Source: Thalassospira lucentensis (GTDB taxonomy: Bacteria > Pseudomonadota > Alphaproteobacteria > Rhodospirillales > Thalassospiraceae). From it: 64,000 nt of DNA. The stretch lies in NCBI RefSeq assembly GCF_001613805.1, contig NZ_LPVY01000003.1:248001-312000 (forward strand). The letters run 5' to 3'. Within the stretch, counting starts at the first letter, position 1, and every line of letters starts with the position of its first letter. Positions 1-64,000 of the stretch are shown here, piece after piece. Both the position numbers and the translations under genes were made by a program. The notes beneath the pieces are model-generated. The model was not told where the DNA came from, ran no database searches, and saw only the letters and a list, made by a program, of their open reading frames with translations.

Positions 1-1152
1 GGTTTTGTTTGCCATGTCTTCAGGCATTTTTTCCGGCAGGGTTTCGACATAAAGTGACTGCGACGGGAAGGCAAACGCGGCGTCGTTATCTTCGACAATA
101 CGCTTGAATGCAATGATATGGCGATTGCGAATATCACGCCATTTCACCCAGTCAGTGGTGGTTGTAAAGTAATACAGATCGATATTGATCGAACTTGCCC
201 CGAAATCCGATAAATGCACCATCTGCGCAACATCGGTTTGTGCGACGTCATCATCATTTTTCAGAAACGAACGGATATCCTCGACAATCTTTTCAATCTG
301 ATCGGCAGTGGTACGGTATTCGACACCGATCAGCATTTTGATCCGGCGATGGGTCATTCGTGACCAATTGATCACCGGGGAATCGACAATCTGCGCATTC
401 GGCATGGTCACCAATGCCTTGGCAAACGTACGCACCTTGGTCGCGCGAAGGCCGACAACCTCGACGGTCCCTTCGAAATGAGGCGTTTCGATCCAGTCTC
501 CGCGTTTGTAAAGATTATCGGCAAGAATGGTTAGCCCGCCGAAAATATTGGCGACCGAATCCTTGGCAGCCAGCGCCACAGCCATCCCGGCAAGACCAAG
601 GCCGCCCAGAAACGCCGAAACATCAATGCCCCAGTTTTCCAGCAGGACAACAACACCGATCACAACGATCAACGTTTTAACCGCCCGGATAAAGAACTGG
701 CGCAAATCATCGCCAAGACCGCCACCAAACCGACCTGCCAGATTGTTGAACGACATGGCAAGCGGCTCAATCGATCTGAACAACGCCCAGAAAACCGAGA
801 AGGTTGCAAATATGCCGATTAATTCGAACAGAACGGCATCGACATTTTTCGGCATATCAAGAATTTCGACGGCAAAATACACGCCACCAAGAATAACCAG
901 AAGCTGAACCGGGGCCTCGAAAGCATCCAGAACATGGGCAGCGGTGCTGTGTTTGCGCTGATGAGCCAGCTTCCGCAGCCCGCCAATTACACCGTGAGCC
1001 AGAACCCGCTTTAGAACGAATACGAACAGCAGGACAACACCAGCAACAACATATCTGCCGATTTCACCGCCCCCCAGCATATCGACCCAATTGGTCATAT
1101 GGTCAATGACTTCGCTATTCAGGCTGTCAATCTCGGTTGTAATTTCATCCAT
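1..1152 (-). CDS. MscS-family mechanosensitive ion channel (C-terminus beyond window)
   Basis: Read leftwards from ATG at 1152, the frame stays open for 384 codons to the window edge. A short N-terminus precedes hydrophobic segments near residues 36-55, 75-95, 105-125 and 150-170. The typical MscS pore helix and beta-domain follow, with the motifs GLGLAGMAVALAAKDSVAN, FGGLTILADNLYKRGD and VEVVGLRATKVRTF. This family gates on membrane tension and releases solutes during osmotic downshock. The extra N-terminal membrane segments suggest a larger MscS-like member rather than the minimal E. coli MscS. The start is preceded only by a weak GAAG-type ribosome site. Family assignment is firm; gating properties cannot be read from the sequence. 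Confidence 0.9.
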   Translation of the reverse strand, partial: MDEITTEIDSLNSEVIDHMTNWVDMLGGGEIGRYVVAGVVLLFVFVLKRVLAHGVIGGLRKLAHQRKHSTAAHVLDAFEAPVQLLVILGGVYFAVEILDMPKNVDAVLFELIGIFATFSVFWALFRSIEPLAMSFNNLAGRFGGGLGDDLRQFFIRAVKTLIVVIGVVVLLENWGIDVSAFLGGLGLAGMAVALAAKDSVANIFGGLTILADNLYKRGDWIETPHFEGTVEVVGLRATKVRTFAKALVTMPNAQIVDSPVINWSRMTHRRIKMLIGVEYRTTADQIEKIVEDIRSFLKNDDDVAQTDVAQMVHLSDFGASSINIDLYYFTTTTDWVKWRDIRNRHIIAFKRIVEDNDAAFAFPSQSLYVETLPEKMPEDMANKT

Positions 1153-1262
1153 GACTTCACGTGTAATCTGCTGTTAAGGTTTCCGTCCAAACAAAGACTT
1201 AACGGTTCCGCTACGGATTGTTTCTTGCGGCCCCTGTATAGCAACTAAAACAGGACAGGCAT

Positions 1263-2621
1263 ATGGCATCCTTTGCTGCACCAAGACTTCATGTCATTGG
1301 AGCCGGACTGGCCGGGTCCGCACTTGCAACTCAGATGGCGCAGGATGGTGTATCCGTAACGCTGTACGATTCCGGTGAACCATTCGCCAGTCGTTGGACA
1401 CGCGGGATGAAAACCGCCCCCGAAGACCACAAGGTTGCCGAACCGGAAATTTTCTATGATCCAGAGGATCTGGTTAGGCATTTTTTCGCCCAATGGCCGG
1501 AAATACCGCGAAAACTGATAAGGCCGGCTCATGCGGTTATCGGTCTTAAACATCCTGGACGCAGCCCGGCCATCATTGACCTTGATCATGGTATTGCCGC
1601 GGCTTTGATAGCACGCAGACCAACAATCTTTGCCCGGTTGTTCACGGCCTGGAATTTATGGTTGTCACGCTATGCCAGCGAAGACAAGCGTGTCCGTCAA
1701 CACGTCAGAATTGCCGCTGATACCATCGAGAACCAGCAGGCACCGACAGCGACCTATCATCAGGATGCACTTGCGACGCTGGCCGAAGTCCTGTTTTCGA
1801 TGCCGGCACATAATTGCTCGGCCTCGTTGCTGGGGCGTGTTTTGCTGCCAACTTGGCGGGAAATGCAACGCCATAATGCGAGTCATGCCTTCGCGGCTAT
1901 TGATCCGATCATTCTGAATGATATTGCACTGCCTGCCCTGCGTGATCACTTTATCGCTGCCGGTGGCGACATCATCAGCGGCATGGAACTTGGTGATATC
2001 GACAGTACGGCGGATTTCGCAACCGACCTGTTTTTCGGCGATGAGCAGATTGAAGTTCGTCCACAGGATGCTGTGGTACTTGCCCTTCATCCACGACCGC
2101 TTTGTGATGCAGTGCCGGATATCGGCATGCCACCTGCCCCGGCTCATCGGCGAACATTTGTCTTTCAGGCTAGTAAAAGCTTTGCCGAGCCATGTTGCGT
2201 TCTAGCTGACGATGATCTGGTGCGCGCGATCTATTGCAATCGGCGTCACATACAGGTCAGCATGAACAGCAGTCTGATCCTGCCAAGTGACGGAACAGCG
2301 GATCAGTTGGCAGCAACCATCTGGCAACGCGTCACGGAATTATGTGACCAGCACTTAAATCTTGATCTGTCCCAGCGCACAAAAATCGAAAGCAACGGCG
2401 AGTGCCCGGCATTCAGTTATGTCGATTGTGAAGCACCGTTTCCGGAACTCAGCCCCGGCGTCGCAGCCCTTCGCCACCGGTTGACTCCCCCTTGGCGAAA
2501 CCTGTTCTTATGTGGTGATGCCTTTCCGCCTGACTATCCGCCCGGACCGGCTGCTGTTATTGCGAGTGTAAGGACGGTACGCGCACAGTTGCACGAATAT
2601 ATGAAACTGCGCGACTTGTAG
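1263..2621 (+). CDS. FAD-dependent oxidoreductase, HpnE (hydroxysqualene dehydroxylase)-like
   Basis: The 452-residue protein opens with a Rossmann dinucleotide motif (VIGAGLAGSALA, residues 12-23) followed by an acidic strand end (LYDSG). It closes with an FAD-contacting segment (NLFLCGDAFPPDYPPGPAA, near residue 415). This layout fits amine-oxidase/phytoene-desaturase-type flavoproteins, and the C-terminal half resembles HpnE of hopanoid synthesis. In related genomes the neighbouring Mth938 gene often sits beside a squalene/phytoene synthase-like gene; none is present here. The substrate therefore cannot be fixed. AGGACAGG upstream supports the start. It converges with the Mth938-like gene, leaving only 15 bp between stops. 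Confidence 0.6.
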   Translation: MASFAAPRLHVIGAGLAGSALATQMAQDGVSVTLYDSGEPFASRWTRGMKTAPEDHKVAEPEIFYDPEDLVRHFFAQWPEIPRKLIRPAHAVIGLKHPGRSPAIIDLDHGIAAALIARRPTIFARLFTAWNLWLSRYASEDKRVRQHVRIAADTIENQQAPTATYHQDALATLAEVLFSMPAHNCSASLLGRVLLPTWREMQRHNASHAFAAIDPIILNDIALPALRDHFIAAGGDIISGMELGDIDSTADFATDLFFGDEQIEVRPQDAVVLALHPRPLCDAVPDIGMPPAPAHRRTFVFQASKSFAEPCCVLADDDLVRAIYCNRRHIQVSMNSSLILPSDGTADQLAATIWQRVTELCDQHLNLDLSQRTKIESNGECPAFSYVDCEAPFPELSPGVAALRHRLTPPWRNLFLCGDAFPPDYPPGPAAVIASVRTVRAQLHEYMKLRDL

Positions 2622-2636
2622 CAGGATTGGTGAGGA

Positions 2637-3017
2637 TTAAACTGCAATCAGCGCCGCAGCAACTCGGCGGGCTTCCGATACCAGCACGTTATAGGTTCGG
2701 CACGCTGCCCCCGTATCCATAGGCTCAATTACGATACCATACTTGCGCAATACAATACGCCATTCAGTCGGCAGCGGTTTCATGCCACTTCCCATACCCA
2801 ACAGCAAAATATCGATCTCGTCTGATGCATCAATGACACGCTTGAAGGCATCGACATCAATCTGATCAATACTTGCATAAGGCCAGGAATAGACATTCTT
2901 GGGAAACAGCAAAACCGACCCGGTGACAGTTTCCTCACCAAACCGAAACAGGCCATCACCATAGCTGGTAACGATTTTTCGGCCCTCGGCGACCAGCGGA
3001 CTTACTTCCAAAGACAT
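2637..3017 (-). CDS. Mth938-like domain protein (NDUFAF3-related)
   Basis: A 126-residue cytosolic protein of the Mth938/DUF498 fold. Visible family signatures are GSVLLFPKNVYSW, DILLLGMGSGMKPLP and IEPMDTGAACRTYN. The mitochondrial relative NDUFAF3 assists complex I assembly, and in alphaproteobacteria this gene commonly sits next to secDF, as it does here one gene away. The bacterial function is not established. AAAAGGGA lies 6-7 nt before the ATG, so the start is secure. Family confidence is high; any role is inferred from the eukaryotic relative only. Confidence 0.85.
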   Translation of the reverse strand: MSLEVSPLVAEGRKIVTSYGDGLFRFGEETVTGSVLLFPKNVYSWPYASIDQIDVDAFKRVIDASDEIDILLLGMGSGMKPLPTEWRIVLRKYGIVIEPMDTGAACRTYNVLVSEARRVAAALIAV

Positions 3018-3055
3018 ATTATTCCCTTTTGACGTAACCTAGAATTTTCTTCGGG

Positions 3056-3976
3056 TTAGCTGTGTTCCAGCGCAGTCGCATCTGCCTTTACTTTTTTACC
3101 GCGCCATAAAATAAACAACCCGGAAAGAACAACGATGCTACACCCGATCAACATCGGTATGTCGAGTTCCTCGCCGAACAGGAATACTCCCAAGGCAAGA
3201 CCGAACAAAAGCCTTGTATATCTGAACGGCGTAACCGATGAAACATCGCCGCTGCGCATTGCCTTCATCAGGGCGGCATAGGCAAAAATTCCCATCATGA
3301 CCGCCCCCGCGAAATAGAAAAGACTTTGACCATCCGGTGTCGTGAAAGCTTTTCCATCCCAAACAGAAAATACGATACCAGCTATGATGACGGCGATAAA
3401 ACCGTAGAGTCCAAGAATGGCTGTTCCAATTGATATCGGCGCTGCACGACTGGCAAGATCACGCCCAGCAAATCCGATTGTCCCGATTACAGCAAACATC
3501 GACAACGCAGAAAAACCATCCCCGCTTGGACGAAGAATAATAAGGACACCGATCAAGCCGATAAAGATCGCCAGCCATCTTCGCCACCCAACCTTTTCCC
3601 CGAATATGACCGCCGCACCAAGAACTACGAGAAGCGGTGTCGCCTGCAAAATGGCCGTGGTCGAAGAAAGAGGCGTAAGTGCAAGGGCAAGCACATAAAA
3701 CAGACGCCCGACAACCTCAAACACGATACGTATGCACATCGGGCGCGAAAGAACGGCAGGGTCCAGCAAACGCTTGTTCTGCACCTTGGCGATAATTGCA
3801 AACAGAACGGCACCGCCAATACCAAACAGGATCAATACCTGACCGACAGGATGCGATCCAGAAACAGCCTTTACAAATGCATCTTCGACGGCGAAAGCCG
3901 CCATTGCCGTCATCATCCAAAGGCTACCAAGCACATTTGCACGATTACCATTAGTCGCGTCGACGTTTTGCGCCAC
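3056..3976 (-). CDS. DMT superfamily (EamA) transporter
   Basis: About 300 residues with roughly ten hydrophobic helices in two EamA repeats, typical of inner-membrane drug/metabolite exporters such as RhaT/YdcZ relatives. The helix 3-4 segment (PLSSTTAILQATPLLVVLGA) is characteristic of each EamA half. The reading frame begins with GTG at 3976 without a clear ribosome site; a second GTG near residue 15 is an alternative. It is separated from secF by a strong terminator and overlaps no neighbour, so it is likely its own unit. Substrate unknown. Confidence 0.85.
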   Translation of the reverse strand: MAQNVDATNGNRANVLGSLWMMTAMAAFAVEDAFVKAVSGSHPVGQVLILFGIGGAVLFAIIAKVQNKRLLDPAVLSRPMCIRIVFEVVGRLFYVLALALTPLSSTTAILQATPLLVVLGAAVIFGEKVGWRRWLAIFIGLIGVLIILRPSGDGFSALSMFAVIGTIGFAGRDLASRAAPISIGTAILGLYGFIAVIIAGIVFSVWDGKAFTTPDGQSLFYFAGAVMMGIFAYAALMKAMRSGDVSSVTPFRYTRLLFGLALGVFLFGEELDIPMLIGCSIVVLSGLFILWRGKKVKADATALEHS

Positions 3977-4044
3977 GGGCAGGAACCAGTTTTCAAAAGG
4001 GTTATTCAGCCTGCAAAGGTCTCGCTTGCCTTATTGGGCCAAAA

Positions 4045-4086
4045 GAAAAGGCCGAGTTGTTTTTGCACAAACCCGGCCTTTTTGTA
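4045..4086. terminator. Rho-independent terminator after secF
   Basis: AAAAGGCCG pairs with CGGCCTTTTT around an approximately 20-nt loop, with a T-rich tract on both strands. It lies 26 nt past the secF stop and ends the yajC-secD-secF unit. It also faces the DMT gene promoter region. Confidence 0.75.
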
Positions 4087-4111
4087 AATGTCTCTCAGCA
4101 GATCGGAGCGA

Positions 4112-5041
4112 TCAGGCACCCGCTTCCTGGGTTTCTTCGCCTTCCGGGATCTTGCGGCGCAGACGCAGCACCATCAGCAATGGCGATGCTACGCAGATCG
4201 ACGAATAAGTCCCGATCACAATACCGAAAATCAACGCCATCGTGAAACCGCGAATCGCTTCACCACCGAACACAAACAACGCGATCAGCGCCAGCAAAGT
4301 GGTAAACGAGGTCATAGTGGTACGCGACAGGGTCGAATTGATCGAAAGATCCAGCAGATCGGGAATGTCCATCTTGCGAAACTTGCGGAGATATTCACGA
4401 ATACGGTCAAACACAACGACCGTATCGTTGATCGAATAACCCGCAACAGTCAGAACCGCCGCCAAGGTTGCCAGATCAAACTGAACCCCGGTGATGACAA
4501 AGAACCCGATCGTGATCAGAACGTCATGCAGAAGCGCCACAACCGACGCTACGGCAAACTGCCATTCGAATCGGAACCAGATATAGATCATGATCAGCAG
4601 CAGCGATATGGCAACCGAATAGACCCCGGCTTCCTTGAGCTCGTCACCGACTTTCGGCCCAACCAGTTCACTGCGACGAATGGTAACATCATCACCAAGC
4701 GCCTTGGTTACTATGGCAAGCGCCGCCATCTGGGCCTGCTCATCACCGTCCTGACGCTGCAACTGGATCAGAACATCATCGGGCTCACCGAATTCCTGGA
4801 TCGAAACATCACCAAGACCAAGCGAACCAAGATTGTCACGTAGCGCGCCAATATCGGCCGGACCGTCGGTTTTGATCTCAACCAGAATCCCACCCCGGAA
4901 ATCGATCCCGAAATTCAGCCCTTTGGTCAAAAACAAACCAACGGATACCAGCACCATGGCCAGCGAAACGATATAGAAAATTTTCCGGAACTTGAGGAAC
5001 GGGACGTTCACGTCGTCCGGAACAAGATGCAATGGTTTCAT
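4112..5041 (-). CDS. secF: Protein translocase subunit SecF
   Basis: The 309-residue inner-membrane protein has the SecF layout: TM1 near residues 20-40, a periplasmic P4 domain opening with the FGIDFRGGILVEI motif, then five more helices. TM4 carries the conserved AGYSINDTVVVFDRIRE motif, which includes the Asp implicated in proton-driven pulling of preproteins. SecF works with SecD and YajC beside SecYEG. The gene begins 19 nt after the secD stop, in the order yajC, secD, secF, so all three are probably co-transcribed. Length is normal for separate alphaproteobacterial SecF. Confidence 0.97.
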   Translation of the reverse strand: MKPLHLVPDDVNVPFLKFRKIFYIVSLAMVLVSVGLFLTKGLNFGIDFRGGILVEIKTDGPADIGALRDNLGSLGLGDVSIQEFGEPDDVLIQLQRQDGDEQAQMAALAIVTKALGDDVTIRRSELVGPKVGDELKEAGVYSVAISLLLIMIYIWFRFEWQFAVASVVALLHDVLITIGFFVITGVQFDLATLAAVLTVAGYSINDTVVVFDRIREYLRKFRKMDIPDLLDLSINSTLSRTTMTSFTTLLALIALFVFGGEAIRGFTMALIFGIVIGTYSSICVASPLLMVLRLRRKIPEGEETQEAGA

Positions 5042-5060
5042 ATTCTTCCTGCTCCCTTCC

Positions 5061-6635
5061 TCAAATTACCAGTTCCGTCGGGCGACGGCGTTTGACCCAG
5101 ACCGCAATCAACAGTCGGGTCACCCAGATTGCCGAGAACATCGACGTGACAATGCCAATCGCAAGTGTCACGGCAAATCCCTTGATAGGACCGGAACCAA
5201 AGCTGAACAGCACAAGCGCTGCAATCAGCGTGGTCAGGTTGGCATCAAGAATGGTCGACATCGCACTTCGATAACCGGCATCAATCGCATTGATAATGGT
5301 GCGGCCATTGTTACGTTCCTCGCGGATACGTTCAAAAATCAGCACGTTCGCGTCAACCGCCATACCAACCGTCAGAACAATACCGGCAATACCCGGCAAG
5401 GTCAGGGTCGCTTGCAAGACCGACATCACCGCCAGCACAAGGATCAGGTTGATCAAGAGCGCGATATCGGCATAGACCCCGAACCGGCCATAACTGATCA
5501 CCATAAAGGCAACGACGAAGACCAGACCAAGGATCGCTGCAATTTCACCGGCTTCGACCGAATCTTGGCCAAGCCCCGGACCAACGGAGCGTTCTTCAAG
5601 GATCTGCATCGGTGCCGGTAATGCACCAGCACGCAGCAGCAGCGAAAGATCGTTGGCTTCCTGGACACTGAACTGGCCGGTAATGATACCGTTGCCACCA
5701 AGGATCGGCTCGTTGATCCGCGGTGCCGAAATCACCTCGCCGTCAAGAATAATGGCCAGTCGACGACCGGCATTTTTTGACGTCATATCGCCAAAACGTG
5801 CCCCACCGGCGGCATCAAAGCGGAACGAAACAACCGGTCGGCCTTCGTTGAAGGTCGGCTGCGAATCAACGAGGTTGTCCCCCGAGACAACGACACGGCG
5901 ATCAATAAGATATTCGTTGATACCGGCAGCCCGGTCACCGGCATCGGCCGATGGCAGGATCATCGTTCCCGGCGGCAGGCCCGTGGCACGCGCCTCGGAC
6001 GCGGTCTTTTCCTCGTTCACAAGGTGGAAGTTCATCTTTGCGGTGCGGCCAAGGATCGCGCGCAAACGCGACGGATCGTCAAGACCAGGAACCTGAACCA
6101 CAATGCGGTCTTCACCCTGACGCTGGATCGACGGTTCGGTCGTTCCCAGTTCGTCCACACGACGGCGAACAACCTCAAGCGATTGGCTGATTGCGCGATC
6201 AACAAGCTCTTTGCGGGCTTGATCGGTATAAGAAACGATAATGTTGTTACCCTCGCCGCTCATTACGGTATCGGGTTCGACATTACGGATCAGTTCGCGG
6301 GCTTTTTCAACCTCGTCGGCGTTGACCACGGTGACCTCTGCCCCGTTCAGGCCAGCATCGCGCGGACGGTAACGAATGCGTTCCTCGCGCAGGGTTGACC
6401 GGATCGTATCGCCAAGTGCCTCATAGCGCTCGCGAATGACGCTGTTGATATCAACTTCAAGCAGCATGTGCGAGCCACCACGCAAATCCAGACCAAGATT
6501 GATCTGTTTACCCGGCAGATAGCTTGCATCCGTCGCGAATGTGCCCTTTGGCAGGAAATTCGGTGCGGCGTATATAACGCCCAAAGCACACACCAGAAGA
6601 ACCAGTGCTGCTTTCCATTTCGTAAAATAAAGCAT
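5061..6635 (-). CDS. secD: Protein translocase subunit SecD
   Basis: The 524-residue inner-membrane protein has TM1 at residues 5-25 and the LGLDLRGGSHMLLE motif at the start of the large periplasmic P1 domain. The later RSVGPGLGQDS segment precedes five C-terminal helices. The GMAVDANVLIFERIREE motif holds the catalytic-type Asp of the proton path. SecD pulls exported proteins out of SecYEG using the proton gradient. This is the usual split-gene form, in contrast to the fused paralogue at 46178-48754. A hairpin separates it from yajC upstream, so expression may be uncoupled from yajC. Confidence 0.97.
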   Translation of the reverse strand: MLYFTKWKAALVLLVCALGVIYAAPNFLPKGTFATDASYLPGKQINLGLDLRGGSHMLLEVDINSVIRERYEALGDTIRSTLREERIRYRPRDAGLNGAEVTVVNADEVEKARELIRNVEPDTVMSGEGNNIIVSYTDQARKELVDRAISQSLEVVRRRVDELGTTEPSIQRQGEDRIVVQVPGLDDPSRLRAILGRTAKMNFHLVNEEKTASEARATGLPPGTMILPSADAGDRAAGINEYLIDRRVVVSGDNLVDSQPTFNEGRPVVSFRFDAAGGARFGDMTSKNAGRRLAIILDGEVISAPRINEPILGGNGIITGQFSVQEANDLSLLLRAGALPAPMQILEERSVGPGLGQDSVEAGEIAAILGLVFVVAFMVISYGRFGVYADIALLINLILVLAVMSVLQATLTLPGIAGIVLTVGMAVDANVLIFERIREERNNGRTIINAIDAGYRSAMSTILDANLTTLIAALVLFSFGSGPIKGFAVTLAIGIVTSMFSAIWVTRLLIAVWVKRRRPTELVI

Positions 6636-6728
6636 GTGTCCTTTAACCAGATTTGTCTGGAAAACCTAGGTCTGGTTCTATCGAACATCGGGTGCTGTTC
6701 GCCCCGCAGGCCACCGGCTGGAAACAAG

Positions 6729-6753
6729 AAGGCGGAGCATTTTGCCCCGCCTT
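6729..6753 (-). terminator. Hairpin between yajC and secD
   Basis: GGCGG-A-GC pairs with GC-C-CCGCC around a 5-nt loop, directly after the yajC stop. The minus-strand transcript continues into only a short T-rich stretch. It may act as a weak terminator or as a processing/stability hairpin that makes yajC mRNA more abundant than secDF. Confidence 0.5.
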
Positions 6754-6770
6754 GCAAGTCATCAAAGAGA

Positions 6771-7151
6771 TCAGTCTTTTTTGGTCTCTTCAGCTTCTTT
6801 TGCGTCGTCTTCGTCTTTGTCGTCACCTTTGGCTGGCTCGGTTTTCGACAGAACGGTCGAAACCATGCCGCGTGCAACCTTGACCTTAACGCCTTCGGCG
6901 ATCTCGACCGAAAGCTCGTCATCGCCAATAACCTTGGCAACGGTACCGATCAGACCACCCGCAGTGACAATCTTGTCACCACGACGAACAGCAGCGAGCA
7001 TCGCTTTATGCTCTTTCTGTTTTTTCTGCTGCGGACGAATAAGCAGGAAATAAAAAACGACAAAAATCAGGATCAGCGGCAGGAAGCTGGTAAGCATATC
7101 TGCACCACCTGCGCCACCAGCGGCCTGCGCATAAGCCGGCGAAATCAACAT
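6771..7151 (-). CDS. yajC: Preprotein translocase subunit YajC
   Basis: A 126-residue protein with an N-terminal hydrophobic helix (residues 22-42) followed by the family signature FYFLLIRPQQKK and a KVIGDDELSVEIA-type beta region. YajC is a single-pass inner-membrane partner of SecDF. The tail is rich in Asp, Glu and Lys. It is the first gene of the yajC-secD-secF unit, with its promoter probably in the 236-bp divergent region shared with the DUF815 ATPase gene. Confidence 0.95.
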   Translation of the reverse strand: MLISPAYAQAAGGAGGADMLTSFLPLILIFVVFYFLLIRPQQKKQKEHKAMLAAVRRGDKIVTAGGLIGTVAKVIGDDELSVEIAEGVKVKVARGMVSTVLSKTEPAKGDDKDEDDAKEAEETKKD

Positions 7152-7387
7152 TAGGAACTCCTAATCCCATACAACAAAACAAATCAACTGCCGGAATATA
7201 ACGGTGTGCTACGTCAACGCAAGGAAGAACAGGATTTTTATCGGTTTAATCCCGTATTCTGTGGTTCTGTTCACGTCAATGAAAGCAAGCTACATCATAT
7301 GGCACTGTTATTGCCAGTTCGCCTTGTGATAGCGTTTTGCATGCATATGCCACCACCACGACAAAAAGAAACATCCAAGAGGCTTTG

Positions 7388-8251
7388 ATGACCAACGATT
7401 TCGATAAACTTTTGCCTGCCCTGGAGCGCATAGCCGATGCGCTGGAACGTATGGCCCCACCTGCGCGCAAATCCAACGATCTGTCGGCTGCCGATGCTTT
7501 TGTCTGGCAGGCAGAAAGCGGTTATTTGCAACCGGTCCGAAATGTGAACCGCATTGAAATCGGTCTTTTGCAGGGAATCGAACAGCAAAAGACGATTCTT
7601 TATAACAATACCAAACGGTTCGCCGATGGCCTTCCGGCCAACAATGCCCTGCTTTGGGGGGCGCGTGGCACAGGTAAAAGTTCGATCGTCAAAGCAATGC
7701 ATGCCAGGATCAATGCCGAACGGTCCGGTGCACTGGCGCTGGTCGAAATCCATCGTGAAGACATCCCGACACTGCCCCATCTTTTGCATATTCTGGAGGA
7801 AAGCGGGCGCAAGACAGTTCTGTTTTGCGACGATCTTTCATTCGATATGCAGGATGAATCCTACAAGTCTCTGAAAGCAGTTCTTGAAGGTGGAATTGAG
7901 GGTCGCCCCAACAATGTTATTTTCTATGCCACCTCGAACCGCCGCCATCTGATGGCACGCGATATGATCGAAAATGAACGCTCAACCGCGATCAATCCCT
8001 CTGAAGCCGTCGAGGAAAAAGTATCTCTTTCGGACCGTTTCGGCCTGTGGCTTGGGTTCCACAATATCTCGCAAGACGTCTATTTCGAGATTATCGAAGG
8101 TTACGCCAAGGAATTTGGACTGGATATGCCGGTTGAAGACCTGCGTGCACGCGCCAAGGAATGGACGGCTACACGCGGCAGCCGTTCAGGTCGGGTAGCA
8201 TGGCAGTTCATTCAGGAAATTGCTGGTGAAATGGGCAAAAGGCTTGGCTGA
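7388..8251 (+). CDS. DUF815-family AAA-type ATPase
   Basis: The 287-residue protein carries a Walker A motif (LLWGARGTGKSSIVKA, around residue 97), a Walker B-like strand (TVLFCDDLSF) and the sensor-type NNVIFYATSNRRHLM that defines the DUF815 (YifB-unrelated) family. It is a cytosolic P-loop ATPase of unknown client. The start at 7388 follows AAGAGG by 5 nt; an upstream in-frame ATG at 7337 lacks a ribosome site and was not used. In alphaproteobacteria this gene is regularly found between yajC and the LysM/LytM lipoprotein gene, as here, though it is transcribed in the opposite direction. Confidence 0.85.
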   Translation: MTNDFDKLLPALERIADALERMAPPARKSNDLSAADAFVWQAESGYLQPVRNVNRIEIGLLQGIEQQKTILYNNTKRFADGLPANNALLWGARGTGKSSIVKAMHARINAERSGALALVEIHREDIPTLPHLLHILEESGRKTVLFCDDLSFDMQDESYKSLKAVLEGGIEGRPNNVIFYATSNRRHLMARDMIENERSTAINPSEAVEEKVSLSDRFGLWLGFHNISQDVYFEIIEGYAKEFGLDMPVEDLRARAKEWTATRGSRSGRVAWQFIQEIAGEMGKRLG

Positions 8252-8280
8252 GTATATTGTCTAACCTAAGCGCACCTAGA

Positions 8281-8321
8281 AAAAGAAACGCCCGGACTGC
8301 ATGGTTCCAGGCGTTTCTTTT
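8281..8321. terminator. Bidirectional terminator between convergent genes
   Basis: AAAAGAAACGCC pairs with GGCGTTTCTTTT across a 17-nt loop. It lies between the convergent DUF815 ATPase and lipoprotein genes and just touches the stop codon of the latter. U-rich ends exist on both strands. Confidence 0.75.
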
Positions 8322-9405
8322 ACCGTGATACCATCATCTGTGGCAGATATTTCATCGGGTCGGCGGATTTGCGTCCGCGCCGGATTTCAAAATGCAGTTG
8401 CGGCTGATTGACTGCCCCCGTACTGCCGACACTTGAAATCTTTTGACCGCGTTCAACCATATCCCCGCGCGCCACCATCGGGTTTTCTGTGTGCGCATAG
8501 GCCGTCACATAATCATCGGCGTGCTTGATAAGGATCAAATTGCCAAATCCGCGCAGTTCGTTGCCGACATAGGTGACAACACCATTATCTGCTGCAAGTA
8601 TCGGTGTACCACGATCCGCCTTGATATTGATCCCGTCATTGTAAAGTCCGCCCGCGCTGGCACCGTATTTCAGCACGATATCCCCGTGCACCGGCCAGAC
8701 AAATCCTTTGCGGTTTTCAGGTTCGGCAATAACCACATTCTTGCGAACCGCACTGCCCTGTCCAGCGACCGGCGTTGTTGTTGGCATTTCACGTGTATCG
8801 GTTTTCCATGTATTGACCGATGCATAACGCTGTTCGGCGCGTGCGGCAAAGTCCTGTGGCTTAAGTCCTGGTGTCGGAATACTGCCACCATTGTTCGGAC
8901 TCACGCGGGCCATCTGCACCGTTGTCGAGCGTTCCGGCGCAACGGTTGGTTCCGGCGTCCCTAGTGGCACGCTGACAACTTCGCGCTTGCCGCCAATCGT
9001 AACCGTCTTGCTCGGCGCCGAACTTGTCGTGCCTGACGATGAACGGCTGGCAACTGCGGTCTGGGTGTTGCTGTCATAGGATGGATCCCAAGGCGGCAGG
9101 ACAAGACGCTGCCCAGGATATATCACATAGGGCTGTTCAAGCTTGTTGCGCGCGGTAAACCGACCAAAATCGGTACGGTAACGGCTGGCAAGTGCAGAAA
9201 CAGTATCGCCCGGCTCGACGGTAATGACCCGTTCGCCGTTATTGAGTTTCGGCATACTGTACGGACTGTATGTCGCACCGTCGCCGTAAACCACCGGCAC
9301 AGGGACGGAATTCAGCAAACAGCCCCCGAGCACCGCCGTTGTCCCACAGACAAACGCCAGCGTCCGTATTCTTCGAACTGCCTGTTTGACACTATTTTCC
9401 ATCAT
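8320..9405 (-). CDS. nlpD: LysM/LytM-domain lipoprotein, NlpD-like
   Basis: The 361-residue protein begins with a lipoprotein signal ending in the lipobox LGGC (Cys near residue 29). A LysM domain follows (residues 60-103, VEPGDTVSALASRYRTDF), then a Ser/Thr-rich linker and a C-terminal LytM/M23 domain (residues 235-355). The first zinc-site His and Asp of active M23 enzymes are replaced: YNDGINI stands where HxGxD is expected. E. coli NlpD shows the same loss. It is therefore more likely an activator of cell-wall amidases at division than a peptidase. It sits downstream of pcm, surE and serS, the alphaproteobacterial counterpart of the surE-pcm-nlpD order. Confidence 0.85.
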   Translation of the reverse strand: MMENSVKQAVRRIRTLAFVCGTTAVLGGCLLNSVPVPVVYGDGATYSPYSMPKLNNGERVITVEPGDTVSALASRYRTDFGRFTARNKLEQPYVIYPGQRLVLPPWDPSYDSNTQTAVASRSSSGTTSSAPSKTVTIGGKREVVSVPLGTPEPTVAPERSTTVQMARVSPNNGGSIPTPGLKPQDFAARAEQRYASVNTWKTDTREMPTTTPVAGQGSAVRKNVVIAEPENRKGFVWPVHGDIVLKYGASAGGLYNDGINIKADRGTPILAADNGVVTYVGNELRGFGNLILIKHADDYVTAYAHTENPMVARGDMVERGQKISSVGSTGAVNQPQLHFEIRRGRKSADPMKYLPQMMVSR

Positions 9406-9462
9406 GCCAAGGATTGTCTGCGATCAGCCGTTAACAATCCGTAAGCAGATGCAATAATCGGC

Positions 9463-10116
9463 TCAGAATTCTTCGGTGCCCGGCAACATCGGCACAAACC
9501 GTACTGGCATTAGTTCGGTCACATCAATTCCTGTAGGTGTACGCAGAACACGTAGCAACAACTGGGTGTGGGATACCTCACCGACCGGCACGACCATGAT
9601 CCCGCCAATCGCCAACTGATCGACCAAAACCGGTGGCACATCCTGGGCTGCGGCCGTAACGATAATACGATCAAACGGCGCCTGTGCCTTCCAGCCAAGC
9701 CCGCCATCGCCATGCAGCGTCGAAATCGTATGCAGGCCAAGCTCGCGGAATTTGTCTTCGGCCTCACGCAGGAGCGGCTTGTGACGTTCAAGCGTATAAA
9801 CCCGGCGTGCGAGCTTGGCGAGAATCGCCGCCTGATATCCCGACCCTGTTCCGACCTCAAGCACCTTCATGCGATCGTTAAGCTCAAGCGCCTGCGTCAT
9901 CAGGGCAACGATATAGGGCTGCGAAATCGTCTGCCCCTTGCTGATAGGAAGGGCGACATTTTCCCATGCACGGCTGACAAACGGCTCGGCCACAAAAATT
10001 TCGCGCGGAATACTGGCCAAAGCACGTAAAACGCTTTCGTCATGGATCCCGTCATTGCGCAGGATCGCAAGCAGATTTTCGATTTCGGCTTCTCGGGCAA
10101 TGACAGGCTCGTTCAC
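9463..10116 (-). CDS. pcm: Protein-L-isoaspartate O-methyltransferase
   Basis: The 217-residue cytosolic enzyme has the SAM-binding motif VLEVGTGSGYQAAILA and the ISKGQTISQPYIVA segment of PIMT. It transfers methyl to isoaspartyl residues of aged proteins, starting their repair. The ATG overlaps the surE stop by 4 nt (ATGA), indicating translational coupling. A second family member lies at 34524-35177 but is more divergent, so this copy is the better candidate for classical Pcm. Confidence 0.95.
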   Translation of the reverse strand: MNEPVIAREAEIENLLAILRNDGIHDESVLRALASIPREIFVAEPFVSRAWENVALPISKGQTISQPYIVALMTQALELNDRMKVLEVGTGSGYQAAILAKLARRVYTLERHKPLLREAEDKFRELGLHTISTLHGDGGLGWKAQAPFDRIIVTAAAQDVPPVLVDQLAIGGIMVVPVGEVSHTQLLLRVLRTPTGIDVTELMPVRFVPMLPGTEEF

Positions 10117-10880
10117 GGAAATGCCTTTGTCAGTTTTGCATGCGTCTCGTAATGGGTAAAATCGAGACTGATCGGAGTTACCGAAATATCGCCCCTCTCG
10201 ATGACCCGCAAGTCCGCATTTTCATCCTTGGGCAATTCCGACTTGATAGCTCCGATCCAATAATAAGGCTCGCCACGCGGATCAAGGCGCTCGGCAATAT
10301 GATCGCCAATCTTGCGCTGCCCCTGTCTGGAAACCTCGATCCGGGCTCCGCCTTTGCGTTCGGTTTCCGGGAAATTCACATTGATCAGGACCCCCTTGGG
10401 CCAGGTCGTGCGAATGAGGGTCTCAGCCACTGACAAAAGGTGCTTTTCCGCGACCGACCAGTCAATCAGGTTGCCCGAGAAATATTGCGAAAACGCAATC
10501 GCCGGCACATTTAGCAAGGTTGCTTCCATCGCGGCCGCGACAGTCCCGGAATAGGTCACATCCTCGCCAAGGTTACCGCCCCGGTTGATTCCCGATAAAA
10601 CAATATCAGGCGGACTGTCGCGCATGATCTGCTGCAGAGCAAGCAGAACGCAATCAGTCGGTGTCCCGTCGACTGAAAAATGCCGCTCGTCACGTTTTCG
10701 TATCCGTAACGGATGACGCAGGGTAAGCGAATGTCCTGCCCCGCTTTGCTCGGTTGTTGGTGCAACAACCCAGACATCGTCGGAAAGCGAACAGGCAAGC
10801 TTTTCCAGCAGCCTGATCCCCGGCGCATCAACCCCGTCATCATTGCTGATCAGGATGCGGGCATTTTTCAGATCGACCAT
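10113..10880 (-). CDS. surE: 5'/3'-nucleotidase SurE
   Basis: The 255-residue enzyme opens with the metal-binding motif ILISNDDGVDAPGI and has the downstream SGINRGGNLGEDVTYSGT segment that completes the active site. SurE dephosphorylates nucleoside monophosphates and is linked to stationary-phase survival. It lies 9 nt after serS and overlaps pcm by 4 nt, so serS, surE and pcm form one unit. Confidence 0.96.
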   Translation of the reverse strand: MVDLKNARILISNDDGVDAPGIRLLEKLACSLSDDVWVVAPTTEQSGAGHSLTLRHPLRIRKRDERHFSVDGTPTDCVLLALQQIMRDSPPDIVLSGINRGGNLGEDVTYSGTVAAAMEATLLNVPAIAFSQYFSGNLIDWSVAEKHLLSVAETLIRTTWPKGVLINVNFPETERKGGARIEVSRQGQRKIGDHIAERLDPRGEPYYWIGAIKSELPKDENADLRVIERGDISVTPISLDFTHYETHAKLTKAFP

Positions 10881-10889
10881 ATCGGTCCC

Positions 10890-12167
10890 CTATCCGCGCG
10901 GAGAAATAACCTCGACACCGCCCATATAAGGCTTCAATGCGTCAGGAACGCGGATCGAGCCATCAGCCTGCTGATAGTTTTCCATCACCGCAATCAGGCA
11001 ACGGCCAACAGCAAGTCCCGATCCGTTCAGGGTGTGAACAAAGCTGGTTTTCTTGTCACCTGCTGCACGATAACGTGCATTCATGCGGCGTGCCTGGAAA
11101 TCACCCGTATTCGAGCAGGACGAAATCTCGCGATATTTTCCCTGCCCCGGAAGCCAGACTTCAATATCAAACGTTTTGCGCGCGGCAAAACCGATATCGC
11201 CCGAACACAGAACTACTGTCCGGTATGGAAGCCCAAGACGTTCCAGAACCGTTTCCGCACAGCGGGTTTTACGGTCAAGTTCCTCATTCGATTTCTCGGC
11301 GGCCACAACCGACACCATTTCAACCTTTGAAAACTGGTGCTGCCGGATCATGCCGCGCGTATCACGCCCCGCCGAACCGGCTTCCGACCGGAAACACTGG
11401 GTCAGTGCGGTATAACGCAGCGGCAATGCGGCTTCGTCTATAATCTCGCCCGCCACCTGATTGGTAAGCGTTACTTCGGATGTCGGGATCAGCCACATAT
11501 CATTGGTGGTTCTAAACGAATCCTCGGCAAATTTCGGCAGCTGACCGGTGCCAAACATTGCATCGTCACGCACCAGCATCGGCGTGATGGTTTCTTCATA
11601 GCCATGTTCGTTCACATGAAGGTCCAGCATGAACTGGCCAAGTGCACGTTCAAGTTTGGCAAGACCACTACGCAGAATAACGAAACGCGATCCCGAGAGT
11701 TTGGCTGCGGTTTCAAAATCCATCATGCCAAGCTTGTCGCCAATCTCGAAATGCTCAAGCGGCTGAAAGTCAAAACTGCCGGGTGTTCCCCATTTGCGCA
11801 CTTCAACATTGTCATCTTCGTTTTCGCCCTCAGGTACGTCGGCATCCATAACGTTTGGCAGCGACGACAGCAAAAGATCAAGCTGCTCGTTAAGGCCCGC
11901 CTGCCCGTCCTCGGCATCCCTGATCCGGTCTTTGAGCGTGCCCATCTCGGCCATCAGATCGTCGGCATTGCCGCCACTTTGGCGCAGTTTGCCGATTTCA
12001 CCGGAAATGGATTTGCGGCGCGCCAGCATTTCCTGATGTTCGGTCATCAGACGACGACGGTCTGCATCGATATCGATCAGACGCTGGGCGGTCATTTCGA
12101 CCTTGCGCGCGGTCATCGCCGCGTCAAAGGCCTCGGGATTGTCACGAATCCATTTAATGTCGTGCAT
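10890..12167 (-). CDS. serS: Seryl-tRNA synthetase
   Basis: The 425-residue class II synthetase has an N-terminal antiparallel coiled-coil arm (residues 30-105, rich in Lys, Glu and Arg) that grips the tRNA-Ser long arm. The catalytic core carries motif 2 around [21 protein letters not shown] and motif 3 near [18 protein letters not shown] is the serine-site loop. Length and domain order are standard. It heads the serS-surE-pcm unit. Confidence 0.97.
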
Positions 12168-12222
12168 GAAACGGCACCTTATACTTCAACTATTCGGGCA
12201 ATTATTCGGGCTTTTATACGAT

Positions 12223-12245
12223 GGGGTGGACGCTTGGTCCACCCC
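12223..12245 (-). terminator. Hairpin after tatC
   Basis: A perfect 9-bp stem, GGGGTGGAC with GTCCACCCC, encloses a 5-nt loop 35 nt past the tatC stop. A good U-run is lacking, so it may stabilise the tatABC mRNA end rather than terminate by itself. Confidence 0.45.
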
Positions 12246-12279
12246 GTCAGATCGGTCTTTCGAGAACCGGATAATTCAA

Positions 12280-13278
12280 TCAGCGCGCACTGTTGAAATC
12301 ATCCTCGTCATCGTCGCCTTTCGCAGAGCCCGACGATCGGGATGACGAAGGCGTACCAGACTTTGACGCAGAACCGGAAAGAGCCTTGAAGTCGCTCTTG
12401 TCGTCCGGTTTTCCGTCGCCATAATCTGCGGCCGCAGCAGCCGACCCCTGGGAATCGACGTCGTTTTTGCTGCTTTCAGTATCTTCTTCGTCACCGTCAA
12501 GCTCGGCGTCTTCTTCCGCTTCGCGCTTTGTTCGTTTACGTTCCGATATCCGTGCCATCACGATGGAAATTTCGTACAGGATGATAATCGGAATAGCCAA
12601 ACCAACCTGAGAAATCAGATCCGGTGGCGTCAGGACCGCAGCAAAAACGAACGCGATCACAACCGCATATTTCCGCCGCTTGGCAAGTGATTCTGCGGTC
12701 ACGATCCCGGCACGCGCCATCAGCGTCAGCAACACCGGCAACTGGAAACACAGGCCAAAAGCGAAAATCAGCTTCATAACAAGCGAAAGGTATTCGCCAA
12801 CTTTTGCTTCAAGTTGAATGGCAAGCCCCGCTGCGCCACCCACACTTTCAAAGCTGAGGAAGAATTTCCACGCCAGCGGCATGATCAGGTAGTAAACCAG
12901 CGCCCCGCCAGCCAAGAACAGTATCGGCGTTGCAAACAGGAACGGCATGAATGCCGAACGTTCATTCTTGTAAAGTCCCGGTGCGACAAACGCCCATAAC
13001 TGCCCAAGAAATACTGGTGCCGAAACAAAGCAGGCTGCAAAAAACGAGACCTTCACATAAGTGAAGAATACCTCGGTTAACGCGGTATAGATCATGCGCC
13101 GGTCCGGCCCCATAACGTCGGCCAAAGGCCGGACAAGGAAGCCGTAAATATCCTCGACGAAGTAATAGCAAATACCGAAAGTGATAAAGAGTGCCAGAAC
13201 CGCCCAGGTCAGACGATTCCGAAGCTCGATCAGATGCTCCATAATGGGCATCTGCTTGTCATGCGACTGCATGTTCAC
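12280..13278 (-). CDS. tatC: Sec-independent protein translocase TatC, with long acidic tail
   Basis: The 332-residue inner-membrane protein has six helices and the classic N-terminal MPIMEHLIELRNRL motif that recognises twin-arginine signals. It is the receptor of the Tat pathway for folded proteins. TatC usually ends soon after TM6, near residue 250. Here an approximately 80-residue hydrophilic tail rich in Asp, Glu, Ser and Gly follows. The ATG overlaps the tatB stop by 4 nt, indicating coupling in the tatA-tatB-tatC operon. Confidence 0.96.
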   Translation of the reverse strand: MNMQSHDKQMPIMEHLIELRNRLTWAVLALFITFGICYYFVEDIYGFLVRPLADVMGPDRRMIYTALTEVFFTYVKVSFFAACFVSAPVFLGQLWAFVAPGLYKNERSAFMPFLFATPILFLAGGALVYYLIMPLAWKFFLSFESVGGAAGLAIQLEAKVGEYLSLVMKLIFAFGLCFQLPVLLTLMARAGIVTAESLAKRRKYAVVIAFVFAAVLTPPDLISQVGLAIPIIILYEISIVMARISERKRTKREAEEDAELDGDEEDTESSKNDVDSQGSAAAAADYGDGKPDDKSDFKALSGSASKSGTPSSSRSSGSAKGDDDEDDFNSAR

Positions 13279-13676
13279 GCCTGGCTCTCCGGATGATCAG
13301 TCTTCTTATCCGCAGCAGCAGGTTTCGCCGATGCAGCGGCATCGGGCTTCGGCGCTGTGGTATTGGTTTCCGTTTTGCTATCGATCTTGCCTGCCGGTTT
13401 ATCCGCCGGTTTGGGGGCGGCTTTCGGTTCGGCAATCTTGTTTTCAATGAAGTCCGATGTGCTCGAACGCGCATCTGTAACCTGCTTGCGCAGATCATCA
13501 AGTTCGGCTTCACGAATCAGATTATCGATGCCGCCCTGAAATTCGCGCGCCATACCGCGTACTTTTTTCCAGTACCCGGCAAGCTTGTACAGCACATGGG
13601 GCAAATCCTTGGGGCCGACAACGAACAACGCGACGACGGCCACAAGTGCCATTTCGGTCCAGCCGATATCAAACAT
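13275..13676 (-). CDS. tatB: Sec-independent protein translocase TatB
   Basis: The 133-residue protein begins MFDIGWTEMALVAVVALFVVGPKDLP, a single N-terminal helix followed by the Gly-Pro hinge of TatB, then an amphipathic helix and a long Lys/Ala/Pro-rich cytosolic tail. TatB passes Tat substrates from TatC to the TatA pore. It lies between tatA and tatC and overlaps tatC by 4 nt. Confidence 0.94.
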   Translation of the reverse strand: MFDIGWTEMALVAVVALFVVGPKDLPHVLYKLAGYWKKVRGMAREFQGGIDNLIREAELDDLRKQVTDARSSTSDFIENKIAEPKAAPKPADKPAGKIDSKTETNTTAPKPDAAASAKPAAADKKTDHPESQA

Positions 13677-13711
13677 GGAACACGCCTATCTGAAGGAAAT
13701 CCGACAGACGA

Positions 13712-13957
13712 TCAGGATTTCACGGAATCCTTGTCTTTGCTTTCGGCAGAAACCGAAGCAGACGTGTTGTTTTCGATGGTTTTGGCCGAAGCAGCGCTGT
13801 CTTCGTCTTTTTCGTTGATGCCTGCTTTGAAGCTCTTGATCCCTTTACCCATATCACCCATGACTTTCGGCAGCTTGCCGGCACCAAAGATGATCAGGAC
13901 AATCGCCAGAATCAGAACGATTTGCCAAACGCCAATACCCATAACTTCTATCTCCAA
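13712..13957 (-). CDS. tatA: Sec-independent protein translocase TatA
   Basis: The 81-residue protein has one N-terminal helix ending in the FGAGKLPKVMGDMGKGIKSF motif, the hinge and amphipathic helix that define TatA. Many copies form the Tat pore. The tail is Asp/Glu/Lys-rich. It is the promoter-proximal gene of tatABC, 35 nt ahead of tatB. Confidence 0.95.
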   Translation of the reverse strand: MEIEVMGIGVWQIVLILAIVLIIFGAGKLPKVMGDMGKGIKSFKAGINEKDEDSAASAKTIENNTSASVSAESKDKDSVKS

Positions 13958-13966
13958 TGATCCTAT

Positions 13967-14000
13967 CTGCCATAAGGCGAGAATGCCCGGATAATGGCAG
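13967..14000 (-). promoter_or_regulatory. Dyad in the tatA leader
   Basis: CTGCCAT and ATGGCAG form a perfect 7-bp inverted repeat with an inner GGC/GCC pair, 9 nt upstream of the tatA start. It could be a leader hairpin or an operator; nothing else supports either role. Confidence 0.3.
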
Positions 14001-14109
14001 AAAGCCCCCCACTGTGCAATGCAACGATTGTGAATATACCGCGCACCGCTACGAATCTGTAAGTTTGTTTCTTAGTCTCATCATGCCGATATTCACGTTT
14101 GAAACCAGC

Positions 14110-15153
14110 CTAATTCATAGGAAACACAAAGGTCATGTCAGGATCAAGCGTAATAGCGACTGGACCCTGATTTACTAACGAAAGTCTACGAGGCACGCGG
14201 GCATGAACATGGCCGCCTTCATGCAAAGATAAATGCATCAGGCTTATTTCACCAAGCGAACGGACCGCATCGACACGCGCCAGAACGTCATGCCCATTCA
14301 TCGCCTCGCCGACATGCAATCCTTCTGGCCGGACAAGCACTTCGACCTTGGTGCCATCAGCAAATGCATCATGGGACACTTTGCCAAGCGGTGTTGCGAT
14401 GACACCGCTTTGCACTGTTCCGGAAAAACGGTTCACCTCGCCAAAGAAGGACGCAACAAAACGGTTCTGCGGACTGAAATAAAGGTTTTCGGGTGTGCCA
14501 TCCTGCATCACCTGCCCTTCGTTCATCACGATGATTCGATCCGCCATATACATCGCTTCTTCGGGATCATGGGTCACCATGATCGTCGCGATCCCGGCAT
14601 TTTTCAAAACATGCAATGTGGTATCGCGCAGTTCTGCACGGCGCGCAACGTCAAGCCCCGAAAACGGTTCATCCAGAAGCATCACACGCGGGGTCGGTGC
14701 AAGTGCCCGCGCAAGGGCTATGCGCTGCTGCTGCCCACCGGACAATTCATGCGGATAGGCATTGTAATAATCGGCCATGCCAACCTGCCGAAGCGCGCGC
14801 TCGACCGCTTCTTTGCGTTCCGCATCATTTTGGGATCGCAAACCAAACCCGATATTCTTTGCAACGCTTAAATGTGGAAACAGGGCGTAATCCTGAAACA
14901 CCATCCCAACACCGCGCTTCTCGGGTTCAAGATATTCTCCCGGCCGCGCAACAAGCTGATCATTGATGGAAACACTGCCCTGCTGAAGCTTTTCGAGCCC
15001 GGCGGCAATGCGCAATGCGGTTGTCTTGCCGCATCCCGAAGGCCCCAGCAGACAAACAAGTTCGCCCGGTGCCACATCAAAGCTGATATCTTTGAGAACC
15101 TGGGTGCTGCCAAAATCATGGCTGACATTGGACATTCTCAAGCCGTCTGGCAT
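14110..15153 (-). CDS. ABC transporter ATP-binding protein (FbpC/PotA type), orphan
   Basis: The 347-residue ATPase has Walker A (GPSGCGKTT), Q-loop (FQDYALFPHLS), the ABC signature LSGGQQQRIALARAL, Walker B (VMLLDEPFSGLD), the switch His (THDPEEAM) and a C-terminal TOBE-like region. These mark the CUT1/Fe3+/polyamine/sulfate importer class. ATG 15153 follows AAAGAGAG and aligns with the family start. The frame also opens 30 codons earlier, at 15243, but without such support. No permease or binding-protein gene is nearby, so the partner must be encoded elsewhere. It interrupts the usual tat-scp gene order. Confidence 0.85.
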   Translation of the reverse strand: MPDGLRMSNVSHDFGSTQVLKDISFDVAPGELVCLLGPSGCGKTTALRIAAGLEKLQQGSVSINDQLVARPGEYLEPEKRGVGMVFQDYALFPHLSVAKNIGFGLRSQNDAERKEAVERALRQVGMADYYNAYPHELSGGQQQRIALARALAPTPRVMLLDEPFSGLDVARRAELRDTTLHVLKNAGIATIMVTHDPEEAMYMADRIIVMNEGQVMQDGTPENLYFSPQNRFVASFFGEVNRFSGTVQSGVIATPLGKVSHDAFADGTKVEVLVRPEGLHVGEAMNGHDVLARVDAVRSLGEISLMHLSLHEGGHVHARVPRRLSLVNQGPVAITLDPDMTFVFPMN

Positions 15154-15289
15154 CAGATCTCTCTTTATTTTTTTGCCGGGGAAGCCCTGCAAATAAGTTG
15201 CAAAATCTTTCCCAGATTTAATCCTACCGAACAGTGCATGCAAGAAGCCGGATCAAAGAAGCTTGATAAAAGATGGCCAAAGAGCCTCT

Positions 15290-16060
15290 TTAACGGTTCT
15301 CTGCGTCGTATTCTTCTTCCAGATTGGGATTGTCGCTATAGATGGTTTCATCGAGATCGGCCAGATTGCGGGTCGTAAGGGCTTCCTCGACAACAGCATC
15401 CGTGACCTCGCCATCGTCAACAAGATCGGGCAATGCTTCCTCGTCGGAACTGGCCCCATACCGCCCCATACCCGGACGGCTATCAAGCAATCCTGCGGCC
15501 TTCAAATCAGCAAGCCCCGGCAGATCGTCGCGATGTTCAAGCCCGAAGTGATCAAGAAAATCATCCGTCGTTGCCCAAAGAACCGGACGTCCCGGCACGC
15601 GTTTACGCCCGCGTGGCCGTATCCATTTCGCTTCCAGCAGGATATCAAGCGTCCCCTTGGACAGGGCGACACCGCGGATTTCTTCAATCTCGGAACGCGT
15701 GACCGGTTCGTGATAGGCAATGATCGCCAGCGTTTCCAGCGTCGCACGCGTCATCTTCTTGGCTTTTTCGACCTCGATATGCAGATCACCCGCAAGGTCG
15801 GCCGCTGTGCGAAACGCCCATTTCTCGCCAACGCGGTTCAAATTTATTCCGCGTTCTGAATAATTTGCCTGTAATTCTTTGAGCAAAACGGAAACATCCG
15901 AACCTTCGGGCAAACGCGCGGCAAGAACCCGTTCACTGACCGGTTCGGCAGATGCAAACAGCACAGCTTCAACAATTCGAAGATGCTGAAAATCGATTTG
16001 CGGACCATGTTCGATACCGTCGATTTCAAACTGCGGGTCGGTTACTGTCTCAGTCGCCAT
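15290..16060 (-). CDS. scpB: Segregation and condensation protein B
   Basis: A 256-residue protein with two winged-helix domains. The family motifs are IVEAVLFASAEPVSERVLA, LETLAIIAYHEPVTRSEIE and the WIRPRGRKRVPGRPVLWAT strand. ScpB dimerises and binds the ScpA linker to form the SMC complex that organises chromosomes. The acidic C-terminal extension is common in alphaproteobacteria. It overlaps the end of scpA by 11 nt, so the two are translated from one mRNA. Confidence 0.94.
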   Translation of the reverse strand: MATETVTDPQFEIDGIEHGPQIDFQHLRIVEAVLFASAEPVSERVLAARLPEGSDVSVLLKELQANYSERGINLNRVGEKWAFRTAADLAGDLHIEVEKAKKMTRATLETLAIIAYHEPVTRSEIEEIRGVALSKGTLDILLEAKWIRPRGRKRVPGRPVLWATTDDFLDHFGLEHRDDLPGLADLKAAGLLDSRPGMGRYGASSDEEALPDLVDDGEVTDAVVEEALTTRNLADLDETIYSDNPNLEEEYDAENR

Positions 16061-16958
16061 TATTATCCATCCCTGCCCCGGATTTGACTCCGAGCTTGTC
16101 CATATCGCTGTAATCGCCGGATGTGATGTCCAATTCGGGATCGCGTCTTTTTTGCGGTGATCTCAACATGATCGGGCCAAATACCTGCTCCTGCGAGATT
16201 TCCAACTCGCCATCGCGGCACATTTCAAGGCTGGCGACAAAATGCGCTGCCAATGCTGACCGTGCCTTTAACGGCGTACCAAGTCCGTGGGGCATAAATT
16301 CCAAAAGCTTGGTCCAGGTTGGCACCACGCGACGCCCGAACAAATCACGCAACCGCCGAATCGCATCATCCATGGCATAAAGATCAAATGCCTCGATCTC
16401 CAATGTCTTGGATTCAGATGTCAGCATAATCTGCGCATAGGCTTTCAACAGGTCATAAAGCGACGCATCGTAAACCGACGCCGTCGTGACCCGGACTTCT
16501 TCCGGATCACCGCGACCAAAGAAATCCCGACCCAGATTGGGCCGCTCCAGCAGTTTTTCACCGGCCGCTTTCATCGCTTCCAGACGTTTCAGCTGAAACG
16601 CCAGAAGTTCGGCCATTTCCTCGGCACTAAGTTCTTCCTCGTCGCTGTCCTGTTTTGGTAGCAGCAGTCGCGATTTCAGATATGCCAACCAAGCGGCCAT
16701 CACCAGATAGTCCGCAGCCAGTTCCAGCCGCAATTCACGCGCGGTATTGATGAAATTCAGATACTGTTCGGCCAGTTCAAGGATCGAAATCCGGATGATA
16801 TCGACCTTCTGATCACGTGCCAGCTCCAGCAAAAGGTCAAGCGGCCCCTCAAACCCGTCCAGATCCAGCATAAGGCGTTCGGCAAGGCTTGGCCCATCAT
16901 CAACGGGCGCCTGGTCAAATATCTCATCCGGAATATCGAGCTCGAACTGTTTGGCCAT
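16050..16958 (-). CDS. scpA: Segregation and condensation protein A (kleisin)
   Basis: The 302-residue kleisin has the FEGPLDLLLELARDQKVDI N-terminal motif that binds the SMC neck, and a C-terminal winged helix. ScpA bridges the SMC head domains. It is encoded just upstream of scpB, with which it overlaps, and 26 nt downstream of the M50 protease gene. Length and motifs are typical. Confidence 0.95.
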   Translation of the reverse strand: MAKQFELDIPDEIFDQAPVDDGPSLAERLMLDLDGFEGPLDLLLELARDQKVDIIRISILELAEQYLNFINTARELRLELAADYLVMAAWLAYLKSRLLLPKQDSDEEELSAEEMAELLAFQLKRLEAMKAAGEKLLERPNLGRDFFGRGDPEEVRVTTASVYDASLYDLLKAYAQIMLTSESKTLEIEAFDLYAMDDAIRRLRDLFGRRVVPTWTKLLEFMPHGLGTPLKARSALAAHFVASLEMCRDGELEISQEQVFGPIMLRSPQKRRDPELDITSGDYSDMDKLGVKSGAGMDNNGD

Positions 16959-16984
16959 AATCCCCCCGGACCGTCTGCCTGTTA

Positions 16985-17668
16985 TCAGGCAAAAATACCG
17001 GCCAGAAAATCAACAAGTGCCGATGCCGGTTCAATCACCAGCCAATGGAAAATCGGCAGATCGACGCCAAGAAGCCCCGTGACATAAGGCAGTAGGAAAA
17101 TCAGCGCGATCAAAAGGATCATGCCGGTTTTTTCCATACGCGCCAAGACCCGCGCGATGGGCATCGGCGATATCGCCGTCAAAACGCGCCCACCATCCAG
17201 CGGCGGGATTGGCAGCATGTTAAACACCGCAAGGATGCAGTTCAGCCAGATCGACTGCTGCAATGTTGTTGCCAGCCAGTCATTAACCGCCGGTGAAAAG
17301 GACGGCAGCCCGACCAGCAATAGGATCGATACAATCGCCAGCAAAACATTGGTTGCCGGTCCTGCAATCGCAACTCCGATCACGCCAAGACGCTGTGGAT
17401 GCAGACGATGGAACGCAACCGGCACCGGCTTGGCATAGCCAAACAGGAACGGTGCACCGGTCAATAACAGCAAACCGGGGATCAGAACCGTCCCCACCGG
17501 ATCAATGTGGCGGATCGGGTTCAGGCTAAGCCGACCGGCGCGCTGTGCCGTATCGTCACCAAACAGCTTGGCGGCAAAGCCGTGTGCCGCCTCGTGCAGC
17601 GTCACTGCCAGTAATACGGGCAAAACCCACGTGGACGCGGAAATGATAATCTCGATAATGTCGTTCAC
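16985..17668 (-). CDS. Site-2 protease family membrane peptidase (M50)
   Basis: The 227-residue membrane protein has HEAAHG (residues 25-30), the zinc-binding HExxH motif, within the first helix. NMLPIPPLDGGR in a later helix supplies the third zinc ligand, Asp. This short form with RAGRLSLNPIRHIDPVGT matches the small S2P family often beside nagZ and scpA. Such enzymes cut peptides inside the membrane; the substrate is unknown. It begins 20 nt after the nagZ stop. Confidence 0.92.
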   Translation of the reverse strand: MNDIIEIIISASTWVLPVLLAVTLHEAAHGFAAKLFGDDTAQRAGRLSLNPIRHIDPVGTVLIPGLLLLTGAPFLFGYAKPVPVAFHRLHPQRLGVIGVAIAGPATNVLLAIVSILLLVGLPSFSPAVNDWLATTLQQSIWLNCILAVFNMLPIPPLDGGRVLTAISPMPIARVLARMEKTGMILLIALIFLLPYVTGLLGVDLPIFHWLVIEPASALVDFLAGIFA

Positions 17669-17688
17669 GTATTGAGCTTCCTCTGCGC

Positions 17689-18750
17689 TTAAACCTCGGC
17701 CGACCAGACCGGTGACAACAACTCATCCAGTCGGGCCTGCCAGTCGGCAATCTGCGCCGAAGATGGCTGCGCAACGTTAAAACCGGCAATCTGATTGCTC
17801 AGCAATTGCGAACGTGTCAGCGCCTCGCCGGCAAGTTTCGGAGCCATCGAGACGACTTCTTCCATTTCCGTGCGTTTGCCATTGCAATGAAGCGCGATAT
17901 CACAGCCTGCGGCAAGGCATTCATGGGTCCGGCTGGCAATCGAACCACCAAGGGCTTCCATCGACAGATCATCACTGATCAGAAGATTTTCAAACCCGAT
18001 ATCACCGCGGACAATTTCGGAAATGACCTTGGCCGATACGGTGCCCGGACGCTGATCATCTATCGCGGTAAACAGCAAATGGGCCGACATCGCCGCAACC
18101 ACATCCTTCATCTGACGAAACGGTTCGAAATCAAGGCGGCTCAGTTCTTCACGCGATGCGGTCACGATCGGCAAATCCTTGTGGCTGTCAACCGACGCGC
18201 GGCCATGACCGGGAATATGCTTGATGACCGGCGCGATGCTGCCGTCAAGCAATCCGGCTGCAACCGCGCTTGCCAGCGGCACAATCTGTTCGACCCTCTC
18301 CCCATAGGAACGATCGCCAACCACGTCACTCATGCCAGGAAAACGGATATCAAGCACCGGTGCACAGGTGATATTAAACCCGGCATCACGCAGGTCGACG
18401 GCCATCAGGCGCGCATTGATATAGGCGGCTTCGCGTGCATCTTCAGGTGCGGATTCAAATAATTGGCCAAACACACCGGCCGCCGGAATTTTGCGCCAGT
18501 GTGGCGGCTTCAGACGCATGACGCGTCCGCCTTCCTGATCAACGAAAATCGGCACATTGATATTGCCGACAACCTCGCGCAGCTGATTGTTCAGTGCCCT
18601 GACCTGCTTCTGATCCGCGATATTGCGGGCGAACAGGATAAAGCCATAAGGATCGGCTTCACGAAAAAAGCCCTTCTCCCAATTGCTTAACTCTGTACCT
18701 TCAACACCAAGAATACAGGCGCGCGGTTTTCTTACCTCAAGGCCGGACAA
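17689..18750 (-). CDS. nagZ: Beta-N-acetylhexosaminidase NagZ
   Basis: The 353-residue GH3 enzyme has the KHIPGHGRASVDSHKDLP loop, whose Asp-His pair acts as general acid/base, and ISDDLSMEAL with the nucleophile Asp. NagZ removes GlcNAc from muropeptides in the cytosol during cell-wall recycling. The only available start is TTG at 18750, since the frame is closed by a TGA immediately upstream. It overlaps the SPOR gene by 14 nt. Low initiation at TTG may keep its level modest. Confidence 0.92.
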   Translation of the reverse strand: MSGLEVRKPRACILGVEGTELSNWEKGFFREADPYGFILFARNIADQKQVRALNNQLREVVGNINVPIFVDQEGGRVMRLKPPHWRKIPAAGVFGQLFESAPEDAREAAYINARLMAVDLRDAGFNITCAPVLDIRFPGMSDVVGDRSYGERVEQIVPLASAVAAGLLDGSIAPVIKHIPGHGRASVDSHKDLPIVTASREELSRLDFEPFRQMKDVVAAMSAHLLFTAIDDQRPGTVSAKVISEIVRGDIGFENLLISDDLSMEALGGSIASRTHECLAAGCDIALHCNGKRTEMEEVVSMAPKLAGEALTRSQLLSNQIAGFNVAQPSSAQIADWQARLDELLSPVWSAEV

Positions 18751-19582
18751 TCAGGCACCCCACATTGCGTTGTTTTAATTTACCACAAAGCGTTTCAGCC
18801 GCAGCAGCATCTGACAGTGGACCGGCCTGCAGCCGATAAAATACGCCCTTGTCGCCAAGATCGGCACGTTTCAGATACATCTGAAGACTACCAAGCAAGT
18901 CCTTGTTTTTCGACGATAATCTTTTCCATTCCGCTTCGGCACCTGATGTATCGCGAACCGACGCTAATTGAATGCGGAAATCCTGTTCCGATACGCTGCC
19001 TGTACTGGAGACATCCGGTTGGGCGTCCTGCTCTCTGGCTTTGGCGGCGGCAATCGCCTTTTCTGCGTCACTTGGGGCAGCTGTCGTCATCCCGACCGGT
19101 GCTGTCGCAGCCGCATTATCATCCCCGTTCGAACCATTTGACACGGCACCGGCAACAATTTCTGCCTCTGGCGTCTGTTCGATCACGGCGGGGGCTTCAG
19201 CACTATCAAGGGATGGCATGACATCGGGGGCCTTCGGCATATCCGGCAATTCCTGAAGAACCACCTGATCCTCGGGCTGGCTACTGTCTAGCTGCTCGTA
19301 AATTGTCGTATCCCGGTGCGGAACTTCCATTCCGCCGGGATCATCAGGCCGCAACTTGATCGGTAGCGGATCGGGCAAAAGGATCGGCAACTTGCCTTCT
19401 TCCTGTGCCGGTTGCCCCTGATTATAGAACCAGTAACCCGCACCACCCAAACCACCAACAACAATCACAAGACCAAGAACGATGGTTCCAACCCCATTTG
19501 CCAAGCCCCCACCCGGGGCTTTTCTGCCTGCCTCCTGGTGACGTTGCTCCGCACGAAGGCCGAAACCCTGTTCTTCGTTCAT
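18737..19582 (-). CDS. SPOR-domain membrane protein
   Basis: The 281-residue protein has a cytosolic head (residues 1-30), one helix (about residues 30-50, IVLGLVIVVGGLGGAGYW), a long Pro/Ala/Glu-rich periplasmic linker, and a C-terminal SPOR domain (residues 200-280). SPOR domains bind glycan strands stripped of stem peptides and bring proteins to the septum. It lies between argS and nagZ, a conserved alphaproteobacterial position, and overlaps nagZ. Confidence 0.88.
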   Translation of the reverse strand: MNEEQGFGLRAEQRHQEAGRKAPGGGLANGVGTIVLGLVIVVGGLGGAGYWFYNQGQPAQEEGKLPILLPDPLPIKLRPDDPGGMEVPHRDTTIYEQLDSSQPEDQVVLQELPDMPKAPDVMPSLDSAEAPAVIEQTPEAEIVAGAVSNGSNGDDNAAATAPVGMTTAAPSDAEKAIAAAKAREQDAQPDVSSTGSVSEQDFRIQLASVRDTSGAEAEWKRLSSKNKDLLGSLQMYLKRADLGDKGVFYRLQAGPLSDAAAAETLCGKLKQRNVGCLIVRP

Positions 19583-19587
19583 CGTGA

Positions 19588-21339
19588 TTACATCTCCTCG
19601 ACCGGGGCAACGCCCAGTACATCAAGCCCCGACGCAATCACCAGTGCGGCGGCACGGATCATAGCAAGGCGCGCCTGCGTCACCGCAAGATCATCGGCAA
19701 CGATAAAGCGCAGTGCAGTGTTATCGCGCCCCTTGTTCCACAATGCATGGAATTCGGCGGCAATTTCGCTCAGGAAGAATGCGATACGGTGCGGTTCGTG
19801 GGCAACGGCAGCCTGTTCAACGATACGCGGCCATTCCGCCATGCGACGCACCAGCATCTTTTCGTCTTCAGACGCCAAGGCCGACAGATCAGCCCCGACC
19901 AGCGCCGCATCCGAGAAATCCTGATTAGGGAACGCTTCACGGGCCTGACGGAACACCGAATTGACACGTGCATGGGCATATTGAACGTAAAAGACCGGGT
20001 TGTCCTTGGACTGTTCGGTGACCTTGGCGAAATCGAAATCAAGTGTCGCGTCGTTTTTACGTGTCAGCATGATGAAACGCACGACATCCTTGCCGACGCG
20101 CTCGACAACATCACGCAGGGTCACAAATGTCCCGGCACGTTTTGACATTTTAACCGGCTCACCATTGTCAAACAGGCTGACCAATTGGCACAGCTTGACA
20201 TCAAGGTCGCCCTCGCCGCCCGTAATCGCCTTGGTCGCTGCCTTCATGCGTTTGACGTAACCGCCATGATCGGCACCGAAAATATCGATCATGTGGTTAA
20301 AACCACGTTCGTATTTATCGAAGTGATAGGCAATGTCAGACGCGAAATAGGTCCAGCTGCCATCCGACTTTTTCAGCGGGCGATCAACATCATCGCCAAA
20401 TTCGGTCGCCCGGAACAGGGTCTGCGGGCGCGGCTCCCAATCATCGGGGGTTTTGCCTTTTGGTGGTTCCAGAACGCCGACATAAATGTCGCCCTTCTTC
20501 TCAAGATGTTCGAACGCAGCCTGTACCTTGCCTGCGGCAACCAATCCTGCTTCGGATGTAAAGACATCATGATCAACGCCCAGAAGACGCAGGTCTTCCT
20601 TGATCAATGCCATCATCTCGACAATGGCAAAACCGCGGAATTCTTCCAACCAGTCTTCTTCGGGTGCATTGACCCATTTATCACCATCACGTGCCGCAAG
20701 CTTTTTGCCCGGCGCGACCAGATAATCCCCCGGATAAAGACCTGCCGGGATTTCATCGATGGTTTCGCCAAGCGCTTCGCAGTAACGCAGATGCAGGGAA
20801 CGCGCCAGAACATCAACCTGTGCACCCGCATCGTTGATGTAATATTCCTTGGTCACATCATAACCGGCCTTGGCCAGAAGATTTGACAGAACATCACCGA
20901 CAACCGCCCCACGACAATGGCCGACATGCATCGGACCGGTCGGGTTGGCCGACACATATTCGACATTCATCTTGGTGTTTGCACCAAGATTGCTGTTGCC
21001 ATAGGTCTTGCCGTTTTCAAGCACTTCAGTGATCTGAGATAGCCAGAAATCATCGGCCATGCGCAGATTGATGAAACCGGGTCCGGCGATCTCGACCTGT
21101 TCGATATGGTCAAGCGAGCCGAGCTTTTCAGCAAGCTTTTCGGCCAAATCACGCGGCTTCATTCCCGCAGCCTTGGAAAGCAGCATCGCGGCATTGGTCG
21201 CGGCATCGCCATGCGCGGCATCGCGCGGCGGTTCGACCGTGATACGTGCGGTATCGCTGCCAGCGGGCAAAACGCCGTCTTTTTCAAGGGCGAGAATCTG
21301 ATTCTCGATGTCGCTTTTCAACAGGCTGAAAACATTCAT
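19588..21339 (-). CDS. argS: Arginyl-tRNA synthetase
   Basis: The class I synthetase is 583 residues from ATG 21339, where the family begins ([15 protein letters not shown]). Longer in-frame readings to 21408 lack support. HVGH in [14 protein letters not shown] is the HIGH signature and [10 protein letters not shown] is the KMSKS region. A C-terminal DALR-type anticodon-binding helical bundle ends the protein. It is followed 5 nt later by the SPOR gene. The dgt gene that usually precedes argS in relatives is absent from the 269-bp gap upstream. Confidence 0.96.
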
Positions 21340-21608
21340 CACTTTTGGTCTTTGCAAATTTCGTTCATGGTCCATCACGACCATTTTGATGTGGCTGTTT
21401 TGGGACATTTCGCATCAAAACGCAAGCAACCGCTTGGTTGCCCTGATCACAGGTTTTGACATTTCTGCCATGCACGCTAAATAGAGCCTTAAGGAACACG
21501 ATCAGGCTGTGCTAAAGTTGGCACCATGATCGTCAATATACCCGTTGGGTTGCCCGTGGATGGTCCGCTAAATGGAATATCGCGGGATAGCACATCAAGG
21601 AGTGTCGA

Positions 21609-21950
21609 ATGACGGAAACTGCCCGGCAGGTCCAGATGACCGAAAGTGCGGCAAAACGCATCCAGGAACTGATTGCCAGCGACGGCAAATCGGACATGAT
21701 GTTGCGCCTTCAGGTCTCGGGCGGCGGATGCAGCGGTTTTCAGTATGAATTCTCGCTCGATTCCGACAAGACCGAAGAAGACCACATTTTCGAAAACCAC
21801 GGTGCGAAAATGGTGATTGATGACGTGTCGCTCGACCTGCTCGGCGGCGCGGAAATCGACTTTGTTCGCGAACTGGTCGGTGCGGCCTTTCGTGTGAATA
21901 ATCCGAACGCAACGTCATCATGCGGTTGCGGATCCAGTTTCTCGATTTGA
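21609..21950 (+). CDS. erpA: Iron-sulfur cluster insertion protein ErpA
   Basis: The 113-residue A-type carrier has the three conserved Cys in SGGGCSGFQY and SSCGCGSSF near the C-terminus. ErpA delivers Fe-S clusters to apo-proteins such as those of isoprenoid synthesis. AAGGAG upstream of the ATG supports the start. It is followed by a strong terminator, then xthA on the same strand. Confidence 0.95.
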   Translation: MTETARQVQMTESAAKRIQELIASDGKSDMMLRLQVSGGGCSGFQYEFSLDSDKTEEDHIFENHGAKMVIDDVSLDLLGGAEIDFVRELVGAAFRVNNPNATSSCGCGSSFSI

Positions 21951-21973
21951 TCCGCATCGGAAAAACGATTTAT

Positions 21974-22007
21974 AAAACGGGGTTCGTGTTTTACGAACCC
22001 CGTTTTT
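21974..22007 (+). terminator. Terminator after erpA
   Basis: A near-perfect stem, AACGGGGTTCGT with ACGAACCCCGTT, and a following T5 tract lie 25 nt past the erpA stop. Confidence 0.9.
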
Positions 22008-22053
22008 GCTTGCGCATAAAGCCGCAAAATTAATCCCGAACACCGAGGCCCTT

Positions 22054-22833
22054 ATGAAAATCGCCACCTGGAACGTTAACTCGATCAAGGCCCGTCTGCC
22101 CAACATCCTTGAATGGCTTGGCGACGCAAAGCCCGATGTTGTCCTGCTTCAGGAAACAAAAACCGTCGATGAAGGTTTCCCGGCCATGGAAATCGAGGAT
22201 CTCGGCTATAACATCGCCCTTCATGGCCAGAAAACCTATAACGGGGTCGCGATCCTATCAAAGTTCCCCATTGAGGATATTGAACGTGGCCTTCCGGGCA
22301 ATGATGGTGACGAACAGGCCCGCTATATCGAAGCCGTTATAGCCGCTCATCGCCCGATTCGCGTGGCTTCGATCTATGTCCCGATGGGAAGCGAGGTCGG
22401 ATCGGAGAAATTCGAATACAAACTGAATTTCCTGGACCGCCTGGTCAAACGCTTTGAAAAAATCCGCGAAAGTGGTGATGCGGCGGTCATGGGCGGCGAT
22501 TACAATATCGCGCCCGATGATTCCGATGTTTACGATCCGATCAAACTGCACGAAACCGTTCTCTGCTCAACCGTAGAGCGTAAGAAGCTGCGGACCATGA
22601 TGAATATGGGCTACACCGATGCCTTCCGGACCTTCAATCCGCAGGGGCATCAATATAGCTGGTGGGATTATCGCGCCGGGGCATGGAACAAGGATAACGG
22701 CCTTCGCATTGATCACCTGCTGCTGACCCCGGCGGCGACCGACCGTCTTAGCGCATCGGATATTGATCGCAACCCACGCGCCAAGGAAAAGGCATCGGAT
22801 CACACCCCGGTCTGGTGCATGATCGACGAATGA
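22054..22833 (+). CDS. xthA: Exodeoxyribonuclease III (AP endonuclease)
   Basis: The 259-residue enzyme starts MKIATWNVNSIKARLPNILEWL, with the metal ligands of the EEP fold in TWNVNS and LLQETKT. The later GGDYNIAPDD and SDHTPVW motifs complete the active site. It incises abasic sites and removes 3' blocks in DNA repair. ATG 22054 follows GAGG; the frame opens 48 nt earlier within the erpA terminator, which was rejected as a start. Confidence 0.95.
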   Translation: MKIATWNVNSIKARLPNILEWLGDAKPDVVLLQETKTVDEGFPAMEIEDLGYNIALHGQKTYNGVAILSKFPIEDIERGLPGNDGDEQARYIEAVIAAHRPIRVASIYVPMGSEVGSEKFEYKLNFLDRLVKRFEKIRESGDAAVMGGDYNIAPDDSDVYDPIKLHETVLCSTVERKKLRTMMNMGYTDAFRTFNPQGHQYSWWDYRAGAWNKDNGLRIDHLLLTPAATDRLSASDIDRNPRAKEKASDHTPVWCMIDE

Positions 22834-22880
22834 TTCGAAAACCCGAATCAACCGGGATTTGATAGCGAATATGAAATGTA

Positions 22881-22911
22881 AAGGGCAGCAGGACTATCTG
22901 CTGCCCTCTTT
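22881..22911 (+). terminator. Terminator after xthA
   Basis: GGGCAGCAG pairs perfectly with CTGCTGCCC across 6 nt and is followed by a T-rich tract. It separates xthA from convergent ribB. Confidence 0.85.
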
Positions 22912-22996
22912 GATTTGTAATCGGATTGGCTACTTTGAACGCAAATGGTCGAAAATCCGGTTGTCTCTGCGTTTACAAAGCCACGACCGCTTTTCC

Positions 22997-23665
22997 CTAT
23001 TCTGCGGCCTGCTGCAGAACACCGCGATAGGCAACGATATCCTCGATGCTGATCACGACGATGTCGTGCTGTTGCGCATAGGCAATCAGTTCTGGCAAAC
23101 GTGCCATCGTGCCGTCCGGATTGGTCACCTCACAAAGCACGCCAGCCGGTTTGAAACCTGCCAGACGCATCAGATCAACCGTACCCTCGGTATGACCACG
23201 ACGTTCCAGGACGCCACCTGCACGCGCACGCAACGGGAAAACATGTCCCGGACGAGCCAAATCACCCGGTTTTGCCCCATCGGCAATCGCAGTTTTGACC
23301 GTGGTCACGCGATCAGCAGCCGAAACACCGGTGGTAACACCGACCTTGGCCTCAATCGAAACGGTAAAGCCGGTTCCCATGCTCGATGTGTTGTTGGCAA
23401 CCATCGGCGGCAGATCAAGTGCCGTTGCCATTTCATCTGTCAGGCACAGGCAGACGATCCCGCTGCAATCGCGGATCAGCATCGCCATCTGTTCATTGGT
23501 CAGATTTTCTGCGGAAAAAATAAGATCGCCTTCGTTTTCGCGATCTTCATCATCGACGACCAGAACCCCCTTGCCATTGCGCAAATCCGAAAGCGCACGT
23601 TCCATACGCGTAATCGGGTTGCCAAAGATCGAAAGTTCCGGTTCCTGATGAACACTCTGATTCAT
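22997..23665 (-). CDS. ribB: 3,4-dihydroxy-2-butanone 4-phosphate synthase
   Basis: The 222-residue enzyme converts ribulose 5-phosphate to the four-carbon precursor of riboflavin. Signatures are [14 protein letters not shown] (metal and substrate site), [10 protein letters not shown] and [16 protein letters not shown]. No GTP cyclohydrolase II domain follows, so it is a monofunctional RibB. ATG 23665 follows GGAGAA, which decides the start over a reading 33 nt longer. An FMN riboswitch lies about 120 nt upstream, so it is shut down when flavin is plentiful. Confidence 0.95.
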
Positions 23666-23787
23666 AACGGTTCTCCGTTTAAGGAGCTTACGAATCAAGG
23701 CATCAAAAGAAAGGCCTGAACGTACGTCAACGCCGCACGTCAGTCATAGGCAGACGACAACGGGTTCCCCCGTTATCCGTCACGCTT

Positions 23788-23932
23788 TATCCTCTCCCAT
23801 CCGGACTGTTACCGTCGGCTCCGGAGTTACACCGGATCTGCTGACCCCGCCAAATTGCTTTGGCAGGCGCTCGCGGGCTTTCCTGAAATCAGAATTACCG
23901 CCGGTCAGGAATTTCACCCTGCCCTGAGAATA
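23788..23932 (-). ncRNA. FMN riboswitch (RFN element)
   Basis: On the minus strand the segment shows the conserved RFN blocks in order: CAGGGCAGGGTGAAATTCC, GACCGGCGGTAAT, AGCCCGCGAGC, GGTCAGCAGATCCGGTG and CCGGAGCCGACGGT. It ends with AGTCCGGATGGGAGAGG. These form the six-helix FMN aptamer. It lies in the ribB leader and should repress ribB when FMN binds. The expression platform between 23666 and 23787 was not resolved by eye. Confidence 0.96.
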
Positions 23933-24067
23933 AGCGCCGTGTTTCAACGACATGCCTGATCATCCTTGATCAAGCATCCGCACTTTAGAAAATGAAAAGA
24001 TAGTTGTCAAACCTGCTGGCGCAACATTCCAGGAAACACTTTGTTGCTGACAAAAGATTTGCGCGCG

Positions 24068-25345
24068 TCAAATCTCTGCTAGGATTTTTCCGGCCTTGAA
24101 ATGGAAATCACACCCGTTTTTGCGTAATTCGCGCGGTGCCCATTGGCAAACCGCACATTTGCGGTCTGACGTTGTACCCCGCGATTTGCATTCCTTGTTA
24201 AGGTACTTGCCCAGAAGCGCATCAATGTAACTGCCCTGGAAGGCATCCACACCAAGGCTTCGGCCCATACGCAATGCCGTACGGCTGTCGCACCTGGTCA
24301 GGATCAAATTGCGATCTGCAAAAATGGACGCAAACTCGCGCAGACGGTCTGTTGCCTCCGCCCGTTTCGATCCTATGATGTTTTGATCCCATATGACTTT
24401 GATAAAATCGACATTGATCTTGCGCGGGGAAAGGAATTCGAGTGATGGTAGGGTAATGCGATCAAGTCCGACCCGGACCCCCGCAGAATGCAACAATTTG
24501 CAGGCATCTTCAAATTCCCACCAATCAGCAATCGCGTTTTCAAGTGATATCTCGATCGACAGATTTTCGGCGAACCGGCTGTCCTCCGACCCAAGAAACT
24601 CGGCAAAGCGATCGCTGAATATCGTCTGCACCATCATATTTAGATGCAAGGTATCTGGTAGCATCTGCGGCGCCAGACCTTTGGTGATATCCATCACCTT
24701 TTCATCAAGAACCCGCGATAGAATTTCGACTTCGCCGGAGCCCTCAAGCAGAAAACTGGCCAGATGATGCTGGCGCAGATAATCCAGTGAACAATATAGT
24801 TCATGGCCAAGAATTTCGCGGCGACTGTCATGGAACTCGAGGATCGCCTGACGACGACAGGAGTCAAAAACCGCTTCCTCGGTGACCGCCCCGCGCAGCA
24901 TTTCAGCCATGTCAAAACGTTGCAGGCTTTCGTTTGCGAAATGGTTCTCTTCGGGCAGGTCAAGCAGATTGTAAAGGGTGTTACGATCCTCGGGCCAGCG
25001 CAATTCATGCCAAAGTTTAACGGGCAAATCACCCAGCCCCTGACGACTGATAACATCCTTTAGCGTTTCGTTGACACTGGTAATGAATGTATCAACATCG
25101 CCGAACGCTTTGACCAACCTGATAAAAACGACCATCCCGTTTTCAAGGCGGTATTCCTGTGTCTTTTCTGGAAGATGATGGAATGCGTCACGTGAAATAT
25201 CCTGATAGTCCTGCGGCTCAAGACGCAAGGATACCGAAATATCAAGAAGACCAACAATCGGCCTTTTACCGTTCGCCGCATATTTGCGAAGGCTTTCAAC
25301 AAACCTTGCGAGGCTGAGTTCAGATTTTGTTGAAGACGCGGTCAT
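24068..25345 (-). CDS. Degenerate EAL-domain protein with C-terminal Cys cluster
   Basis: The 425-residue soluble protein has a C-terminal half that follows the EAL fold: an LHLNMM strand, LSIEISLENAI, RVGLDRITLPSLEFLSPRKINVDFIK and GVDAFQGSYIDALLG. Several catalytic residues of c-di-GMP phosphodiesterases are missing. ELYCS stands where EALLR is expected, and LTRCDS replaces AEGVE. It is thus probably inactive, perhaps a c-di-GMP sensor or scaffold. The N-terminal 150 residues are unassigned. The tail has four Cys spaced C-X10-C-X2-C-X11-C, a possible zinc site. ATG 25345 is preferred because GGGA is well spaced. Confidence 0.6.
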   Translation of the reverse strand: MTASSTKSELSLARFVESLRKYAANGKRPIVGLLDISVSLRLEPQDYQDISRDAFHHLPEKTQEYRLENGMVVFIRLVKAFGDVDTFITSVNETLKDVISRQGLGDLPVKLWHELRWPEDRNTLYNLLDLPEENHFANESLQRFDMAEMLRGAVTEEAVFDSCRRQAILEFHDSRREILGHELYCSLDYLRQHHLASFLLEGSGEVEILSRVLDEKVMDITKGLAPQMLPDTLHLNMMVQTIFSDRFAEFLGSEDSRFAENLSIEISLENAIADWWEFEDACKLLHSAGVRVGLDRITLPSLEFLSPRKINVDFIKVIWDQNIIGSKRAEATDRLREFASIFADRNLILTRCDSRTALRMGRSLGVDAFQGSYIDALLGKYLNKECKSRGTTSDRKCAVCQWAPRELRKNGCDFHFKAGKILAEI

Positions 25346-25402
25346 ATGCATTCCCGTCCAAAGGCGTGGGGGATGAACATGCCTTATTGAAGTTAATTTT
25401 AG

Positions 25403-26269
25403 CTAAACATCTATACCAAGGCATAGGGATTTTTCGATATCGTCTGCCAATTGCATAAGAATATCTGTTTTGATCAGATCAGACTTGAAAGCAACCTCAT
25501 CAATCGACCGAACAAATCGTATTCCTTGCAAGGCATTACAGACAAAAACCGATTCCATGGATGACAGTTCATTCGGAAGAATAGATGTCTCATGCACAAC
25601 AACGTCAAGATCATTACACCAATCAATGACGAATTGCCGGGCCAGTCCGGAGAGAATACCACTATCGGTAGGTGGCGTGTAAAATGCACCATCGCGAACA
25701 CCGAACAGATTGGCAATTGTCGTTTCCGCAACAGAACCGTCGACCGATAGGACAAGCGCCTCTTCCGCACCGCAAGCAGCAGCTTCACGACGCGCGGCAA
25801 TATTATCCATATAATTCAGGCTTTTGATCCGGTTTGCAACGGACCACGGATTGCGCCGCACCTGTTTTGATGTCGCTAGGGCCAAACCGTTATCGTGTGC
25901 CGGTCTAGAAAATGGGGCCGCCGTCATCAAAACTGTTGGATGGCATTCCACGGGCGGCAACAAGCCGCGCGGACCGCTGCCTCGCGTAACGGTCAGGCGA
26001 ATAACGGCACCTTCCCCGTCAATTTCAGCACAAAGTAGACGAACAGCATCCGCGATCTCGGAAATGTTTGGCAGCAAATCCGGGGTAAGCCCGATTAATT
26101 CCGCGTGGCTTTCAAGGCGTTCATAATGTCGGTCAAGCCATGCGACCCTGCCCCTGTGTGAACGCATGGTTTCAAAAAAACCATCCCCCAACAGCAATCC
26201 GCGATCCGTAACCGCAATATGCGCATCCGCCTGATCAATGATATTGCCGTTAAGCCAGACTTTCATCAC
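25403..26269 (-). CDS. pabC: Class IV aminotransferase, probable aminodeoxychorismate lyase
   Basis: The 288-residue PLP enzyme of fold type IV has the catalytic Lys in RIKSLNYMDNIAAR and the phosphate-binding EALVLSVDGSVAETTIAN region. PabC splits 4-amino-4-deoxychorismate into p-aminobenzoate and pyruvate for folate synthesis. Branched-chain or D-amino acid aminotransferases share the fold. The 4-nt overlap with pabA and nearby pabB favour PabC. Confidence 0.82.
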   Translation of the reverse strand: MMKVWLNGNIIDQADAHIAVTDRGLLLGDGFFETMRSHRGRVAWLDRHYERLESHAELIGLTPDLLPNISEIADAVRLLCAEIDGEGAVIRLTVTRGSGPRGLLPPVECHPTVLMTAAPFSRPAHDNGLALATSKQVRRNPWSVANRIKSLNYMDNIAARREAAACGAEEALVLSVDGSVAETTIANLFGVRDGAFYTPPTDSGILSGLARQFVIDWCNDLDVVVHETSILPNELSSMESVFVCNALQGIRFVRSIDEVAFKSDLIKTDILMQLADDIEKSLCLGIDV

Positions 26270-26859
26270 GACGTAACCTTTCGCTGAACGGCTGCCCCGG
26301 CAATAGTTAGAAAGTTCGCTAGCAGATCATGCCCTTGCTCGGTAAGGACGGCTTCCGGATGGAACTGAACGCCAAAGATCAGCAGGTCCCGATGGGCAAA
26401 GGCCATTATTTCGCCGTTTGGACCTGTGGCGGTCTGCACCAAAGAGCCATCCACCGGCAGATCAACAATCAGCGAATGGTACCGCGTCACCGTCAACGGA
26501 GATTTGATGCCGTTGAAAAGTGCCGATCCATCATGTGTTATCGCCGATGTCATCCCGTGAACGGGACGGTTCGCACGTTTGACCGTACCACCGAATACCT
26601 GAGCGATCGACTGATGTCCTAAACAGACCCCCAGCATCGGATATTCGCCCGCCAATGCGGTAATCAGAGCAATACTGTTTCCCGCCTCGTCCGGGCCGCA
26701 GGGACCGGGGGAAAAGACAACAGCATCCGGGTTCAACCGGCGAACTTCCTCAACGTCAATCCGGTCATTACGCACGACTTCAACCTGCTGGCCAAGTTCC
26801 ACGAAATAGCGTGCCAGATTGAAAACAAAGGAATCGTAGTTGTCGATCAACAGGATCAT
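26266..26859 (-). CDS. pabA: Aminodeoxychorismate synthase component II (glutamine amidotransferase)
   Basis: The 197-residue class I amidotransferase starts MILLIDNYDSFVFNLARYF. Its triad is the Cys in GVCLGHQ with His and Glu in VQFHPEA. It hydrolyses glutamine and passes ammonia to PabB. Anthranilate synthase TrpG has the same domain, so the assignment rests on the coupled pabC and the nearby PIKGT-type pabB. The frame can be extended five codons to a GTG, but ATG 26859 matches family length. Confidence 0.88.
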   Translation of the reverse strand: MILLIDNYDSFVFNLARYFVELGQQVEVVRNDRIDVEEVRRLNPDAVVFSPGPCGPDEAGNSIALITALAGEYPMLGVCLGHQSIAQVFGGTVKRANRPVHGMTSAITHDGSALFNGIKSPLTVTRYHSLIVDLPVDGSLVQTATGPNGEIMAFAHRDLLIFGVQFHPEAVLTEQGHDLLANFLTIAGAAVQRKVTS

Positions 26860-26963
26860 TTCGATCCAATCCACCTATGATGTTGTTCAAGGCATTGTTT
26901 AAGCGTGGTGATCTTACATCTCATCGGGATTAATTCTATATATCCCGCAGCGGGTTATCTGCG

Positions 26964-27287
26964 TTAGGCAAAAGGAACGAATGGTATCCGCTGACGATGG
27001 GCAGCCAGAGAAACCAGTTCATCAACAACGTCCAGGAAGTGAGGTGCATTGTTATGCGCTTCCCATCCGGCCTCGTCGACATAGAGCTCATAAACAAAGA
27101 ATGACAAGGGATCAGTTGGAGAACGATATGGCACAAAGAATTTCACACCTTCTTCCGACATTGTCGGTTCAATCAGCCCCCGTAGAATCTCGGCCATGGC
27201 ATCACCCTTGCCTTCTTTGGCCACTATATTGATGGCAACAGCAAACCCATGATTGAGGTTTGAGGCAGCGGAATTAGTGTAGGGCAT
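26964..27287 (-). CDS. ABM (antibiotic biosynthesis monooxygenase)-domain protein
   Basis: A 107-residue protein with the ferredoxin-like ABM/Dabb fold: FAVAINIVAKEGKGDAM, then SEEGVKFFVPYRSPTDPLSFF, FVYELYVDEAGWEAHNNAPHF and a closing helix. The family includes quinol monooxygenases such as YgiN and many small stress proteins; the substrate is unknown. It is inserted between pabA and pabB, with its own TATAAT promoter and a structured leader, so it is probably regulated apart from the pab genes. AGGGGAAG precedes the ATG. Confidence 0.8.
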   Translation of the reverse strand: MPYTNSAASNLNHGFAVAINIVAKEGKGDAMAEILRGLIEPTMSEEGVKFFVPYRSPTDPLSFFVYELYVDEAGWEAHNNAPHFLDVVDELVSLAAHRQRIPFVPFA

Positions 27288-27340
27288 ATTATCTTCCCCT
27301 GATTGCTAGAATATAAAGGCCTGTAAACACGAAAACGTTC

Positions 27341-27422
27341 CGAGAATACTCTGGCTAATACAGCACATTTTACCGTGCAGACGAACCATCGCCGGATTTG
27401 GAAACCGGTATAAGTATTCTCG
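27341..27422 (-). promoter_or_regulatory. Candidate structured leader of the ABM gene
   Basis: CGAGAATACT (27341-27350) and AGTATTCTCG (27413-27422) form a perfect 10-bp long-range stem. Inside lie two smaller hairpins, GCAC/GTGC and CCGG/CCGG, giving a multibranch shape. It ends 53 nt before the ABM start and begins about 25 nt after a predicted start of transcription. It could be a cis-regulatory RNA or a widely spaced operator. Confidence 0.4.
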
Positions 27423-27453
27423 TCCGGCTTGATATGTTCCCATTATGTTCTTA

Positions 27454-27459
27454 ATTATA
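27454..27459 (-). promoter_or_regulatory. Candidate -10 element for the ABM gene
   Basis: An exact TATAAT lies on the minus strand within TAGATATAATTAAG, about 170 nt before the ABM start. No good -35 box stands at the usual spacing, so an activator or an extended contact would be needed. Confidence 0.4.
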
Positions 27460-27522
27460 TCTAGCAGCAACCTCATTGTGCCCGCGGCCGCAATCCTCCT
27501 GACAGAGGAGTAAAAATGGCGA

Positions 27523-27539
27523 AAACCTAGCTTAGGTTT
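27523..27539 (-). terminator. Terminator after pabB
   Basis: AAACCTA pairs with TAGGTTT across three nucleotides, starting four nucleotides after the pabB stop. It is followed on the minus strand by TCGCCATTTTT. It would separate pabB from the ABM, pabA and pabC genes. Confidence 0.6.
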
Positions 27540-27542
27540 GGT

Positions 27543-28949
27543 TCAGTGAGGTTTTAATCCATCGGGATTAATCCCCAGCGCTTCGAAAAGCTTGGCAGCC
27601 TTGACCAGCGTTTCATCATATTCCCCTGCCGGGATACTATCGGCAACGATACCGCCGCCGACATTGAATGCCATGCGCCCCTGGTTCACGCAAATACTGC
27701 GGATCGCAATGTTGGTATCCATACTGCCATCAAAGCCGATGAAGCCGATTGCTCCGCAATAGGCGCCGCGTGTAGCCCCTTCAAGTTCGGTGATGATTTC
27801 CATCGCACGGATTTTCGGTGCCCCCGTGATGGATCCGCCCGGGAAACAGGCGGCCAGCAAATCCACGGCAGTCTTGCCATCCTGCAATTCACCGGTGACG
27901 GTCGAAACCAGATGATGGACGTTGGCATAGCTTTCAAGCATGCAAATCTGTGGTGTTTCAACTGTGTGCGGCTTGCAGACTTTTGATAAGTCATTGCGCA
28001 AAAGATCAACAATCATAATGTTTTCTGCACGATCCTTTGCAGATAACATCAATTCCTGTGCCAGCTCAGCATCTTCGACGGGCATGTTGCCACGTGGTCG
28101 GGTACCCTTGATCGGTCTGGTTTCAACATGGCCGTTGGTGACCTTCAGAAACCGTTCTGGCGAGTTTGACAAAACCGCGACCTCGCCAAAATTCAGGAAA
28201 GCCCCGAAAGGTGCCGGGCTGGCAAGACTTAGACGACGATAAAGGTCAAACCGTTTCGGGACAGCATCATGGGCATATTCGGCCCGGAAGCTTTGCGACA
28301 GATTGGCCTGAAAAATATCTCCGGCATGAATGTAGTCGACAACGGTCTGAACTGCGTTTTCGTACCCGGTGCAGTCAAAGTTTGATTGCCACGGCATTAT
28401 ATCGGGCACATGCGGTACATCGGGAATCTCGCCCATGGGGCGTGCCAAACGCAGGTATTTGCGAATCAATTCCATGCGATCCTCAGCGCGCTTTTCCCGT
28501 GCTGACGCAGATGCTTCGGGAATCCCCGTCGAAATAAGCCACATGCGGCGTTCAATCTGATCGAATGCGATGACCAGATCATAAATACCAACCGCCATAT
28601 CGGGCATATTGAGCCAGTCTTGCGGGGCTTTGGGAAGCGATTCGAGCTGTTGCGCAAGCTCATATCCGAAATAACCGACAGCCCCGCCTTGAAACGGCGG
28701 CAAATCCGGAGCTGATTCCATACGATACCGCGCCATCAGATCGGCAAAAACCGCGAAGGGATCACCGGGAACAGGAAAACCGTCAAGCACCACCTGCCCG
28801 TTCTTGGTCGTCAGTTTATGGAGCGGAGATGCAACGACATAAGCAAAGCGGTCCCGGTCACCAGAATCAAGAAAATGACTGTCTGCGAATCCGGAAAAAG
28901 CGCCATAAGCGTCAAGCGGTTCGATATAGGGGCATTCTTCAATCAGCAT
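27543..28949 (-). CDS. pabB: Aminodeoxychorismate synthase component I
   Basis: The 468-residue chorismate-utilising enzyme has PIKGTRPRG. The Lys here is the hallmark of PabB, where TrpE has Ala. Other signatures are SPERFLKV, GGSITGAPKIRAMEII and YCGAIGFIGFDG. It aminates chorismate to 4-amino-4-deoxychorismate with ammonia from PabA. It lies upstream of the ABM, pabA and pabC genes on the same strand but is separated from them by a terminator and a 255-bp gap. Confidence 0.94.
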   Translation of the reverse strand: MLIEECPYIEPLDAYGAFSGFADSHFLDSGDRDRFAYVVASPLHKLTTKNGQVVLDGFPVPGDPFAVFADLMARYRMESAPDLPPFQGGAVGYFGYELAQQLESLPKAPQDWLNMPDMAVGIYDLVIAFDQIERRMWLISTGIPEASASAREKRAEDRMELIRKYLRLARPMGEIPDVPHVPDIMPWQSNFDCTGYENAVQTVVDYIHAGDIFQANLSQSFRAEYAHDAVPKRFDLYRRLSLASPAPFGAFLNFGEVAVLSNSPERFLKVTNGHVETRPIKGTRPRGNMPVEDAELAQELMLSAKDRAENIMIVDLLRNDLSKVCKPHTVETPQICMLESYANVHHLVSTVTGELQDGKTAVDLLAACFPGGSITGAPKIRAMEIITELEGATRGAYCGAIGFIGFDGSMDTNIAIRSICVNQGRMAFNVGGGIVADSIPAGEYDETLVKAAKLFEALGINPDGLKPH

Positions 28950-29088
28950 TTTACGGTTTCGACCTGTGGTCTGGATAACGTTTCGGCGGATCGCGGTGTG
29001 ACGGAATGGCCGCCAATTTATGCGATTCTGGCATTCTGGCGAGGATGAATTTCAAAAATCTGTCAAAGATATTGATGTGCGCAACGCA

Positions 29089-29118
29089 AAAGGGCCAATC
29101 CGATGGACTGGCCCTTTG
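29089..29118 (-). terminator. Terminator after valS
   Basis: AAAGGGCCA pairs with TGGCCCTTT, with a smaller inner stem and TTTTG following on the minus strand, 22 nt past the valS stop. Confidence 0.8.
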
Positions 29119-29139
29119 ACGTAATGACATCAACCGGAA

Positions 29140-31806
29140 TTACATCGCCGCGATGCGAGCATGTGCTTCCTGCAGTTTGGCAAGGGTATCGCGGGCTTCC
29201 TCAAGCTTGGCTTTTTCGGTCGCGACAATATGTTCAGGTGCGCGGCTCACAAAACTTTCGTTGGAAAGCTTGCCTTCCTGCCCCTTGATATATTTGGTTT
29301 TGCCGTCGATTTCCTTTTCAAGGCGGGATTTTTCAGCCGCAATATCAATGAAATCGGCAACCGAAACAAATACGGTCACACCATCAACAACGGTCTGGAT
29401 TGCCCCTTTGGCGATGGTTTCGACATCGCCCTGCCCGTTGAATTCAACCGCGGCCACACGTGCCAGACGTTTAACCTGGGCTTCCTGTGCGGTCACCGCA
29501 GCCTTCATGGCATCAGACGCATCGACCAGATAGATCGGTACTTCGGCCGCAGGCGGTACGTTCATTTCGGAACGAACACCACGGATGTTACCGATCAGTC
29601 GGATGGCAAGATCGATTTCATCTTCGGCGACACGGTCGATCAGCACATCGTCGAATTTCGGATAAGCCTGCGACATCAGAAGTGTTGCACGATTGTCGGC
29701 AGACTTTTCCCAAAGTTCTTCGGTGATGTAAGGCATGACCGGATGCAGAATCAAAAGAATCTGATCCAGAACCCATGCAGTCACCGCGCGAATTTCGGCC
29801 TTTGCTTCTTCGTCCTGCCCCATCAGAACCGGCTTTGCCAGTTCCAGATACCAGTCGCAGAAAGTCCCCCAAACGAACTGATACGCACCATTTGCGGCAT
29901 CGTTGAAGCGATAGCTTTCGATACCCAAAGCAACGGTTTTGGCAGCCTCGGCGGTTTTGCCAACAATCCAGCGTGCCAGTGTCGAATTGACATTGGCAGG
30001 ATTGAAACCGTCAACCGGTTTGCATTCGTTCATTTCCGCAAAGCGGGCCGCATTCCAAAGCTTGGTCGCAAAGTTCCGGTACCCTTCGACGCGGGACGCG
30101 GCAAGTTTGATATCGCGCCCCTGTGCAGCCAGTGCCGTCAGGGTCAAACGCAGAGCATCACAGCCATATTCGTCAATGAGCTCCAGCGGATCAATCACGT
30201 TACCCTTGGATTTCGACATCTTCTGACCGTGTTCATCACGGACCAGTGCATGGATATAGACATCCTTGAACGGAACTTTACCATCCATGAAATGCATGCC
30301 CATCATGATCATGCGGGCAACCCAGAAGAAGATGATGTCAAAACCGGTAACCAGCACATCGCCCGGATAATATTTGTTCAGTTCCGGGGTCTTATCCGGC
30401 CAGCCAAGGGTCGAGAACGGCCACAATGCCGACGAGAACCATGTATCAAGAACGTCGGTTTCCTGGGTCAGTTCAACATCCTTGCCGAAATGCGCCTTGG
30501 CAGCAGCCAGAGCTTCTTCTTCGGTTTCCTCGACAAAGATTTCACCATCCGGACCGAACCATGCCGGAATGCGATGGCCCCACCACAGCTGGCGCGAAAT
30601 GCACCAAGGCTGAATGTTGCGCATCCATTCAAAATACGTGTTCTCCCAGCTCTTGGGCACAAACTTGATACGGCCGTCTTCAACTGCCTCGGTCGCCGGT
30701 TTGGCAAGAACTTCAGCATTCACGAACCACTGATCGGTCAGGTAAGGCTCGATCACGACGTTTGAACGGTCGCCATACGGAACCATGTGAACGGTATCCT
30801 CGATCTTCTCCAGAAGACCGAGCTCTTCCATTTTGGCAACGATCAGTTCGCGTGCCTTGAAACGATCAAGACCACGATATTCATTTGGCGCTTCATCATT
30901 GATGCGCGCATGGTCATCCATGATGTTGATTTTTTCCAGATCATTGCGCTTGCCAACTTCAAAGTCGTTGAAATCATGTGCCGGGGTGATTTTAACCGCA
31001 CCCGACCCTTTTTCAGGATCGGCATATTCATCGGCAACGATTCTGATGCGGCGACCGACGATCGGCAGAATGCAATATTGCCCGATCAGGTCCTTGTAAC
31101 GTTCATCATCCGGATGAACCGCAACACCGGTATCGCCCAGCATGGTTTCCGGGCGGGTGGTGGCAACAGTGATGAACTGGCCTTCTTTGCCCTCGATCGG
31201 ATATTTGAAGTGCCAATAGTGGCCTTTGACTTCTTTCTGAACGACTTCAAGGTCAGAAATCGCGGTCAGAAGTTTTGGATCCCAGTTGACCAGACGCTTG
31301 TCGCGATAGATCAGGCCCTGTTTGTGCAGGGTCACGAACACCTTGCGCACGGCAGCCGAGAGGCCATCATCCATGGTGAAACGTTCACGCGGCCAATCCG
31401 GCGATGCGCCCAAACGACGAAGCTGGTTGGTGATGGTACCGCCTGACTTTTCTTTCCATTCCCATACTTTTTCGACGAACTTTTCGCGGCCAAGGTCATG
31501 GCGCGTGACGTTCTGTTCGCCCAGCTGACGCTCAACAACCATCTGCGTTGCGATACCTGCGTGGTCAGTACCGGGTTGCCACAGGGTGTCTTTGCCCGAC
31601 ATCCGGTTATAGCGCACCAGGATATCCTGCAGCGTAAAGGTCAGCGCATGCCCCATATGGAGGCTGCCGGTCACGTTGGGCGGCGGCATCATAATGACAT
31701 AGGGATTGGCATTCGATGCCGGATCGGCAGCAAATACCCCCGATTTTTCCCATTTATCGTAAAGTCTGCCTTCAACGTCGGCCGGGCTGTATGTCTTCTC
31801 CAACAT
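29140..31806 (-). CDS. valS: Valyl-tRNA synthetase
   Basis: The 888-residue class I synthetase has HMGH in NVTGSLHMGHALTF (HIGH signature), KMSKSKGNVIDP, and an editing domain between them. A C-terminal coiled-coil arm (residues about 820-885, Lys/Glu-rich) contacts the tRNA. ATG 31806 (MLEKTYSP) fits the family start; a GTG ten codons upstream is possible but less likely. Long antisense frames inside it are shadows. It follows popZ in the conserved tolC-popZ-valS order. Confidence 0.97.
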   Translation of the reverse strand: MLEKTYSPADVEGRLYDKWEKSGVFAADPASNANPYVIMMPPPNVTGSLHMGHALTFTLQDILVRYNRMSGKDTLWQPGTDHAGIATQMVVERQLGEQNVTRHDLGREKFVEKVWEWKEKSGGTITNQLRRLGASPDWPRERFTMDDGLSAAVRKVFVTLHKQGLIYRDKRLVNWDPKLLTAISDLEVVQKEVKGHYWHFKYPIEGKEGQFITVATTRPETMLGDTGVAVHPDDERYKDLIGQYCILPIVGRRIRIVADEYADPEKGSGAVKITPAHDFNDFEVGKRNDLEKINIMDDHARINDEAPNEYRGLDRFKARELIVAKMEELGLLEKIEDTVHMVPYGDRSNVVIEPYLTDQWFVNAEVLAKPATEAVEDGRIKFVPKSWENTYFEWMRNIQPWCISRQLWWGHRIPAWFGPDGEIFVEETEEEALAAAKAHFGKDVELTQETDVLDTWFSSALWPFSTLGWPDKTPELNKYYPGDVLVTGFDIIFFWVARMIMMGMHFMDGKVPFKDVYIHALVRDEHGQKMSKSKGNVIDPLELIDEYGCDALRLTLTALAAQGRDIKLAASRVEGYRNFATKLWNAARFAEMNECKPVDGFNPANVNSTLARWIVGKTAEAAKTVALGIESYRFNDAANGAYQFVWGTFCDWYLELAKPVLMGQDEEAKAEIRAVTAWVLDQILLILHPVMPYITEELWEKSADNRATLLMSQAYPKFDDVLIDRVAEDEIDLAIRLIGNIRGVRSEMNVPPAAEVPIYLVDASDAMKAAVTAQEAQVKRLARVAAVEFNGQGDVETIAKGAIQTVVDGVTVFVSVADFIDIAAEKSRLEKEIDGKTKYIKGQEGKLSNESFVSRAPEHIVATEKAKLEEARDTLAKLQEAHARIAAM

Positions 31807-31842
31807 GGTCTTTTGATCCGCTGCGGGTTTTATCACTGTACA

Positions 31843-31874
31843 AAGAAAAAGCGGCGCACCGGTGGCGCGCCGCT
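31843..31874 (-). terminator. Terminator after popZ
   Basis: GCGGCGC pairs with GCGCCGC and the minus strand continues into TTTTTC, 22 nt past the popZ stop. Confidence 0.75.
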
Positions 31875-31895
31875 GTGAATCATATTTCGGCTCGC

Positions 31896-32531
31896 CTACA
31901 GGTCTTCGGCGCGGTTCACGATCCGCTCGATTTCCTTTTTCACAAGGCGTTCGATCATATAGGGAAGGTTTTCGTCAAGCCATTCCTTAAGTAACGGGCG
32001 CAACATATCACGCACCAGATCTTCAAGCGTGATATGGCCCGCATTAAGGCCGAGAGCAACAGCGCGTTTCTTTGCAACTGCTTGCGCCAAATCCGAGATG
32101 GTTCCGGTTGCCGTGTTTTCGGTAACACGCGAAATCAGCGGCTCGTCATCTTCGTCGTCCTCATAAACCGCCGGCATTGCCGGTTCGGGTTCATCGAAGT
32201 CATCAATCGGATCTGGTTCGGGCTCTTCGAATTCGTCTTCTTCCGGGGTTTCGTCGAAATCGAGCATGTCGTCGAGTTCGAGCTCTTCCTCGGGTTCGTC
32301 AAGTTCGAGTTCTTCGGGTTCTTCGTCGAATTCAAGTTCTTCGGGCTCTTCGTCAAGTTCGAGCTCGTCGATCTCTTCTTCTATTTCCGGTTCGGGCTCT
32401 GGTTCAGGTTCCGGCATCGGTTCTGGTTCAGGAGCGGCCTGTTTCTTGTCGTCATCCCCTTCATCAGCAAGAATCTTGCGGATGGACTGGAGGATGTCCT
32501 CCATTGAAGGTTCTTGTTGCCCGTCACTCAT
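31896..32531 (-). CDS. popZ: Polar organizing protein PopZ (DUF2497)
   Basis: The 211-residue protein has the N-terminal interaction motif EPSMEDILQSIRKIL and the C-terminal oligomerisation region LEDLVRDMLRPLLKEWLDENL followed by MIERLVKKEIERI. Both are diagnostic of PopZ, the alphaproteobacterial cell-pole hub that anchors the chromosome origin through ParB. Between them (residues 36-130) lies a very acidic Glu/Pro/Asp low-complexity stretch built of repeated EEPEELE-like units. Caulobacter PopZ has a comparable acidic disordered linker. Neighbours tolC and valS are typical. Confidence 0.93.
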   Translation of the reverse strand: MSDGQQEPSMEDILQSIRKILADEGDDDKKQAAPEPEPMPEPEPEPEPEIEEEIDELELDEEPEELEFDEEPEELELDEPEEELELDDMLDFDETPEEDEFEEPEPDPIDDFDEPEPAMPAVYEDDEDDEPLISRVTENTATGTISDLAQAVAKKRAVALGLNAGHITLEDLVRDMLRPLLKEWLDENLPYMIERLVKKEIERIVNRAEDL

Positions 32532-32586
32532 TTTTTAACTTCCGCACTAGATTTCATTACCGAACCGCCCTTCTCCCCAAGGTCTA

Positions 32587-32606
32587 ACAGGGCCCGAAGG
32601 CCCTGT
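32587..32606 (-). terminator. Hairpin after tolC homologue
   Basis: ACAGGGCC pairs with GGCCCTGT around a CGAA tetraloop (TTCG on the transcribed minus strand), 11 nt past the stop. The U-tract is poor, so it may stop transcription weakly or protect the mRNA end. Confidence 0.55.
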
Positions 32607-32617
32607 CAGTATTCAGG

Positions 32618-33970
32618 TCAGTCCGTTCCCCACCACTGATCCTTGACTTTATTGTAGTTGGATTCAGTGTCATAAATTTCGACCGGAAGGCCGAGAACCT
32701 GCGCATTCAAGGCACCCATCGCTGCCTTGACCTGGAATTCGGCAACCGCGGCATCACGGCGCGAACCAACAAGGTTAACGCGTGCCTGCAGCAATTCCTG
32801 TTCCTGATCAAGAACATCAAGAACGGTACGCGAACCGACAGATGCTTCGCGCTGAACACCATCAAGGGCGACTTCGGCTGAAGCGACCTGTGCCTGCTGT
32901 GACTCGATGCTGGCACGTGCCGTCACAAGGGTTTCCCAAGAGCTGGTGGCGTTCTCAATCACCGCACGACGTGCTTCGTCGACCTGAACACGGGCCTGAC
33001 CGGCAGTCTGTTTAGCGGCACGAACCGATGAATAAACCGCGCCCTGCTGATAAAGAGGCACAGTGACCTGAGCGAGGACTTCGGCGCTGTCAGCCGTCAA
33101 ATCCTCCTGCGAGGATTCGTAAGCACGCTGAACACCGGCGGTGAAATTGACTTCCGGATACAGCGAACCTTCGCTCAGGCGAATGTCAGATTTCGCCGCG
33201 TCTTCGGTATATTGGGCCTGAACCACGTCCGGATGCTGTTCCTGGGCAATAGCCAGAACATCCGTAACACTGGTTGGCAAACCAGACAGCGGGTTCGGAA
33301 TTTCAAGGTTATCGGGCTTGTTCCCTACCAGACGCTCGTACTGCGCGCGGGTATTTGCAAGGTTTCCCTGAGCCGAAATCAGATCGGCCTTGGAACCGGC
33401 AAGACGGGCTTCGGCCTGTGAAACGTCGGTACGGGTCACTTCACCAACCGAAAAACGGTCACGCGTTGCTTCAAGCTGACGTTCCAGAACGCGAACGTTG
33501 TTCTGGTTCAATTCGACAACAGCTGTGTCACGCAGAACGTTGAAATAAGCAGTCGCCACCTGCAGCAGCACATCCTGTTCAGAAGAACGAAGGGCTGCAC
33601 GTGCCGCACGGATACGCGATTCCGCTCGATCAGTTTCAGCAACGGTACGACCACCACGATACAGTGGCTGAACAACTTCTGCGCCAACAGTATAAGGCGT
33701 CAGACTGTTGTCGGTTTCAGTACCATTTTGATCAGTATTCAAGTCCCGGAAGCCAGCTTCGCCCGAAAGCGAAACGTTCGGGCGCCAGTTTGACAGCGCC
33801 TGCGAGACTTCTTCATCCGTCGCACGGAGCGCCGCACGACCGGATTCCAGCGTCGGGTTGCTCTGATATGCCTTGATCAAAGCTTCTTCAAGGCTCTCTG
33901 CAGAAGCCCCATTGGCAGCGATACCGCCGGTGGCCAGAATACTGCAGGTCAGCAAGAACCGTTTTAACAT
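32618..33970 (-). CDS. TolC-family outer membrane efflux channel
   Basis: The 450-residue protein has a Sec signal peptide (residues 1-24, cleavage likely after ASA) and two tandem TolC repeats rich in Ala, Gln, Glu and Arg that form the periplasmic helical tunnel. Signatures are LEEALIKAYQSNPTLESGRAAL, PLYRGGRTVAETDRAE and the later PLYQQGAVYSSVRAA. Trimers form the exit duct of RND efflux pumps and type I secretion. The gene sits beside popZ and a PIMT-like gene, as commonly seen in this class; no pump genes are nearby. Confidence 0.93.
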   Translation of the reverse strand: MLKRFLLTCSILATGGIAANGASAESLEEALIKAYQSNPTLESGRAALRATDEEVSQALSNWRPNVSLSGEAGFRDLNTDQNGTETDNSLTPYTVGAEVVQPLYRGGRTVAETDRAESRIRAARAALRSSEQDVLLQVATAYFNVLRDTAVVELNQNNVRVLERQLEATRDRFSVGEVTRTDVSQAEARLAGSKADLISAQGNLANTRAQYERLVGNKPDNLEIPNPLSGLPTSVTDVLAIAQEQHPDVVQAQYTEDAAKSDIRLSEGSLYPEVNFTAGVQRAYESSQEDLTADSAEVLAQVTVPLYQQGAVYSSVRAAKQTAGQARVQVDEARRAVIENATSSWETLVTARASIESQQAQVASAEVALDGVQREASVGSRTVLDVLDQEQELLQARVNLVGSRRDAAVAEFQVKAAMGALNAQVLGLPVEIYDTESNYNKVKDQWWGTD

Positions 33971-34055
33971 TTATCTACCCTTGTAAGATCCTACACCAAG
34001 TCCCGACCCCGGCGCAGTTTCGCATATGGTAACGACGGAACGAAAATTTTCCAAG

Positions 34056-34098
34056 AAAAGAGGCAATTGTTTGAGAAAAAATAAAATTGCCGTCTTTT
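34056..34098 (-). terminator. Terminator after rhodanese gene
   Basis: GGCAATT pairs with AATTGCC, extended by AAAAGA/TCTTTT across one bulge, with a T-rich tail on the minus strand. It lies between the rhodanese and tolC genes. Confidence 0.7.
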
Positions 34099-34113
34099 CC
34101 CACCGTCAAATCA

Positions 34114-34437
34114 TCAATCGTAACGTGTCATATCCGGGTCAATTTCCAGCGCCCAGACATCTATACCGCCCGCAACATTAAAAACATCTTTAAATCCGCG
34201 ATCCTCAAGCAGCATCGCGGCATGACGACTGCGAACACCATGATGGCAAAGAAGTGCTACCGGCTTTTCCGGGGCAAATTCCCCTGCCCTGTCAGCCAGT
34301 TTGCCAAGAGGAATATGGATCGCGCCCGCAATTGCGCAAATCTCGATTTCCCAATCTTCGCGGACATCGACCAGTAAAAGCGGATTGGTTCCGTCAAGGC
34401 TCGCTGCCAGTTCACTGCATCGGATATCGCGCACCAT
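34114..34437 (-). CDS. Rhodanese-like domain protein
   Basis: A 107-residue single-domain rhodanese with LLLVDVREDWE and an active-site loop CHHGVRS centred on Cys near residue 64. GlpE-type enzymes of this size transfer sulfur from thiosulfate to cyanide or to biosynthetic acceptors; the physiological acceptor is unknown. An AGG-containing site precedes the ATG. It has its own terminator on one side and a hairpin on the other. Confidence 0.9.
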   Translation of the reverse strand: MVRDIRCSELAASLDGTNPLLLVDVREDWEIEICAIAGAIHIPLGKLADRAGEFAPEKPVALLCHHGVRSRHAAMLLEDRGFKDVFNVAGGIDVWALEIDPDMTRYD

Positions 34438-34485
34438 TTGCCTGCCTTGGTTTCCTGATAGGTTGTTCGGCTGGTTTAGATAAAA

Positions 34486-34513
34486 TTTTGCCCGGAGATA
34501 TCCCCGGGCAAAA
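34486..34513 (-). terminator. Terminator after PIMT-like gene
   Basis: TTTTGCCCGG pairs with CCGGGCAAAA across an 8-nt loop, with further Ts on the minus strand, 11 nt past the stop. Confidence 0.8.
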
Positions 34514-34523
34514 CAAAGTCATA

Positions 34524-35177
34524 TCAGAATATGAAGCTTTCCGCCGGCTCGAACCCGGGAAGATAGGGAATGTTCGCATCGAAAAGATCACGATGCCCGA
34601 CAACACCATTTTCACGTTCATAAAGACGTGCCACGCCAACCTTGCCCGGTGCGCGGACCACAACCAGCAAACGACCACCTTCGGACAACTGACCAAGAAT
34701 ATTGGCCGGAACCTCAGCAACCGCACCGTCAAAGACGATAACGTTATAAGGTGACTGCTTGGCATAGCCGTCGGCCAGATCGCCTTCGACCACGATGACA
34801 TTGTCATAGCTGTGAGCCTGGAAGGTCTTTTCGGAAATCGATGCCATTTCCTTGTCGCTTTCGACCGCAACCACGGTTTCGGCAACACGTGACAGAACCG
34901 CCCCCGTATAGCCATATCCCGCACCGATCACCAGGGCGACGTCACTCCGTAAGATTTCGGCAGACTGCATCAGGCGCGCAATTACCATCGGCTCCATCGC
35001 ATACCGGCCATTTCCGACAGGAATATCTTCATCGACATAGGCAATGCCACGTTTGCCTTCCGGCAGGAACAGTTCGCGTGGAACCTCCTCCATCGCAGCG
35101 ATGACCAAGGGATCGGTGACCTTGTTGGTCCGAACCTGATTTTCCACCATGTTACGGCGCGCGATTTGGTAATCCAT
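34524..35177 (-). CDS. PIMT-like methyltransferase (Pcm paralogue)
   Basis: The 217-residue protein begins MDYQIARRNMVENQVRTNKV and has the SAM-binding strand VALVIGAGYGYTGAVLSRV. The PIMT GTGSGY is changed to GAGYGY, so it is more divergent than the pcm at 9463-10116. In alphaproteobacteria this paralogue is regularly encoded next to tolC. Repair of isoaspartyl residues is the family activity, but it is not assured here. ATG 35177 fits the family; the frame extends 38 codons further without support. Confidence 0.82.
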   Translation of the reverse strand: MDYQIARRNMVENQVRTNKVTDPLVIAAMEEVPRELFLPEGKRGIAYVDEDIPVGNGRYAMEPMVIARLMQSAEILRSDVALVIGAGYGYTGAVLSRVAETVVAVESDKEMASISEKTFQAHSYDNVIVVEGDLADGYAKQSPYNVIVFDGAVAEVPANILGQLSEGGRLLVVVRAPGKVGVARLYERENGVVGHRDLFDANIPYLPGFEPAESFIF

Positions 35178-35424
35178 GTTTATCTGACCTGAAAATTCTC
35201 GCGAGAAAAAGCCTGCAACCGGTCTTTGTCCCCAAAACCACGTCACAGATGTTGCCCTGTTTATAGTCAGCACATGGGCAACTGACAACAACGGATCAAG
35301 AAGATCGGAGCAATTATTCGCTAAAACATGTTGAAAACATATCCAGAATGGATTTACCCGGGCGCAAATTGTTTGTTGGCGATCCCCCGGTCTGCATTCT
35401 GTTTAAAAATGTAAAATTGGGTGC

Positions 35425-35454
35425 TTGACGGCCTGTATTCGATAGGGCTATACA
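35425..35454 (+). promoter_or_regulatory. Promoter of tRNA-Cys/tRNA-Asn unit
   Basis: TTGACG and TATACA are separated by 18 nt, placing transcription start about 12 nt before tRNA-Cys. Confidence 0.65.
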
Positions 35455-35472
35455 CCGGCCAGCCAACGCTAA

Positions 35473-35546
35473 GGCGCGATGGCGGAGTGGTTACGCAGAG
35501 GACTGCAAATCCTTGCACGCCGGTTCGATTCCGGCTCGCGCCTCCA
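35473..35546 (+). tRNA. tRNA-Cys (anticodon GCA)
   Basis: A 74-nt cloverleaf with acceptor GGCGCGA/TCGCGCC, anticodon loop with GCA (in ACTGCAAAT), TTCGATT T-loop and an encoded CCA. It is followed 4 nt later by tRNA-Asn, so the two are co-transcribed. Confidence 0.97.
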
Positions 35547-35550
35547 CTAA

Positions 35551-35626
35551 TCCGGCATAGCTCAGTTGGTAGAGCAAATGACTGTTAATCATTGGGTCGC
35601 AGGTTCGAGTCCTGCTGCCGGAGCCA
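35551..35626 (+). tRNA. tRNA-Asn copy 1 (anticodon GTT)
   Basis: A 76-nt cloverleaf with acceptor TCCGGCA/TGCCGGA, anticodon GTT in the CTGTTAATC loop, TTCGAGT T-loop and encoded CCA. It is identical in sequence to the copy at 36826. Confidence 0.97.
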
Positions 35627-35628
35627 CA

Positions 35629-35658
35629 AACCCCTGGAACTCTGTTCCGGGGGTTTTT
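35629..35658 (+). terminator. Terminator after tRNA-Asn copy 1
   Basis: ACCCCTGGAAC pairs with GTTCCGGGGGT and runs into T5, three nucleotides past the tRNA end. Confidence 0.85.
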
Positions 35659-35732
35659 GCTTTTGTGCCCTGCCCCGCAAATTGCTACCAATGACGCAAC
35701 CAGTCGCAATAAATTTCCCGAAGGATCGATAG

Positions 35733-36656
35733 ATGTCATCTCCTGTCTCACGCCGCCAAATGGCCAAGGATCTGAGTTTCTCGCAACTGGCGTGGGGGGC
35801 ATGGCGTCTGCGCAACAGCGCGGATATCAGGAATACCGGGGATATTCTGGAACTGGTCCACGCCTGCCTTGATTCTGGCATTACGACATTTGACCATGCT
35901 GATGTTTATGGTGGTTACGAATGCGAGGCCTATTTCGGCGAGGCATTGGCAAAAGCGCCGGAATTGCGCCGCAAAATGGAAATCGTCACCAAATGTGGCG
36001 TGGCATTGGTCAAGGATACGCGGCCCGATCACCGGATCAATCACTACAACACGACCAAGGCCCATATCCTGCAATCGGTTGAAAATTCACTGCGCAATCT
36101 GGCAACCAGTCATATCGACATGCTTTTGATCCACCGCCCCGATCCCCTGATGATCGCAGACGAGATTGCCGAAGCCTTCAACGAACTTCGCAGGGCGGGA
36201 AAAGTACGCCATTTCGGTGTTTCAAACTTCACTCCGTCACAATTCAATCTTTTGCAAAGCCGCCTTGATGTGCCGCTTGCCACCAATCAGGTCGAATGTT
36301 CGGTGCTAGAACTTGCTGCGATCTTTGATGGCACATTCGATCAGATGCAACAAAACCGCATTCACCCGATGATCTGGTCGCCACTGGGCGGCGCACGCCT
36401 GTTTAACACCGAAAACGACGTGGCAGCCAAACGTCTGCGCCCCGTTCTTGAAAGAATGCGCGACAAATACGCCCTGCCCGGCATTGCCGAAGTAGCGATA
36501 GCCTGGTTGCTTCACCTGCCCTGTCAGCCGGTGCCAGTACTTGGCACCATGAAAGCCCATCGCATTGCAGACGCGACACTGTCTTGCAGCACTCAGTTTG
36601 ACCGTCAGGACTGGTTTGAAATTCTGGTCACCGCACAATGTCATCCGGTCCCGTAA
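35733..36656 (+). CDS. Aldo/keto reductase, YdhF-like
   Basis: The 307-residue TIM-barrel NADPH enzyme has catalytic Asp and Tyr in TFDHADVYGGYECE, Lys in EIVTKCG, and His in DMLLIHRPDP. The last motif with LMIADEIAEAFNELRRAGKVRHFGVSN matches the YdhF group. It reduces carbonyls; the substrate is unknown. AAGGAT precedes the ATG. It is the only gene between two identical tRNA-Asn genes. Confidence 0.9.
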   Translation: MSSPVSRRQMAKDLSFSQLAWGAWRLRNSADIRNTGDILELVHACLDSGITTFDHADVYGGYECEAYFGEALAKAPELRRKMEIVTKCGVALVKDTRPDHRINHYNTTKAHILQSVENSLRNLATSHIDMLLIHRPDPLMIADEIAEAFNELRRAGKVRHFGVSNFTPSQFNLLQSRLDVPLATNQVECSVLELAAIFDGTFDQMQQNRIHPMIWSPLGGARLFNTENDVAAKRLRPVLERMRDKYALPGIAEVAIAWLLHLPCQPVPVLGTMKAHRIADATLSCSTQFDRQDWFEILVTAQCHPVP

Positions 36657-36825
36657 GCATTTAAAGGCACAGGAAACCTGTATTCAATAAACCGGAAAGC
36701 GACGGATATCCCGGTACAGTTAAAAAAGACAAATTTCGGGTCATTTTTTCACAAAAAGGTCTTGCGGGAACAAAGCCGTTTTATTATACCCCTGCCACGC
36801 GCTTCGAACGGAGCGTCAACCCTGA

Positions 36826-36901
36826 TCCGGCATAGCTCAGTTGGTAGAGCAAATGACTGTTAATCATTGGGTCGCAGGTTCGAGTCCTGCTGCCGGAGCC
36901 A
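36826..36901 (+). tRNA. tRNA-Asn copy 2 (anticodon GTT)
   Basis: All 76 nt match copy 1, including the encoded CCA. Flanking sequence is different. A likely promoter (TTGCGG, 16 nt, TATACC) ends about 36 nt upstream, so this copy has its own transcription unit. Confidence 0.97.
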
Positions 36902-36905
36902 ATTA

Positions 36906-36939
36906 AAAAGGGACCGAACAACTTGTTCGGTCCCTTTTT
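36906..36939 (+). terminator. Terminator after tRNA-Asn copy 2
   Basis: A 15-bp stem, AAAAGGGACCGAACA with TGTTCGGTCCCTTTT, runs into further T residues directly after the tRNA. Confidence 0.92.
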
Positions 36940-36984
36940 CTTTTGATATTGTTACACCTGCCCCAGAAATCGGACTGATCAACC

Positions 36985-37302
36985 ATGAAAACAGCCAAAA
37001 TCGAATTGAAGCAAGTGAAGCTTGGCACGCTTGCCGGTGCAACGGATGGCTGGATGATCATCGGTGAAGATGATGTCATCCATGGCCTTGTGCACCGGAT
37101 CGATGGTGATCTGTATACGATTTCATCTACGACAGATGAACGTATTCAGGCATTTGGCTGGTGCCCGATGTTTGACAGTCTCGCCCATGTTCAAAACGAC
37201 CTTGAAATTGCGCTGGCGATGCAAAGTGCCCACGAGGTCGAGGAATGGATAGAACAGTCCGATCGTTTTGATGACGAAGGCAACCACGGGCATCTTCACT
37301 GA
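36985..37302 (+). CDS. Conserved-looking hypothetical protein
   Basis: I do not recognise this 105-residue acidic protein. It is soluble, with alternating beta-type segments (VKLGTLAGATDGWMII, VIHGLVHRIDGDLYTIS) and a Glu-rich C-terminal helix ending in HGHLH. It has no signal peptide or helix-turn-helix. Normal codon use and a clean ORF between the tRNA terminator and a convergent gene suggest it is real. The ribosome site is weak. It ends 3 nt from the stop of the convergent propeller gene. Confidence 0.55.
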   Translation: MKTAKIELKQVKLGTLAGATDGWMIIGEDDVIHGLVHRIDGDLYTISSTTDERIQAFGWCPMFDSLAHVQNDLEIALAMQSAHEVEEWIEQSDRFDDEGNHGHLH

Positions 37303-37305
37303 CGA

Positions 37306-37941
37306 TTATGGCCGTGCCGGCCGCCCGACGACCCGAACCTTGCCGCTGGGACCACCACCACAGAAGAAACGCGCGATACCGTCGCTTTCCAAACCGGATA
37401 CACCAACACCGGCTGGCATTGTCAACCGATCCAGAACCATGCCGGTTTGCGGGTTAATCCGGCGAACGTCGCTTTCATCACCTTCCCACGTTCCATGCCA
37501 AAGCTCGTTATCGATCCAGGTAACACCGGTGACAAAACGATCTGATTCAATCGTGCGTAGGACTTCGCCCGTTTGCGGATCGACCTGATGGATTTTCCGG
37601 TTGCGATGCTGCCCTACCCAAAGACTGCCTTCTGCCCAAGCCATGCCGGAATTGCCACCTTCGGGTGCCGGAATGGAATCCAGAACATGGCCGCTTTCCG
37701 GATCGATTTTGTAAATGCGATCCTCGGCGATCTGGAAAATGTGACTACCGTTAAAGGCCGTACCAGCATCGGCAGCGGCTTCAATCATGCGTATCGGGGT
37801 TCCGTTGTCGGGATCAATTGCATGGATCGTTTCACCAGCAGCAATCCACACATGGCATCCATCATATGTTACCCCATGCACCTTATCTATACCCGGGAAA
37901 GGCCCATATTCGGCAAGAATCTCAGCTTTTCGATCAGTCAT
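37306..37941 (-). CDS. Beta-propeller protein, glutamine cyclotransferase-like
   Basis: The 211-residue cytosolic protein is built of repeats of about 40 residues of the form 'hydrophobic-W-G-x-L-W...I-x-x-I-D-P-x-T-G' (for example SLWVGQHRNRKIHQVDPQTGEV and ELWHGTWEGDESDVRRINPQTG). These are the blades of a PQQ/YVTN/glutamine-cyclotransferase type propeller. No catalytic residues could be assigned. ATG 37941 follows AAAGGG by 7 nt. It lies between a hypothetical gene and a TPR/wHTH regulator and may belong with the regulator and DUF899 gene. Confidence 0.65.
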   Translation of the reverse strand: MTDRKAEILAEYGPFPGIDKVHGVTYDGCHVWIAAGETIHAIDPDNGTPIRMIEAAADAGTAFNGSHIFQIAEDRIYKIDPESGHVLDSIPAPEGGNSGMAWAEGSLWVGQHRNRKIHQVDPQTGEVLRTIESDRFVTGVTWIDNELWHGTWEGDESDVRRINPQTGMVLDRLTMPAGVGVSGLESDGIARFFCGGGPSGKVRVVGRPARP

Positions 37942-37987
37942 TTTCAAGCCCTTTCTATGATTGTGTTTCGCTTACGCAAGACACAGC

Positions 37988-39226
37988 CTAGTCAACGGGA
38001 AGTCGGCCAGGGAGTAACAATGTTGTCGTGAAACCGGGCGGTGGTGGTGACGTCCATCGCCGTGCGCGTCCGCGGCCAATTGCACGAACTTTGCCAGCAC
38101 GCGCCAATTCTTCAAGCGCCCTTTGCACGGTCCGTGCACTGGTATCAAGCACGATCGCCAATGCCGAACTCGACCATGCTTCGCCATCAGCCAAAAGCGC
38201 AAGAATGTTCGCGTTATTATCCTCCATCGGAGGAAGCAGAACCATTACCGACTGATTTTTCCCAACAGATTTGGGCTTCAGGATAAAACCGGAATCCGTT
38301 GCCGTAATATTTGCGAAAACCCGGATCAGTTTACGCAACCGACCGATTTCGACCCGCAATCGGGCACGATGCGTTTCGTCAACATACCGGACACCAAATG
38401 CTCCCGATAAAAGAGAATCTCTGGGGGCATCTTTGGGCCAGCTTTCGCCAAGAATACGTAGAAGGTTGAAAAGCACCGGCCGGGTTGAAAGCGAAATTGC
38501 TACCTGCCCCTGACGAACGCCATACCGGCACGCATCAATAACAAGCATGTCCGATGCCATCAGGTCTTCGACTTCCTGCAGGATGACAAGCCGCTCCTCG
38601 CCCTTTGCAATAAGCCGCGCTGCCGGTGCATTCAAAGTTACATATGCTTTTTCGATTTCCGCGATCAGGACCGGCAGTTTTGCCGCCTGCGCCAAATGAT
38701 TTGCCCGTTCAAGGGCCGCGCGGGCCACCCCCGCCTGAAGACGCCGCACAGCGATCCCAAAAAGGATCATTTCATGAGAAATCTGCAAAATCGGGGGCAA
38801 AATGTCTGGATTGATTTCGCTGAGCATTTGTTCGGCCTGTTCAAGCTGTCCTGTCAGTAAAACATGCCTGATTTCAAGCTGCCTTGCATGCGCGGCATTC
38901 ACATGATCACCACGCTGTTCAAGTATCCGGCGGGCGCTATCAAGGGCCTTTTCGGCCCATGCCAGATCACGAGACACCAGTGCAATTTCAGCTTCGGCAA
39001 CAACGCAACGCGCACGTGCCACAGGTTCCAATGCACCAAAACCGCGTGCGGCCCGTTTCAGAAGTGCCCTGGCACGATCGAAATCCTCCAACTGGGCCAA
39101 GGCAATACCGCGCAGTGCCAGTGCCGGCGGATCATCCCGCAGACCGACGCATTTTAACGCGCCAAGCGGATCACCGGCTGACAAGGCTCGTGCGGCAGCT
39201 GTGATCAGGGAATCCATTATGGCCAT
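37988..39226 (-). CDS. TPR and winged-helix regulator
   Basis: The 412-residue protein has an Ala/Leu/Arg-rich helical array of TPR type (residues 5-210). A domain near residues 230-330 includes ARLRVEIGRLRKLIRV, resembling OmpR/SARP-type winged helices. A C-terminal HTH follows (residues 345-395, SSALAIVLDTSARTVQRALEELARAGKV, with RAIGRGRARRW). It is probably a transcription factor sensing a ligand or partner through the TPRs. It is divergent from the DUF899 gene, sharing about 97 bp, and is the natural candidate for its regulator. Confidence 0.65.
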   Translation of the reverse strand: MAIMDSLITAAARALSAGDPLGALKCVGLRDDPPALALRGIALAQLEDFDRARALLKRAARGFGALEPVARARCVVAEAEIALVSRDLAWAEKALDSARRILEQRGDHVNAAHARQLEIRHVLLTGQLEQAEQMLSEINPDILPPILQISHEMILFGIAVRRLQAGVARAALERANHLAQAAKLPVLIAEIEKAYVTLNAPAARLIAKGEERLVILQEVEDLMASDMLVIDACRYGVRQGQVAISLSTRPVLFNLLRILGESWPKDAPRDSLLSGAFGVRYVDETHRARLRVEIGRLRKLIRVFANITATDSGFILKPKSVGKNQSVMVLLPPMEDNNANILALLADGEAWSSSALAIVLDTSARTVQRALEELARAGKVRAIGRGRARRWTSPPPPGFTTTLLLPGRLPVD

Positions 39227-39323
39227 TCAGGCATCCCAAATTGCGTCACGTTTGTTACTCCCCGGTTGAACGTCCCTTCGCCTAACCTTTGCCTATCGTC
39301 AACCGAAAGATAGGAAAACAGAA

Positions 39324-40139
39324 ATGACGAATGCCAAAATGATTTCCAAACCTAACACGGAAAACCTGCGTATCGTCAGCCGCAATGAATGGCTTTCCGA
39401 ACGCAAGGCACTTCTCGTCCGCGAGAAGGAACTGACCCGTCTTGGCGACGAGATCGCTGAAGCACGTCGCGAACTGCCATATGTCCGTATCGATAAAAAC
39501 TACGTGTTCGATACGCTTGATGGAAAACGTTCTCTTACTGATCTGTTTGACGGTCGCAGCCAGCTACTTGTCCAGCATTTCATGTTCGGACCCGATTGGG
39601 AACAAGGCTGCCCGAGCTGTTCGTTCATGGCGGATCATATGGACGGTATAACGGTCCATATGGCGCAGCGCGATGTCACTTTCACCGCCGTTTCACGTGC
39701 GCCGCTTGCAAATATTGAACGGTTTCGCGCACGCATGGGCTGGAAATTCAACTGGATTTCCTCGCATGAAAGTGACTTTAACTATGATTTCCATGTCAGC
39801 TTCACCCCGGAAGAAACAGCCAAAGGTGAAATTCACTACAACTATGGCAAATGGCCATATGCCTTCGAAGAATGGCCGGGGCTGAGTGCCTTCATCAAAA
39901 ACGATCGGGGCGAGGTTTTTCATACCTATTCGACCTATGGCCGCGGGGTCGACGCCATGATGGGCACATACAGATTGCTTGATCTTATGCCCAAGGGGCG
40001 GGACGAAAAAGATGTCCCGAACAAAATGGAATGGGTGCGGCACCATGACCTGTATGAAATGGCAGCAATGAAAACCGAAACTGAAACCGGTTCGGTCGAA
40101 GGCCTGTTTGACAGCGTCAAGAAAACCGCATGCCACTAG
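39324..40139 (+). CDS. DUF899 thioredoxin-like protein
   Basis: The 271-residue protein has the DUF899 hallmark DWEQGCPSCSFMADHMDG, a C-P-S-C thioredoxin-type motif preceded by LLVQHFMFGPDW. Other family segments are RAPLANIERFRARMGWKFNWIS and EVFHTYSTYGRGVDAMMGTY. These proteins are thought to be thiol oxidoreductases related to peroxiredoxins, but activity is not established. AGGAAA before the ATG is a good ribosome site. A small membrane protein gene follows immediately, and a TPR/wHTH regulator is divergent. Confidence 0.85.
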   Translation: MTNAKMISKPNTENLRIVSRNEWLSERKALLVREKELTRLGDEIAEARRELPYVRIDKNYVFDTLDGKRSLTDLFDGRSQLLVQHFMFGPDWEQGCPSCSFMADHMDGITVHMAQRDVTFTAVSRAPLANIERFRARMGWKFNWISSHESDFNYDFHVSFTPEETAKGEIHYNYGKWPYAFEEWPGLSAFIKNDRGEVFHTYSTYGRGVDAMMGTYRLLDLMPKGRDEKDVPNKMEWVRHHDLYEMAAMKTETETGSVEGLFDSVKKTACH

Positions 40140-40162
40140 GCCCATCAGGCAAGAGATACAAA

Positions 40163-40465
40163 ATGGGCAAAGAGCATCGCCAAGGCAGATATATTGGCGG
40201 CATGGCCTCGAAGGATGGTGGATATACCGCCATCCTCCGGATAGCTCGGTTGCTTCAATTTGCCGCATCCCCGGCATTTGCGCTCATGGCGCTTGTCACC
40301 GGCATATCTGAAGCAGGCAGCACGAATATAATTTGCCTGACAACAGACGATAGATCGTACTTTAACGACATGTTTGTAATGTATCTGCTCATGAGCTTTT
40401 TTCACCTGCCACCGTGGCTGAACGCCCTATCCGATGGCACGCAGCATCGGTCGAAAAACACCTGA
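40163..40465 (+). CDS. Small two-helix membrane protein downstream of DUF899
   Basis: A 100-residue protein with two likely helices (about residues 30-47, FAASPAFALMALVTGI, and 70-87, FVMYLLMSFFHLPPWL). It starts 23 nt after the DUF899 stop; AAGAGA precedes ATG 40163. Small membrane proteins with this LLQFAASPAFALMAL-type segment appear to accompany DUF899 genes, from memory of the family, so a shared operon is likely. The frame can be read from 40130, overlapping DUF899, but that start lacks a ribosome site. Function unknown. Confidence 0.6.
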   Translation: MGKEHRQGRYIGGMASKDGGYTAILRIARLLQFAASPAFALMALVTGISEAGSTNIICLTTDDRSYFNDMFVMYLLMSFFHLPPWLNALSDGTQHRSKNT

Positions 40466-40598
40466 TCATTTCGATACGAACAAGATGTGACACTCCTGTA
40501 AAATCTTTGGGTCATCAGTGCTTTATTGACTCATAACAAATCAATATACTTGTCACCGTAATACGATCTCGCACGTGCACACATGCCATCCGCCGGGT

Positions 40599-40656
40599 GG
40601 TTTGATGCCAAACCAATTTTATCCGGGCTGCCGTCCTGTCAACAGGACGCGCAGCC
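40599..40656 (+). promoter_or_regulatory. Two stacked hairpins in the pat leader
   Basis: GGTTTG/CAAACC (40599-40614) is followed by a 14-bp stem (40626-40656), GGCTGC-CGTCCTGT with ACAGGACG-C-GCAGCC, having one bulge and a tiny loop. The second ends 23 nt before the pat ATG, close to its ribosome site. No U-run follows, so it is not a terminator. It could control translation or mRNA stability. Confidence 0.45.
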
Positions 40657-40679
40657 AAAGGCAAAGCGGGAATTCGGTG

Positions 40680-43370
40680 ATGAGTACCATTAATCTCGAC
40701 CATCTTTTCAAACCCAAGTCCGTCGCAGTCATTGGCGCATCGAACCGGCCCCATTCCGTGGGTCAGGTGATCATGCGCAATCTGCTCGCAGGCGGGTTTG
40801 ACGGCCCGATCATGCCGGTTAATCCGCGCAGCCAGTCGATTGGCGGTGTTCTGGCCTACCCTGATGTTGAAAGCCTGCCGGTCGTCCCCGAACTTGCCGT
40901 GATCTGCGTCCCACCCAAGGCCGTTATTCCGACCATGGAATGTCTTTCTGCCAAGGGATGCATGGCAGCCATTGTCCTGACGGCAGGCCTTGGCGCCGAG
41001 AAGCATGACGAAACCCGCAGCATCAAACAGGCAATGCTTGAGATTGCCGCGCGCAACAAGATGCGCCTGCTTGGTCCGAACTGCCTTGGCCTGATGGTGC
41101 CGGGTATCGGGCTTAACGCCAGTTTCAGCCATCAAAGCATCGGCAGTGGCAAAATCGCGTTTGTGTCGCAGTCCGGGGCACTTTGTACCGCAGTTCTCGA
41201 CTGGGCGGCGGCACGCGGCATCGGTTTTTCACACTTTATATCGCTTGGTGAATGCGACGATGTCGATTTCGGTGATGTGATCGATTATCTGGGTTCCGAT
41301 CCCAACACACGCGCTATCATGCTGTATATCGAATCCATTCAGGAACGTCGCGGCTTTATTTCCGCCGCCCGCGCCGCATCGCGCAACAAACCGATCCTGT
41401 GTATCAAGTCGGGCCGCTTTGCCGAAGGTGCCGCCGCTGCTGCTTCACATACCGGCGCGCTGGCGGGTGCCGATGACGTGTTTGATGCAGCTATCAAACG
41501 TGCCGGTGTTCTGCGCGTTTACACGGTCACGGAAATGTTTTCGGCCGCCGAAACACTTTCTCGCATGCGTCCGTTCCGGGGCGATAAGCTTGGCATTATT
41601 ACCAATGGGGGTGGCATTGGCGTTCTGGCAGTTGATGCTCTGATTGAACGGCACGGCCAACTGGCCAAACTCGAAGACAGCACCATTGATGCGCTTAGCA
41701 GTGTTTTGCCGTCAACCTGGTCACATGCGAACCCCGTCGATATTATCGGGGATGCCCCGGGCGAAAGATATGCAAAGTCGATTGATGCGGTTCTGAAAGA
41801 TCCCAATATCGACAGCCTTCTGGTCATGCATGCGCCGACCGCCATCACAGACCCGGTTGAAGTTGCCCAAGGCGTAATTAATGCCATCAAGGACAGCCGC
41901 AAGAACATCCTGACAAACTGGGTTGGCGAGGCAACGGTCGCCAAGGCCCGTAACCTGTTTTATGCCGCCGGGATTCCGACCTATCGTACACCAGAAAACG
42001 CGGTCGCGGCCTTCCAGCATATGGTGAATTACCGCAAATTGCAGGAAGTCCTGATGGAAACACCACCATCAGTTCCGCAGGACTTTACGCCGGAAACGGA
42101 CAAGGCACGCCAGATCATCCATACGGCCATCCATTCGGGTCGCGATATGCTGACCGAGCCGGAAGCAAAAGCCGTTCTGGAATGCTATGGCATCAATACG
42201 GTCAAAACCGTAGCCGCAGAATCAGTTGATGACGCCGTCGAAACGGCGGATGCCATCGGCTATCCGGTTGCACTTAAAATCCTGTCGGATGATATCAGCC
42301 ACAAATCCGACGTTGGCGGTGTGGTTCTGAATATCGACAGTGACGAGGAACTGCGCGCTGCCGGCAACAAGATGCTGCGGACCGTCAAACAGAAATTCCC
42401 GAACGCCCGGGTGCGTGGCTTTACCGTTCAGGAAATGATCAAGCGTGCAGGTGCGCGTGAATTGATCGTTGGCATGACCACCGATCCGATTTTTGGCCCG
42501 GTGATCCTGTTTGGTCATGGCGGGGTCGAGGTCGAAGTGGTCCGAGACCGGGCCATGGCCTTGCCGCCATTGAACATGAAGCTGGCACGCGAACTTGTTG
42601 AAGGTACGCGCATCTATAATCTGCTGCGCGGTTATCGCGATGTACCGCCGGTCAACCTCGAACAGCTTTACGTCACGCTGGTGCGGTTGTCGCAGTTGGT
42701 CGTGCATCTTGGCGAAGTCCTTGAACTCGACATGAACCCGCTTCTGATTGATCAGACCGGCGTGATTGCGCTGGATGCCCGCATCAAGGTAACCCCGAAA
42801 GTGGTTAGCGATGACCAGCGTCTGGCGATCCATCCCTATCCGCGTCATCTGAAACAGGAACTGATCCTGGATGACGGAACGAAATATCTGCTGCGCCCAA
42901 TCAAACCCGAGGACGAACCGAAGCACTATGAATTCATGTCGAAACTGACACCCGAAGATATCCATTTCCGGTTCTTTGGATCCGTTCGTGAATTGCCGCA
43001 TTCGGAAATGGCCCGCCAGACACAGCTTGATTACGACCGAGACATGGCCTTCCTTGCCATCGTGCCAAATGGTCTAGAAGAAGGCGAAATCCACGGTATT
43101 GTTCAGGTCGTGATCGATCCCAATAATGAACATGCCGAATATGCGATTATGGTGCGCTCGGACATCAAGGGTCGTGGCCTTGGCCGTCTGCTGATGGAAA
43201 AGATGATCGAATATTGCCGCCAGAAAGGAACAGAGACCTTTATAGGACAGGTTTTACCAGATAACCGCCGGATGCTGACGCTTTGTGAAAAACTGGGATT
43301 CTCGCGCAAATATCTTGCCGACGAGGAAGTATTCGAGGTCACCTTGCCCTTGCAACGCGACGTTGCCTAA
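40680..43370 (+). CDS. pat: Pat-type protein lysine acetyltransferase (acyl-CoA synthetase-like + GNAT)
   Basis: The 896-residue protein has an ADP-forming acyl-CoA synthetase-like body: a CoA-binding domain (SVAVIGASNRPHSVGQVIMRNL, residues 13-34), succinyl-CoA ligase-type domains, and an ATP-grasp region (residues 490-705). A C-terminal GNAT domain (residues 735-890) has the acetyl-CoA loop VRSDIKGRGLGRLLMEKMI. This order is that of Salmonella Pat and E. coli PatZ, which acetylate acetyl-CoA synthetase and other enzymes. In that family the NDP-forming part is a sensor rather than a catalyst. ATG 40680 fits the family start. Confidence 0.9.
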   Translation: MSTINLDHLFKPKSVAVIGASNRPHSVGQVIMRNLLAGGFDGPIMPVNPRSQSIGGVLAYPDVESLPVVPELAVICVPPKAVIPTMECLSAKGCMAAIVLTAGLGAEKHDETRSIKQAMLEIAARNKMRLLGPNCLGLMVPGIGLNASFSHQSIGSGKIAFVSQSGALCTAVLDWAAARGIGFSHFISLGECDDVDFGDVIDYLGSDPNTRAIMLYIESIQERRGFISAARAASRNKPILCIKSGRFAEGAAAAASHTGALAGADDVFDAAIKRAGVLRVYTVTEMFSAAETLSRMRPFRGDKLGIITNGGGIGVLAVDALIERHGQLAKLEDSTIDALSSVLPSTWSHANPVDIIGDAPGERYAKSIDAVLKDPNIDSLLVMHAPTAITDPVEVAQGVINAIKDSRKNILTNWVGEATVAKARNLFYAAGIPTYRTPENAVAAFQHMVNYRKLQEVLMETPPSVPQDFTPETDKARQIIHTAIHSGRDMLTEPEAKAVLECYGINTVKTVAAESVDDAVETADAIGYPVALKILSDDISHKSDVGGVVLNIDSDEELRAAGNKMLRTVKQKFPNARVRGFTVQEMIKRAGARELIVGMTTDPIFGPVILFGHGGVEVEVVRDRAMALPPLNMKLARELVEGTRIYNLLRGYRDVPPVNLEQLYVTLVRLSQLVVHLGEVLELDMNPLLIDQTGVIALDARIKVTPKVVSDDQRLAIHPYPRHLKQELILDDGTKYLLRPIKPEDEPKHYEFMSKLTPEDIHFRFFGSVRELPHSEMARQTQLDYDRDMAFLAIVPNGLEEGEIHGIVQVVIDPNNEHAEYAIMVRSDIKGRGLGRLLMEKMIEYCRQKGTETFIGQVLPDNRRMLTLCEKLGFSRKYLADEEVFEVTLPLQRDVA

Positions 43371-43391
43371 TATCGGCTTGATCCATCATGA

Positions 43392-43420
43392 AAAAGCCCG
43401 GTCATATTGGCCGGGCTTTT
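43392..43420. terminator. Bidirectional terminator between pat and merR gene
   Basis: AAAAGCCCGG pairs with CCGGGCTTTT over a 9-nt loop between convergent genes. Confidence 0.9.
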
Positions 43421-43444
43421 GTCTAATTCGATAGTGTCAGCAAG

Positions 43445-43882
43445 TCACACGGTTTCAGGCATCAGTTTGGCTTTGATATTTGCCAATGCCTTTTCCGGGT
43501 CGATCCCCTTTTCGCGCAACGCATCGGCAGCTTCGCTTTCAATTTTACGAAGTTCGCCCAAGGTTGTCTGAACGTCTTCAAGCTGCTGTTCCAGTTCGGA
43601 AATGCGACGACGCCCAACCAGCATCAGATGCGCCAGCTGATCGGCACCCGACCGTTCGGCGTCGTATAGATCAATATATTCCTTGATGTCTTCAAGCGAG
43701 AAACCAAGGCGCTTGCCACGTAGCACCAGCATAAGGCGCGCACGATCCCGGTAATTGTATACGCGCGTGGCACCCGCCCGCTGTGGCGACAGCAGGCTTT
43801 TGGTTTCATAAAACCGGATGGCACGTGGCGTGATGTCGAACTCTTCGGCAAGCTCGGTAATGCTGTACAGCTTATCGTTCAT
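43445..43882 (-). CDS. MerR-family regulator, LiuR-like
   Basis: The 145-residue regulator begins MNDKLYSITELAEEFDITPRAIRFYETKSLL, the MerR winged-helix DNA-binding domain. RGKRLGFSLEDIKEYIDLY and a dimerising coiled coil (residues 85-125) follow. No metal-binding Cys are present. The pattern matches LiuR, which controls branched-chain amino acid breakdown in proteobacteria; no liu genes lie in this window. ATG 43882 follows AAGAAA. Its own promoter has a LiuR-type palindrome in an over-long spacer, arguing for autoregulation. Confidence 0.82.
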   Translation of the reverse strand: MNDKLYSITELAEEFDITPRAIRFYETKSLLSPQRAGATRVYNYRDRARLMLVLRGKRLGFSLEDIKEYIDLYDAERSGADQLAHLMLVGRRRISELEQQLEDVQTTLGELRKIESEAADALREKGIDPEKALANIKAKLMPETV

Positions 43883-43941
43883 GTTTTTTCTTATTGAATG
43901 AATGCAATAACGCAGCATCGCAACAACGGGACTTACAAGTC

Positions 43942-43973
43942 AATATATTTACGCTTACGTCACCTCGCTGCAA
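43942..43973 (-). promoter_or_regulatory. MerR-type promoter with LiuR-like operator
   Basis: On the minus strand TTGCAG (-35) and TATATT (-10) are 20 nt apart, the long spacing typical of MerR-regulated promoters. The spacer holds the imperfect palindrome GTGACGTAAGCGTAAA, close to the ACGT-containing motif reported for LiuR. It lies about 60 nt before the regulator start. Confidence 0.6.
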
Positions 43974-44024
43974 GCCATACCCAATATTACGACAACGTCG
44001 CCAGATAACCTAATCCCCTGCGTT

Positions 44025-45506
44025 TTAATTGTTTTCGTCGATCCTGGCTCGGACATATGCCAAATCAACCGGCACGTAGTCTGGCCCGGTAACCAGCCTT
44101 TTACCAGTTAATGCCCCTGGCCAGCTTTTGGGATCGGATTTCCAGACAGTGCCGTCTGGCATTGGAACTTCAAGTGCATCGTCATATCCTTCGGCATGGC
44201 CTGAAACCAGTTCCAGATCACCGCAAATGCCCGCCTTGAATATCGGCCCGAGAGCCGGGCGCGGATTATAAAGCACGCCGGGCCAAGCATCGAATATCGC
44301 CGGATAGGTCGCATGATTGCATAAATCGCCGGAAAACATCACGCTGCGATCTTCTCCAAGATCAAGTTCATCGGTCGGACCAAACAATGTCTGATCTACT
44401 GACATCAGATTGATCGGCAATGTCACCGGATCGGCATAACCTATGGCATTGCGACGGTTCTGCCACATTCTGGTCGCGCCCTTTTTGACGTATTTCTGGC
44501 GTAGGAAGAAGCTGTTGTGGAAGCATTCAAATGGCAGGTTTGGCTGCGCGTGGCTTGCTTTGCCGAATTTGAAAACGGCACCACCATTATTTTCGTCACC
44601 TTCCGGCCCCGGGCGGCTGTCGAACCAGCCGCGATTGCCAAAATAATACCAATACCCGCCAGCCAGATTATCCTGCGAAAACAGTTTGTGGCAGTTATAG
44701 AACTGGTTATAGGCCACCCACCAGCCAACAGCAGTTGCTTCGGGTTCGACCGGGTTATCGCGCACAAAACTGAACCGGTTATTGATTATCCGGACATTGC
44801 GATTAAAACTGCCGATAGGCTTTTGCATATTAGCCGCGGATACATCCATTCGAATGGCGTTATAGCAATGTCGAATATCATTCCCACGGATCAGAATATC
44901 GCCCGCAATGTCATCCGCACCAAAGAATGCACCGTTAAGATATCGATATGGGGCTTCCTTGCCCGGCGTGATTTCACCATCATGGATCATCGCCCAGTGA
45001 AGGTAACGCCAGATCACGTCATCCTGAATCCAGTCGCAATTTTCGATGGTGATGCGTGATGCATGCTCGCCCGTTGCATAAAAGGCATATGTTCCACCAC
45101 GGATTTGCATGTTTTTGAATGTCAGATCGTTGCTGTCGCGGATATAAACGGCACTGGGCCATGCGCGTTCGATACGGATATTATCAAGGCGGATATGGCG
45201 CTTTCCGATGATGCGAAACGCCGCATATCTGGCACATTCAGGATCGGTTGCCGAGACTTCCGGATCGGGCGGGCGACGACCGTCCAGTGTCGCACCATAT
45301 TCACCGCGAATGATGATTGGCTGATCTTCAAGCCCGCTGATCGGAATATCGACTGGCTCGGGCAGGAAATAGTTTCCCGGCATCAAACGGATCAGATCAC
45401 CAGGCGCACAATTGGCAACCGCATTATGAAGTGTCGCGGTTTCCCGCCAGGCAGAATCCACCCAATGACGCCCGCCATCCGGCGTGACATAAACCATCCT
45501 GAGCAT
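44025..45506 (-). CDS. Right-handed parallel beta-helix protein
   Basis: The 493-residue protein shows repeated beta-helix rungs (IRLDNIRIERAWPSAVYIRDSND, LTFKNMQIRGGTYAFYATG, ILIRGNDIRHCYNAIRMD). They resemble pectate-lyase/PL6-type or mannuronan-epimerase folds. No signal peptide is visible: the N-terminus is MLRMVYVTPDGGRHWVDS. If it acts on polysaccharide it is either cytosolic or exported unconventionally. No catalytic set could be assigned. AGAGGA precedes the start. It is divergent from the ApdP-like gene; alginate- or pectin-type genes are absent nearby. Confidence 0.65.
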   Translation of the reverse strand: MLRMVYVTPDGGRHWVDSAWRETATLHNAVANCAPGDLIRLMPGNYFLPEPVDIPISGLEDQPIIIRGEYGATLDGRRPPDPEVSATDPECARYAAFRIIGKRHIRLDNIRIERAWPSAVYIRDSNDLTFKNMQIRGGTYAFYATGEHASRITIENCDWIQDDVIWRYLHWAMIHDGEITPGKEAPYRYLNGAFFGADDIAGDILIRGNDIRHCYNAIRMDVSAANMQKPIGSFNRNVRIINNRFSFVRDNPVEPEATAVGWWVAYNQFYNCHKLFSQDNLAGGYWYYFGNRGWFDSRPGPEGDENNGGAVFKFGKASHAQPNLPFECFHNSFFLRQKYVKKGATRMWQNRRNAIGYADPVTLPINLMSVDQTLFGPTDELDLGEDRSVMFSGDLCNHATYPAIFDAWPGVLYNPRPALGPIFKAGICGDLELVSGHAEGYDDALEVPMPDGTVWKSDPKSWPGALTGKRLVTGPDYVPVDLAYVRARIDENN

Positions 45507-45535
45507 TCCGTATTCCTCTTGTTTACCCCGGACTC

Positions 45536-45571
45536 CCCGATAAGATTTTTATTATCGGGCTTGTTTTTTTT
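45536..45571 (+). terminator. Orphan intrinsic terminator upstream of the ApdP-like gene
   Basis: CCCGATAA pairs with TTATCGGG over 8 nt and is followed by CTTG and eight Ts on the plus strand. The nearest plus-strand gene upstream ends 2.1 kb away, so it terminates no annotated gene. It is either a shield against antisense reading of the beta-helix gene or a leader attenuator 48 nt before the ApdP-like start. Confidence 0.8.
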
Positions 45572-45618
45572 GGTCGTCACGCCATATCTGGCGCTGTTTC
45601 ATCGCGTGCCGGATCATC

Positions 45619-46062
45619 ATGCCGCAACCAGTCAGCCAAGCCGCAGAGGCAACAGATCATTCCGAGCGCAACCAGTCCCTACCGGGTCTGTTGCGCCATG
45701 TTTCATTTTGCCTGATCGCTTGCGCGCTTGTTCTGTTTGGTGGTGGAACCTCAATCACCGCCAAGCCGCTTTCCGATGGGGTGACTTTCCCCTATCCGTT
45801 TAACACCGTCAATCACGATAGCGGTCCGTCGCAAGCAGTCCTTCCGGTGGCACCAGATCGTGCCATCGCAGGCAATCGCCAGACCCCGGACGATGTACCG
45901 TCCCATCAGCCAACCCTCCCCGATGATGCCGCAGTTGTGCCGTCGGTCACACCGCATGCCGCCGCGCAATGGGCGATCCTAATCTTTGTGGCGGGTACGA
46001 TCACGACACATGGCGCAGAAACTCTTCCGGTTTCTCCGCGTGCTCCGCCCTTTCGGGCCTGA
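45619..46062 (+). CDS. ApdP-like translation-arrest peptide / Sec monitor upstream of secDF
   Basis: The 147-residue protein has a hydrophilic start, then a signal-sequence-like segment (residues 25-49, LLRHVSFCLIACALVLFGGG, then TSITAKP). A long low-complexity Pro/Asp/Ala region follows, and the C-terminus is SPRAPPFRA. The RAPP motif (residues 141-144) is the core of the arrest peptides ApdA/ApdP, known upstream of secDF in actinobacteria and alphaproteobacteria. Vibrio VemP is a functional analogue. The expected role is to stall its own ribosome until the nascent chain is pulled by active Sec machinery. Stalling would switch on the downstream secDF. The only sizeable gap, 115 nt, carries the predicted switch. 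Function is inferred; motif and position are seen directly. Confidence 0.8.
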   Translation: MPQPVSQAAEATDHSERNQSLPGLLRHVSFCLIACALVLFGGGTSITAKPLSDGVTFPYPFNTVNHDSGPSQAVLPVAPDRAIAGNRQTPDDVPSHQPTLPDDAAVVPSVTPHAAAQWAILIFVAGTITTHGAETLPVSPRAPPFRA

Positions 46063-46167
46063 TTTCCGTTAATTAAAACTGCGGCCAGATCAGCGCCGTG
46101 TTTCCAGAAATATCAGGTGACAGCACCGCCGGGCATCAAACTGGCCCGGCTCGAATGCTGTGCGGAG
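46034..46167 (+). promoter_or_regulatory. Predicted Shine-Dalgarno sequestering switch for secDF
   Basis: CTCCGC occurs twice in the codons around RAPP (46034-46039 and 46043-46048). Each is complementary to GCGGAG (46162-46167), the ribosome site of secDF 10 nt before its ATG. The first copy adds three wobble pairs (CTCCGCGTG with TGTGCGGAG). An internal hairpin, GCCGGGC/GCCCGGC (46128-46150), would bring the ends together. A ribosome with Pro143 in the P site would cover both copies and open the ribosome site. Confidence 0.65.
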
Positions 46168-46177
46168 TTAATTTTTC

Positions 46178-48754
46178 ATGCGTACATCAAGATGGCGTGT
46201 GGTTGTCTATGCCCTTGTCCTTCTGACAGGATTCCTGACAGCCCTGCCTAACCTTTTCAATCCGGCCCAGCTTGCCAACTGGCCAGCCTTTTTACCCACC
46301 CGACAGGTTGCCCTTGGGCTTGACCTCAAAGGCGGATCGCACCTTGTTCTGGAAATCGATACCGCAGCAATGATTGCCGAACGGCTTGAAATCGCGCGTG
46401 ACGATGTGACAACGGCCCTCCGCAAGGCCCATATTGCGACTGATAACATTCAGATCAGCAAAGATCAGGTGATTGTAACCCTGCCTGACGCCAAGGATCA
46501 CGACGCTGCCCTTGATGCCCTAAAAGACCTTACCAATGCGCAAGTTGATACACCGCGACACGGATCGACAGCGGAATTTGTCATTACAACACCGCGCGAT
46601 AACAGCATTTATATAGCACTTAGCGAACAAGGCATTCGCAATCGGGTTGACGCCAGCGCCCAGCAAAGCCTAGAGATCATTAGAGGCCGGATCGATCAGA
46701 TCGGTGTGTCCGAACCCACTATCCAACGGATTGGCAGTGATCGTGTCCTGGTGCAGTTACCGGGCATTCAGGACCCGTCTCAGGTCAGAAAACTTCTGGG
46801 AAGCACGGCAAAGCTTGGCTTCTATATGTTGGCCGACCGTAACGGAACAGACAGGCGCGACAGTAGTATCCTTACATTGAAAGACAAGGACGGCCAAAGC
46901 TATCACCTGCATCGTACTCCGGCCCTTTCGGGCGATCATCTTACAGATGCACATGCCGGTTTTGATCCGCAAAGCCATCAGCCGGTTGTCAATTTCCGGT
47001 TTGATACGGCCGGTGCGGCAAAGTTCGCCGATATCACACGTGCCAATGTCGGAAAACCCTTTGCCATTGTTCTTGATAACGAAGTCCTGAGTGCGCCGGT
47101 TATCCGGGAGGCAATAACCGGTGGCTCAGGCCAGATCAGCGGCAGCTTTACGGTCGGCGAAACGACGACACTGTCAGCCCTATTGCGTGCGGGCTCCCTT
47201 CCCGCCCCAATGACCGTAATCGAAGAACGAACTGTGGGCCCTGACCTTGGAGCCGATGCAATCGAAATGGGCCTTTATACCGGATTGATCGGGTTGGCTC
47301 TGGTAACCGGATTGATGTTTTTCCTTTATGGCCGCTGGGGTCTTATTGCCAATCTGGCATTGGGTCTGAACGTCATGCTGACATTCGGTGCCCTTGGTCT
47401 TATGGGTGCGACACTTACCCTTCCCGGTATTGCCGGGATTGTTCTGGGGATCGGGCTAGCCGTGGATGCCAACGTTCTGATCAACGAACGTATCCGTGAG
47501 GAGACCAAACGAGGGCTTTCTGCCTTCATAGCGCTCGATTCCGGGTTTAAGCGTGCCTATGCCACGATTGTGGATTCAAACATCACAACCCTTATCGCCA
47601 CTGCTCTTTTGTTTGAGTTCGGATCAGGCCCGGTGCGCGGCTTTGCCATTACGATGGGTCTTGGCATTCTGATTTCCATGTTTACCGCGGTTGCCGTTGT
47701 TCGGGTCATCATGACCGAAATCGTCTGGCGCACACGGATGAAAAAGCTCGTTATTGAACCGCTTTGGCGTTTCATGCCCGAAAAAACCAGCATTTCCTTC
47801 ATGCGGGCACGTTTTCTTGGCATCGGTATGTCGCTTTTGCTGTCAGCCATTTCAATCGGGTTGTTCTTCAAACCCGGTCTTGATTACGGCGTTGATTTCA
47901 AGGGCGGTATTCAGATCGAAGTTGCAGGAGGCAATCTGGATGACGGCAGCAGTCCCCTTGACCTTGGAACCTTGCGACAGGGACTTTCAACATTAGGGCT
48001 TGGCGATGTCAGCCTTCAGGATATCGGCAAGGATGGCCATATCCTGATCCGGGTTGAACGTCAGCCGGGCGGCGAACAGGCACAAACCGCAGCCGTCGAA
48101 ACCGTCAAGAAAGCAGTTCAATCCGTTGATCCGGCAGCGGATTTTGAACGCACCGAAGTCGTTGGCCCCAAAGTCAGCGGTGAACTCGCTCAATCCGGTG
48201 TCAGTGCCGTCATCTTCGCAAGCCTCGCAATGCTGGGCTATATCTGGTGGCGGTTCGAATGGCCGTTTGCCGTTGGCGCGATTGTTACATTGGTCCTTGA
48301 TGTGACCAAAACAATCGGCTTTTTCGCGATTATGGGACTCGACTTTAATCTGACCGCCATTGCCGCCCTGCTGACCCTGATCGGCTATTCGGTCAATGAC
48401 AAAGTGGTGGTCTATGACCGGATGCGTGAAAACCTGCGACTTTATCGAAAAATGCCGATGCGTGAAATCATCGACATGTCGATCAATCAGTCACTTGCGC
48501 GCTGCCTATTCACATCGCTTACAACCCTGTTTGCGATGGTGCCTATGGCATTCTGGGGCGGGTCTGCCGTTGAAAGCTTTGCCGTTCCGATGGTGTTTGG
48601 TGTTGTGATCGCCACAACGTCGTCGATCTATATCGCGGCACCAATCCTGCTGTTCCTTGACACATGGCGGCAGAAACAGCGCCAGAAGCATGTGGGATTG
48701 GCATCGGAAACCAATAACGAGCCAATGGTCGAGGCATCTACCAGCCAACAATAG
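46178..48754 (+). CDS. secDF: Fused SecDF protein translocase paralogue
   Basis: The 858-residue protein joins SecD (residues 1-530) and SecF (540-850), giving about twelve helices. SecD motifs are LGLDLKGGSHLVLE, RTVGPDLGADAIE and GIGLAVDANVLINERIREE. SecF motifs are GLDYGVDFKGGIQIEV and GYSVNDKVVVYDRMRE. The Asp residues of the proton path are kept in both halves, so it should be active. The tail carries a Lys/Arg/Gln stretch. A separate secD/secF pair exists at 4112-6635, so this is a second, probably induced copy under control of the arrest peptide upstream. Confidence 0.95.
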   Translation: MRTSRWRVVVYALVLLTGFLTALPNLFNPAQLANWPAFLPTRQVALGLDLKGGSHLVLEIDTAAMIAERLEIARDDVTTALRKAHIATDNIQISKDQVIVTLPDAKDHDAALDALKDLTNAQVDTPRHGSTAEFVITTPRDNSIYIALSEQGIRNRVDASAQQSLEIIRGRIDQIGVSEPTIQRIGSDRVLVQLPGIQDPSQVRKLLGSTAKLGFYMLADRNGTDRRDSSILTLKDKDGQSYHLHRTPALSGDHLTDAHAGFDPQSHQPVVNFRFDTAGAAKFADITRANVGKPFAIVLDNEVLSAPVIREAITGGSGQISGSFTVGETTTLSALLRAGSLPAPMTVIEERTVGPDLGADAIEMGLYTGLIGLALVTGLMFFLYGRWGLIANLALGLNVMLTFGALGLMGATLTLPGIAGIVLGIGLAVDANVLINERIREETKRGLSAFIALDSGFKRAYATIVDSNITTLIATALLFEFGSGPVRGFAITMGLGILISMFTAVAVVRVIMTEIVWRTRMKKLVIEPLWRFMPEKTSISFMRARFLGIGMSLLLSAISIGLFFKPGLDYGVDFKGGIQIEVAGGNLDDGSSPLDLGTLRQGLSTLGLGDVSLQDIGKDGHILIRVERQPGGEQAQTAAVETVKKAVQSVDPAADFERTEVVGPKVSGELAQSGVSAVIFASLAMLGYIWWRFEWPFAVGAIVTLVLDVTKTIGFFAIMGLDFNLTAIAALLTLIGYSVNDKVVVYDRMRENLRLYRKMPMREIIDMSINQSLARCLFTSLTTLFAMVPMAFWGGSAVESFAVPMVFGVVIATTSSIYIAAPILLFLDTWRQKQRQKHVGLASETNNEPMVEASTSQQ

Positions 48755-48808
48755 TCTCTGGCGATATCGAAACCGGCCTTCATCGCCGGTTTCGATACAT
48801 CCCGAAAA

Positions 48809-48843
48809 TCATACGTTTTTAAATATTTTATGAAATATTTCAT
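48809..48843 (+). promoter_or_regulatory. AT-rich inverted-repeat element before nikK
   Basis: TCATAC and TATGAA flank an AT-rich core and overlap a perfect 14-bp palindrome, ATGAAATATTTCAT (48830-48843). A similar TCATAC...TATGAA element precedes nikM. The half-sites recall NikR (GTATGA/TCATAC) but are in the opposite order and spacing, so the regulator is unknown. Confidence 0.45.
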
Positions 48844-48913
48844 TTCAATGGATTGACCCGACAAATCGGTCGCCATAGGCTACGGCATCATTTCAGCATC
48901 ACAGGACAGAAAG

Positions 48914-49699
48914 ATGTCGTTTCCTTTTCGGTTTATCACGACCATGGGTTTCTCATTTGGGTTGCTGATCAGTGCACAACATGGTGCTCAGGCCCACTTC
49001 CAGAAGATGATCCCGTCAACCAATGTGGTGACACAGGAAACCGGGCGCGATGTTGACGTCGATCTGACCTTTACCCACCCAATGACCAATGGCCCGGCTA
49101 TGGAAATGGCCCGCCCGGTTCAATTTGGCATCCAGACCAACGGCAATAAAACCGATCTTGGCGACAGTCTGGTGGCAAAGACGGTCGATGGCAAAGCAGC
49201 GTTTGACGCAACAATCAGCATTGATCGTCCGGGCGGATATGCCCTTTACGTCGAACCGGTTCCCTATTTCGAACCATCCGAGGGCAAATACATCATCCAG
49301 TACACCAAAACGATCATTGATGCGTTTGGTGCGGGCGAAGAATGGGATCAGATGGTCGGCTTCCCGGTGGAGATAGAGCCCCTGGCCCGCCCCTATGGCA
49401 TCTGGACCGGAAATGTGTTTAGCGGGATCGTCCGTCATAACGGCGAACCGGTACCATTTGCCGAGGTCGAGGTTGAATATGCCAATGATGGCAGCATCAC
49501 GCTGCCGAACGACAGTTTTTCAACACAGGTCATCAAGGCCGATGGCAATGGTGTTTTCACCTATGCCATGCCACGTGACGGTTGGTGGGCGTTTGCTGCC
49601 CTGATCGAAGATGGCACGATGGCCGCCCCCGGATCGAATGATCAGGTTCCGGTCGAACGCGGCGGTGTCATCTGGGTCAAAACCGACGCGATGGACTGA
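48914..49699 (+). CDS. nikK: NikK-type DUF4198 periplasmic component of Ni/Co ECF transporter
   Basis: The 261-residue protein has a Sec signal peptide (residues 1-27) ending AQA, so the mature chain would begin with His-Phe-Gln. DUF4198 beta-sandwich features follow (DVDVDLTFTHPMTNGP, GGYALYVEPVPYFEPSEGKY, EVEVEYANDGSITLPND). DUF4198 proteins encoded with CbiM-like genes are called NikK and are thought to help capture nickel outside the membrane. AGGACAG precedes the ATG. It heads the nik cluster, 160 nt after secDF. Confidence 0.85.
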   Translation: MSFPFRFITTMGFSFGLLISAQHGAQAHFQKMIPSTNVVTQETGRDVDVDLTFTHPMTNGPAMEMARPVQFGIQTNGNKTDLGDSLVAKTVDGKAAFDATISIDRPGGYALYVEPVPYFEPSEGKYIIQYTKTIIDAFGAGEEWDQMVGFPVEIEPLARPYGIWTGNVFSGIVRHNGEPVPFAEVEVEYANDGSITLPNDSFSTQVIKADGNGVFTYAMPRDGWWAFAALIEDGTMAAPGSNDQVPVERGGVIWVKTDAMD

Positions 49700-49725
49700 T
49701 GCTCCCGACCAGACGCACAGCATCG

Positions 49726-49750
49726 TCATACTTATTTATAAAAAATATGA
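49726..49750 (+). promoter_or_regulatory. AT-rich inverted-repeat element before nikM
   Basis: TCATAC, an AT-rich core and TATGAA repeat the arrangement seen before nikK, with a spacer one nucleotide shorter. It implies a second, co-regulated promoter in front of nikMLQO. Confidence 0.45.
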
Positions 49751-49800
49751 AACCTGCTTGACTTCGCGACAGCGAAATCGCTACGCTTTTCAGGCAGGTT
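49749..49800 (+). promoter_or_regulatory. Structured leader before nikM
   Basis: AAACCTGC pairs with GCAGGTTT (8 bp) and encloses a TTCGC/GCGAA hairpin. It sits 107 nt upstream of nikM in a 208-nt gap that is unusual for this compact cluster. It could be an attenuator or the 3' hairpin of nikK mRNA. Confidence 0.4.
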
Positions 49801-49907
49801 TTACCGCCTGTATGCCCCACCGCAATAAAATCAATGCGCCGTTCCATCCGTTTGCACACCTGCCTGCAAGCTGATGGATTGCAAATGCGCTTTACAGGGA
49901 TTTGACC

Positions 49908-50531
49908 ATGCACATCGTCGACGGAGCCCTATCGAGTGAAGTCGTTGTCACTGGTGCGGTTTTGGCTGTTGCCGGCATCAGCTACGGGCTTCGCAAAATC
50001 GATATTGATGCGATGCCCCGCGTGGCGATGATGAGTGCCGTCTTCTTCGTTGCCTCCCTGATCCATGTTCCCGTCGGGCCAAGCAGTGCGCATCTGATTG
50101 TCAATGGTTTGGCTGGCTTGATGCTGGGCTGGTCCGTTTTCCCGGCGATATTCATCGGACTGTTGTTGCAGGCAGTTTTCTTTGGTTTCGGCGGCATTAC
50201 GGTTCTGGGTGTCAATACAGTCAATATAGCCCTGCCCGCCGTTTTGATGTGGTGGCTGGTTTCACCGTTTCTGGCACGTGCCGAAGGAAAATCGGTGCTG
50301 CTGGCGGGTTTTGTTGCCGGGTCCGGTGCCATTGCCCTTTCAAGCATGATGGTCGGCCTGTCACTTGCCGCCAGCGGACAGGAATTTGTTCCGACGGCAA
50401 AGCTTGTCGTCATGAGCCACATCCCGGTTATGGTGGTTGAAGGTATCCTCACCGCGGCAGCCGTTCATCTCGTCAAGAAAGTCCGTCCAGTCATGCTGGC
50501 ACCCGCCGGTTCGCTTCGAAGCGTTGCCTGA
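49908..50531 (+). CDS. nikM: ECF transporter substrate-binding membrane subunit NikM/CbiM
   Basis: The 207-residue membrane protein begins MHIVDGALSSEV. In this family the free N-terminal Met and His2 coordinate the metal, so ATG 49908 must be the start; the TTG two codons upstream would destroy the site. CAGGGA lies 7 nt upstream. Later signatures are HVPVGPSSAHLIVNGLAGLMLGW and GFGGITVLGVNTVNIALP. It binds and carries Ni2+ or Co2+. No CbiN gene is present; NikK and NikL take that place. Confidence 0.93.
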   Translation: MHIVDGALSSEVVVTGAVLAVAGISYGLRKIDIDAMPRVAMMSAVFFVASLIHVPVGPSSAHLIVNGLAGLMLGWSVFPAIFIGLLLQAVFFGFGGITVLGVNTVNIALPAVLMWWLVSPFLARAEGKSVLLAGFVAGSGAIALSSMMVGLSLAASGQEFVPTAKLVVMSHIPVMVVEGILTAAAVHLVKKVRPVMLAPAGSLRSVA

Positions 50532-50534
50532 TAG

Positions 50535-51203
50535 ATGCCCCGATTTCCCGCTTTATATACAATTGCTGTTCTGATCGGCACGCTGTTCACATGCGTCAAT
50601 GCACGGGCACACAGCCTGCACGTTTTTGCGATGGGAAACGGTGACGTCATCGACGGCTATGCCTATTTCGGGGGTGGCGCCCGGCCGCAAGATGCAGAAA
50701 TCCAACTTCTCGATAATACAGGCCGCGTTGTCTTCGCCGGAAAGACAGGTGATCAGGGCGAATTCAAACTTCGCGTCAGTCATCGGCAGGATTATGTCAT
50801 CGAAGCCAATTCCGGTGATGGCCATATCGCCAGCTTCAAAATCAATGGTGATGAGCTTTCCGCTCAATTGCCGTCAGGTAGCGAAGACATCAATATTGAT
50901 GTCAGCCAGATTGACACGGCGTCATCTTTCCAAAGCAGAAAAACACACCCCTCATCGACAACCATTGCCACGGCCACTTCTGACGCGATGGTCACCCTTT
51001 CACGGGACGAGTTGGACAGCCTGATTGACGCTGCTGTATCCCGCCATGTCCGGCCCTTGCGCGAGCAGTTGGTTGCCTATGAGGACAAGGTCCGATTTTC
51101 CGACCTTCTGGGTGGCATCGGTGTCATCGTCGGAATATTCGGGGTCTTTGCTTGGTTTCAGGCCGTAAAATCACGCCCCCGTCAGCAAAATAAAAACCCA
51201 TGA
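50535..51203 (+). CDS. nikL: NikL-type accessory component of Ni/Co ECF transporter
   Basis: The 222-residue protein has a signal peptide (residues 1-25) ending ARA, giving a mature N-terminus His-Ser-Leu-His. A carboxypeptidase-regulatory-like beta domain follows (residues 40-95, IQLLDNTGRVVFAGKTGDQGEFKL). Then come a linker and a C-terminal helix (residues 188-208, LLGGIGVIVGIFGVFAWF) with a basic end. This is the NikL layout, a membrane-anchored periplasmic helper of NikM. It is 3 nt after nikM and overlaps nikQ by 4 nt. Confidence 0.85.
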   Translation: MPRFPALYTIAVLIGTLFTCVNARAHSLHVFAMGNGDVIDGYAYFGGGARPQDAEIQLLDNTGRVVFAGKTGDQGEFKLRVSHRQDYVIEANSGDGHIASFKINGDELSAQLPSGSEDINIDVSQIDTASSFQSRKTHPSSTTIATATSDAMVTLSRDELDSLIDAAVSRHVRPLREQLVAYEDKVRFSDLLGGIGVIVGIFGVFAWFQAVKSRPRQQNKNP

Positions 51204-51976
51204 TCGGAGAGACAAATGTCCTTGTGCCGTCACGATCCAGTTCGGCTCTGTTGCGGATTGATCCACGGTTTCGTGTACTGGCAGCTCTCGCGCTGATCGT
51301 AACCGCTATCAGTTTTTCAAGCTGGCAACCATTGGTAATGCTGGTTCTGGTAGCTGCCATCATTACCGGCTTTGCCAAACCGGACTGGTCCAGAACGCTT
51401 AAAATGGTTTTGGCCATGGATGGCTTTATCCTTGTGATGCTGATCATGTTGCCCTTTACCGTTCCCGGTCAGGTGATGTTCACCCTTTGGGATTTTGACG
51501 CCAGTTATCAGGGGCTGTTTCAGGCCGTGCTGATCGCGCTTAAGGCAAATGCCGCGATCCTTGTTGTGATTGCACTGGTGGGCGGAATGGATGCAATCCT
51601 TCTGGGGCGGGGGTTGCAGGGGATTTACGTACCGGCAAAGCTGGTGACGCTTTTCATGTTTACCGTTCGCTATATCGATCTTTTGCGGCGGGAATATATG
51701 CGCCTGCGTCTTGCCATGCGGGCACGCGCCTTTGTCGCGCGCAACAATCGCCATAGCTGGCGCAGTTTTGGATATTTGCTGGGGATGCTGCTGGTACGCG
51801 GCCATGATCGTTCGGAACGCATTCTTTGGGCGATGAAATGTCGTGCGTATCACGGTCATATGCATTTCGGCTCCTTGCCCCGGTTAAGCCCGCAGGATTA
51901 TCTGTTTGCGGCGGCGACCATTATTCTCATCGGTACTTTGATCGGGCTGGAGGTCGCATGTCCGGCGCTGATCTGA
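51200..51976 (+). CDS. nikQ: ECF transporter transmembrane subunit NikQ/CbiQ
   Basis: The 258-residue membrane protein has the CbiQ-type opening DPRFRVLAALALIVTAIS, four to five helices, and the coupling-helix signature LRLAMRARAF followed later by ERILWAMKCRAY. It joins NikM to the ATPase. ATG overlaps the nikL stop (ATGA), and nikO starts inside its last codons. Confidence 0.92.
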   Translation: MIGETNVLVPSRSSSALLRIDPRFRVLAALALIVTAISFSSWQPLVMLVLVAAIITGFAKPDWSRTLKMVLAMDGFILVMLIMLPFTVPGQVMFTLWDFDASYQGLFQAVLIALKANAAILVVIALVGGMDAILLGRGLQGIYVPAKLVTLFMFTVRYIDLLRREYMRLRLAMRARAFVARNNRHSWRSFGYLLGMLLVRGHDRSERILWAMKCRAYHGHMHFGSLPRLSPQDYLFAAATIILIGTLIGLEVACPALI

Positions 51977-52617
51977 TCACTGCCAAAAACCTGCATTTCA
52001 CCTTTCCCACCGGGCGCAAGGTGTTGAATGGGGTCAACCTGTCTCTGCGCACTGGGGAAAGACTGGCACTGCTAGGCACCAATGGCGCTGGTAAAAGCAG
52101 CCTGTTGCATTGTTTGATGGGTTTGGTCCCGGTGGAGAACGGCGAGATCGCCATTCTTGGGTCAAGATGCGAAACAGAAGCCGAATTCCGCGCCATTCGT
52201 GGTCGGGTCGGATTGCTGTTTCAGGATTCTGATGATCAGCTTTTCTGCCCGACTGTTATTGAAGACGTGATGTTTGGCCCGCTCAACCTTGGTCAATCAC
52301 GCGAAGATGCGCGAGAAATTGCCCAGCAAACCCTATCGGATCTGGGGCTGGATGGATTTGAAAATCGGATCACCTATCAGCTTTCCGGTGGCGAAAAGCG
52401 ACTGGTGGCGCTTGCGACCGTGCTAGCGATGTCGCCCGAAATTCTGCTGCTTGACGAACCAACCAACGGGCTTGATGCCGATGTCGAAAAACGTCTGATC
52501 GAAATTCTGCGTTCCCTGCCGCAGGCAATGCTGATCATTTCACATGATCGGCTGTTTCTTGATCAGGTCGCGACGCGTTCAGTCCGCCTTCAGGACGGCG
52601 TCATATCCCAAGCCTGA
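51958..52617 (+). CDS. nikO: ECF transporter ATPase NikO/CbiO
   Basis: The 219-residue ATPase has Walker A (LGTNGAGKSSLLHCL), Q-loop (FQDSDDQLFCPTV, where the Asp-Asp-Gln is typical of ECF ATPases), signature LSGGEKRLVALATVLA, Walker B (ILLLDEPTNGLD) and switch His (ISHDRLFLD). ATG 51958 follows GGAGG and overlaps nikQ by 19 nt. It is shorter than most CbiO proteins (about 270), lacking a C-terminal extension. It energises metal uptake. Confidence 0.93.
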   Translation: MSGADLITAKNLHFTFPTGRKVLNGVNLSLRTGERLALLGTNGAGKSSLLHCLMGLVPVENGEIAILGSRCETEAEFRAIRGRVGLLFQDSDDQLFCPTVIEDVMFGPLNLGQSREDAREIAQQTLSDLGLDGFENRITYQLSGGEKRLVALATVLAMSPEILLLDEPTNGLDADVEKRLIEILRSLPQAMLIISHDRLFLDQVATRSVRLQDGVISQA

Positions 52618-52676
52618 CTTGCTGGCGCCTGCATGCTCGCCTATGCTGCGCCAACATCAAAAAACGGGAAGCCCTC

Positions 52677-53219
52677 ATGAAACCTGAATCCATCCTTGTT
52701 TTCTGGTTCAAGGAACTAGAACCCAAACAATGGTTTGAAAAAGATATCACGCTTGATCGTCATATCACTGAACGCTTTGCCGATTTTCATGCTGCCGCGG
52801 CAGCCGGGGAGCTATATGGTTGGCGAAAAAACGCACATGGTCGACTGGCAGAAATCATCATTCTGGATCAGTTTTCACGCAATATCTATCGCGACAAACC
52901 CGATGCGTTTGCCTGCGATACGATGGCACTTGTTCTGGCCCAGGAAGCCGTTGCCCAAGGGTTTGACGCGAAATTGACCAAACCCGCCGAAAAATGCTTT
53001 CTCTATATGCCTTATATGCATTCGGAATCAGAAGCGATCCACGAAGTTGCACTAAAGCTGTTTGATCAGCCGGGCCTGGAAAACAACCACGACTATGAAA
53101 TCAGGCACAAACAGATCATTGATCGTTTTGGGCGTTACCCCCATCGCAATGCAATCCTTGGCCGGGAATCCACTCCCGAAGAAACAGCGTTCCTGAAGGA
53201 ACCGAATTCTTCGTTCTGA
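52677..53219 (+). CDS. DUF924 family protein
   Basis: The 180-residue helical protein shows the DUF924 opening ILVFWFKELEPKQWFEKD, the LAEIILDQFSRNIYRDKPDAFA motif and FLYMPYMHSESEAIHE near the middle. HRNAILGRESTPEETAFL is the typical end. The family is TPR-like and widespread, with no known activity. GGGAAG precedes the ATG. It is 59 nt after nikO, with a terminator behind it, so it may be the last gene of the unit or stand alone. Confidence 0.88.
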   Translation: MKPESILVFWFKELEPKQWFEKDITLDRHITERFADFHAAAAAGELYGWRKNAHGRLAEIIILDQFSRNIYRDKPDAFACDTMALVLAQEAVAQGFDAKLTKPAEKCFLYMPYMHSESEAIHEVALKLFDQPGLENNHDYEIRHKQIIDRFGRYPHRNAILGRESTPEETAFLKEPNSSF

Positions 53220-53225
53220 ACATCA

Positions 53226-53255
53226 AAAAGGGGATGGCGTTGACCATCCCCTTTT
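53226..53255. terminator. Bidirectional terminator after DUF924
   Basis: AAAAGGGGATGG pairs with CCATCCCCTTTT across 6 nt between convergent genes. Confidence 0.9.
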
Positions 53256-53287
53256 GTGTTTTGAATTTCACGTGCAGGCCGTCACTG

Positions 53288-54352
53288 TTAGCCGATCTTG
53301 CGATCGCGCTTCTCCCACCAGCCTTCGACCAATGCCTCAGCCTCGTCCATGTAGTCGGCTTTACCGGCTAGGAACGCGCCCATTGCTGCACTGCCTTTGA
53401 TGCGCGCAATCGCAGCACTGTCTTCGACCTCGCCGCGCCAGACGGCCAGAAAATGCTGCAAGGTCACCGGGCTGTTATCTTCGTCGTCCTTTTCGGTCCG
53501 CGATAGAAGAGCGGGCCAGCGAACATCGCTGAGCTCGCCATTATCAAGCATACGCAGATCAACATGCTTAAACGGTGTACGTTCCGCCTCGCCGCCACCG
53601 CCCTTGATTACACCAATACGCGGCAATTCCAGAAGCTTGCCGGTTTCCCGGTGGACATCAAGAAACGCCGGATGGAATACGCCAAGAAATGCTGCACGCG
53701 CCTGCAACGGATTAAGCAGACGCAGCAGAGTATTGACCGGACTGCGAAGGCCCAGCAACGGTCGCAAACCAATCAATTCCTGAAGTTTCGGGTGAATATG
53801 GCGCAACGGCAAATAGGCAAAGCCCTTGGATGCGATATCCGAACGTGCTTCATCTGCAGACATTGCCAACGGCAACTTCAGGGCCTTGACTGCGGCCTCA
53901 GTCCCGACGCCGTTGGTCAGATGCGAGTTATAACCATGCATAAGAACCGGTATGCCATTGCGCGACAGCAACATCGCCGACAGCACGAACCACGGCAAGC
54001 CACGCGAACGCCCTGCCGCATAGGATGGCCAATCCAGCATAGGATGGCATTTTTCCGGAACCAGGCTTTCGTCATCAAGTTCAAGACGGGCAGCCTTGCG
54101 CACGGCTTCGATCATGCCAGCCAGTTCATCGGGCGTTTCCGCCCGATAACGCAGCATCAAAAGAAACGCGCCCAACTGGATCGGCTCAACCTCGTCACGC
54201 AGGATCATTGAAAAGGCGTCAAATGCCTCTTCACGCGTCAGGCTGCGTGAACGCCCCGGCCCGCGGAAAAAGGTCCGCAGATATCCGGAAAACGGATGAG
54301 ATTCCGGCAGATGATTGTCATCTTCAAGCTGCTCGAGATGATCGTCGGTCAT
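53288..54352 (-). CDS. ybiB: TrpD2/YbiB-like protein (anthranilate phosphoribosyltransferase fold)
   Basis: The 354-residue protein has the nucleoside phosphorylase class III fold: SLTREEAFDAFSMILRDEVEPIQLGAFLLMLRYRAETPDELAGM in the helical domain and later GVIKGGGGEAERTPFK. The key anthranilate and PRPP contacts of TrpD, notably the GTGGD-type loop, are not seen. E. coli YbiB of this family binds DNA and is LexA-regulated; an enzymatic role is unproven. It lies 21 nt after yaaA, probably co-transcribed. Confidence 0.78.
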   Translation of the reverse strand: MTDDHLEQLEDDNHLPESHPFSGYLRTFFRGPGRSRSLTREEAFDAFSMILRDEVEPIQLGAFLLMLRYRAETPDELAGMIEAVRKAARLELDDESLVPEKCHPMLDWPSYAAGRSRGLPWFVLSAMLLSRNGIPVLMHGYNSHLTNGVGTEAAVKALKLPLAMSADEARSDIASKGFAYLPLRHIHPKLQELIGLRPLLGLRSPVNTLLRLLNPLQARAAFLGVFHPAFLDVHRETGKLLELPRIGVIKGGGGEAERTPFKHVDLRMLDNGELSDVRWPALLSRTEKDDEDNSPVTLQHFLAVWRGEVEDSAAIARIKGSAAMGAFLAGKADYMDEAEALVEGWWEKRDRKIG

Positions 54353-54373
54353 ACGATCGCACCTGTTCTGTTG

Positions 54374-55147
54374 TCAGTCATGTTCGCGTGTAAAGACCCA
54401 CTCGTTATCATTCGACTGGTCTTTTTGATAGCGATAACCGTCCACATCGAACGATTTGAGGTCTTCGGGCTTTTCCAAACGATTGTCGATCATGTAGCGC
54501 GCCATCGTGCCACGTGCACGTTTGGCCGAGAAGCCAATGACCTTGCCAACACCGGCTTTGACCTCTTTGAAGACCGGCGTGATCACCGGACCGTCAAGCA
54601 CATCCTTTTTCACCGACTTGAAATATTCATGCGACGCCAGATTGATCAGGCTGCGGTTCTTGTGATCAGCGGTGATCGCATTGACCTGTTTGGCAATCTT
54701 GTCCCCCCAGAAGGCATAAAGATCCTTGCCGCGCGGGTTCGAAAGCCGCGTTCCCATTTCAAGACGGTAGGGCTGCATCAAATCACGCGGCTTTAAAAGC
54801 CCGTAAAGGCCCGAAAGCATCCGGAAATGGTTTTCAGCCCAGTCGATGTCTTTTTGATTCATCGTATCGGCATCAAGCCCGATATAGGTGTCGCCACGGA
54901 ACGCGTAAATTGCCGGTTTGGCGTTCGTGCGATCAAAAGGACGTGAAAAATGCGCAAACCGCTGATAGTTCAGATCAGCTAGATTTTCGCTGATGCCCAT
55001 CAGCTTCATCAGGTCGCTGCGACTTTTTTTACGCGCAACTTCAACAAGTTCTTCGGTGTCGTCGAGAAATTGCGGTTCTGAAACGACCATTTCAGGTGCA
55101 TCGGTTTCGAAATCAAGTTTCTTTGCCGGAGAAACAACAGCAAGCAT
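54374..55147 (-). CDS. yaaA: Peroxide stress protein YaaA
   Basis: The 257-residue protein begins MLAVVSPAKKLDFE, the family signature, and has KLMGISENLADLNYQRF and SGLYGLLKPRDLMQPYRLEMG followed by YFWGDK-like AFWGDKIAKQVN. YaaA lowers free iron and oxidative damage during hydrogen peroxide stress in E. coli and binds DNA. GAAGAGG precedes the ATG. No OxyR site was recognised by eye. Confidence 0.94.
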   Translation of the reverse strand: MLAVVSPAKKLDFETDAPEMVVSEPQFLDDTEELVEVARKKSRSDLMKLMGISENLADLNYQRFAHFSRPFDRTNAKPAIYAFRGDTYIGLDADTMNQKDIDWAENHFRMLSGLYGLLKPRDLMQPYRLEMGTRLSNPRGKDLYAFWGDKIAKQVNAITADHKNRSLINLASHEYFKSVKKDVLDGPVITPVFKEVKAGVGKVIGFSAKRARGTMARYMIDNRLEKPEDLKSFDVDGYRYQKDQSNDNEWVFTREHD

Positions 55148-55344
55148 TAAAACGCCTCTTCTCTTTCATCTCTGATCATTTTGTCGTAACAAGCCACAAG
55201 GCATGGAGAAAGTCTAGGGCCCAAGCCCATGTACACGTGAATATACGCCTGCACATCGGTTTGGACCCTTTGCCTTCTCCATAAACTTCTAATCTTGCAG
55301 AAAATCCGCGGTGTGCAAGCCGCCCGCGGAAGAAAGGACGAGTT

Positions 55345-55665
55345 ATGAGTGAACAAGTTCGCGCATCGCACATTCTTCTGATGTATGCCGGTTCGGCACG
55401 TTCCAGTGCAACCCGCACCAAGGAAGAAGCGCTTACCGAAATCAACGCACTCAAAGACCAGATTGCCAATGGTGCCGACTTCGCTGAAGTCGCCAAAACA
55501 AACTCTGACTGCCCGTCTGGTCAGCAGGGCGGCGATCTTGGCTTCTTTGGCCGCGGCATGATGGTTCCGGAATTTGATGCGGCTGCCTTCAACATGGAAG
55601 TCGGCACCACGTCCGACGTGGTTGAAACCGATTTTGGTTACCACCTGCTGCAGCGTACCGCCTGA
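55345..55665 (+). CDS. Single-domain parvulin peptidyl-prolyl isomerase, Pin1-like
   Basis: The 106-residue cytosolic isomerase opens VRASHILLMYAGSARSSATRTKEEAL and continues with the FAEVAKTNSDCPSGQQGGDLGFFGRGMMVPEF core and a GYHLLQRT end. The SHIL, SDC, GDLGxF and FGYH positions form the parvulin active site. The RTKEEAL insertion resembles the catalytic domain of eukaryotic Pin1 more than periplasmic SurA/PpiD. There is no signal peptide or WW domain. AAAGGACGAG precedes the ATG. Confidence 0.88.
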   Translation: MSEQVRASHILLMYAGSARSSATRTKEEALTEINALKDQIANGADFAEVAKTNSDCPSGQQGGDLGFFGRGMMVPEFDAAAFNMEVGTTSDVVETDFGYHLLQRTA

Positions 55666-55685
55666 TTAGCGTTCGCTGGAAAAAT

Positions 55686-55717
55686 AAAGGGCCTGCAATT
55701 CTTTGCGGGCCCTTTTT
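55686..55717. terminator. Terminator between parvulin and DUF1491 genes
   Basis: AAAGGGCCTGCAA pairs with TTTGCGGGCCCTTT, with T5 on the plus strand. It serves both convergent genes. Confidence 0.88.
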
Positions 55718-55744
55718 GATTTTGTACTTACGAACTTTGGTCCA

Positions 55745-56095
55745 TCAGAAATCAACCAACGGCGCATCAAGTTCGTATTCGCCCTTGTGATCCTCCACCT
55801 CAAGCACCCAGACATCGCGATCAAATTTCACCTGCTTGCGCCAGTATTCGTCACAAGCAAATTCTGTTTCGCGCCCGCCATCCGGTCCGCCAGCTACCTG
55901 CATCCAGCCCATATCGCCATCAAGTGTCGTGACACGCGAATAGACATAGCATCCAGCGGCAAAACGATTGAGCTTCAGCAGAACCGCACCGGCATCTTCA
56001 TTGCCCTTGTGCGCGACCATCGCCGTAATCAGCTTTGACTGGCAGATGGCAATCTGCCCGCGCACCCAGATACCAGCCTTAAGTCGCGGCTGCAT
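55745..56095 (-). CDS. DUF1491 family protein
   Basis: The 116-residue protein starts MQPRLKAGIWVRGQIAICQSK and contains DAGAVLLKLNRFAAGCYVYSR and DVWVLEVEDHKGEYEL. These are the conserved blocks of DUF1491, a small alphaproteobacterial family without known function. The ATG overlaps the stop of the M23 gene (TAATG), so the two are translationally coupled. A reading 29 codons longer inside the M23 gene was rejected. Confidence 0.85.
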   Translation of the reverse strand: MQPRLKAGIWVRGQIAICQSKLITAMVAHKGNEDAGAVLLKLNRFAAGCYVYSRVTTLDGDMGWMQVAGGPDGGRETEFACDEYWRKQVKFDRDVWVLEVEDHKGEYELDAPLVDF

Positions 56096-56889
56096 TACTG
56101 GCCACTCCGGTTTGCGGTCACATTTTCCGGTATTTGCAGGATCAGGTTGGCATTGGGACAGATACTTTCCCAAATGTCCCACTCCGATGGCTTGGCCGCC
56201 CCGAAATAATCGCCCTTTTTGTCCAGCATATCGAAAATGATCTGGAAATGCAGATGCGGGATCCAGTCACCATTGATCGGGAAATCACCAAAGGTGCACA
56301 GAAGATGGTCTTTTTCGACCGGCTGGCCGACATACAATCCGTCAAGCGACTCACGGCTGAGGTGACCATACAACGTGTAAAAAGTCACACCCGGTTCCGG
56401 GTTGTGTTCAAGGATGATGGTCGGTCCGTAATCAAGGTGAAGATTGTTGTCATTAAAGCTGTGCACGACGCCATCAAGCGGGACATAGACAGGCGTTCCC
56501 GCCGGGGCGAACAGATCAATCCCCAGATGCTGGCTACGGGCCTCGCCATCATTTTTGAACTGTTCCGATTGATAGCATATCCGGTCTTCGCGATAACGCC
56601 CGATACCGACCGGCGCATTGGCATCGGCCATCTGCCGCCACATGATTTCGGTCTGCCGGGCCGGATCGCTGGTGCCGCCAATCACGACATCCCCGTTACG
56701 TGAAAAGTCATAGACGATTTTCGGACAGCTTTTCAGATCGCAATCCATGATCGCGGCAAAATCGGCCTGATGGTCAATGATCCACTGCCGAAGACGCGGC
56801 GCATCTTCCTTCGGTTCCTGCCCGTTTGCGTGGCGATCGATATAGGATTGAAACCGCGCAGATGCGCCGTCTATGGTGGTTATGGTCAC
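56095..56889 (-). CDS. M23-family metallopeptidase without signal peptide
   Basis: The 264-residue protein has an M23 domain in its second half with intact zinc ligands: HLGIDLFAPAGTPVY (His and Asp), LYGHLS and HLHFQ. Unlike the NlpD-like protein, the catalytic set looks complete. No signal peptide or membrane helix is seen, which is unusual for a peptidoglycan enzyme. Related M23 domains occur inside cytosolic fusion proteins with aminotransferases. The target is unknown. It is coupled to DUF1491 by TAATG. Confidence 0.78.
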   Translation of the reverse strand: MTITTIDGASARFQSYIDRHANGQEPKEDAPRLRQWIIDHQADFAAIMDCDLKSCPKIVYDFSRNGDVVIGGTSDPARQTEIMWRQMADANAPVGIGRYREDRICYQSEQFKNDGEARSQHLGIDLFAPAGTPVYVPLDGVVHSFNDNNLHLDYGPTIILEHNPEPGVTFYTLYGHLSRESLDGLYVGQPVEKDHLLCTFGDFPINGDWIPHLHFQIIFDMLDKKGDYFGAAKPSEWDIWESICPNANLILQIPENVTANRSGQ

Positions 56890-56977
56890 AGCGGTGGCTC
56901 CGGCAAAGAAAAAGGCAGGATGAAAACATCCTGCCTTTGCCTACATGATATTTCGCCACAAGGGCAAGCACCAAGAC

Positions 56978-57463
56978 TTACCAGTTGGTGACTTCGTACT
57001 CGCACGCGACATCGTCATCATCGGTGTCGGTCAGCGCCACCGTCAGGCGACGCATCTGCGGATTGAAGCGTTTAACGAAGTTCAAAAGCACCAGCGCTTC
57101 TTCCGAAAGTTCGCCGGCATCTTCATCGTCTTCGTCAAGTTCGCAAAGCTCGACCAGTTCAAGGAACAGAGCCGCCAGCGCACGTTTGACATCTTCGCCG
57201 CCTTTAAGGCCGCCGGTCAGTTCGCCAAGCGGGCCCAGATCCACATCAAGCTTGCGAAGCGTCTTGCTCATCTGGTCGATGGCATCTTCGTCTAGAACCA
57301 TCTCGGCCGCGATCATATGCGTGCCGACTTCGTTGATGTTCAGGAAGCCGATAAATTCGAACAGATCGTCCTTGTTACGGCCTTCGGCCAGAAGCTGTTC
57401 GGTATGCGCTTCGAATTCTTCGAAGTCTATGTCTTCGCCAAGATCGTTTTCGAGGTCGCTCAT
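56978..57463 (-). CDS. Acidic hypothetical protein
   Basis: I do not recognise this 161-residue protein. It is strongly acidic, with Asp/Glu runs near residues 1-15, 110-122 and 145-152, predicted all-helical and soluble. GGAGAG sits 5 nt before ATG 57463, which decides the start over a reading 32 codons longer. It is separated from the M23 gene by 88 nt and divergent from the DUF599 gene. Codon use is normal. Confidence 0.65.
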   Translation of the reverse strand: MSDLENDLGEDIDFEEFEAHTEQLLAEGRNKDDLFEFIGFLNINEVGTHMIAAEMVLDEDAIDQMSKTLRKLDVDLGPLGELTGGLKGGEDVKRALAALFLELVELCELDEDDEDAGELSEEALVLLNFVKRFNPQMRRLTVALTDTDDDDVACEYEVTNW

Positions 57464-57679
57464 GTCGCTCTCCAGTGAAAATTTGCGCCGCTCATACTCT
57501 GTATCGGTGAAAAACACAACCCGCACCGGGTCATCAGGGATCAGACATGCGTGGATCACAGATCGGAATGGATACAGGAAACATTAAAGCCGATTGCGAA
57601 CAATCATGTATCCTCAGTAGGATGGCATCGCCAATCAATGTGTTTTATGGCCGAAACGATTTCAAAGACGGATCACATT

Positions 57680-58357
57680 ATGCCCGAATTTACGTTACTC
57701 GACATCGCCGCTGTCAGCTGGGCATTCATCTGGTGGGTGGGCTATACCATATTCGCCGATGCAAGTTCGCGACGACGCAATTCGATTTCGGCCCATATGG
57801 CGCGCAATCGCCATCGCTGGATGGAACAGATGCTTCAACGCAATCTGCGTATGGTCGATACCTCCATCGCGGGCAACCTGATCACCGGTATCAGCTTTTT
57901 TTCCTCGACCACCATTCTGGTGCTGATTGGTCTGATCGCACTTCTTGGCTACACCGAAAAGGCAATCCAAACGGTATCCGCCCTGCCCTTTGCCGTTGAA
58001 ACCACGGCGGCAGTCTGGGAATGCAAGGTCGTTCTGCTGGTTCTGATCTTTATCTACGCCTTCTTCAAATTCACCTGGGCGTTTCGCCTGTCGAACTATT
58101 GTTCGATCCTGATTGGTGCAGCCCCGGACCCGAGCGCACCGGATGCGGCAAAGGCCGCCGCCCGGGCATCGCGCATGAGCATGATGTCGGCCCATAACTT
58201 CAATCGTGGCATTCGTGCCTATTTCTTCGCACTATCAGCGCTTGCCTGGTTCTATCACCCAGTCGCCTTCATCATTGGCGCCGCATGGGTCACGCTGGTT
58301 CTTTACAATCGCGAATTCCGATCCCATGCGCTTGATATTCTCGCAGGGCATCACTGA
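57680..58357 (+). CDS. DUF599 family membrane protein
   Basis: The 225-residue protein has four likely helices (about residues 5-25, 60-90, 103-125 and 180-212). It carries the DUF599 opening MPEFTLLDIAAVSWAFIWW, the RNLRMVDTSIAGNLITGISFFSST motif, FTWAFRLSNYCSILIGA in the third loop and FNRGIRAYFFALSALAWF. The family is widespread in proteobacteria and of unknown role. ATG 57680 aligns with family length; an upstream reading from 57551 overlaps the acidic gene and was rejected. Confidence 0.85.
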   Translation: MPEFTLLDIAAVSWAFIWWVGYTIFADASSRRRNSISAHMARNRHRWMEQMLQRNLRMVDTSIAGNLITGISFFSSTTILVLIGLIALLGYTEKAIQTVSALPFAVETTAAVWECKVVLLVLIFIYAFFKFTWAFRLSNYCSILIGAAPDPSAPDAAKAAARASRMSMMSAHNFNRGIRAYFFALSALAWFYHPVAFIIGAAWVTLVLYNREFRSHALDILAGHH

Positions 58358-58361
58358 AACG

Positions 58362-58388
58362 AAAAAGGCCGCATCAAGCGGCCTTTTT
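58362..58388. terminator. Bidirectional terminator between DUF599 and MFS genes
   Basis: AAAAAGGCCGC pairs perfectly with GCGGCCTTTTT around a 5-nt loop. Confidence 0.92.
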
Positions 58389-58407
58389 GTTTACAGTCCT
58401 CTTATCA

Positions 58408-59595
58408 TCAGGCGTGCTGGCGACGGTAACGCAATGCATAACCGGCAAGAACCAGCATCACCAATCCAACCGGCAGTGCCGCGGAATACAGCAAGGTTGC
58501 CCAACCGGCCCCAGCATAAATCGAACCGGCGGACAATGACGCAACCGCGACTGTCCCGAACACGACAAATTCGTTGATCGCCTGCACGCGGGCCTGCTCG
58601 GCCGGACGATAGTTTTCCGTAAGGAACGTCGTGGCACCGACAAACATAAAGTTCCATCCGACCCCAAGCAGCACAAGAGAAGGCCAGAAGTTGCCGATCA
58701 GATCCTCGCCTGCCAGACCGAATGCCAGACAGATCAGATTGAGCACGGCACCGACCTGAATGATGGTAAGAGCGCCAAAACGGCGGATCAGGTTGCCGGT
58801 AAAGAAGCCCGGCGCATACATGCCCACCACATGCCACTGAATGATGAACGCGGCATCGCCAAATTCGTAATTGCAATCAAGGATCGCAAGCGGTGTTGCT
58901 GTCATAACAAAGCTCATGACCGCATAGCCAAGCGCTCCCGCAATCATTGCTATTATCACCGCGGGTTGTCCTATCACCATTTTAAGCGGACGCGCAGGTT
59001 CATCATGCTTAGTGCCGCGCATATCCGGCAAGCGCAACTGGCCAATTGCAATAACCAGCAGAAATTGCAAACCGATCAGAGCCACGAAAGTCCCCAGGAA
59101 CGGAACCGTTTCGAACCAATTGCGGGCAAAACTTGCCAGATTTGGTCCGACAAAAGCGGCGGCAAGCCCGCCCAGCATGGTCAGTGAAATTGCCCGCGAA
59201 CGGAACTCTGGCGGCGCCGCTTCGGCGGCCGCGAAACGATATTGCATGGCGATGGCATTGGCAGACCCGATACAGGCACAAGCCACACACAAAAGCCAGA
59301 AACTGCCAAAATAAACCGTCCCCATGCCGGAAACAGCACCCAGCATCCCGATCACCGATCCGATCCAAAACCCAACCCGCCGACCGAACCGGTTCATCAT
59401 CAACGCGGACGGGGCGGTCGTTACCATCATCGCGATCATGGTGAAGGCAACCGGCAATGTTGACAGTGACTTGTCCGGCGCCAGCGAATAACCGATCACG
59501 GCGGCAACGGTAAACAGCAGCGACATAGCACTTGCTGACAACGCAACGCATAAACTTAAAAACAGAATGTTTCGACGTACTTCGGGGCTGGACAT
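58408..59595 (-). CDS. MFS transporter
   Basis: The 395-residue membrane protein has about twelve helices with the loop 2-3 motif NRFGRRVGFWIG and the cytosolic centre GTKHDEPARPLK. FMFVGATTFLTENYRPAEQARVQAINEFVVFG in the second half resembles sugar/drug exporters of the YfmO/YcaD type. No substrate can be assigned. It is transcribed alone; AAGG precedes the start. Confidence 0.88.
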   Translation of the reverse strand: MSSPEVRRNILFLSLCVALSASAMSLLFTVAAVIGYSLAPDKSLSTLPVAFTMIAMMVTTAPSALMMNRFGRRVGFWIGSVIGMLGAVSGMGTVYFGSFWLLCVACACIGSANAIAMQYRFAAAEAAPPEFRSRAISLTMLGGLAAAFVGPNLASFARNWFETVPFLGTFVALIGLQFLLVIAIGQLRLPDMRGTKHDEPARPLKMVIGQPAVIIAMIAGALGYAVMSFVMTATPLAILDCNYEFGDAAFIIQWHVVGMYAPGFFTGNLIRRFGALTIIQVGAVLNLICLAFGLAGEDLIGNFWPSLVLLGVGWNFMFVGATTFLTENYRPAEQARVQAINEFVVFGTVAVASLSAGSIYAGAGWATLLYSAALPVGLVMLVLAGYALRYRRQHA

Positions 59596-59980
59596 GCGGG
59601 GCTTACCTTACGAGGCTTTGGCGTGGTGGCGCCGTTTCAATCTGGTATTTTGGCAAAGTACAAGAACAAGGAACTACTGTAAAATCTTAACCGGGTTACG
59701 GCTTGCCCTGCTCTTTTTTGATGCTATATTGGCTTCTCAATTAACGGAATAGCATCAATGCACGGCATGGCCGACAAGAAATTGATGGAATGCACAATCA
59801 CTGCACGTCTTTTTGGCGTCGCGGCTTTTTGTGCTGCTTCCCCAGTCGCTTTTTTCAAAGAGCGAACTTGACCTCATCCTGAAATTCCTTTTCTTGTGCC
59901 TAAAGCCCGCGTAAACATGCGGGTTTGAAAAATGCGCACATGACATTTATGCCCGCAGATAAAGCAGAGTTGAGCCAGAC
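59596..59980 (+). other. Intergenic region with thrS promoter, mini-ORF and hairpin
   Basis: This 385-bp gap between the MFS and thrS genes has a possible plus-strand promoter (TTGCCC 59703, 16 nt, TATATT 59725-59730). It also has a 37-codon ORF at 59758-59871 (MHGMADKKLMECTITARLFG...KERT) with a GGA-type ribosome site, and a hairpin AAGCCCGC/GCGGGTTT (59903-59926) without a U-run. The mini-ORF has three Thr codons, too few to argue for classical attenuation. Nothing else was recognised. Confidence 0.4.
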
Positions 59981-61918
59981 ATGATTGCCCTCACCCTTCC
60001 GGACGGCGCCGTACGCGAATTTGACGGTCCTGTATCGGGTTTCGATGTTGCCAAAAGCATCAGTCCCTCGCTGGCAAAGAAATCCTTTGCCATCATCGTT
60101 AACGGCGAATTGCGCGACCTGTTGCGCGAAATCGACACTGATGCCGCCATCGAAATCGTGACCAAGGGGCACAAGGAAGTTCTGCCGCTGATCCGGCATG
60201 ACTGCGCCCATGTCATGGCCGAAGCGGTTCAGGAATTGTACCCTGACACGCAGGTCACAATTGGCCCATCCATCGAAAACGGTTTCTATTACGACTTCGC
60301 CCGCAAGACGCCCTTTACGCCGGACGATCTGATCAAGATCGAAAAGCAGATGCACAAGATCGTCGAGCGTAACGAGAAAATCGAACGCGAAGTATGGGAT
60401 CGTAACGAGGCTATCAAGTTCTTCCTCGAAAAGGGTGAAGACTACAAAGCCGAGATCATCCGAGATCTGCCGGAAACCGAAACGATCACCTGCTATCGTC
60501 AGGGCAATTTCATTGACCTGTGCCGTGGCCCGCATGCCCCGTCGACCGGCAAGATCGGCAAGGCTTTCAAACTGATGAAGGTTGCAGGTGCTTATTGGCG
60601 TGGCAACTCGGATAACGAGATGCTGCAGCGTATCTATGGCACCTGCTGGGAAACGCAGGAAGACCTTGATGCCTACCTACACATGCTTGAAGAAGCCGAA
60701 AAGCGTGACCATCGTCGCCTTGGTCGCGAAATGGACCTCTTCCACATGCAGGAAGAAGCCCAAGGTTCGGTTTTCTGGCACGACAAAGGCCTGAAACTGT
60801 ATCGCAAGGTCGAAACCTATATCCGTAAACGTCTTGATGCCGAAGGCTATCAGGAAGTCCGCACGCCGCAGCTTGTCGACCGTATCCTTTGGGAAAAATC
60901 CGGCCACTGGGAAAAGTTCCGCGAGAACATGTTCACCACGACCCCGGATGAAGACGACCCCGAAAAGGTTCTGGCTCTCAAGCCGATGAACTGCCCGTGC
61001 CACGTGCAGATTTTCCGTATGGGCAGTAAATCCTATCGTGACCTGCCGCTGCGTATGGCGGAGTTCGGCTGTTGCCATCGTAACGAGCCATCCGGCGGCC
61101 TGCATGGTATTATGCGAGTGCGCCAGTTCATTCAGGATGATGCGCATATCTTCTGTACCGAAGACCAGATTGTCTCGGAAACCAAGATTTTCTGTGACCT
61201 TCTGAAATCGGTTTACAAGGATTTCGGTTTTACCGACATCCTCGTCAAATTCTCGGACCGCCCGGAAGTCCGTGCCGGTTCCGATGAAATCTGGGACAAG
61301 GCCGAAACAGCCCTTCGCGAAGCTGCTGAAGAAGCCGGTCTGACGCTTGAAATCAACCCGGGTGAAGGCGCGTTTTACGGGCCGAAGCTTGAGTTCGTTC
61401 TGCGTGATGCGATTGGCCGTGACTGGCAGTGTGGAACTCTTCAGGCCGACTTCGTCCTGCCGGAACGTCTTGATGCGTCCTATATGGGTGAAGACGGTGA
61501 AAAGCATCGTCCGGTCATGCTGCACCGTGCGATCCTTGGCTCGCTTGAACGCTTCATCGGCATTCTGATCGAAAACTATGCCGGTCGCCTGCCGCTTTGG
61601 CTGTCGCCTGTTCATGCGGTGATCTGCTCGATCACCAACGAAGCAGATAGCTACGCGGAAGAAGTGAAAAAAACACTTCAAGCCAAAGGCTTGAACGTTG
61701 AACTTGACCTTCGCAACGAAAAGATCAGCTACAAGGTTCGCGAACACAGCCATGCGAAAATCCCACTGATCCTCGCCCTTGGCAAACGCGAGGCAGAGGA
61801 AAAAACAGCATCGGTCCGTCGCCTTGGTTTCCAGCATCAGAAAACCATGGGGATCGACGAACTGGCTGAAGCCATGGCAACCGAAATCCGTGATCGCATG
61901 ATTGAGGCCGACTTCTGA
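59981..61918 (+). CDS. thrS: Threonyl-tRNA synthetase
   Basis: The 645-residue class II synthetase has an N-terminal TGS domain (residues 1-62), an editing/SAD domain (His in [14 protein letters not shown] and [15 protein letters not shown]), and the catalytic core with zinc ligands (NCPCHVQIF, then [10 protein letters not shown] as motif 3). A C-terminal anticodon-binding domain completes it. Domain order is complete. Expression may be controlled in the roughly 240-nt leader. The long antisense frame over it is a shadow. Confidence 0.97.
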
Positions 61919-61942
61919 TTGACTGATCGACGCTAAAACAGC

Positions 61943-61978
61943 AAAGGCCCGCAATGTTTACTGCGGGCCTTTTTTTTG
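61943..61978 (+). terminator. Terminator after thrS
   Basis: AAAGGCCCGCA pairs with TGCGGGCCTTT around 8 nt and continues into T8, 24 nt past the stop. Confidence 0.93.
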
Positions 61979-62157
61979 TTTCCCGAAACCACAGATTTCA
62001 CCGACACTCCCCGGGTCTTCATATATTTCAGTATTTACCGATTTAACGCTTTCACCAACTCGTGACTGCACTTAATGCAAAGTTATGCTAAATCCGAAAC
62101 TGAAACCGCGTCCCCAACGTATCTGATGCATGTGTTTTCTTGAAAAAGGTAGCGACA

Positions 62158-62619
62158 ATGAATTCCAAAGGTAAAATCCGTCATTTTGTTGCATCGCTGG
62201 CGATGACGTTTGCATTGGGCACCGTATCCTCCGCTGCCTTGGCAATGGGCAGCGGCAGCAGTTGGGGCAGTGACACTCCCGATCTGTCCACAATCGTCGA
62301 AATGATTGATGCCGGAAAATATGACACGGCGATCGAAAGCCTTGAAGCGATGCTCAAAGAAGATCCAAAGGACGCCAATGTGCTGAACTATCTTGCCTAT
62401 AGTCAGCGCAAGTCTGGTGACTTTGAAAGTGCTGCCCAGAATTACGAACGCGCATTGATGATTGATCCCGAACATAAAGGCGCCTTGGAATATCAAGGTG
62501 AATTGTTCCTCCAAACCGGGAAACCGGATATGGCGCGCGAAAACCTCGCCCGGTTGGAAAAAGTCTGCGGCATGGATTGCGAAGAATACAAAGAACTGGC
62601 TGCCAAAATCCCGCAATAG
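62158..62619 (+). CDS. Exported TPR-repeat protein
   Basis: The 153-residue protein has a Sec signal peptide (residues 1-30, cleavage likely after ALA in SSAALAMGSG) and two to three TPR repeats (residues 43-130, for example LNYLAYSQRKSGDFESAAQNYERALMIDP). It is probably a periplasmic protein-binding module. ATG 62158 follows AAAAAGG; an earlier in-frame TTG at 62140 would add six residues. Partner unknown. Confidence 0.72.
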   Translation: MNSKGKIRHFVASLAMTFALGTVSSAALAMGSGSSWGSDTPDLSTIVEMIDAGKYDTAIESLEAMLKEDPKDANVLNYLAYSQRKSGDFESAAQNYERALMIDPEHKGALEYQGELFLQTGKPDMARENLARLEKVCGMDCEEYKELAAKIPQ

Positions 62620-62685
62620 GTTTGCACCACGAAAGACCTCCCAAAACTATTCGTTAGGATAGCTTTGCAACAGGCATGTTTGTCG

Positions 62686-62718
62686 CCATGTATTACCCCT
62701 CTTGTGGGTAATACATGG
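62686..62718. repeat. 13-bp perfect inverted repeat spanning a start codon
   Basis: CCATGTATTACCC (62686-62698) and GGGTAATACATGG (62706-62718) are exact reverse complements with a 7-nt loop. The right arm contains the first candidate ATG (62715) of the next gene. No U-run follows. Either an operator or a translation-blocking hairpin. Confidence 0.75.
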
Positions 62719-63119
62719 AATTGGACTTGGCCATGCCTGATGCTGTGATGCGGAAAAGCTATACTGTTGTTGTCGTGCGCAGCACCGGGCAGCAAATGGA
62801 TTTGGAAACGCTTTCGGATTATCAAAGCGCAATCAATTCCGCAAAAAATGCATTAACCAACAACAACAATACCGAAGTCCGCGTCGTCGAAAGCAAATAT
62901 GACGACGCTACAAAGCGCGATAAGAAGCAGGTCGTGAAAATCCTTACCCGTCAGGAAAGTGGTACAGGTAATGGCGGAACGGCAAAATCACGTTCAAAAA
63001 ACTCCGGCGTCAGCCACGACGTTGCCAGCCAGTTTAGTAAGGGCATCGTCAATATCGTCCTTGCAATTACGGTTCTGGTTCTCCTTGCCGGGATTATCGT
63101 TCCATTAATGAACCGCTGA
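62715..63119 (+). CDS. Tail-anchored hypothetical protein
   Basis: I do not recognise this 134-residue protein. It has a soluble N-terminal part with a beta-type strand (SYTVVVVRSTGQ), an Asn/Lys-rich middle (NALTNNNNTEVRVVESKY), a Gly/Ser/Lys linker and one C-terminal helix (residues 108-130, IVNIVLAITVLVLLAGIIVP). This suggests C-terminal membrane anchoring. ATG 62715 lies in the arm of a perfect inverted repeat; the ATG at 62733 would free the start from it. Either start is possible. Confidence 0.6.
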   Translation: MELDLAMPDAVMRKSYTVVVVRSTGQQMDLETLSDYQSAINSAKNALTNNNNTEVRVVESKYDDATKRDKKQVVKILTRQESGTGNGGTAKSRSKNSGVSHDVASQFSKGIVNIVLAITVLVLLAGIIVPLMNR

Positions 63120-63212
63120 TATCCTGATTACACAGTCAATCCTGTCTAAAAAAGATACCCTGCCAAACGCGGAGCTAAATCGATTATCTGTTTTCGCTGA
63201 CTGCTTGACAGT

Positions 63213-64000
63213 ATGCCGCCCGATTGCAAAATTGGTGACGTCCATGCATTGGACCTCCGGGGGCTCAAAGGGAAATCAGGTGCCAATCAATTGATCAATA
63301 AAAGCGCCAAGTCTGTCATCTTGTCACGCTGGAAATATGGCTGCCTGACGATAGCCCTATTTACCCCCCTGCTTTCCGGATGCTCGTCAGACGATATGAT
63401 GTCGTTATTTGGTGATGATGACGCATCAAACCAGATCAAGATAAGCGATACCAACCGTCCGTCAGAAACCGCAATGACAGCCGGGATTGACAGTGCGGCC
63501 TGCGGACTGTTCTTTGACGGCTCTTCTAAAGACACAGCATCTCTCCTGCCTCAGGTTGACAACACAGAAGATCCGATAGCACTTCAGGGCAAACCGGCAG
63601 ACGATCTCCGCCATGCAATGGCACTTGATCTAGAAGGGAAGCACGCGAAGGCACGTCGTCTTTATCTCTGGCTGACGGCGGCTGACCCGAATGCCTCAAT
63701 CGCGATCAATTGCGGTAACGGCATCATGCTGAGCGGCACGATCACAAGTCTTGCACAAAAGCGCATCAAGGCAATGGACGCCGCCAATCCGGCTCTTGCC
63801 CGATCACGCGAGATTGACACGGTCGTCGCCTCGGCGATTGTTGCGCCCGGGCCAGAACTTCCCGACCCACCGACGGTGCAAAGAAATCGTGACTTCTACA
63901 AAAATACCATTGCCGTCAATGTACAGCCTGAAGATTCGACAACAGCTCTCCCTGAGATGCGAATGGATGTGAGTAGTAATACCGCACGCCTCACATCTGT
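63213..64000 (+). CDS. Hypothetical lipoprotein (3' end beyond window)
   Basis: The frame is open from ATG 63213 to the window end. A TTG at 63291 is a more natural start, because it puts a basic and hydrophobic signal (LSRWKYGCLTIALFTPLLSGC) near the N-terminus. LSGC is a lipobox, so Cys would be lipidated and the protein anchored to the outer or inner membrane. The mature part is Asp/Ala/Pro-rich with a helical EGKHAKARRLYLWLTAADP segment resembling a TPR/Sel1 helix pair. Family unknown. No clear ribosome site precedes either start. Confidence 0.6.
   Translation, partial: MPPDCKIGDVHALDLRGLKGKSGANQLINKSAKSVILSRWKYGCLTIALFTPLLSGCSSDDMMSLFGDDDASNQIKISDTNRPSETAMTAGIDSAACGLFFDGSSKDTASLLPQVDNTEDPIALQGKPADDLRHAMALDLEGKHAKARRLYLWLTAADPNASIAINCGNGIMLSGTITSLAQKRIKAMDAANPALARSREIDTVVASAIVAPGPELPDPPTVQRNRDFYKNTIAVNVQPEDSTTALPEMRMDVSSNTARLTS

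Follow-up and report, generated by a model that had tools for sequence, protein, structure and literature searches.

A 147-codon upstream open reading frame (uORF) in front of the second SecDF gene of Thalassospira lucentensis, here called secDF2, almost certainly encodes an arrest peptide of the ApdP class, and control of secDF2 through ribosome arrest, by whichever route, appears highly probable to us. The product of the uORF probably senses weak export and turns on SecDF2, perhaps by freeing a start site that is hidden in the mRNA. To the statement as a whole, that an ApdP-type arrest controls secDF2 with a step of Shine-Dalgarno (SD) unmasking, we give slightly more credence than doubt. 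What may be new in Thalassospira is a predicted helix between the SD of secDF2 and the arrest codons, which closes a junction of two hairpins. Such pairing would give the ApdP class a testable RNA step of the kind that its discoverers reported not finding, and the uORF places this class of ribosome-stalling peptides in a marine genus that, besides canonical SecD/SecF, has an accessory SecDF in some of its species. All positions refer to the window, the whole stretch of 64,000 nt that was analysed, and are collected in Table 1.

In the mechanism that we propose, the N-terminal hydrophobic segment would target the nascent chain to Sec. At low Sec/SecDF capacity the chain would remain unpulled, and the ribosome would stall while P143 occupies the P site and P144 the A site. 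In the free mRNA, the secDF SD GCGGAG would be paired with the CUCCGC of the arrest codons, closing the P2/P3 junction; a stalled ribosome would cover these codons, with its leading edge approximately at the uORF stop, so that helix P1 would be blocked, the SD would become more accessible and SecDF2 would be made. With adequate export, the chain would be pulled, the stall released and P1 re-formed, and secDF2 would stay low. That engagement by Sec releases the stall is what we infer from the signal segment and the gene context.

Table 1 Positions of the genes, codons and RNA elements discussed in the text.
Feature	Position in the window	Strand	Evidence or remark
secDF2, fused SecD-SecF, 858 aa	46178..48754	+	NF009583, 1020.9 bits; SecD/SecF Pfam domains
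canonical secD (~5061-6623) and secF (~4154-5038)	4154..6623	-	separate genes, taken as the primary pair
genes flanking apdP-secDF2: beta-helix protein and DUF4198	44025-45506 and 48914-49699		
apdP-type uORF, 147 codons	45619..46062	+	translation, orthologues, dN/dS; no family match
hydrophobic signal or signal-anchor segment VSFCLIACALVLFGG, codons 28-42	45700..45744	+	hydropathy only
second CUCCGC copy	46034-46039	+	
R-A-P-P arrest motif, codons 141-144 (R141-A-P-P144)	46039..46050	+	sequence
predicted P-site codon (P143) and A-site codon (P144)	46045-46047 and 46048-46050	+	analogy with ApdP/RQH toeprints described in PMC10987492
predicted P1 5′ strand CUCCGC, inside the arrest codons	46043..46048	+	RNA folds, consensus, synonymous null
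P2 5′ strand GCCUGAU, across the uORF stop codon	46057..46063	+	pairs with 46112-46118; one compensatory pair
P2 3′ strand AUCAGGU	46112..46118	+	
P3 hairpin abutting the SD strand	46120..46161	+	P3a 46120-46125/46156-46161; P3b 46128-46134/46144-46150
secDF SD GCGGAG, predicted P1 3′ strand	46162..46167	+	GGAG ends 10 nt before the ATG

The upstream frame and the second SecDF

The first-pass annotation had proposed a 147-codon frame with an N-terminal hydrophobic segment and a C-terminal SPRAPPFRA, on the strand of a fused secDF and 115 nt before it. Translation and hydropathy confirmed the former, the 147-aa product ending in LPVSPRAPPFRA directly before the stop codon, and the coordinates bore out the latter (stop codon at 46060-46062, secDF start at 46178). 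Its wording of a second SecDF is also correct since the minus strand of the window also encodes a canonical, separate secD and secF pair, the products of which are 44% (SecD) and 46% (SecF) identical to SecDF2 (G000:C3:252154-254623).

Residues 28-42 constitute the top 15-residue hydrophobic window of the uORF (Kyte-Doolittle mean 2.46), and 101 residues separate it from the P-site residue P143. The window contains 494 stop-to-stop frames spanning at least 60 codons, and R[AGS]PP falls among the final 25 residues in a single one of them, the uORF. For its product, a short, diverged peptide of low complexity, no relatives were found among Pfam, NCBIfam, PHROG or PDB sequences. Values of dN/dS between 0.28 and 0.58 were obtained for the 10 pairs among five close sequences, its own included, and judged by these comparisons purifying selection acts on the uORF. 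A reading of LIAC as a lipobox was discarded because G019 and G027 possess no such box. Directly upstream of the uORF, between the beta-helix gene and apdP, we also noticed a terminator-like hairpin with a T-run (45536-45559).

Conservation of the uORF and its motif

Fused SecDF was found in 8/29 of the genus genomes searched, and in all eight its gene is preceded by an ORF that encodes a hydrophobic segment near the N-terminus. The motif that the first-pass annotation expected in these orthologues is retained as RxPP in 8/8, followed in each by exactly three residues, but the strict RAPP form is seen in only six; the other two have RSPP, with which the arrest by ApdP is described as partly compromised (PMC7897499).

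A SecDF scan of the species-genome collection, of which the best 80 of 164 relatives were used, covers close relatives only, mostly Rhizobiales, and includes three Thalassospira (T. xianhensis, sp. MCCC 1A03138 and a MAG). Three of the resulting 88 loci (L043-L045) duplicate L008, L011 and L009, leaving 85 distinct ones. In this set of the genus plus the best 80 of 164 relatives, R[AGS]PP was found upstream of fused secDF at 79/88 loci, corresponding to 76/85 distinct ones (57 RAPP, 17 RGPP, 2 RSPP), which upholds the ApdP-like identity proposed at the outset. A 15-residue hydrophobic window of at least 1.6 precedes the motif in 75/76 of these loci (again including the best 80 of 164 relatives); the weakest members, L065, L100 and L105, have gaps of 251-296 nt between uORF and secDF. 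R[AGS]PP is missing at nine loci: five have HGPP (L080, L088, L090, L091, L092), one has TGPP (L056), and at L070, L072 and L086 no motif was found upstream of the fused secDF. The HGPP loci form a Rhizobium sub-group whose sisters in the SecDF tree, L089, L093 and L094, have RGPP, so that HGPP represents a naturally occurring substitution of the residue with which the arrest motif begins.

Upstream of canonical secD, R[AGS]PP occurred in 0/61 frames at 22 loci. Among the order loci fetched, 14 outside the genus encode fused SecDFs and the remaining 8/22 are separate secD-secF pairs. uORFs ending in PRAPPA precede two of these 14 (L123, L124), a TGPP frame precedes five, and neither motif was found for seven. 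The distant fused SecDFs with TGPP upstream frames are L125, L126, L129, L135 and L136 (for example PTGPPA); TGPP is among the motif classes picked in PMC10987492.

Relation to known arrest peptides

ApdP is already a defined class for Alphaproteobacteria, described from Sinorhizobium medicae and for 293 alphaproteobacterial uORFs (PMC7897499, PMC10987492), which makes the Thalassospira uORF less new. At the level of sequence, every feature of ApdP that we examined is found in it: a position right before a secondary secDF of an alphaproteobacterium (at 115 nt), a length of 147 aa without assigned function, within the 80-200 aa given for the class (PMC7897499), an N-terminal secretion signal or TM segment (residues 28-42, by hydropathy only), a long spacer with 101 residues from localization signal to arrest site where more than 40 are expected, and a conserved C-terminal RAPP-like motif (8/8 in the genus and 76/85 distinct loci including the best 80 of 164 relatives). 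In addition, Thalassospira SecDF2 groups with the SecDFs of Rhizobiales loci that bear such uORFs. It differs from ApdP in a predicted masking of the SD by the arrest codons, within a conserved RNA junction, and in the RSPP of two orthologues. According to the cryo-EM work reported in PMC10951233, a pocket of the PTC accommodates the Arg of RAPP and the A-site Pro is kept from reacting. The interpretation as an ApdP-like arrest peptide before a second SecDF is supported by these likenesses, and the product would by analogy stall the ribosome and sense Sec activity.

The name Thalassospira is absent from the main texts of PMC7897499, PMC10987492 and PMC12992588, the supplements of which could list it, and a literature search, supplements lying outside its reach, found no paper combining "Thalassospira" with "arrest peptide"; the uORF is possibly already contained in the supplement of PMC10987492.

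Going by the published descriptions, the nearest parallel to the Thalassospira arrangement is the RGPP peptide of Alteromonas naphthalenivorans (uDF_RQH_Enterobacterales), likewise a RAPP-like arrest peptide before secDF2, where stem-loop 2 partly masks the secDF2 SD and arrest was shown to induce secDF2 (PMC10987492). In contrast to this system of the order Enterobacterales, the predicted masking strand in Thalassospira consists of the arrest codons and acts across ~115 nt with two internal hairpins. VemP-SecDF2 of Vibrio alginolyticus shares the marine setting, the two SecDF systems and the regulation of the second one by an arrest peptide, but the VemP motif is given as HRIxGWKETNAMYVxLNxx, with no RAPP (PMC7897499). 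SecM-secA differs both in its motif, which ends in RAGP with other upstream residues, and in its target, secA.

A spacer of near-constant length

Counted from where the hydrophobic window ends, 100 or 101 residues lead up to the P-site residue in 8/8 genus loci. Over the 76 loci that include the best 80 of 164 relatives, the median of this signal-to-stall spacer was 101 (IQR 99-103) and its range 36-117, or 91-117 without L100, a locus with an 85-codon frame and no hydrophobic segment that was kept in the median and IQR and left out of the CV and identity calculations. In sets again including the best 80 of 164 relatives, the CV was 0.044 for the spacer (75 loci, in residues) versus 0.126 for the gap between uORF and secDF (73 loci, in bases, with L065 and L105 left out), and the median pairwise identity of the spacers was 0.24 (36 representatives, 630 pairs) versus 0.22 for shuffled ones (200 pairs), values to be read in view of the shared descent of the spacers and of a window end set by hydropathy alone. 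Arrest peptides linked to secA or secDF were described as having long spacers of a length that varies widely in most cases (PMC10987492, 2024). The near-constant spacer suggests that selection acts on the timing or the geometry with which Sec is engaged, and a function of the ApdP spacer as a molecular ruler is a lead offered by these sequences.

RNA structure between the uORF and secDF2

In the minimum-energy fold of the T. lucentensis locus, the secDF SD is paired with the CUCCGC of the arrest codons, and in the free mRNA it is predicted to pair with the ribosome footprint at P = 0.99; the fold energy of the segment itself is ordinary (z -1.58; 15/200 shuffles equally good). A consensus was derived from alignment A2, comprising 7 genus sequences (6 distinct) from 7/8 loci, from which L011 was omitted for having 32 nt less intergenic RNA (L011 is part of the 8-sequence tests). 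Unguided RNAalifold on the seven sequences returned P1, P2, P3 and a small helix that is broken in two divergent rows, with a covariation term of +1.57 kcal/mol, that is, no bonus overall. Within this alignment, 97.2% of the cells of the named structure are paired and five pairs have changes on both sides, and on four of five measures 0/500 shuffles were as high; on the fifth, further pair types, 458/500 were. Versions of the structure slid along the alignment gave 0 or 1 pair with changes on both sides. The compensatory pairs fall in P3a (two), P3b (two) and P2 (one), P3b being unalignable in G019 and G027, and none fall in P1. We consider P2 and P3 well supported by this conservation. The predicted helix P1 is moderately supported: 88.9% of its cells are paired, it is broken in some rows, and it shows no covariation, both of its strands being constrained by the protein or the SD. 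Searching Rfam at E <= 1 gave one match only, far below the gathering score and on the minus strand.

The same ApdP arrest could also act with no SD sequestration, through translational coupling, mRNA stability or another effect of the stall, with P2 and P3 only protecting or spacing the message. We regard this as a serious though rather unlikely explanation. It accords with the RNA structure prediction of Sakiyama et al. (2021), the account of which reports no SD-sequestering hairpins for ApdP (PMC7897499), and with the lack of covariation in P1. The RQH peptide of Alteromonas, likewise linked to secDF and demonstrated to work through an SD-masking stem (PMC10987492), argues against it, as does a synonymous null, in which codons were resampled while the amino acids and the codon sharing among relatives were kept. 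Against this null, the consensus probability of the SD pairing with the arrest codons in Thalassospira was 0.996 versus a mean of 0.45, with 1/500 resamplings as high (8 sequences), and consensus SD pairing was 0.997 versus 0.61, with 4/500 as high (7 sequences). A second construction of the null gave p 0.007 for the SD zone and a group p of 0.086 for the wider initiation region in Thalassospira.

Support from single loci is uneven, which again fits an arrest with no SD sequestration. The null p for SD pairing was below 0.05 for L006 (0.007), L007 (0.010), L009 (0.022) and L010 (0.025) and above it for L008 (0.10), L011 (0.13), L012 (0.057) and L013 (0.077), and the outcome varies with the flanks, P1 being lost in L012 and L013 with shorter and in L008 with longer ones. 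Only for L006, L007 and L010 was the cost of opening the SD above the null at p <= 0.05 (L009, 0.075; the remaining four loci, 0.38-0.96), and this cost was not reduced by the stall in L008 and L011 (long flanks) or in L013 (short flanks). Deleting whatever RNA lies under or 5′ of a ribosome stalled at P143 raised the predicted SD accessibility in 8/8 loci, only to 0.20-0.50 unpaired. The broader test of the footprint against the initiation region was weak in Thalassospira (2/8 loci at p <= 0.05).

A class-wide sequestration of the SD was rejected: pairing between SD and footprint reached at least 0.42 in just 7/67 non-Thalassospira loci, and the broader footprint-initiation-region test gave p <= 0.05 in 6/67, both among the best 80 of 164 relatives. 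For these counts a GGA-type core served as SD (75/76 loci, L065 dropped), a narrower version of the rule having found an SD in 28 loci. Consensus SD pairing was non-significant against the null in five rhizobial groups covering 36/67 of the other loci from the best 80 of 164 relatives, which likewise favours an arrest acting by another route. Similar-looking consensus folds in the Rhizobium RGPP and the Mesorhizobium/Aminobacter groups failed the synonymous null, before which the Rhizobium and Mesorhizobium sets had been made more uniform. This lack of class-wide SD pairing agrees with the 2021 account of ApdP cited above. Returning to Thalassospira, the joint proposition that the arrest codons double as an anti-Shine-Dalgarno of secDF2 in a junction opened by the stalled ribosome, and that ApdPs keep a ruler of ~101 residues while the spacer sequence drifts, is a tentative one, with doubt slightly ahead of belief.

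Transcription attenuation, with the stalled ribosome governing a terminator between the uORF and secDF, is very improbable. In some species GC-rich hairpins upstream of secDF are followed by a U-rich spacer between SD and ATG, but a terminator scan found nothing terminator-like in the gap 46063-46177, its three matches lying upstream of the uORF or within secDF, and G015, G019 and G027 have a shorter or interrupted U-rich tail. Finally, the uORF, as a conserved coding frame with a signal-like segment, might encode an ordinary small secreted or membrane protein with a chance or structural C-terminal RAPP and no regulatory arrest, RAPP-like motifs by themselves being described as often failing to arrest (PMC10987492), but this is hardly to be expected given that RxPP, its spacing to the C-terminus and the length of the spacer are all kept despite near-random spacer identity and that the motif occurs before secDF2 and is absent before canonical secD.

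Distribution and genomic setting

The beta-helix and DUF4198 genes that flank apdP-secDF2 lie ~213 and 215 nt apart, measured between tblastn matches, in G001 and G005, the two genomes examined of the 21 without SecDF2, and tblastn found no uORF or SecDF match between them. The interval in these two relatives gives an empty site for the apdP-secDF2 pair (L152 3159-5630). The pair is sited elsewhere in G019 and G027, where these neighbours are absent within 18 kb. A homology search with the uORF only gave matches in 5/60 genomes at E <= 0.01, its own included, and missed G019 and G027 because the peptide is too diverged; their uORFs were then exposed by the SecDF search. That the 21 genus genomes lacking SecDF2 have no uORF either is drawn from this weak uORF search, for those among the 60, and from the two empty sites. 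These patterns fit a pair of genes that comes and goes as one module; that the uORF is confined to genomes with SecDF2 is weakly tested by the homology search.

In a tree of 98 SecDF proteins (quick method, midpoint root, including the best 80 of 164 relatives), Thalassospira forms one group (SH-aLRT 100) that joins Azospirillum, Rhizobiales and L123/L124, and 12 other fused SecDFs of the order stand apart. L095, with a reading frame below 780 aa, and 8/22 order loci, in which separate secD and secF were read through, are omitted from this tree. For Vibrio, a sodium-dependent SecDF1 and a proton-dependent SecDF2 are described in PMC7897499. By analogy, the SecDF2 of Thalassospira may be for low-salt conditions. 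Downstream of secDF2, the profile-tested DUF4198 gene is accompanied by further genes within 48914-52617 of the window, which seem to resemble those of an ECF metal transporter of the CbiM/CbiQ/CbiO type.
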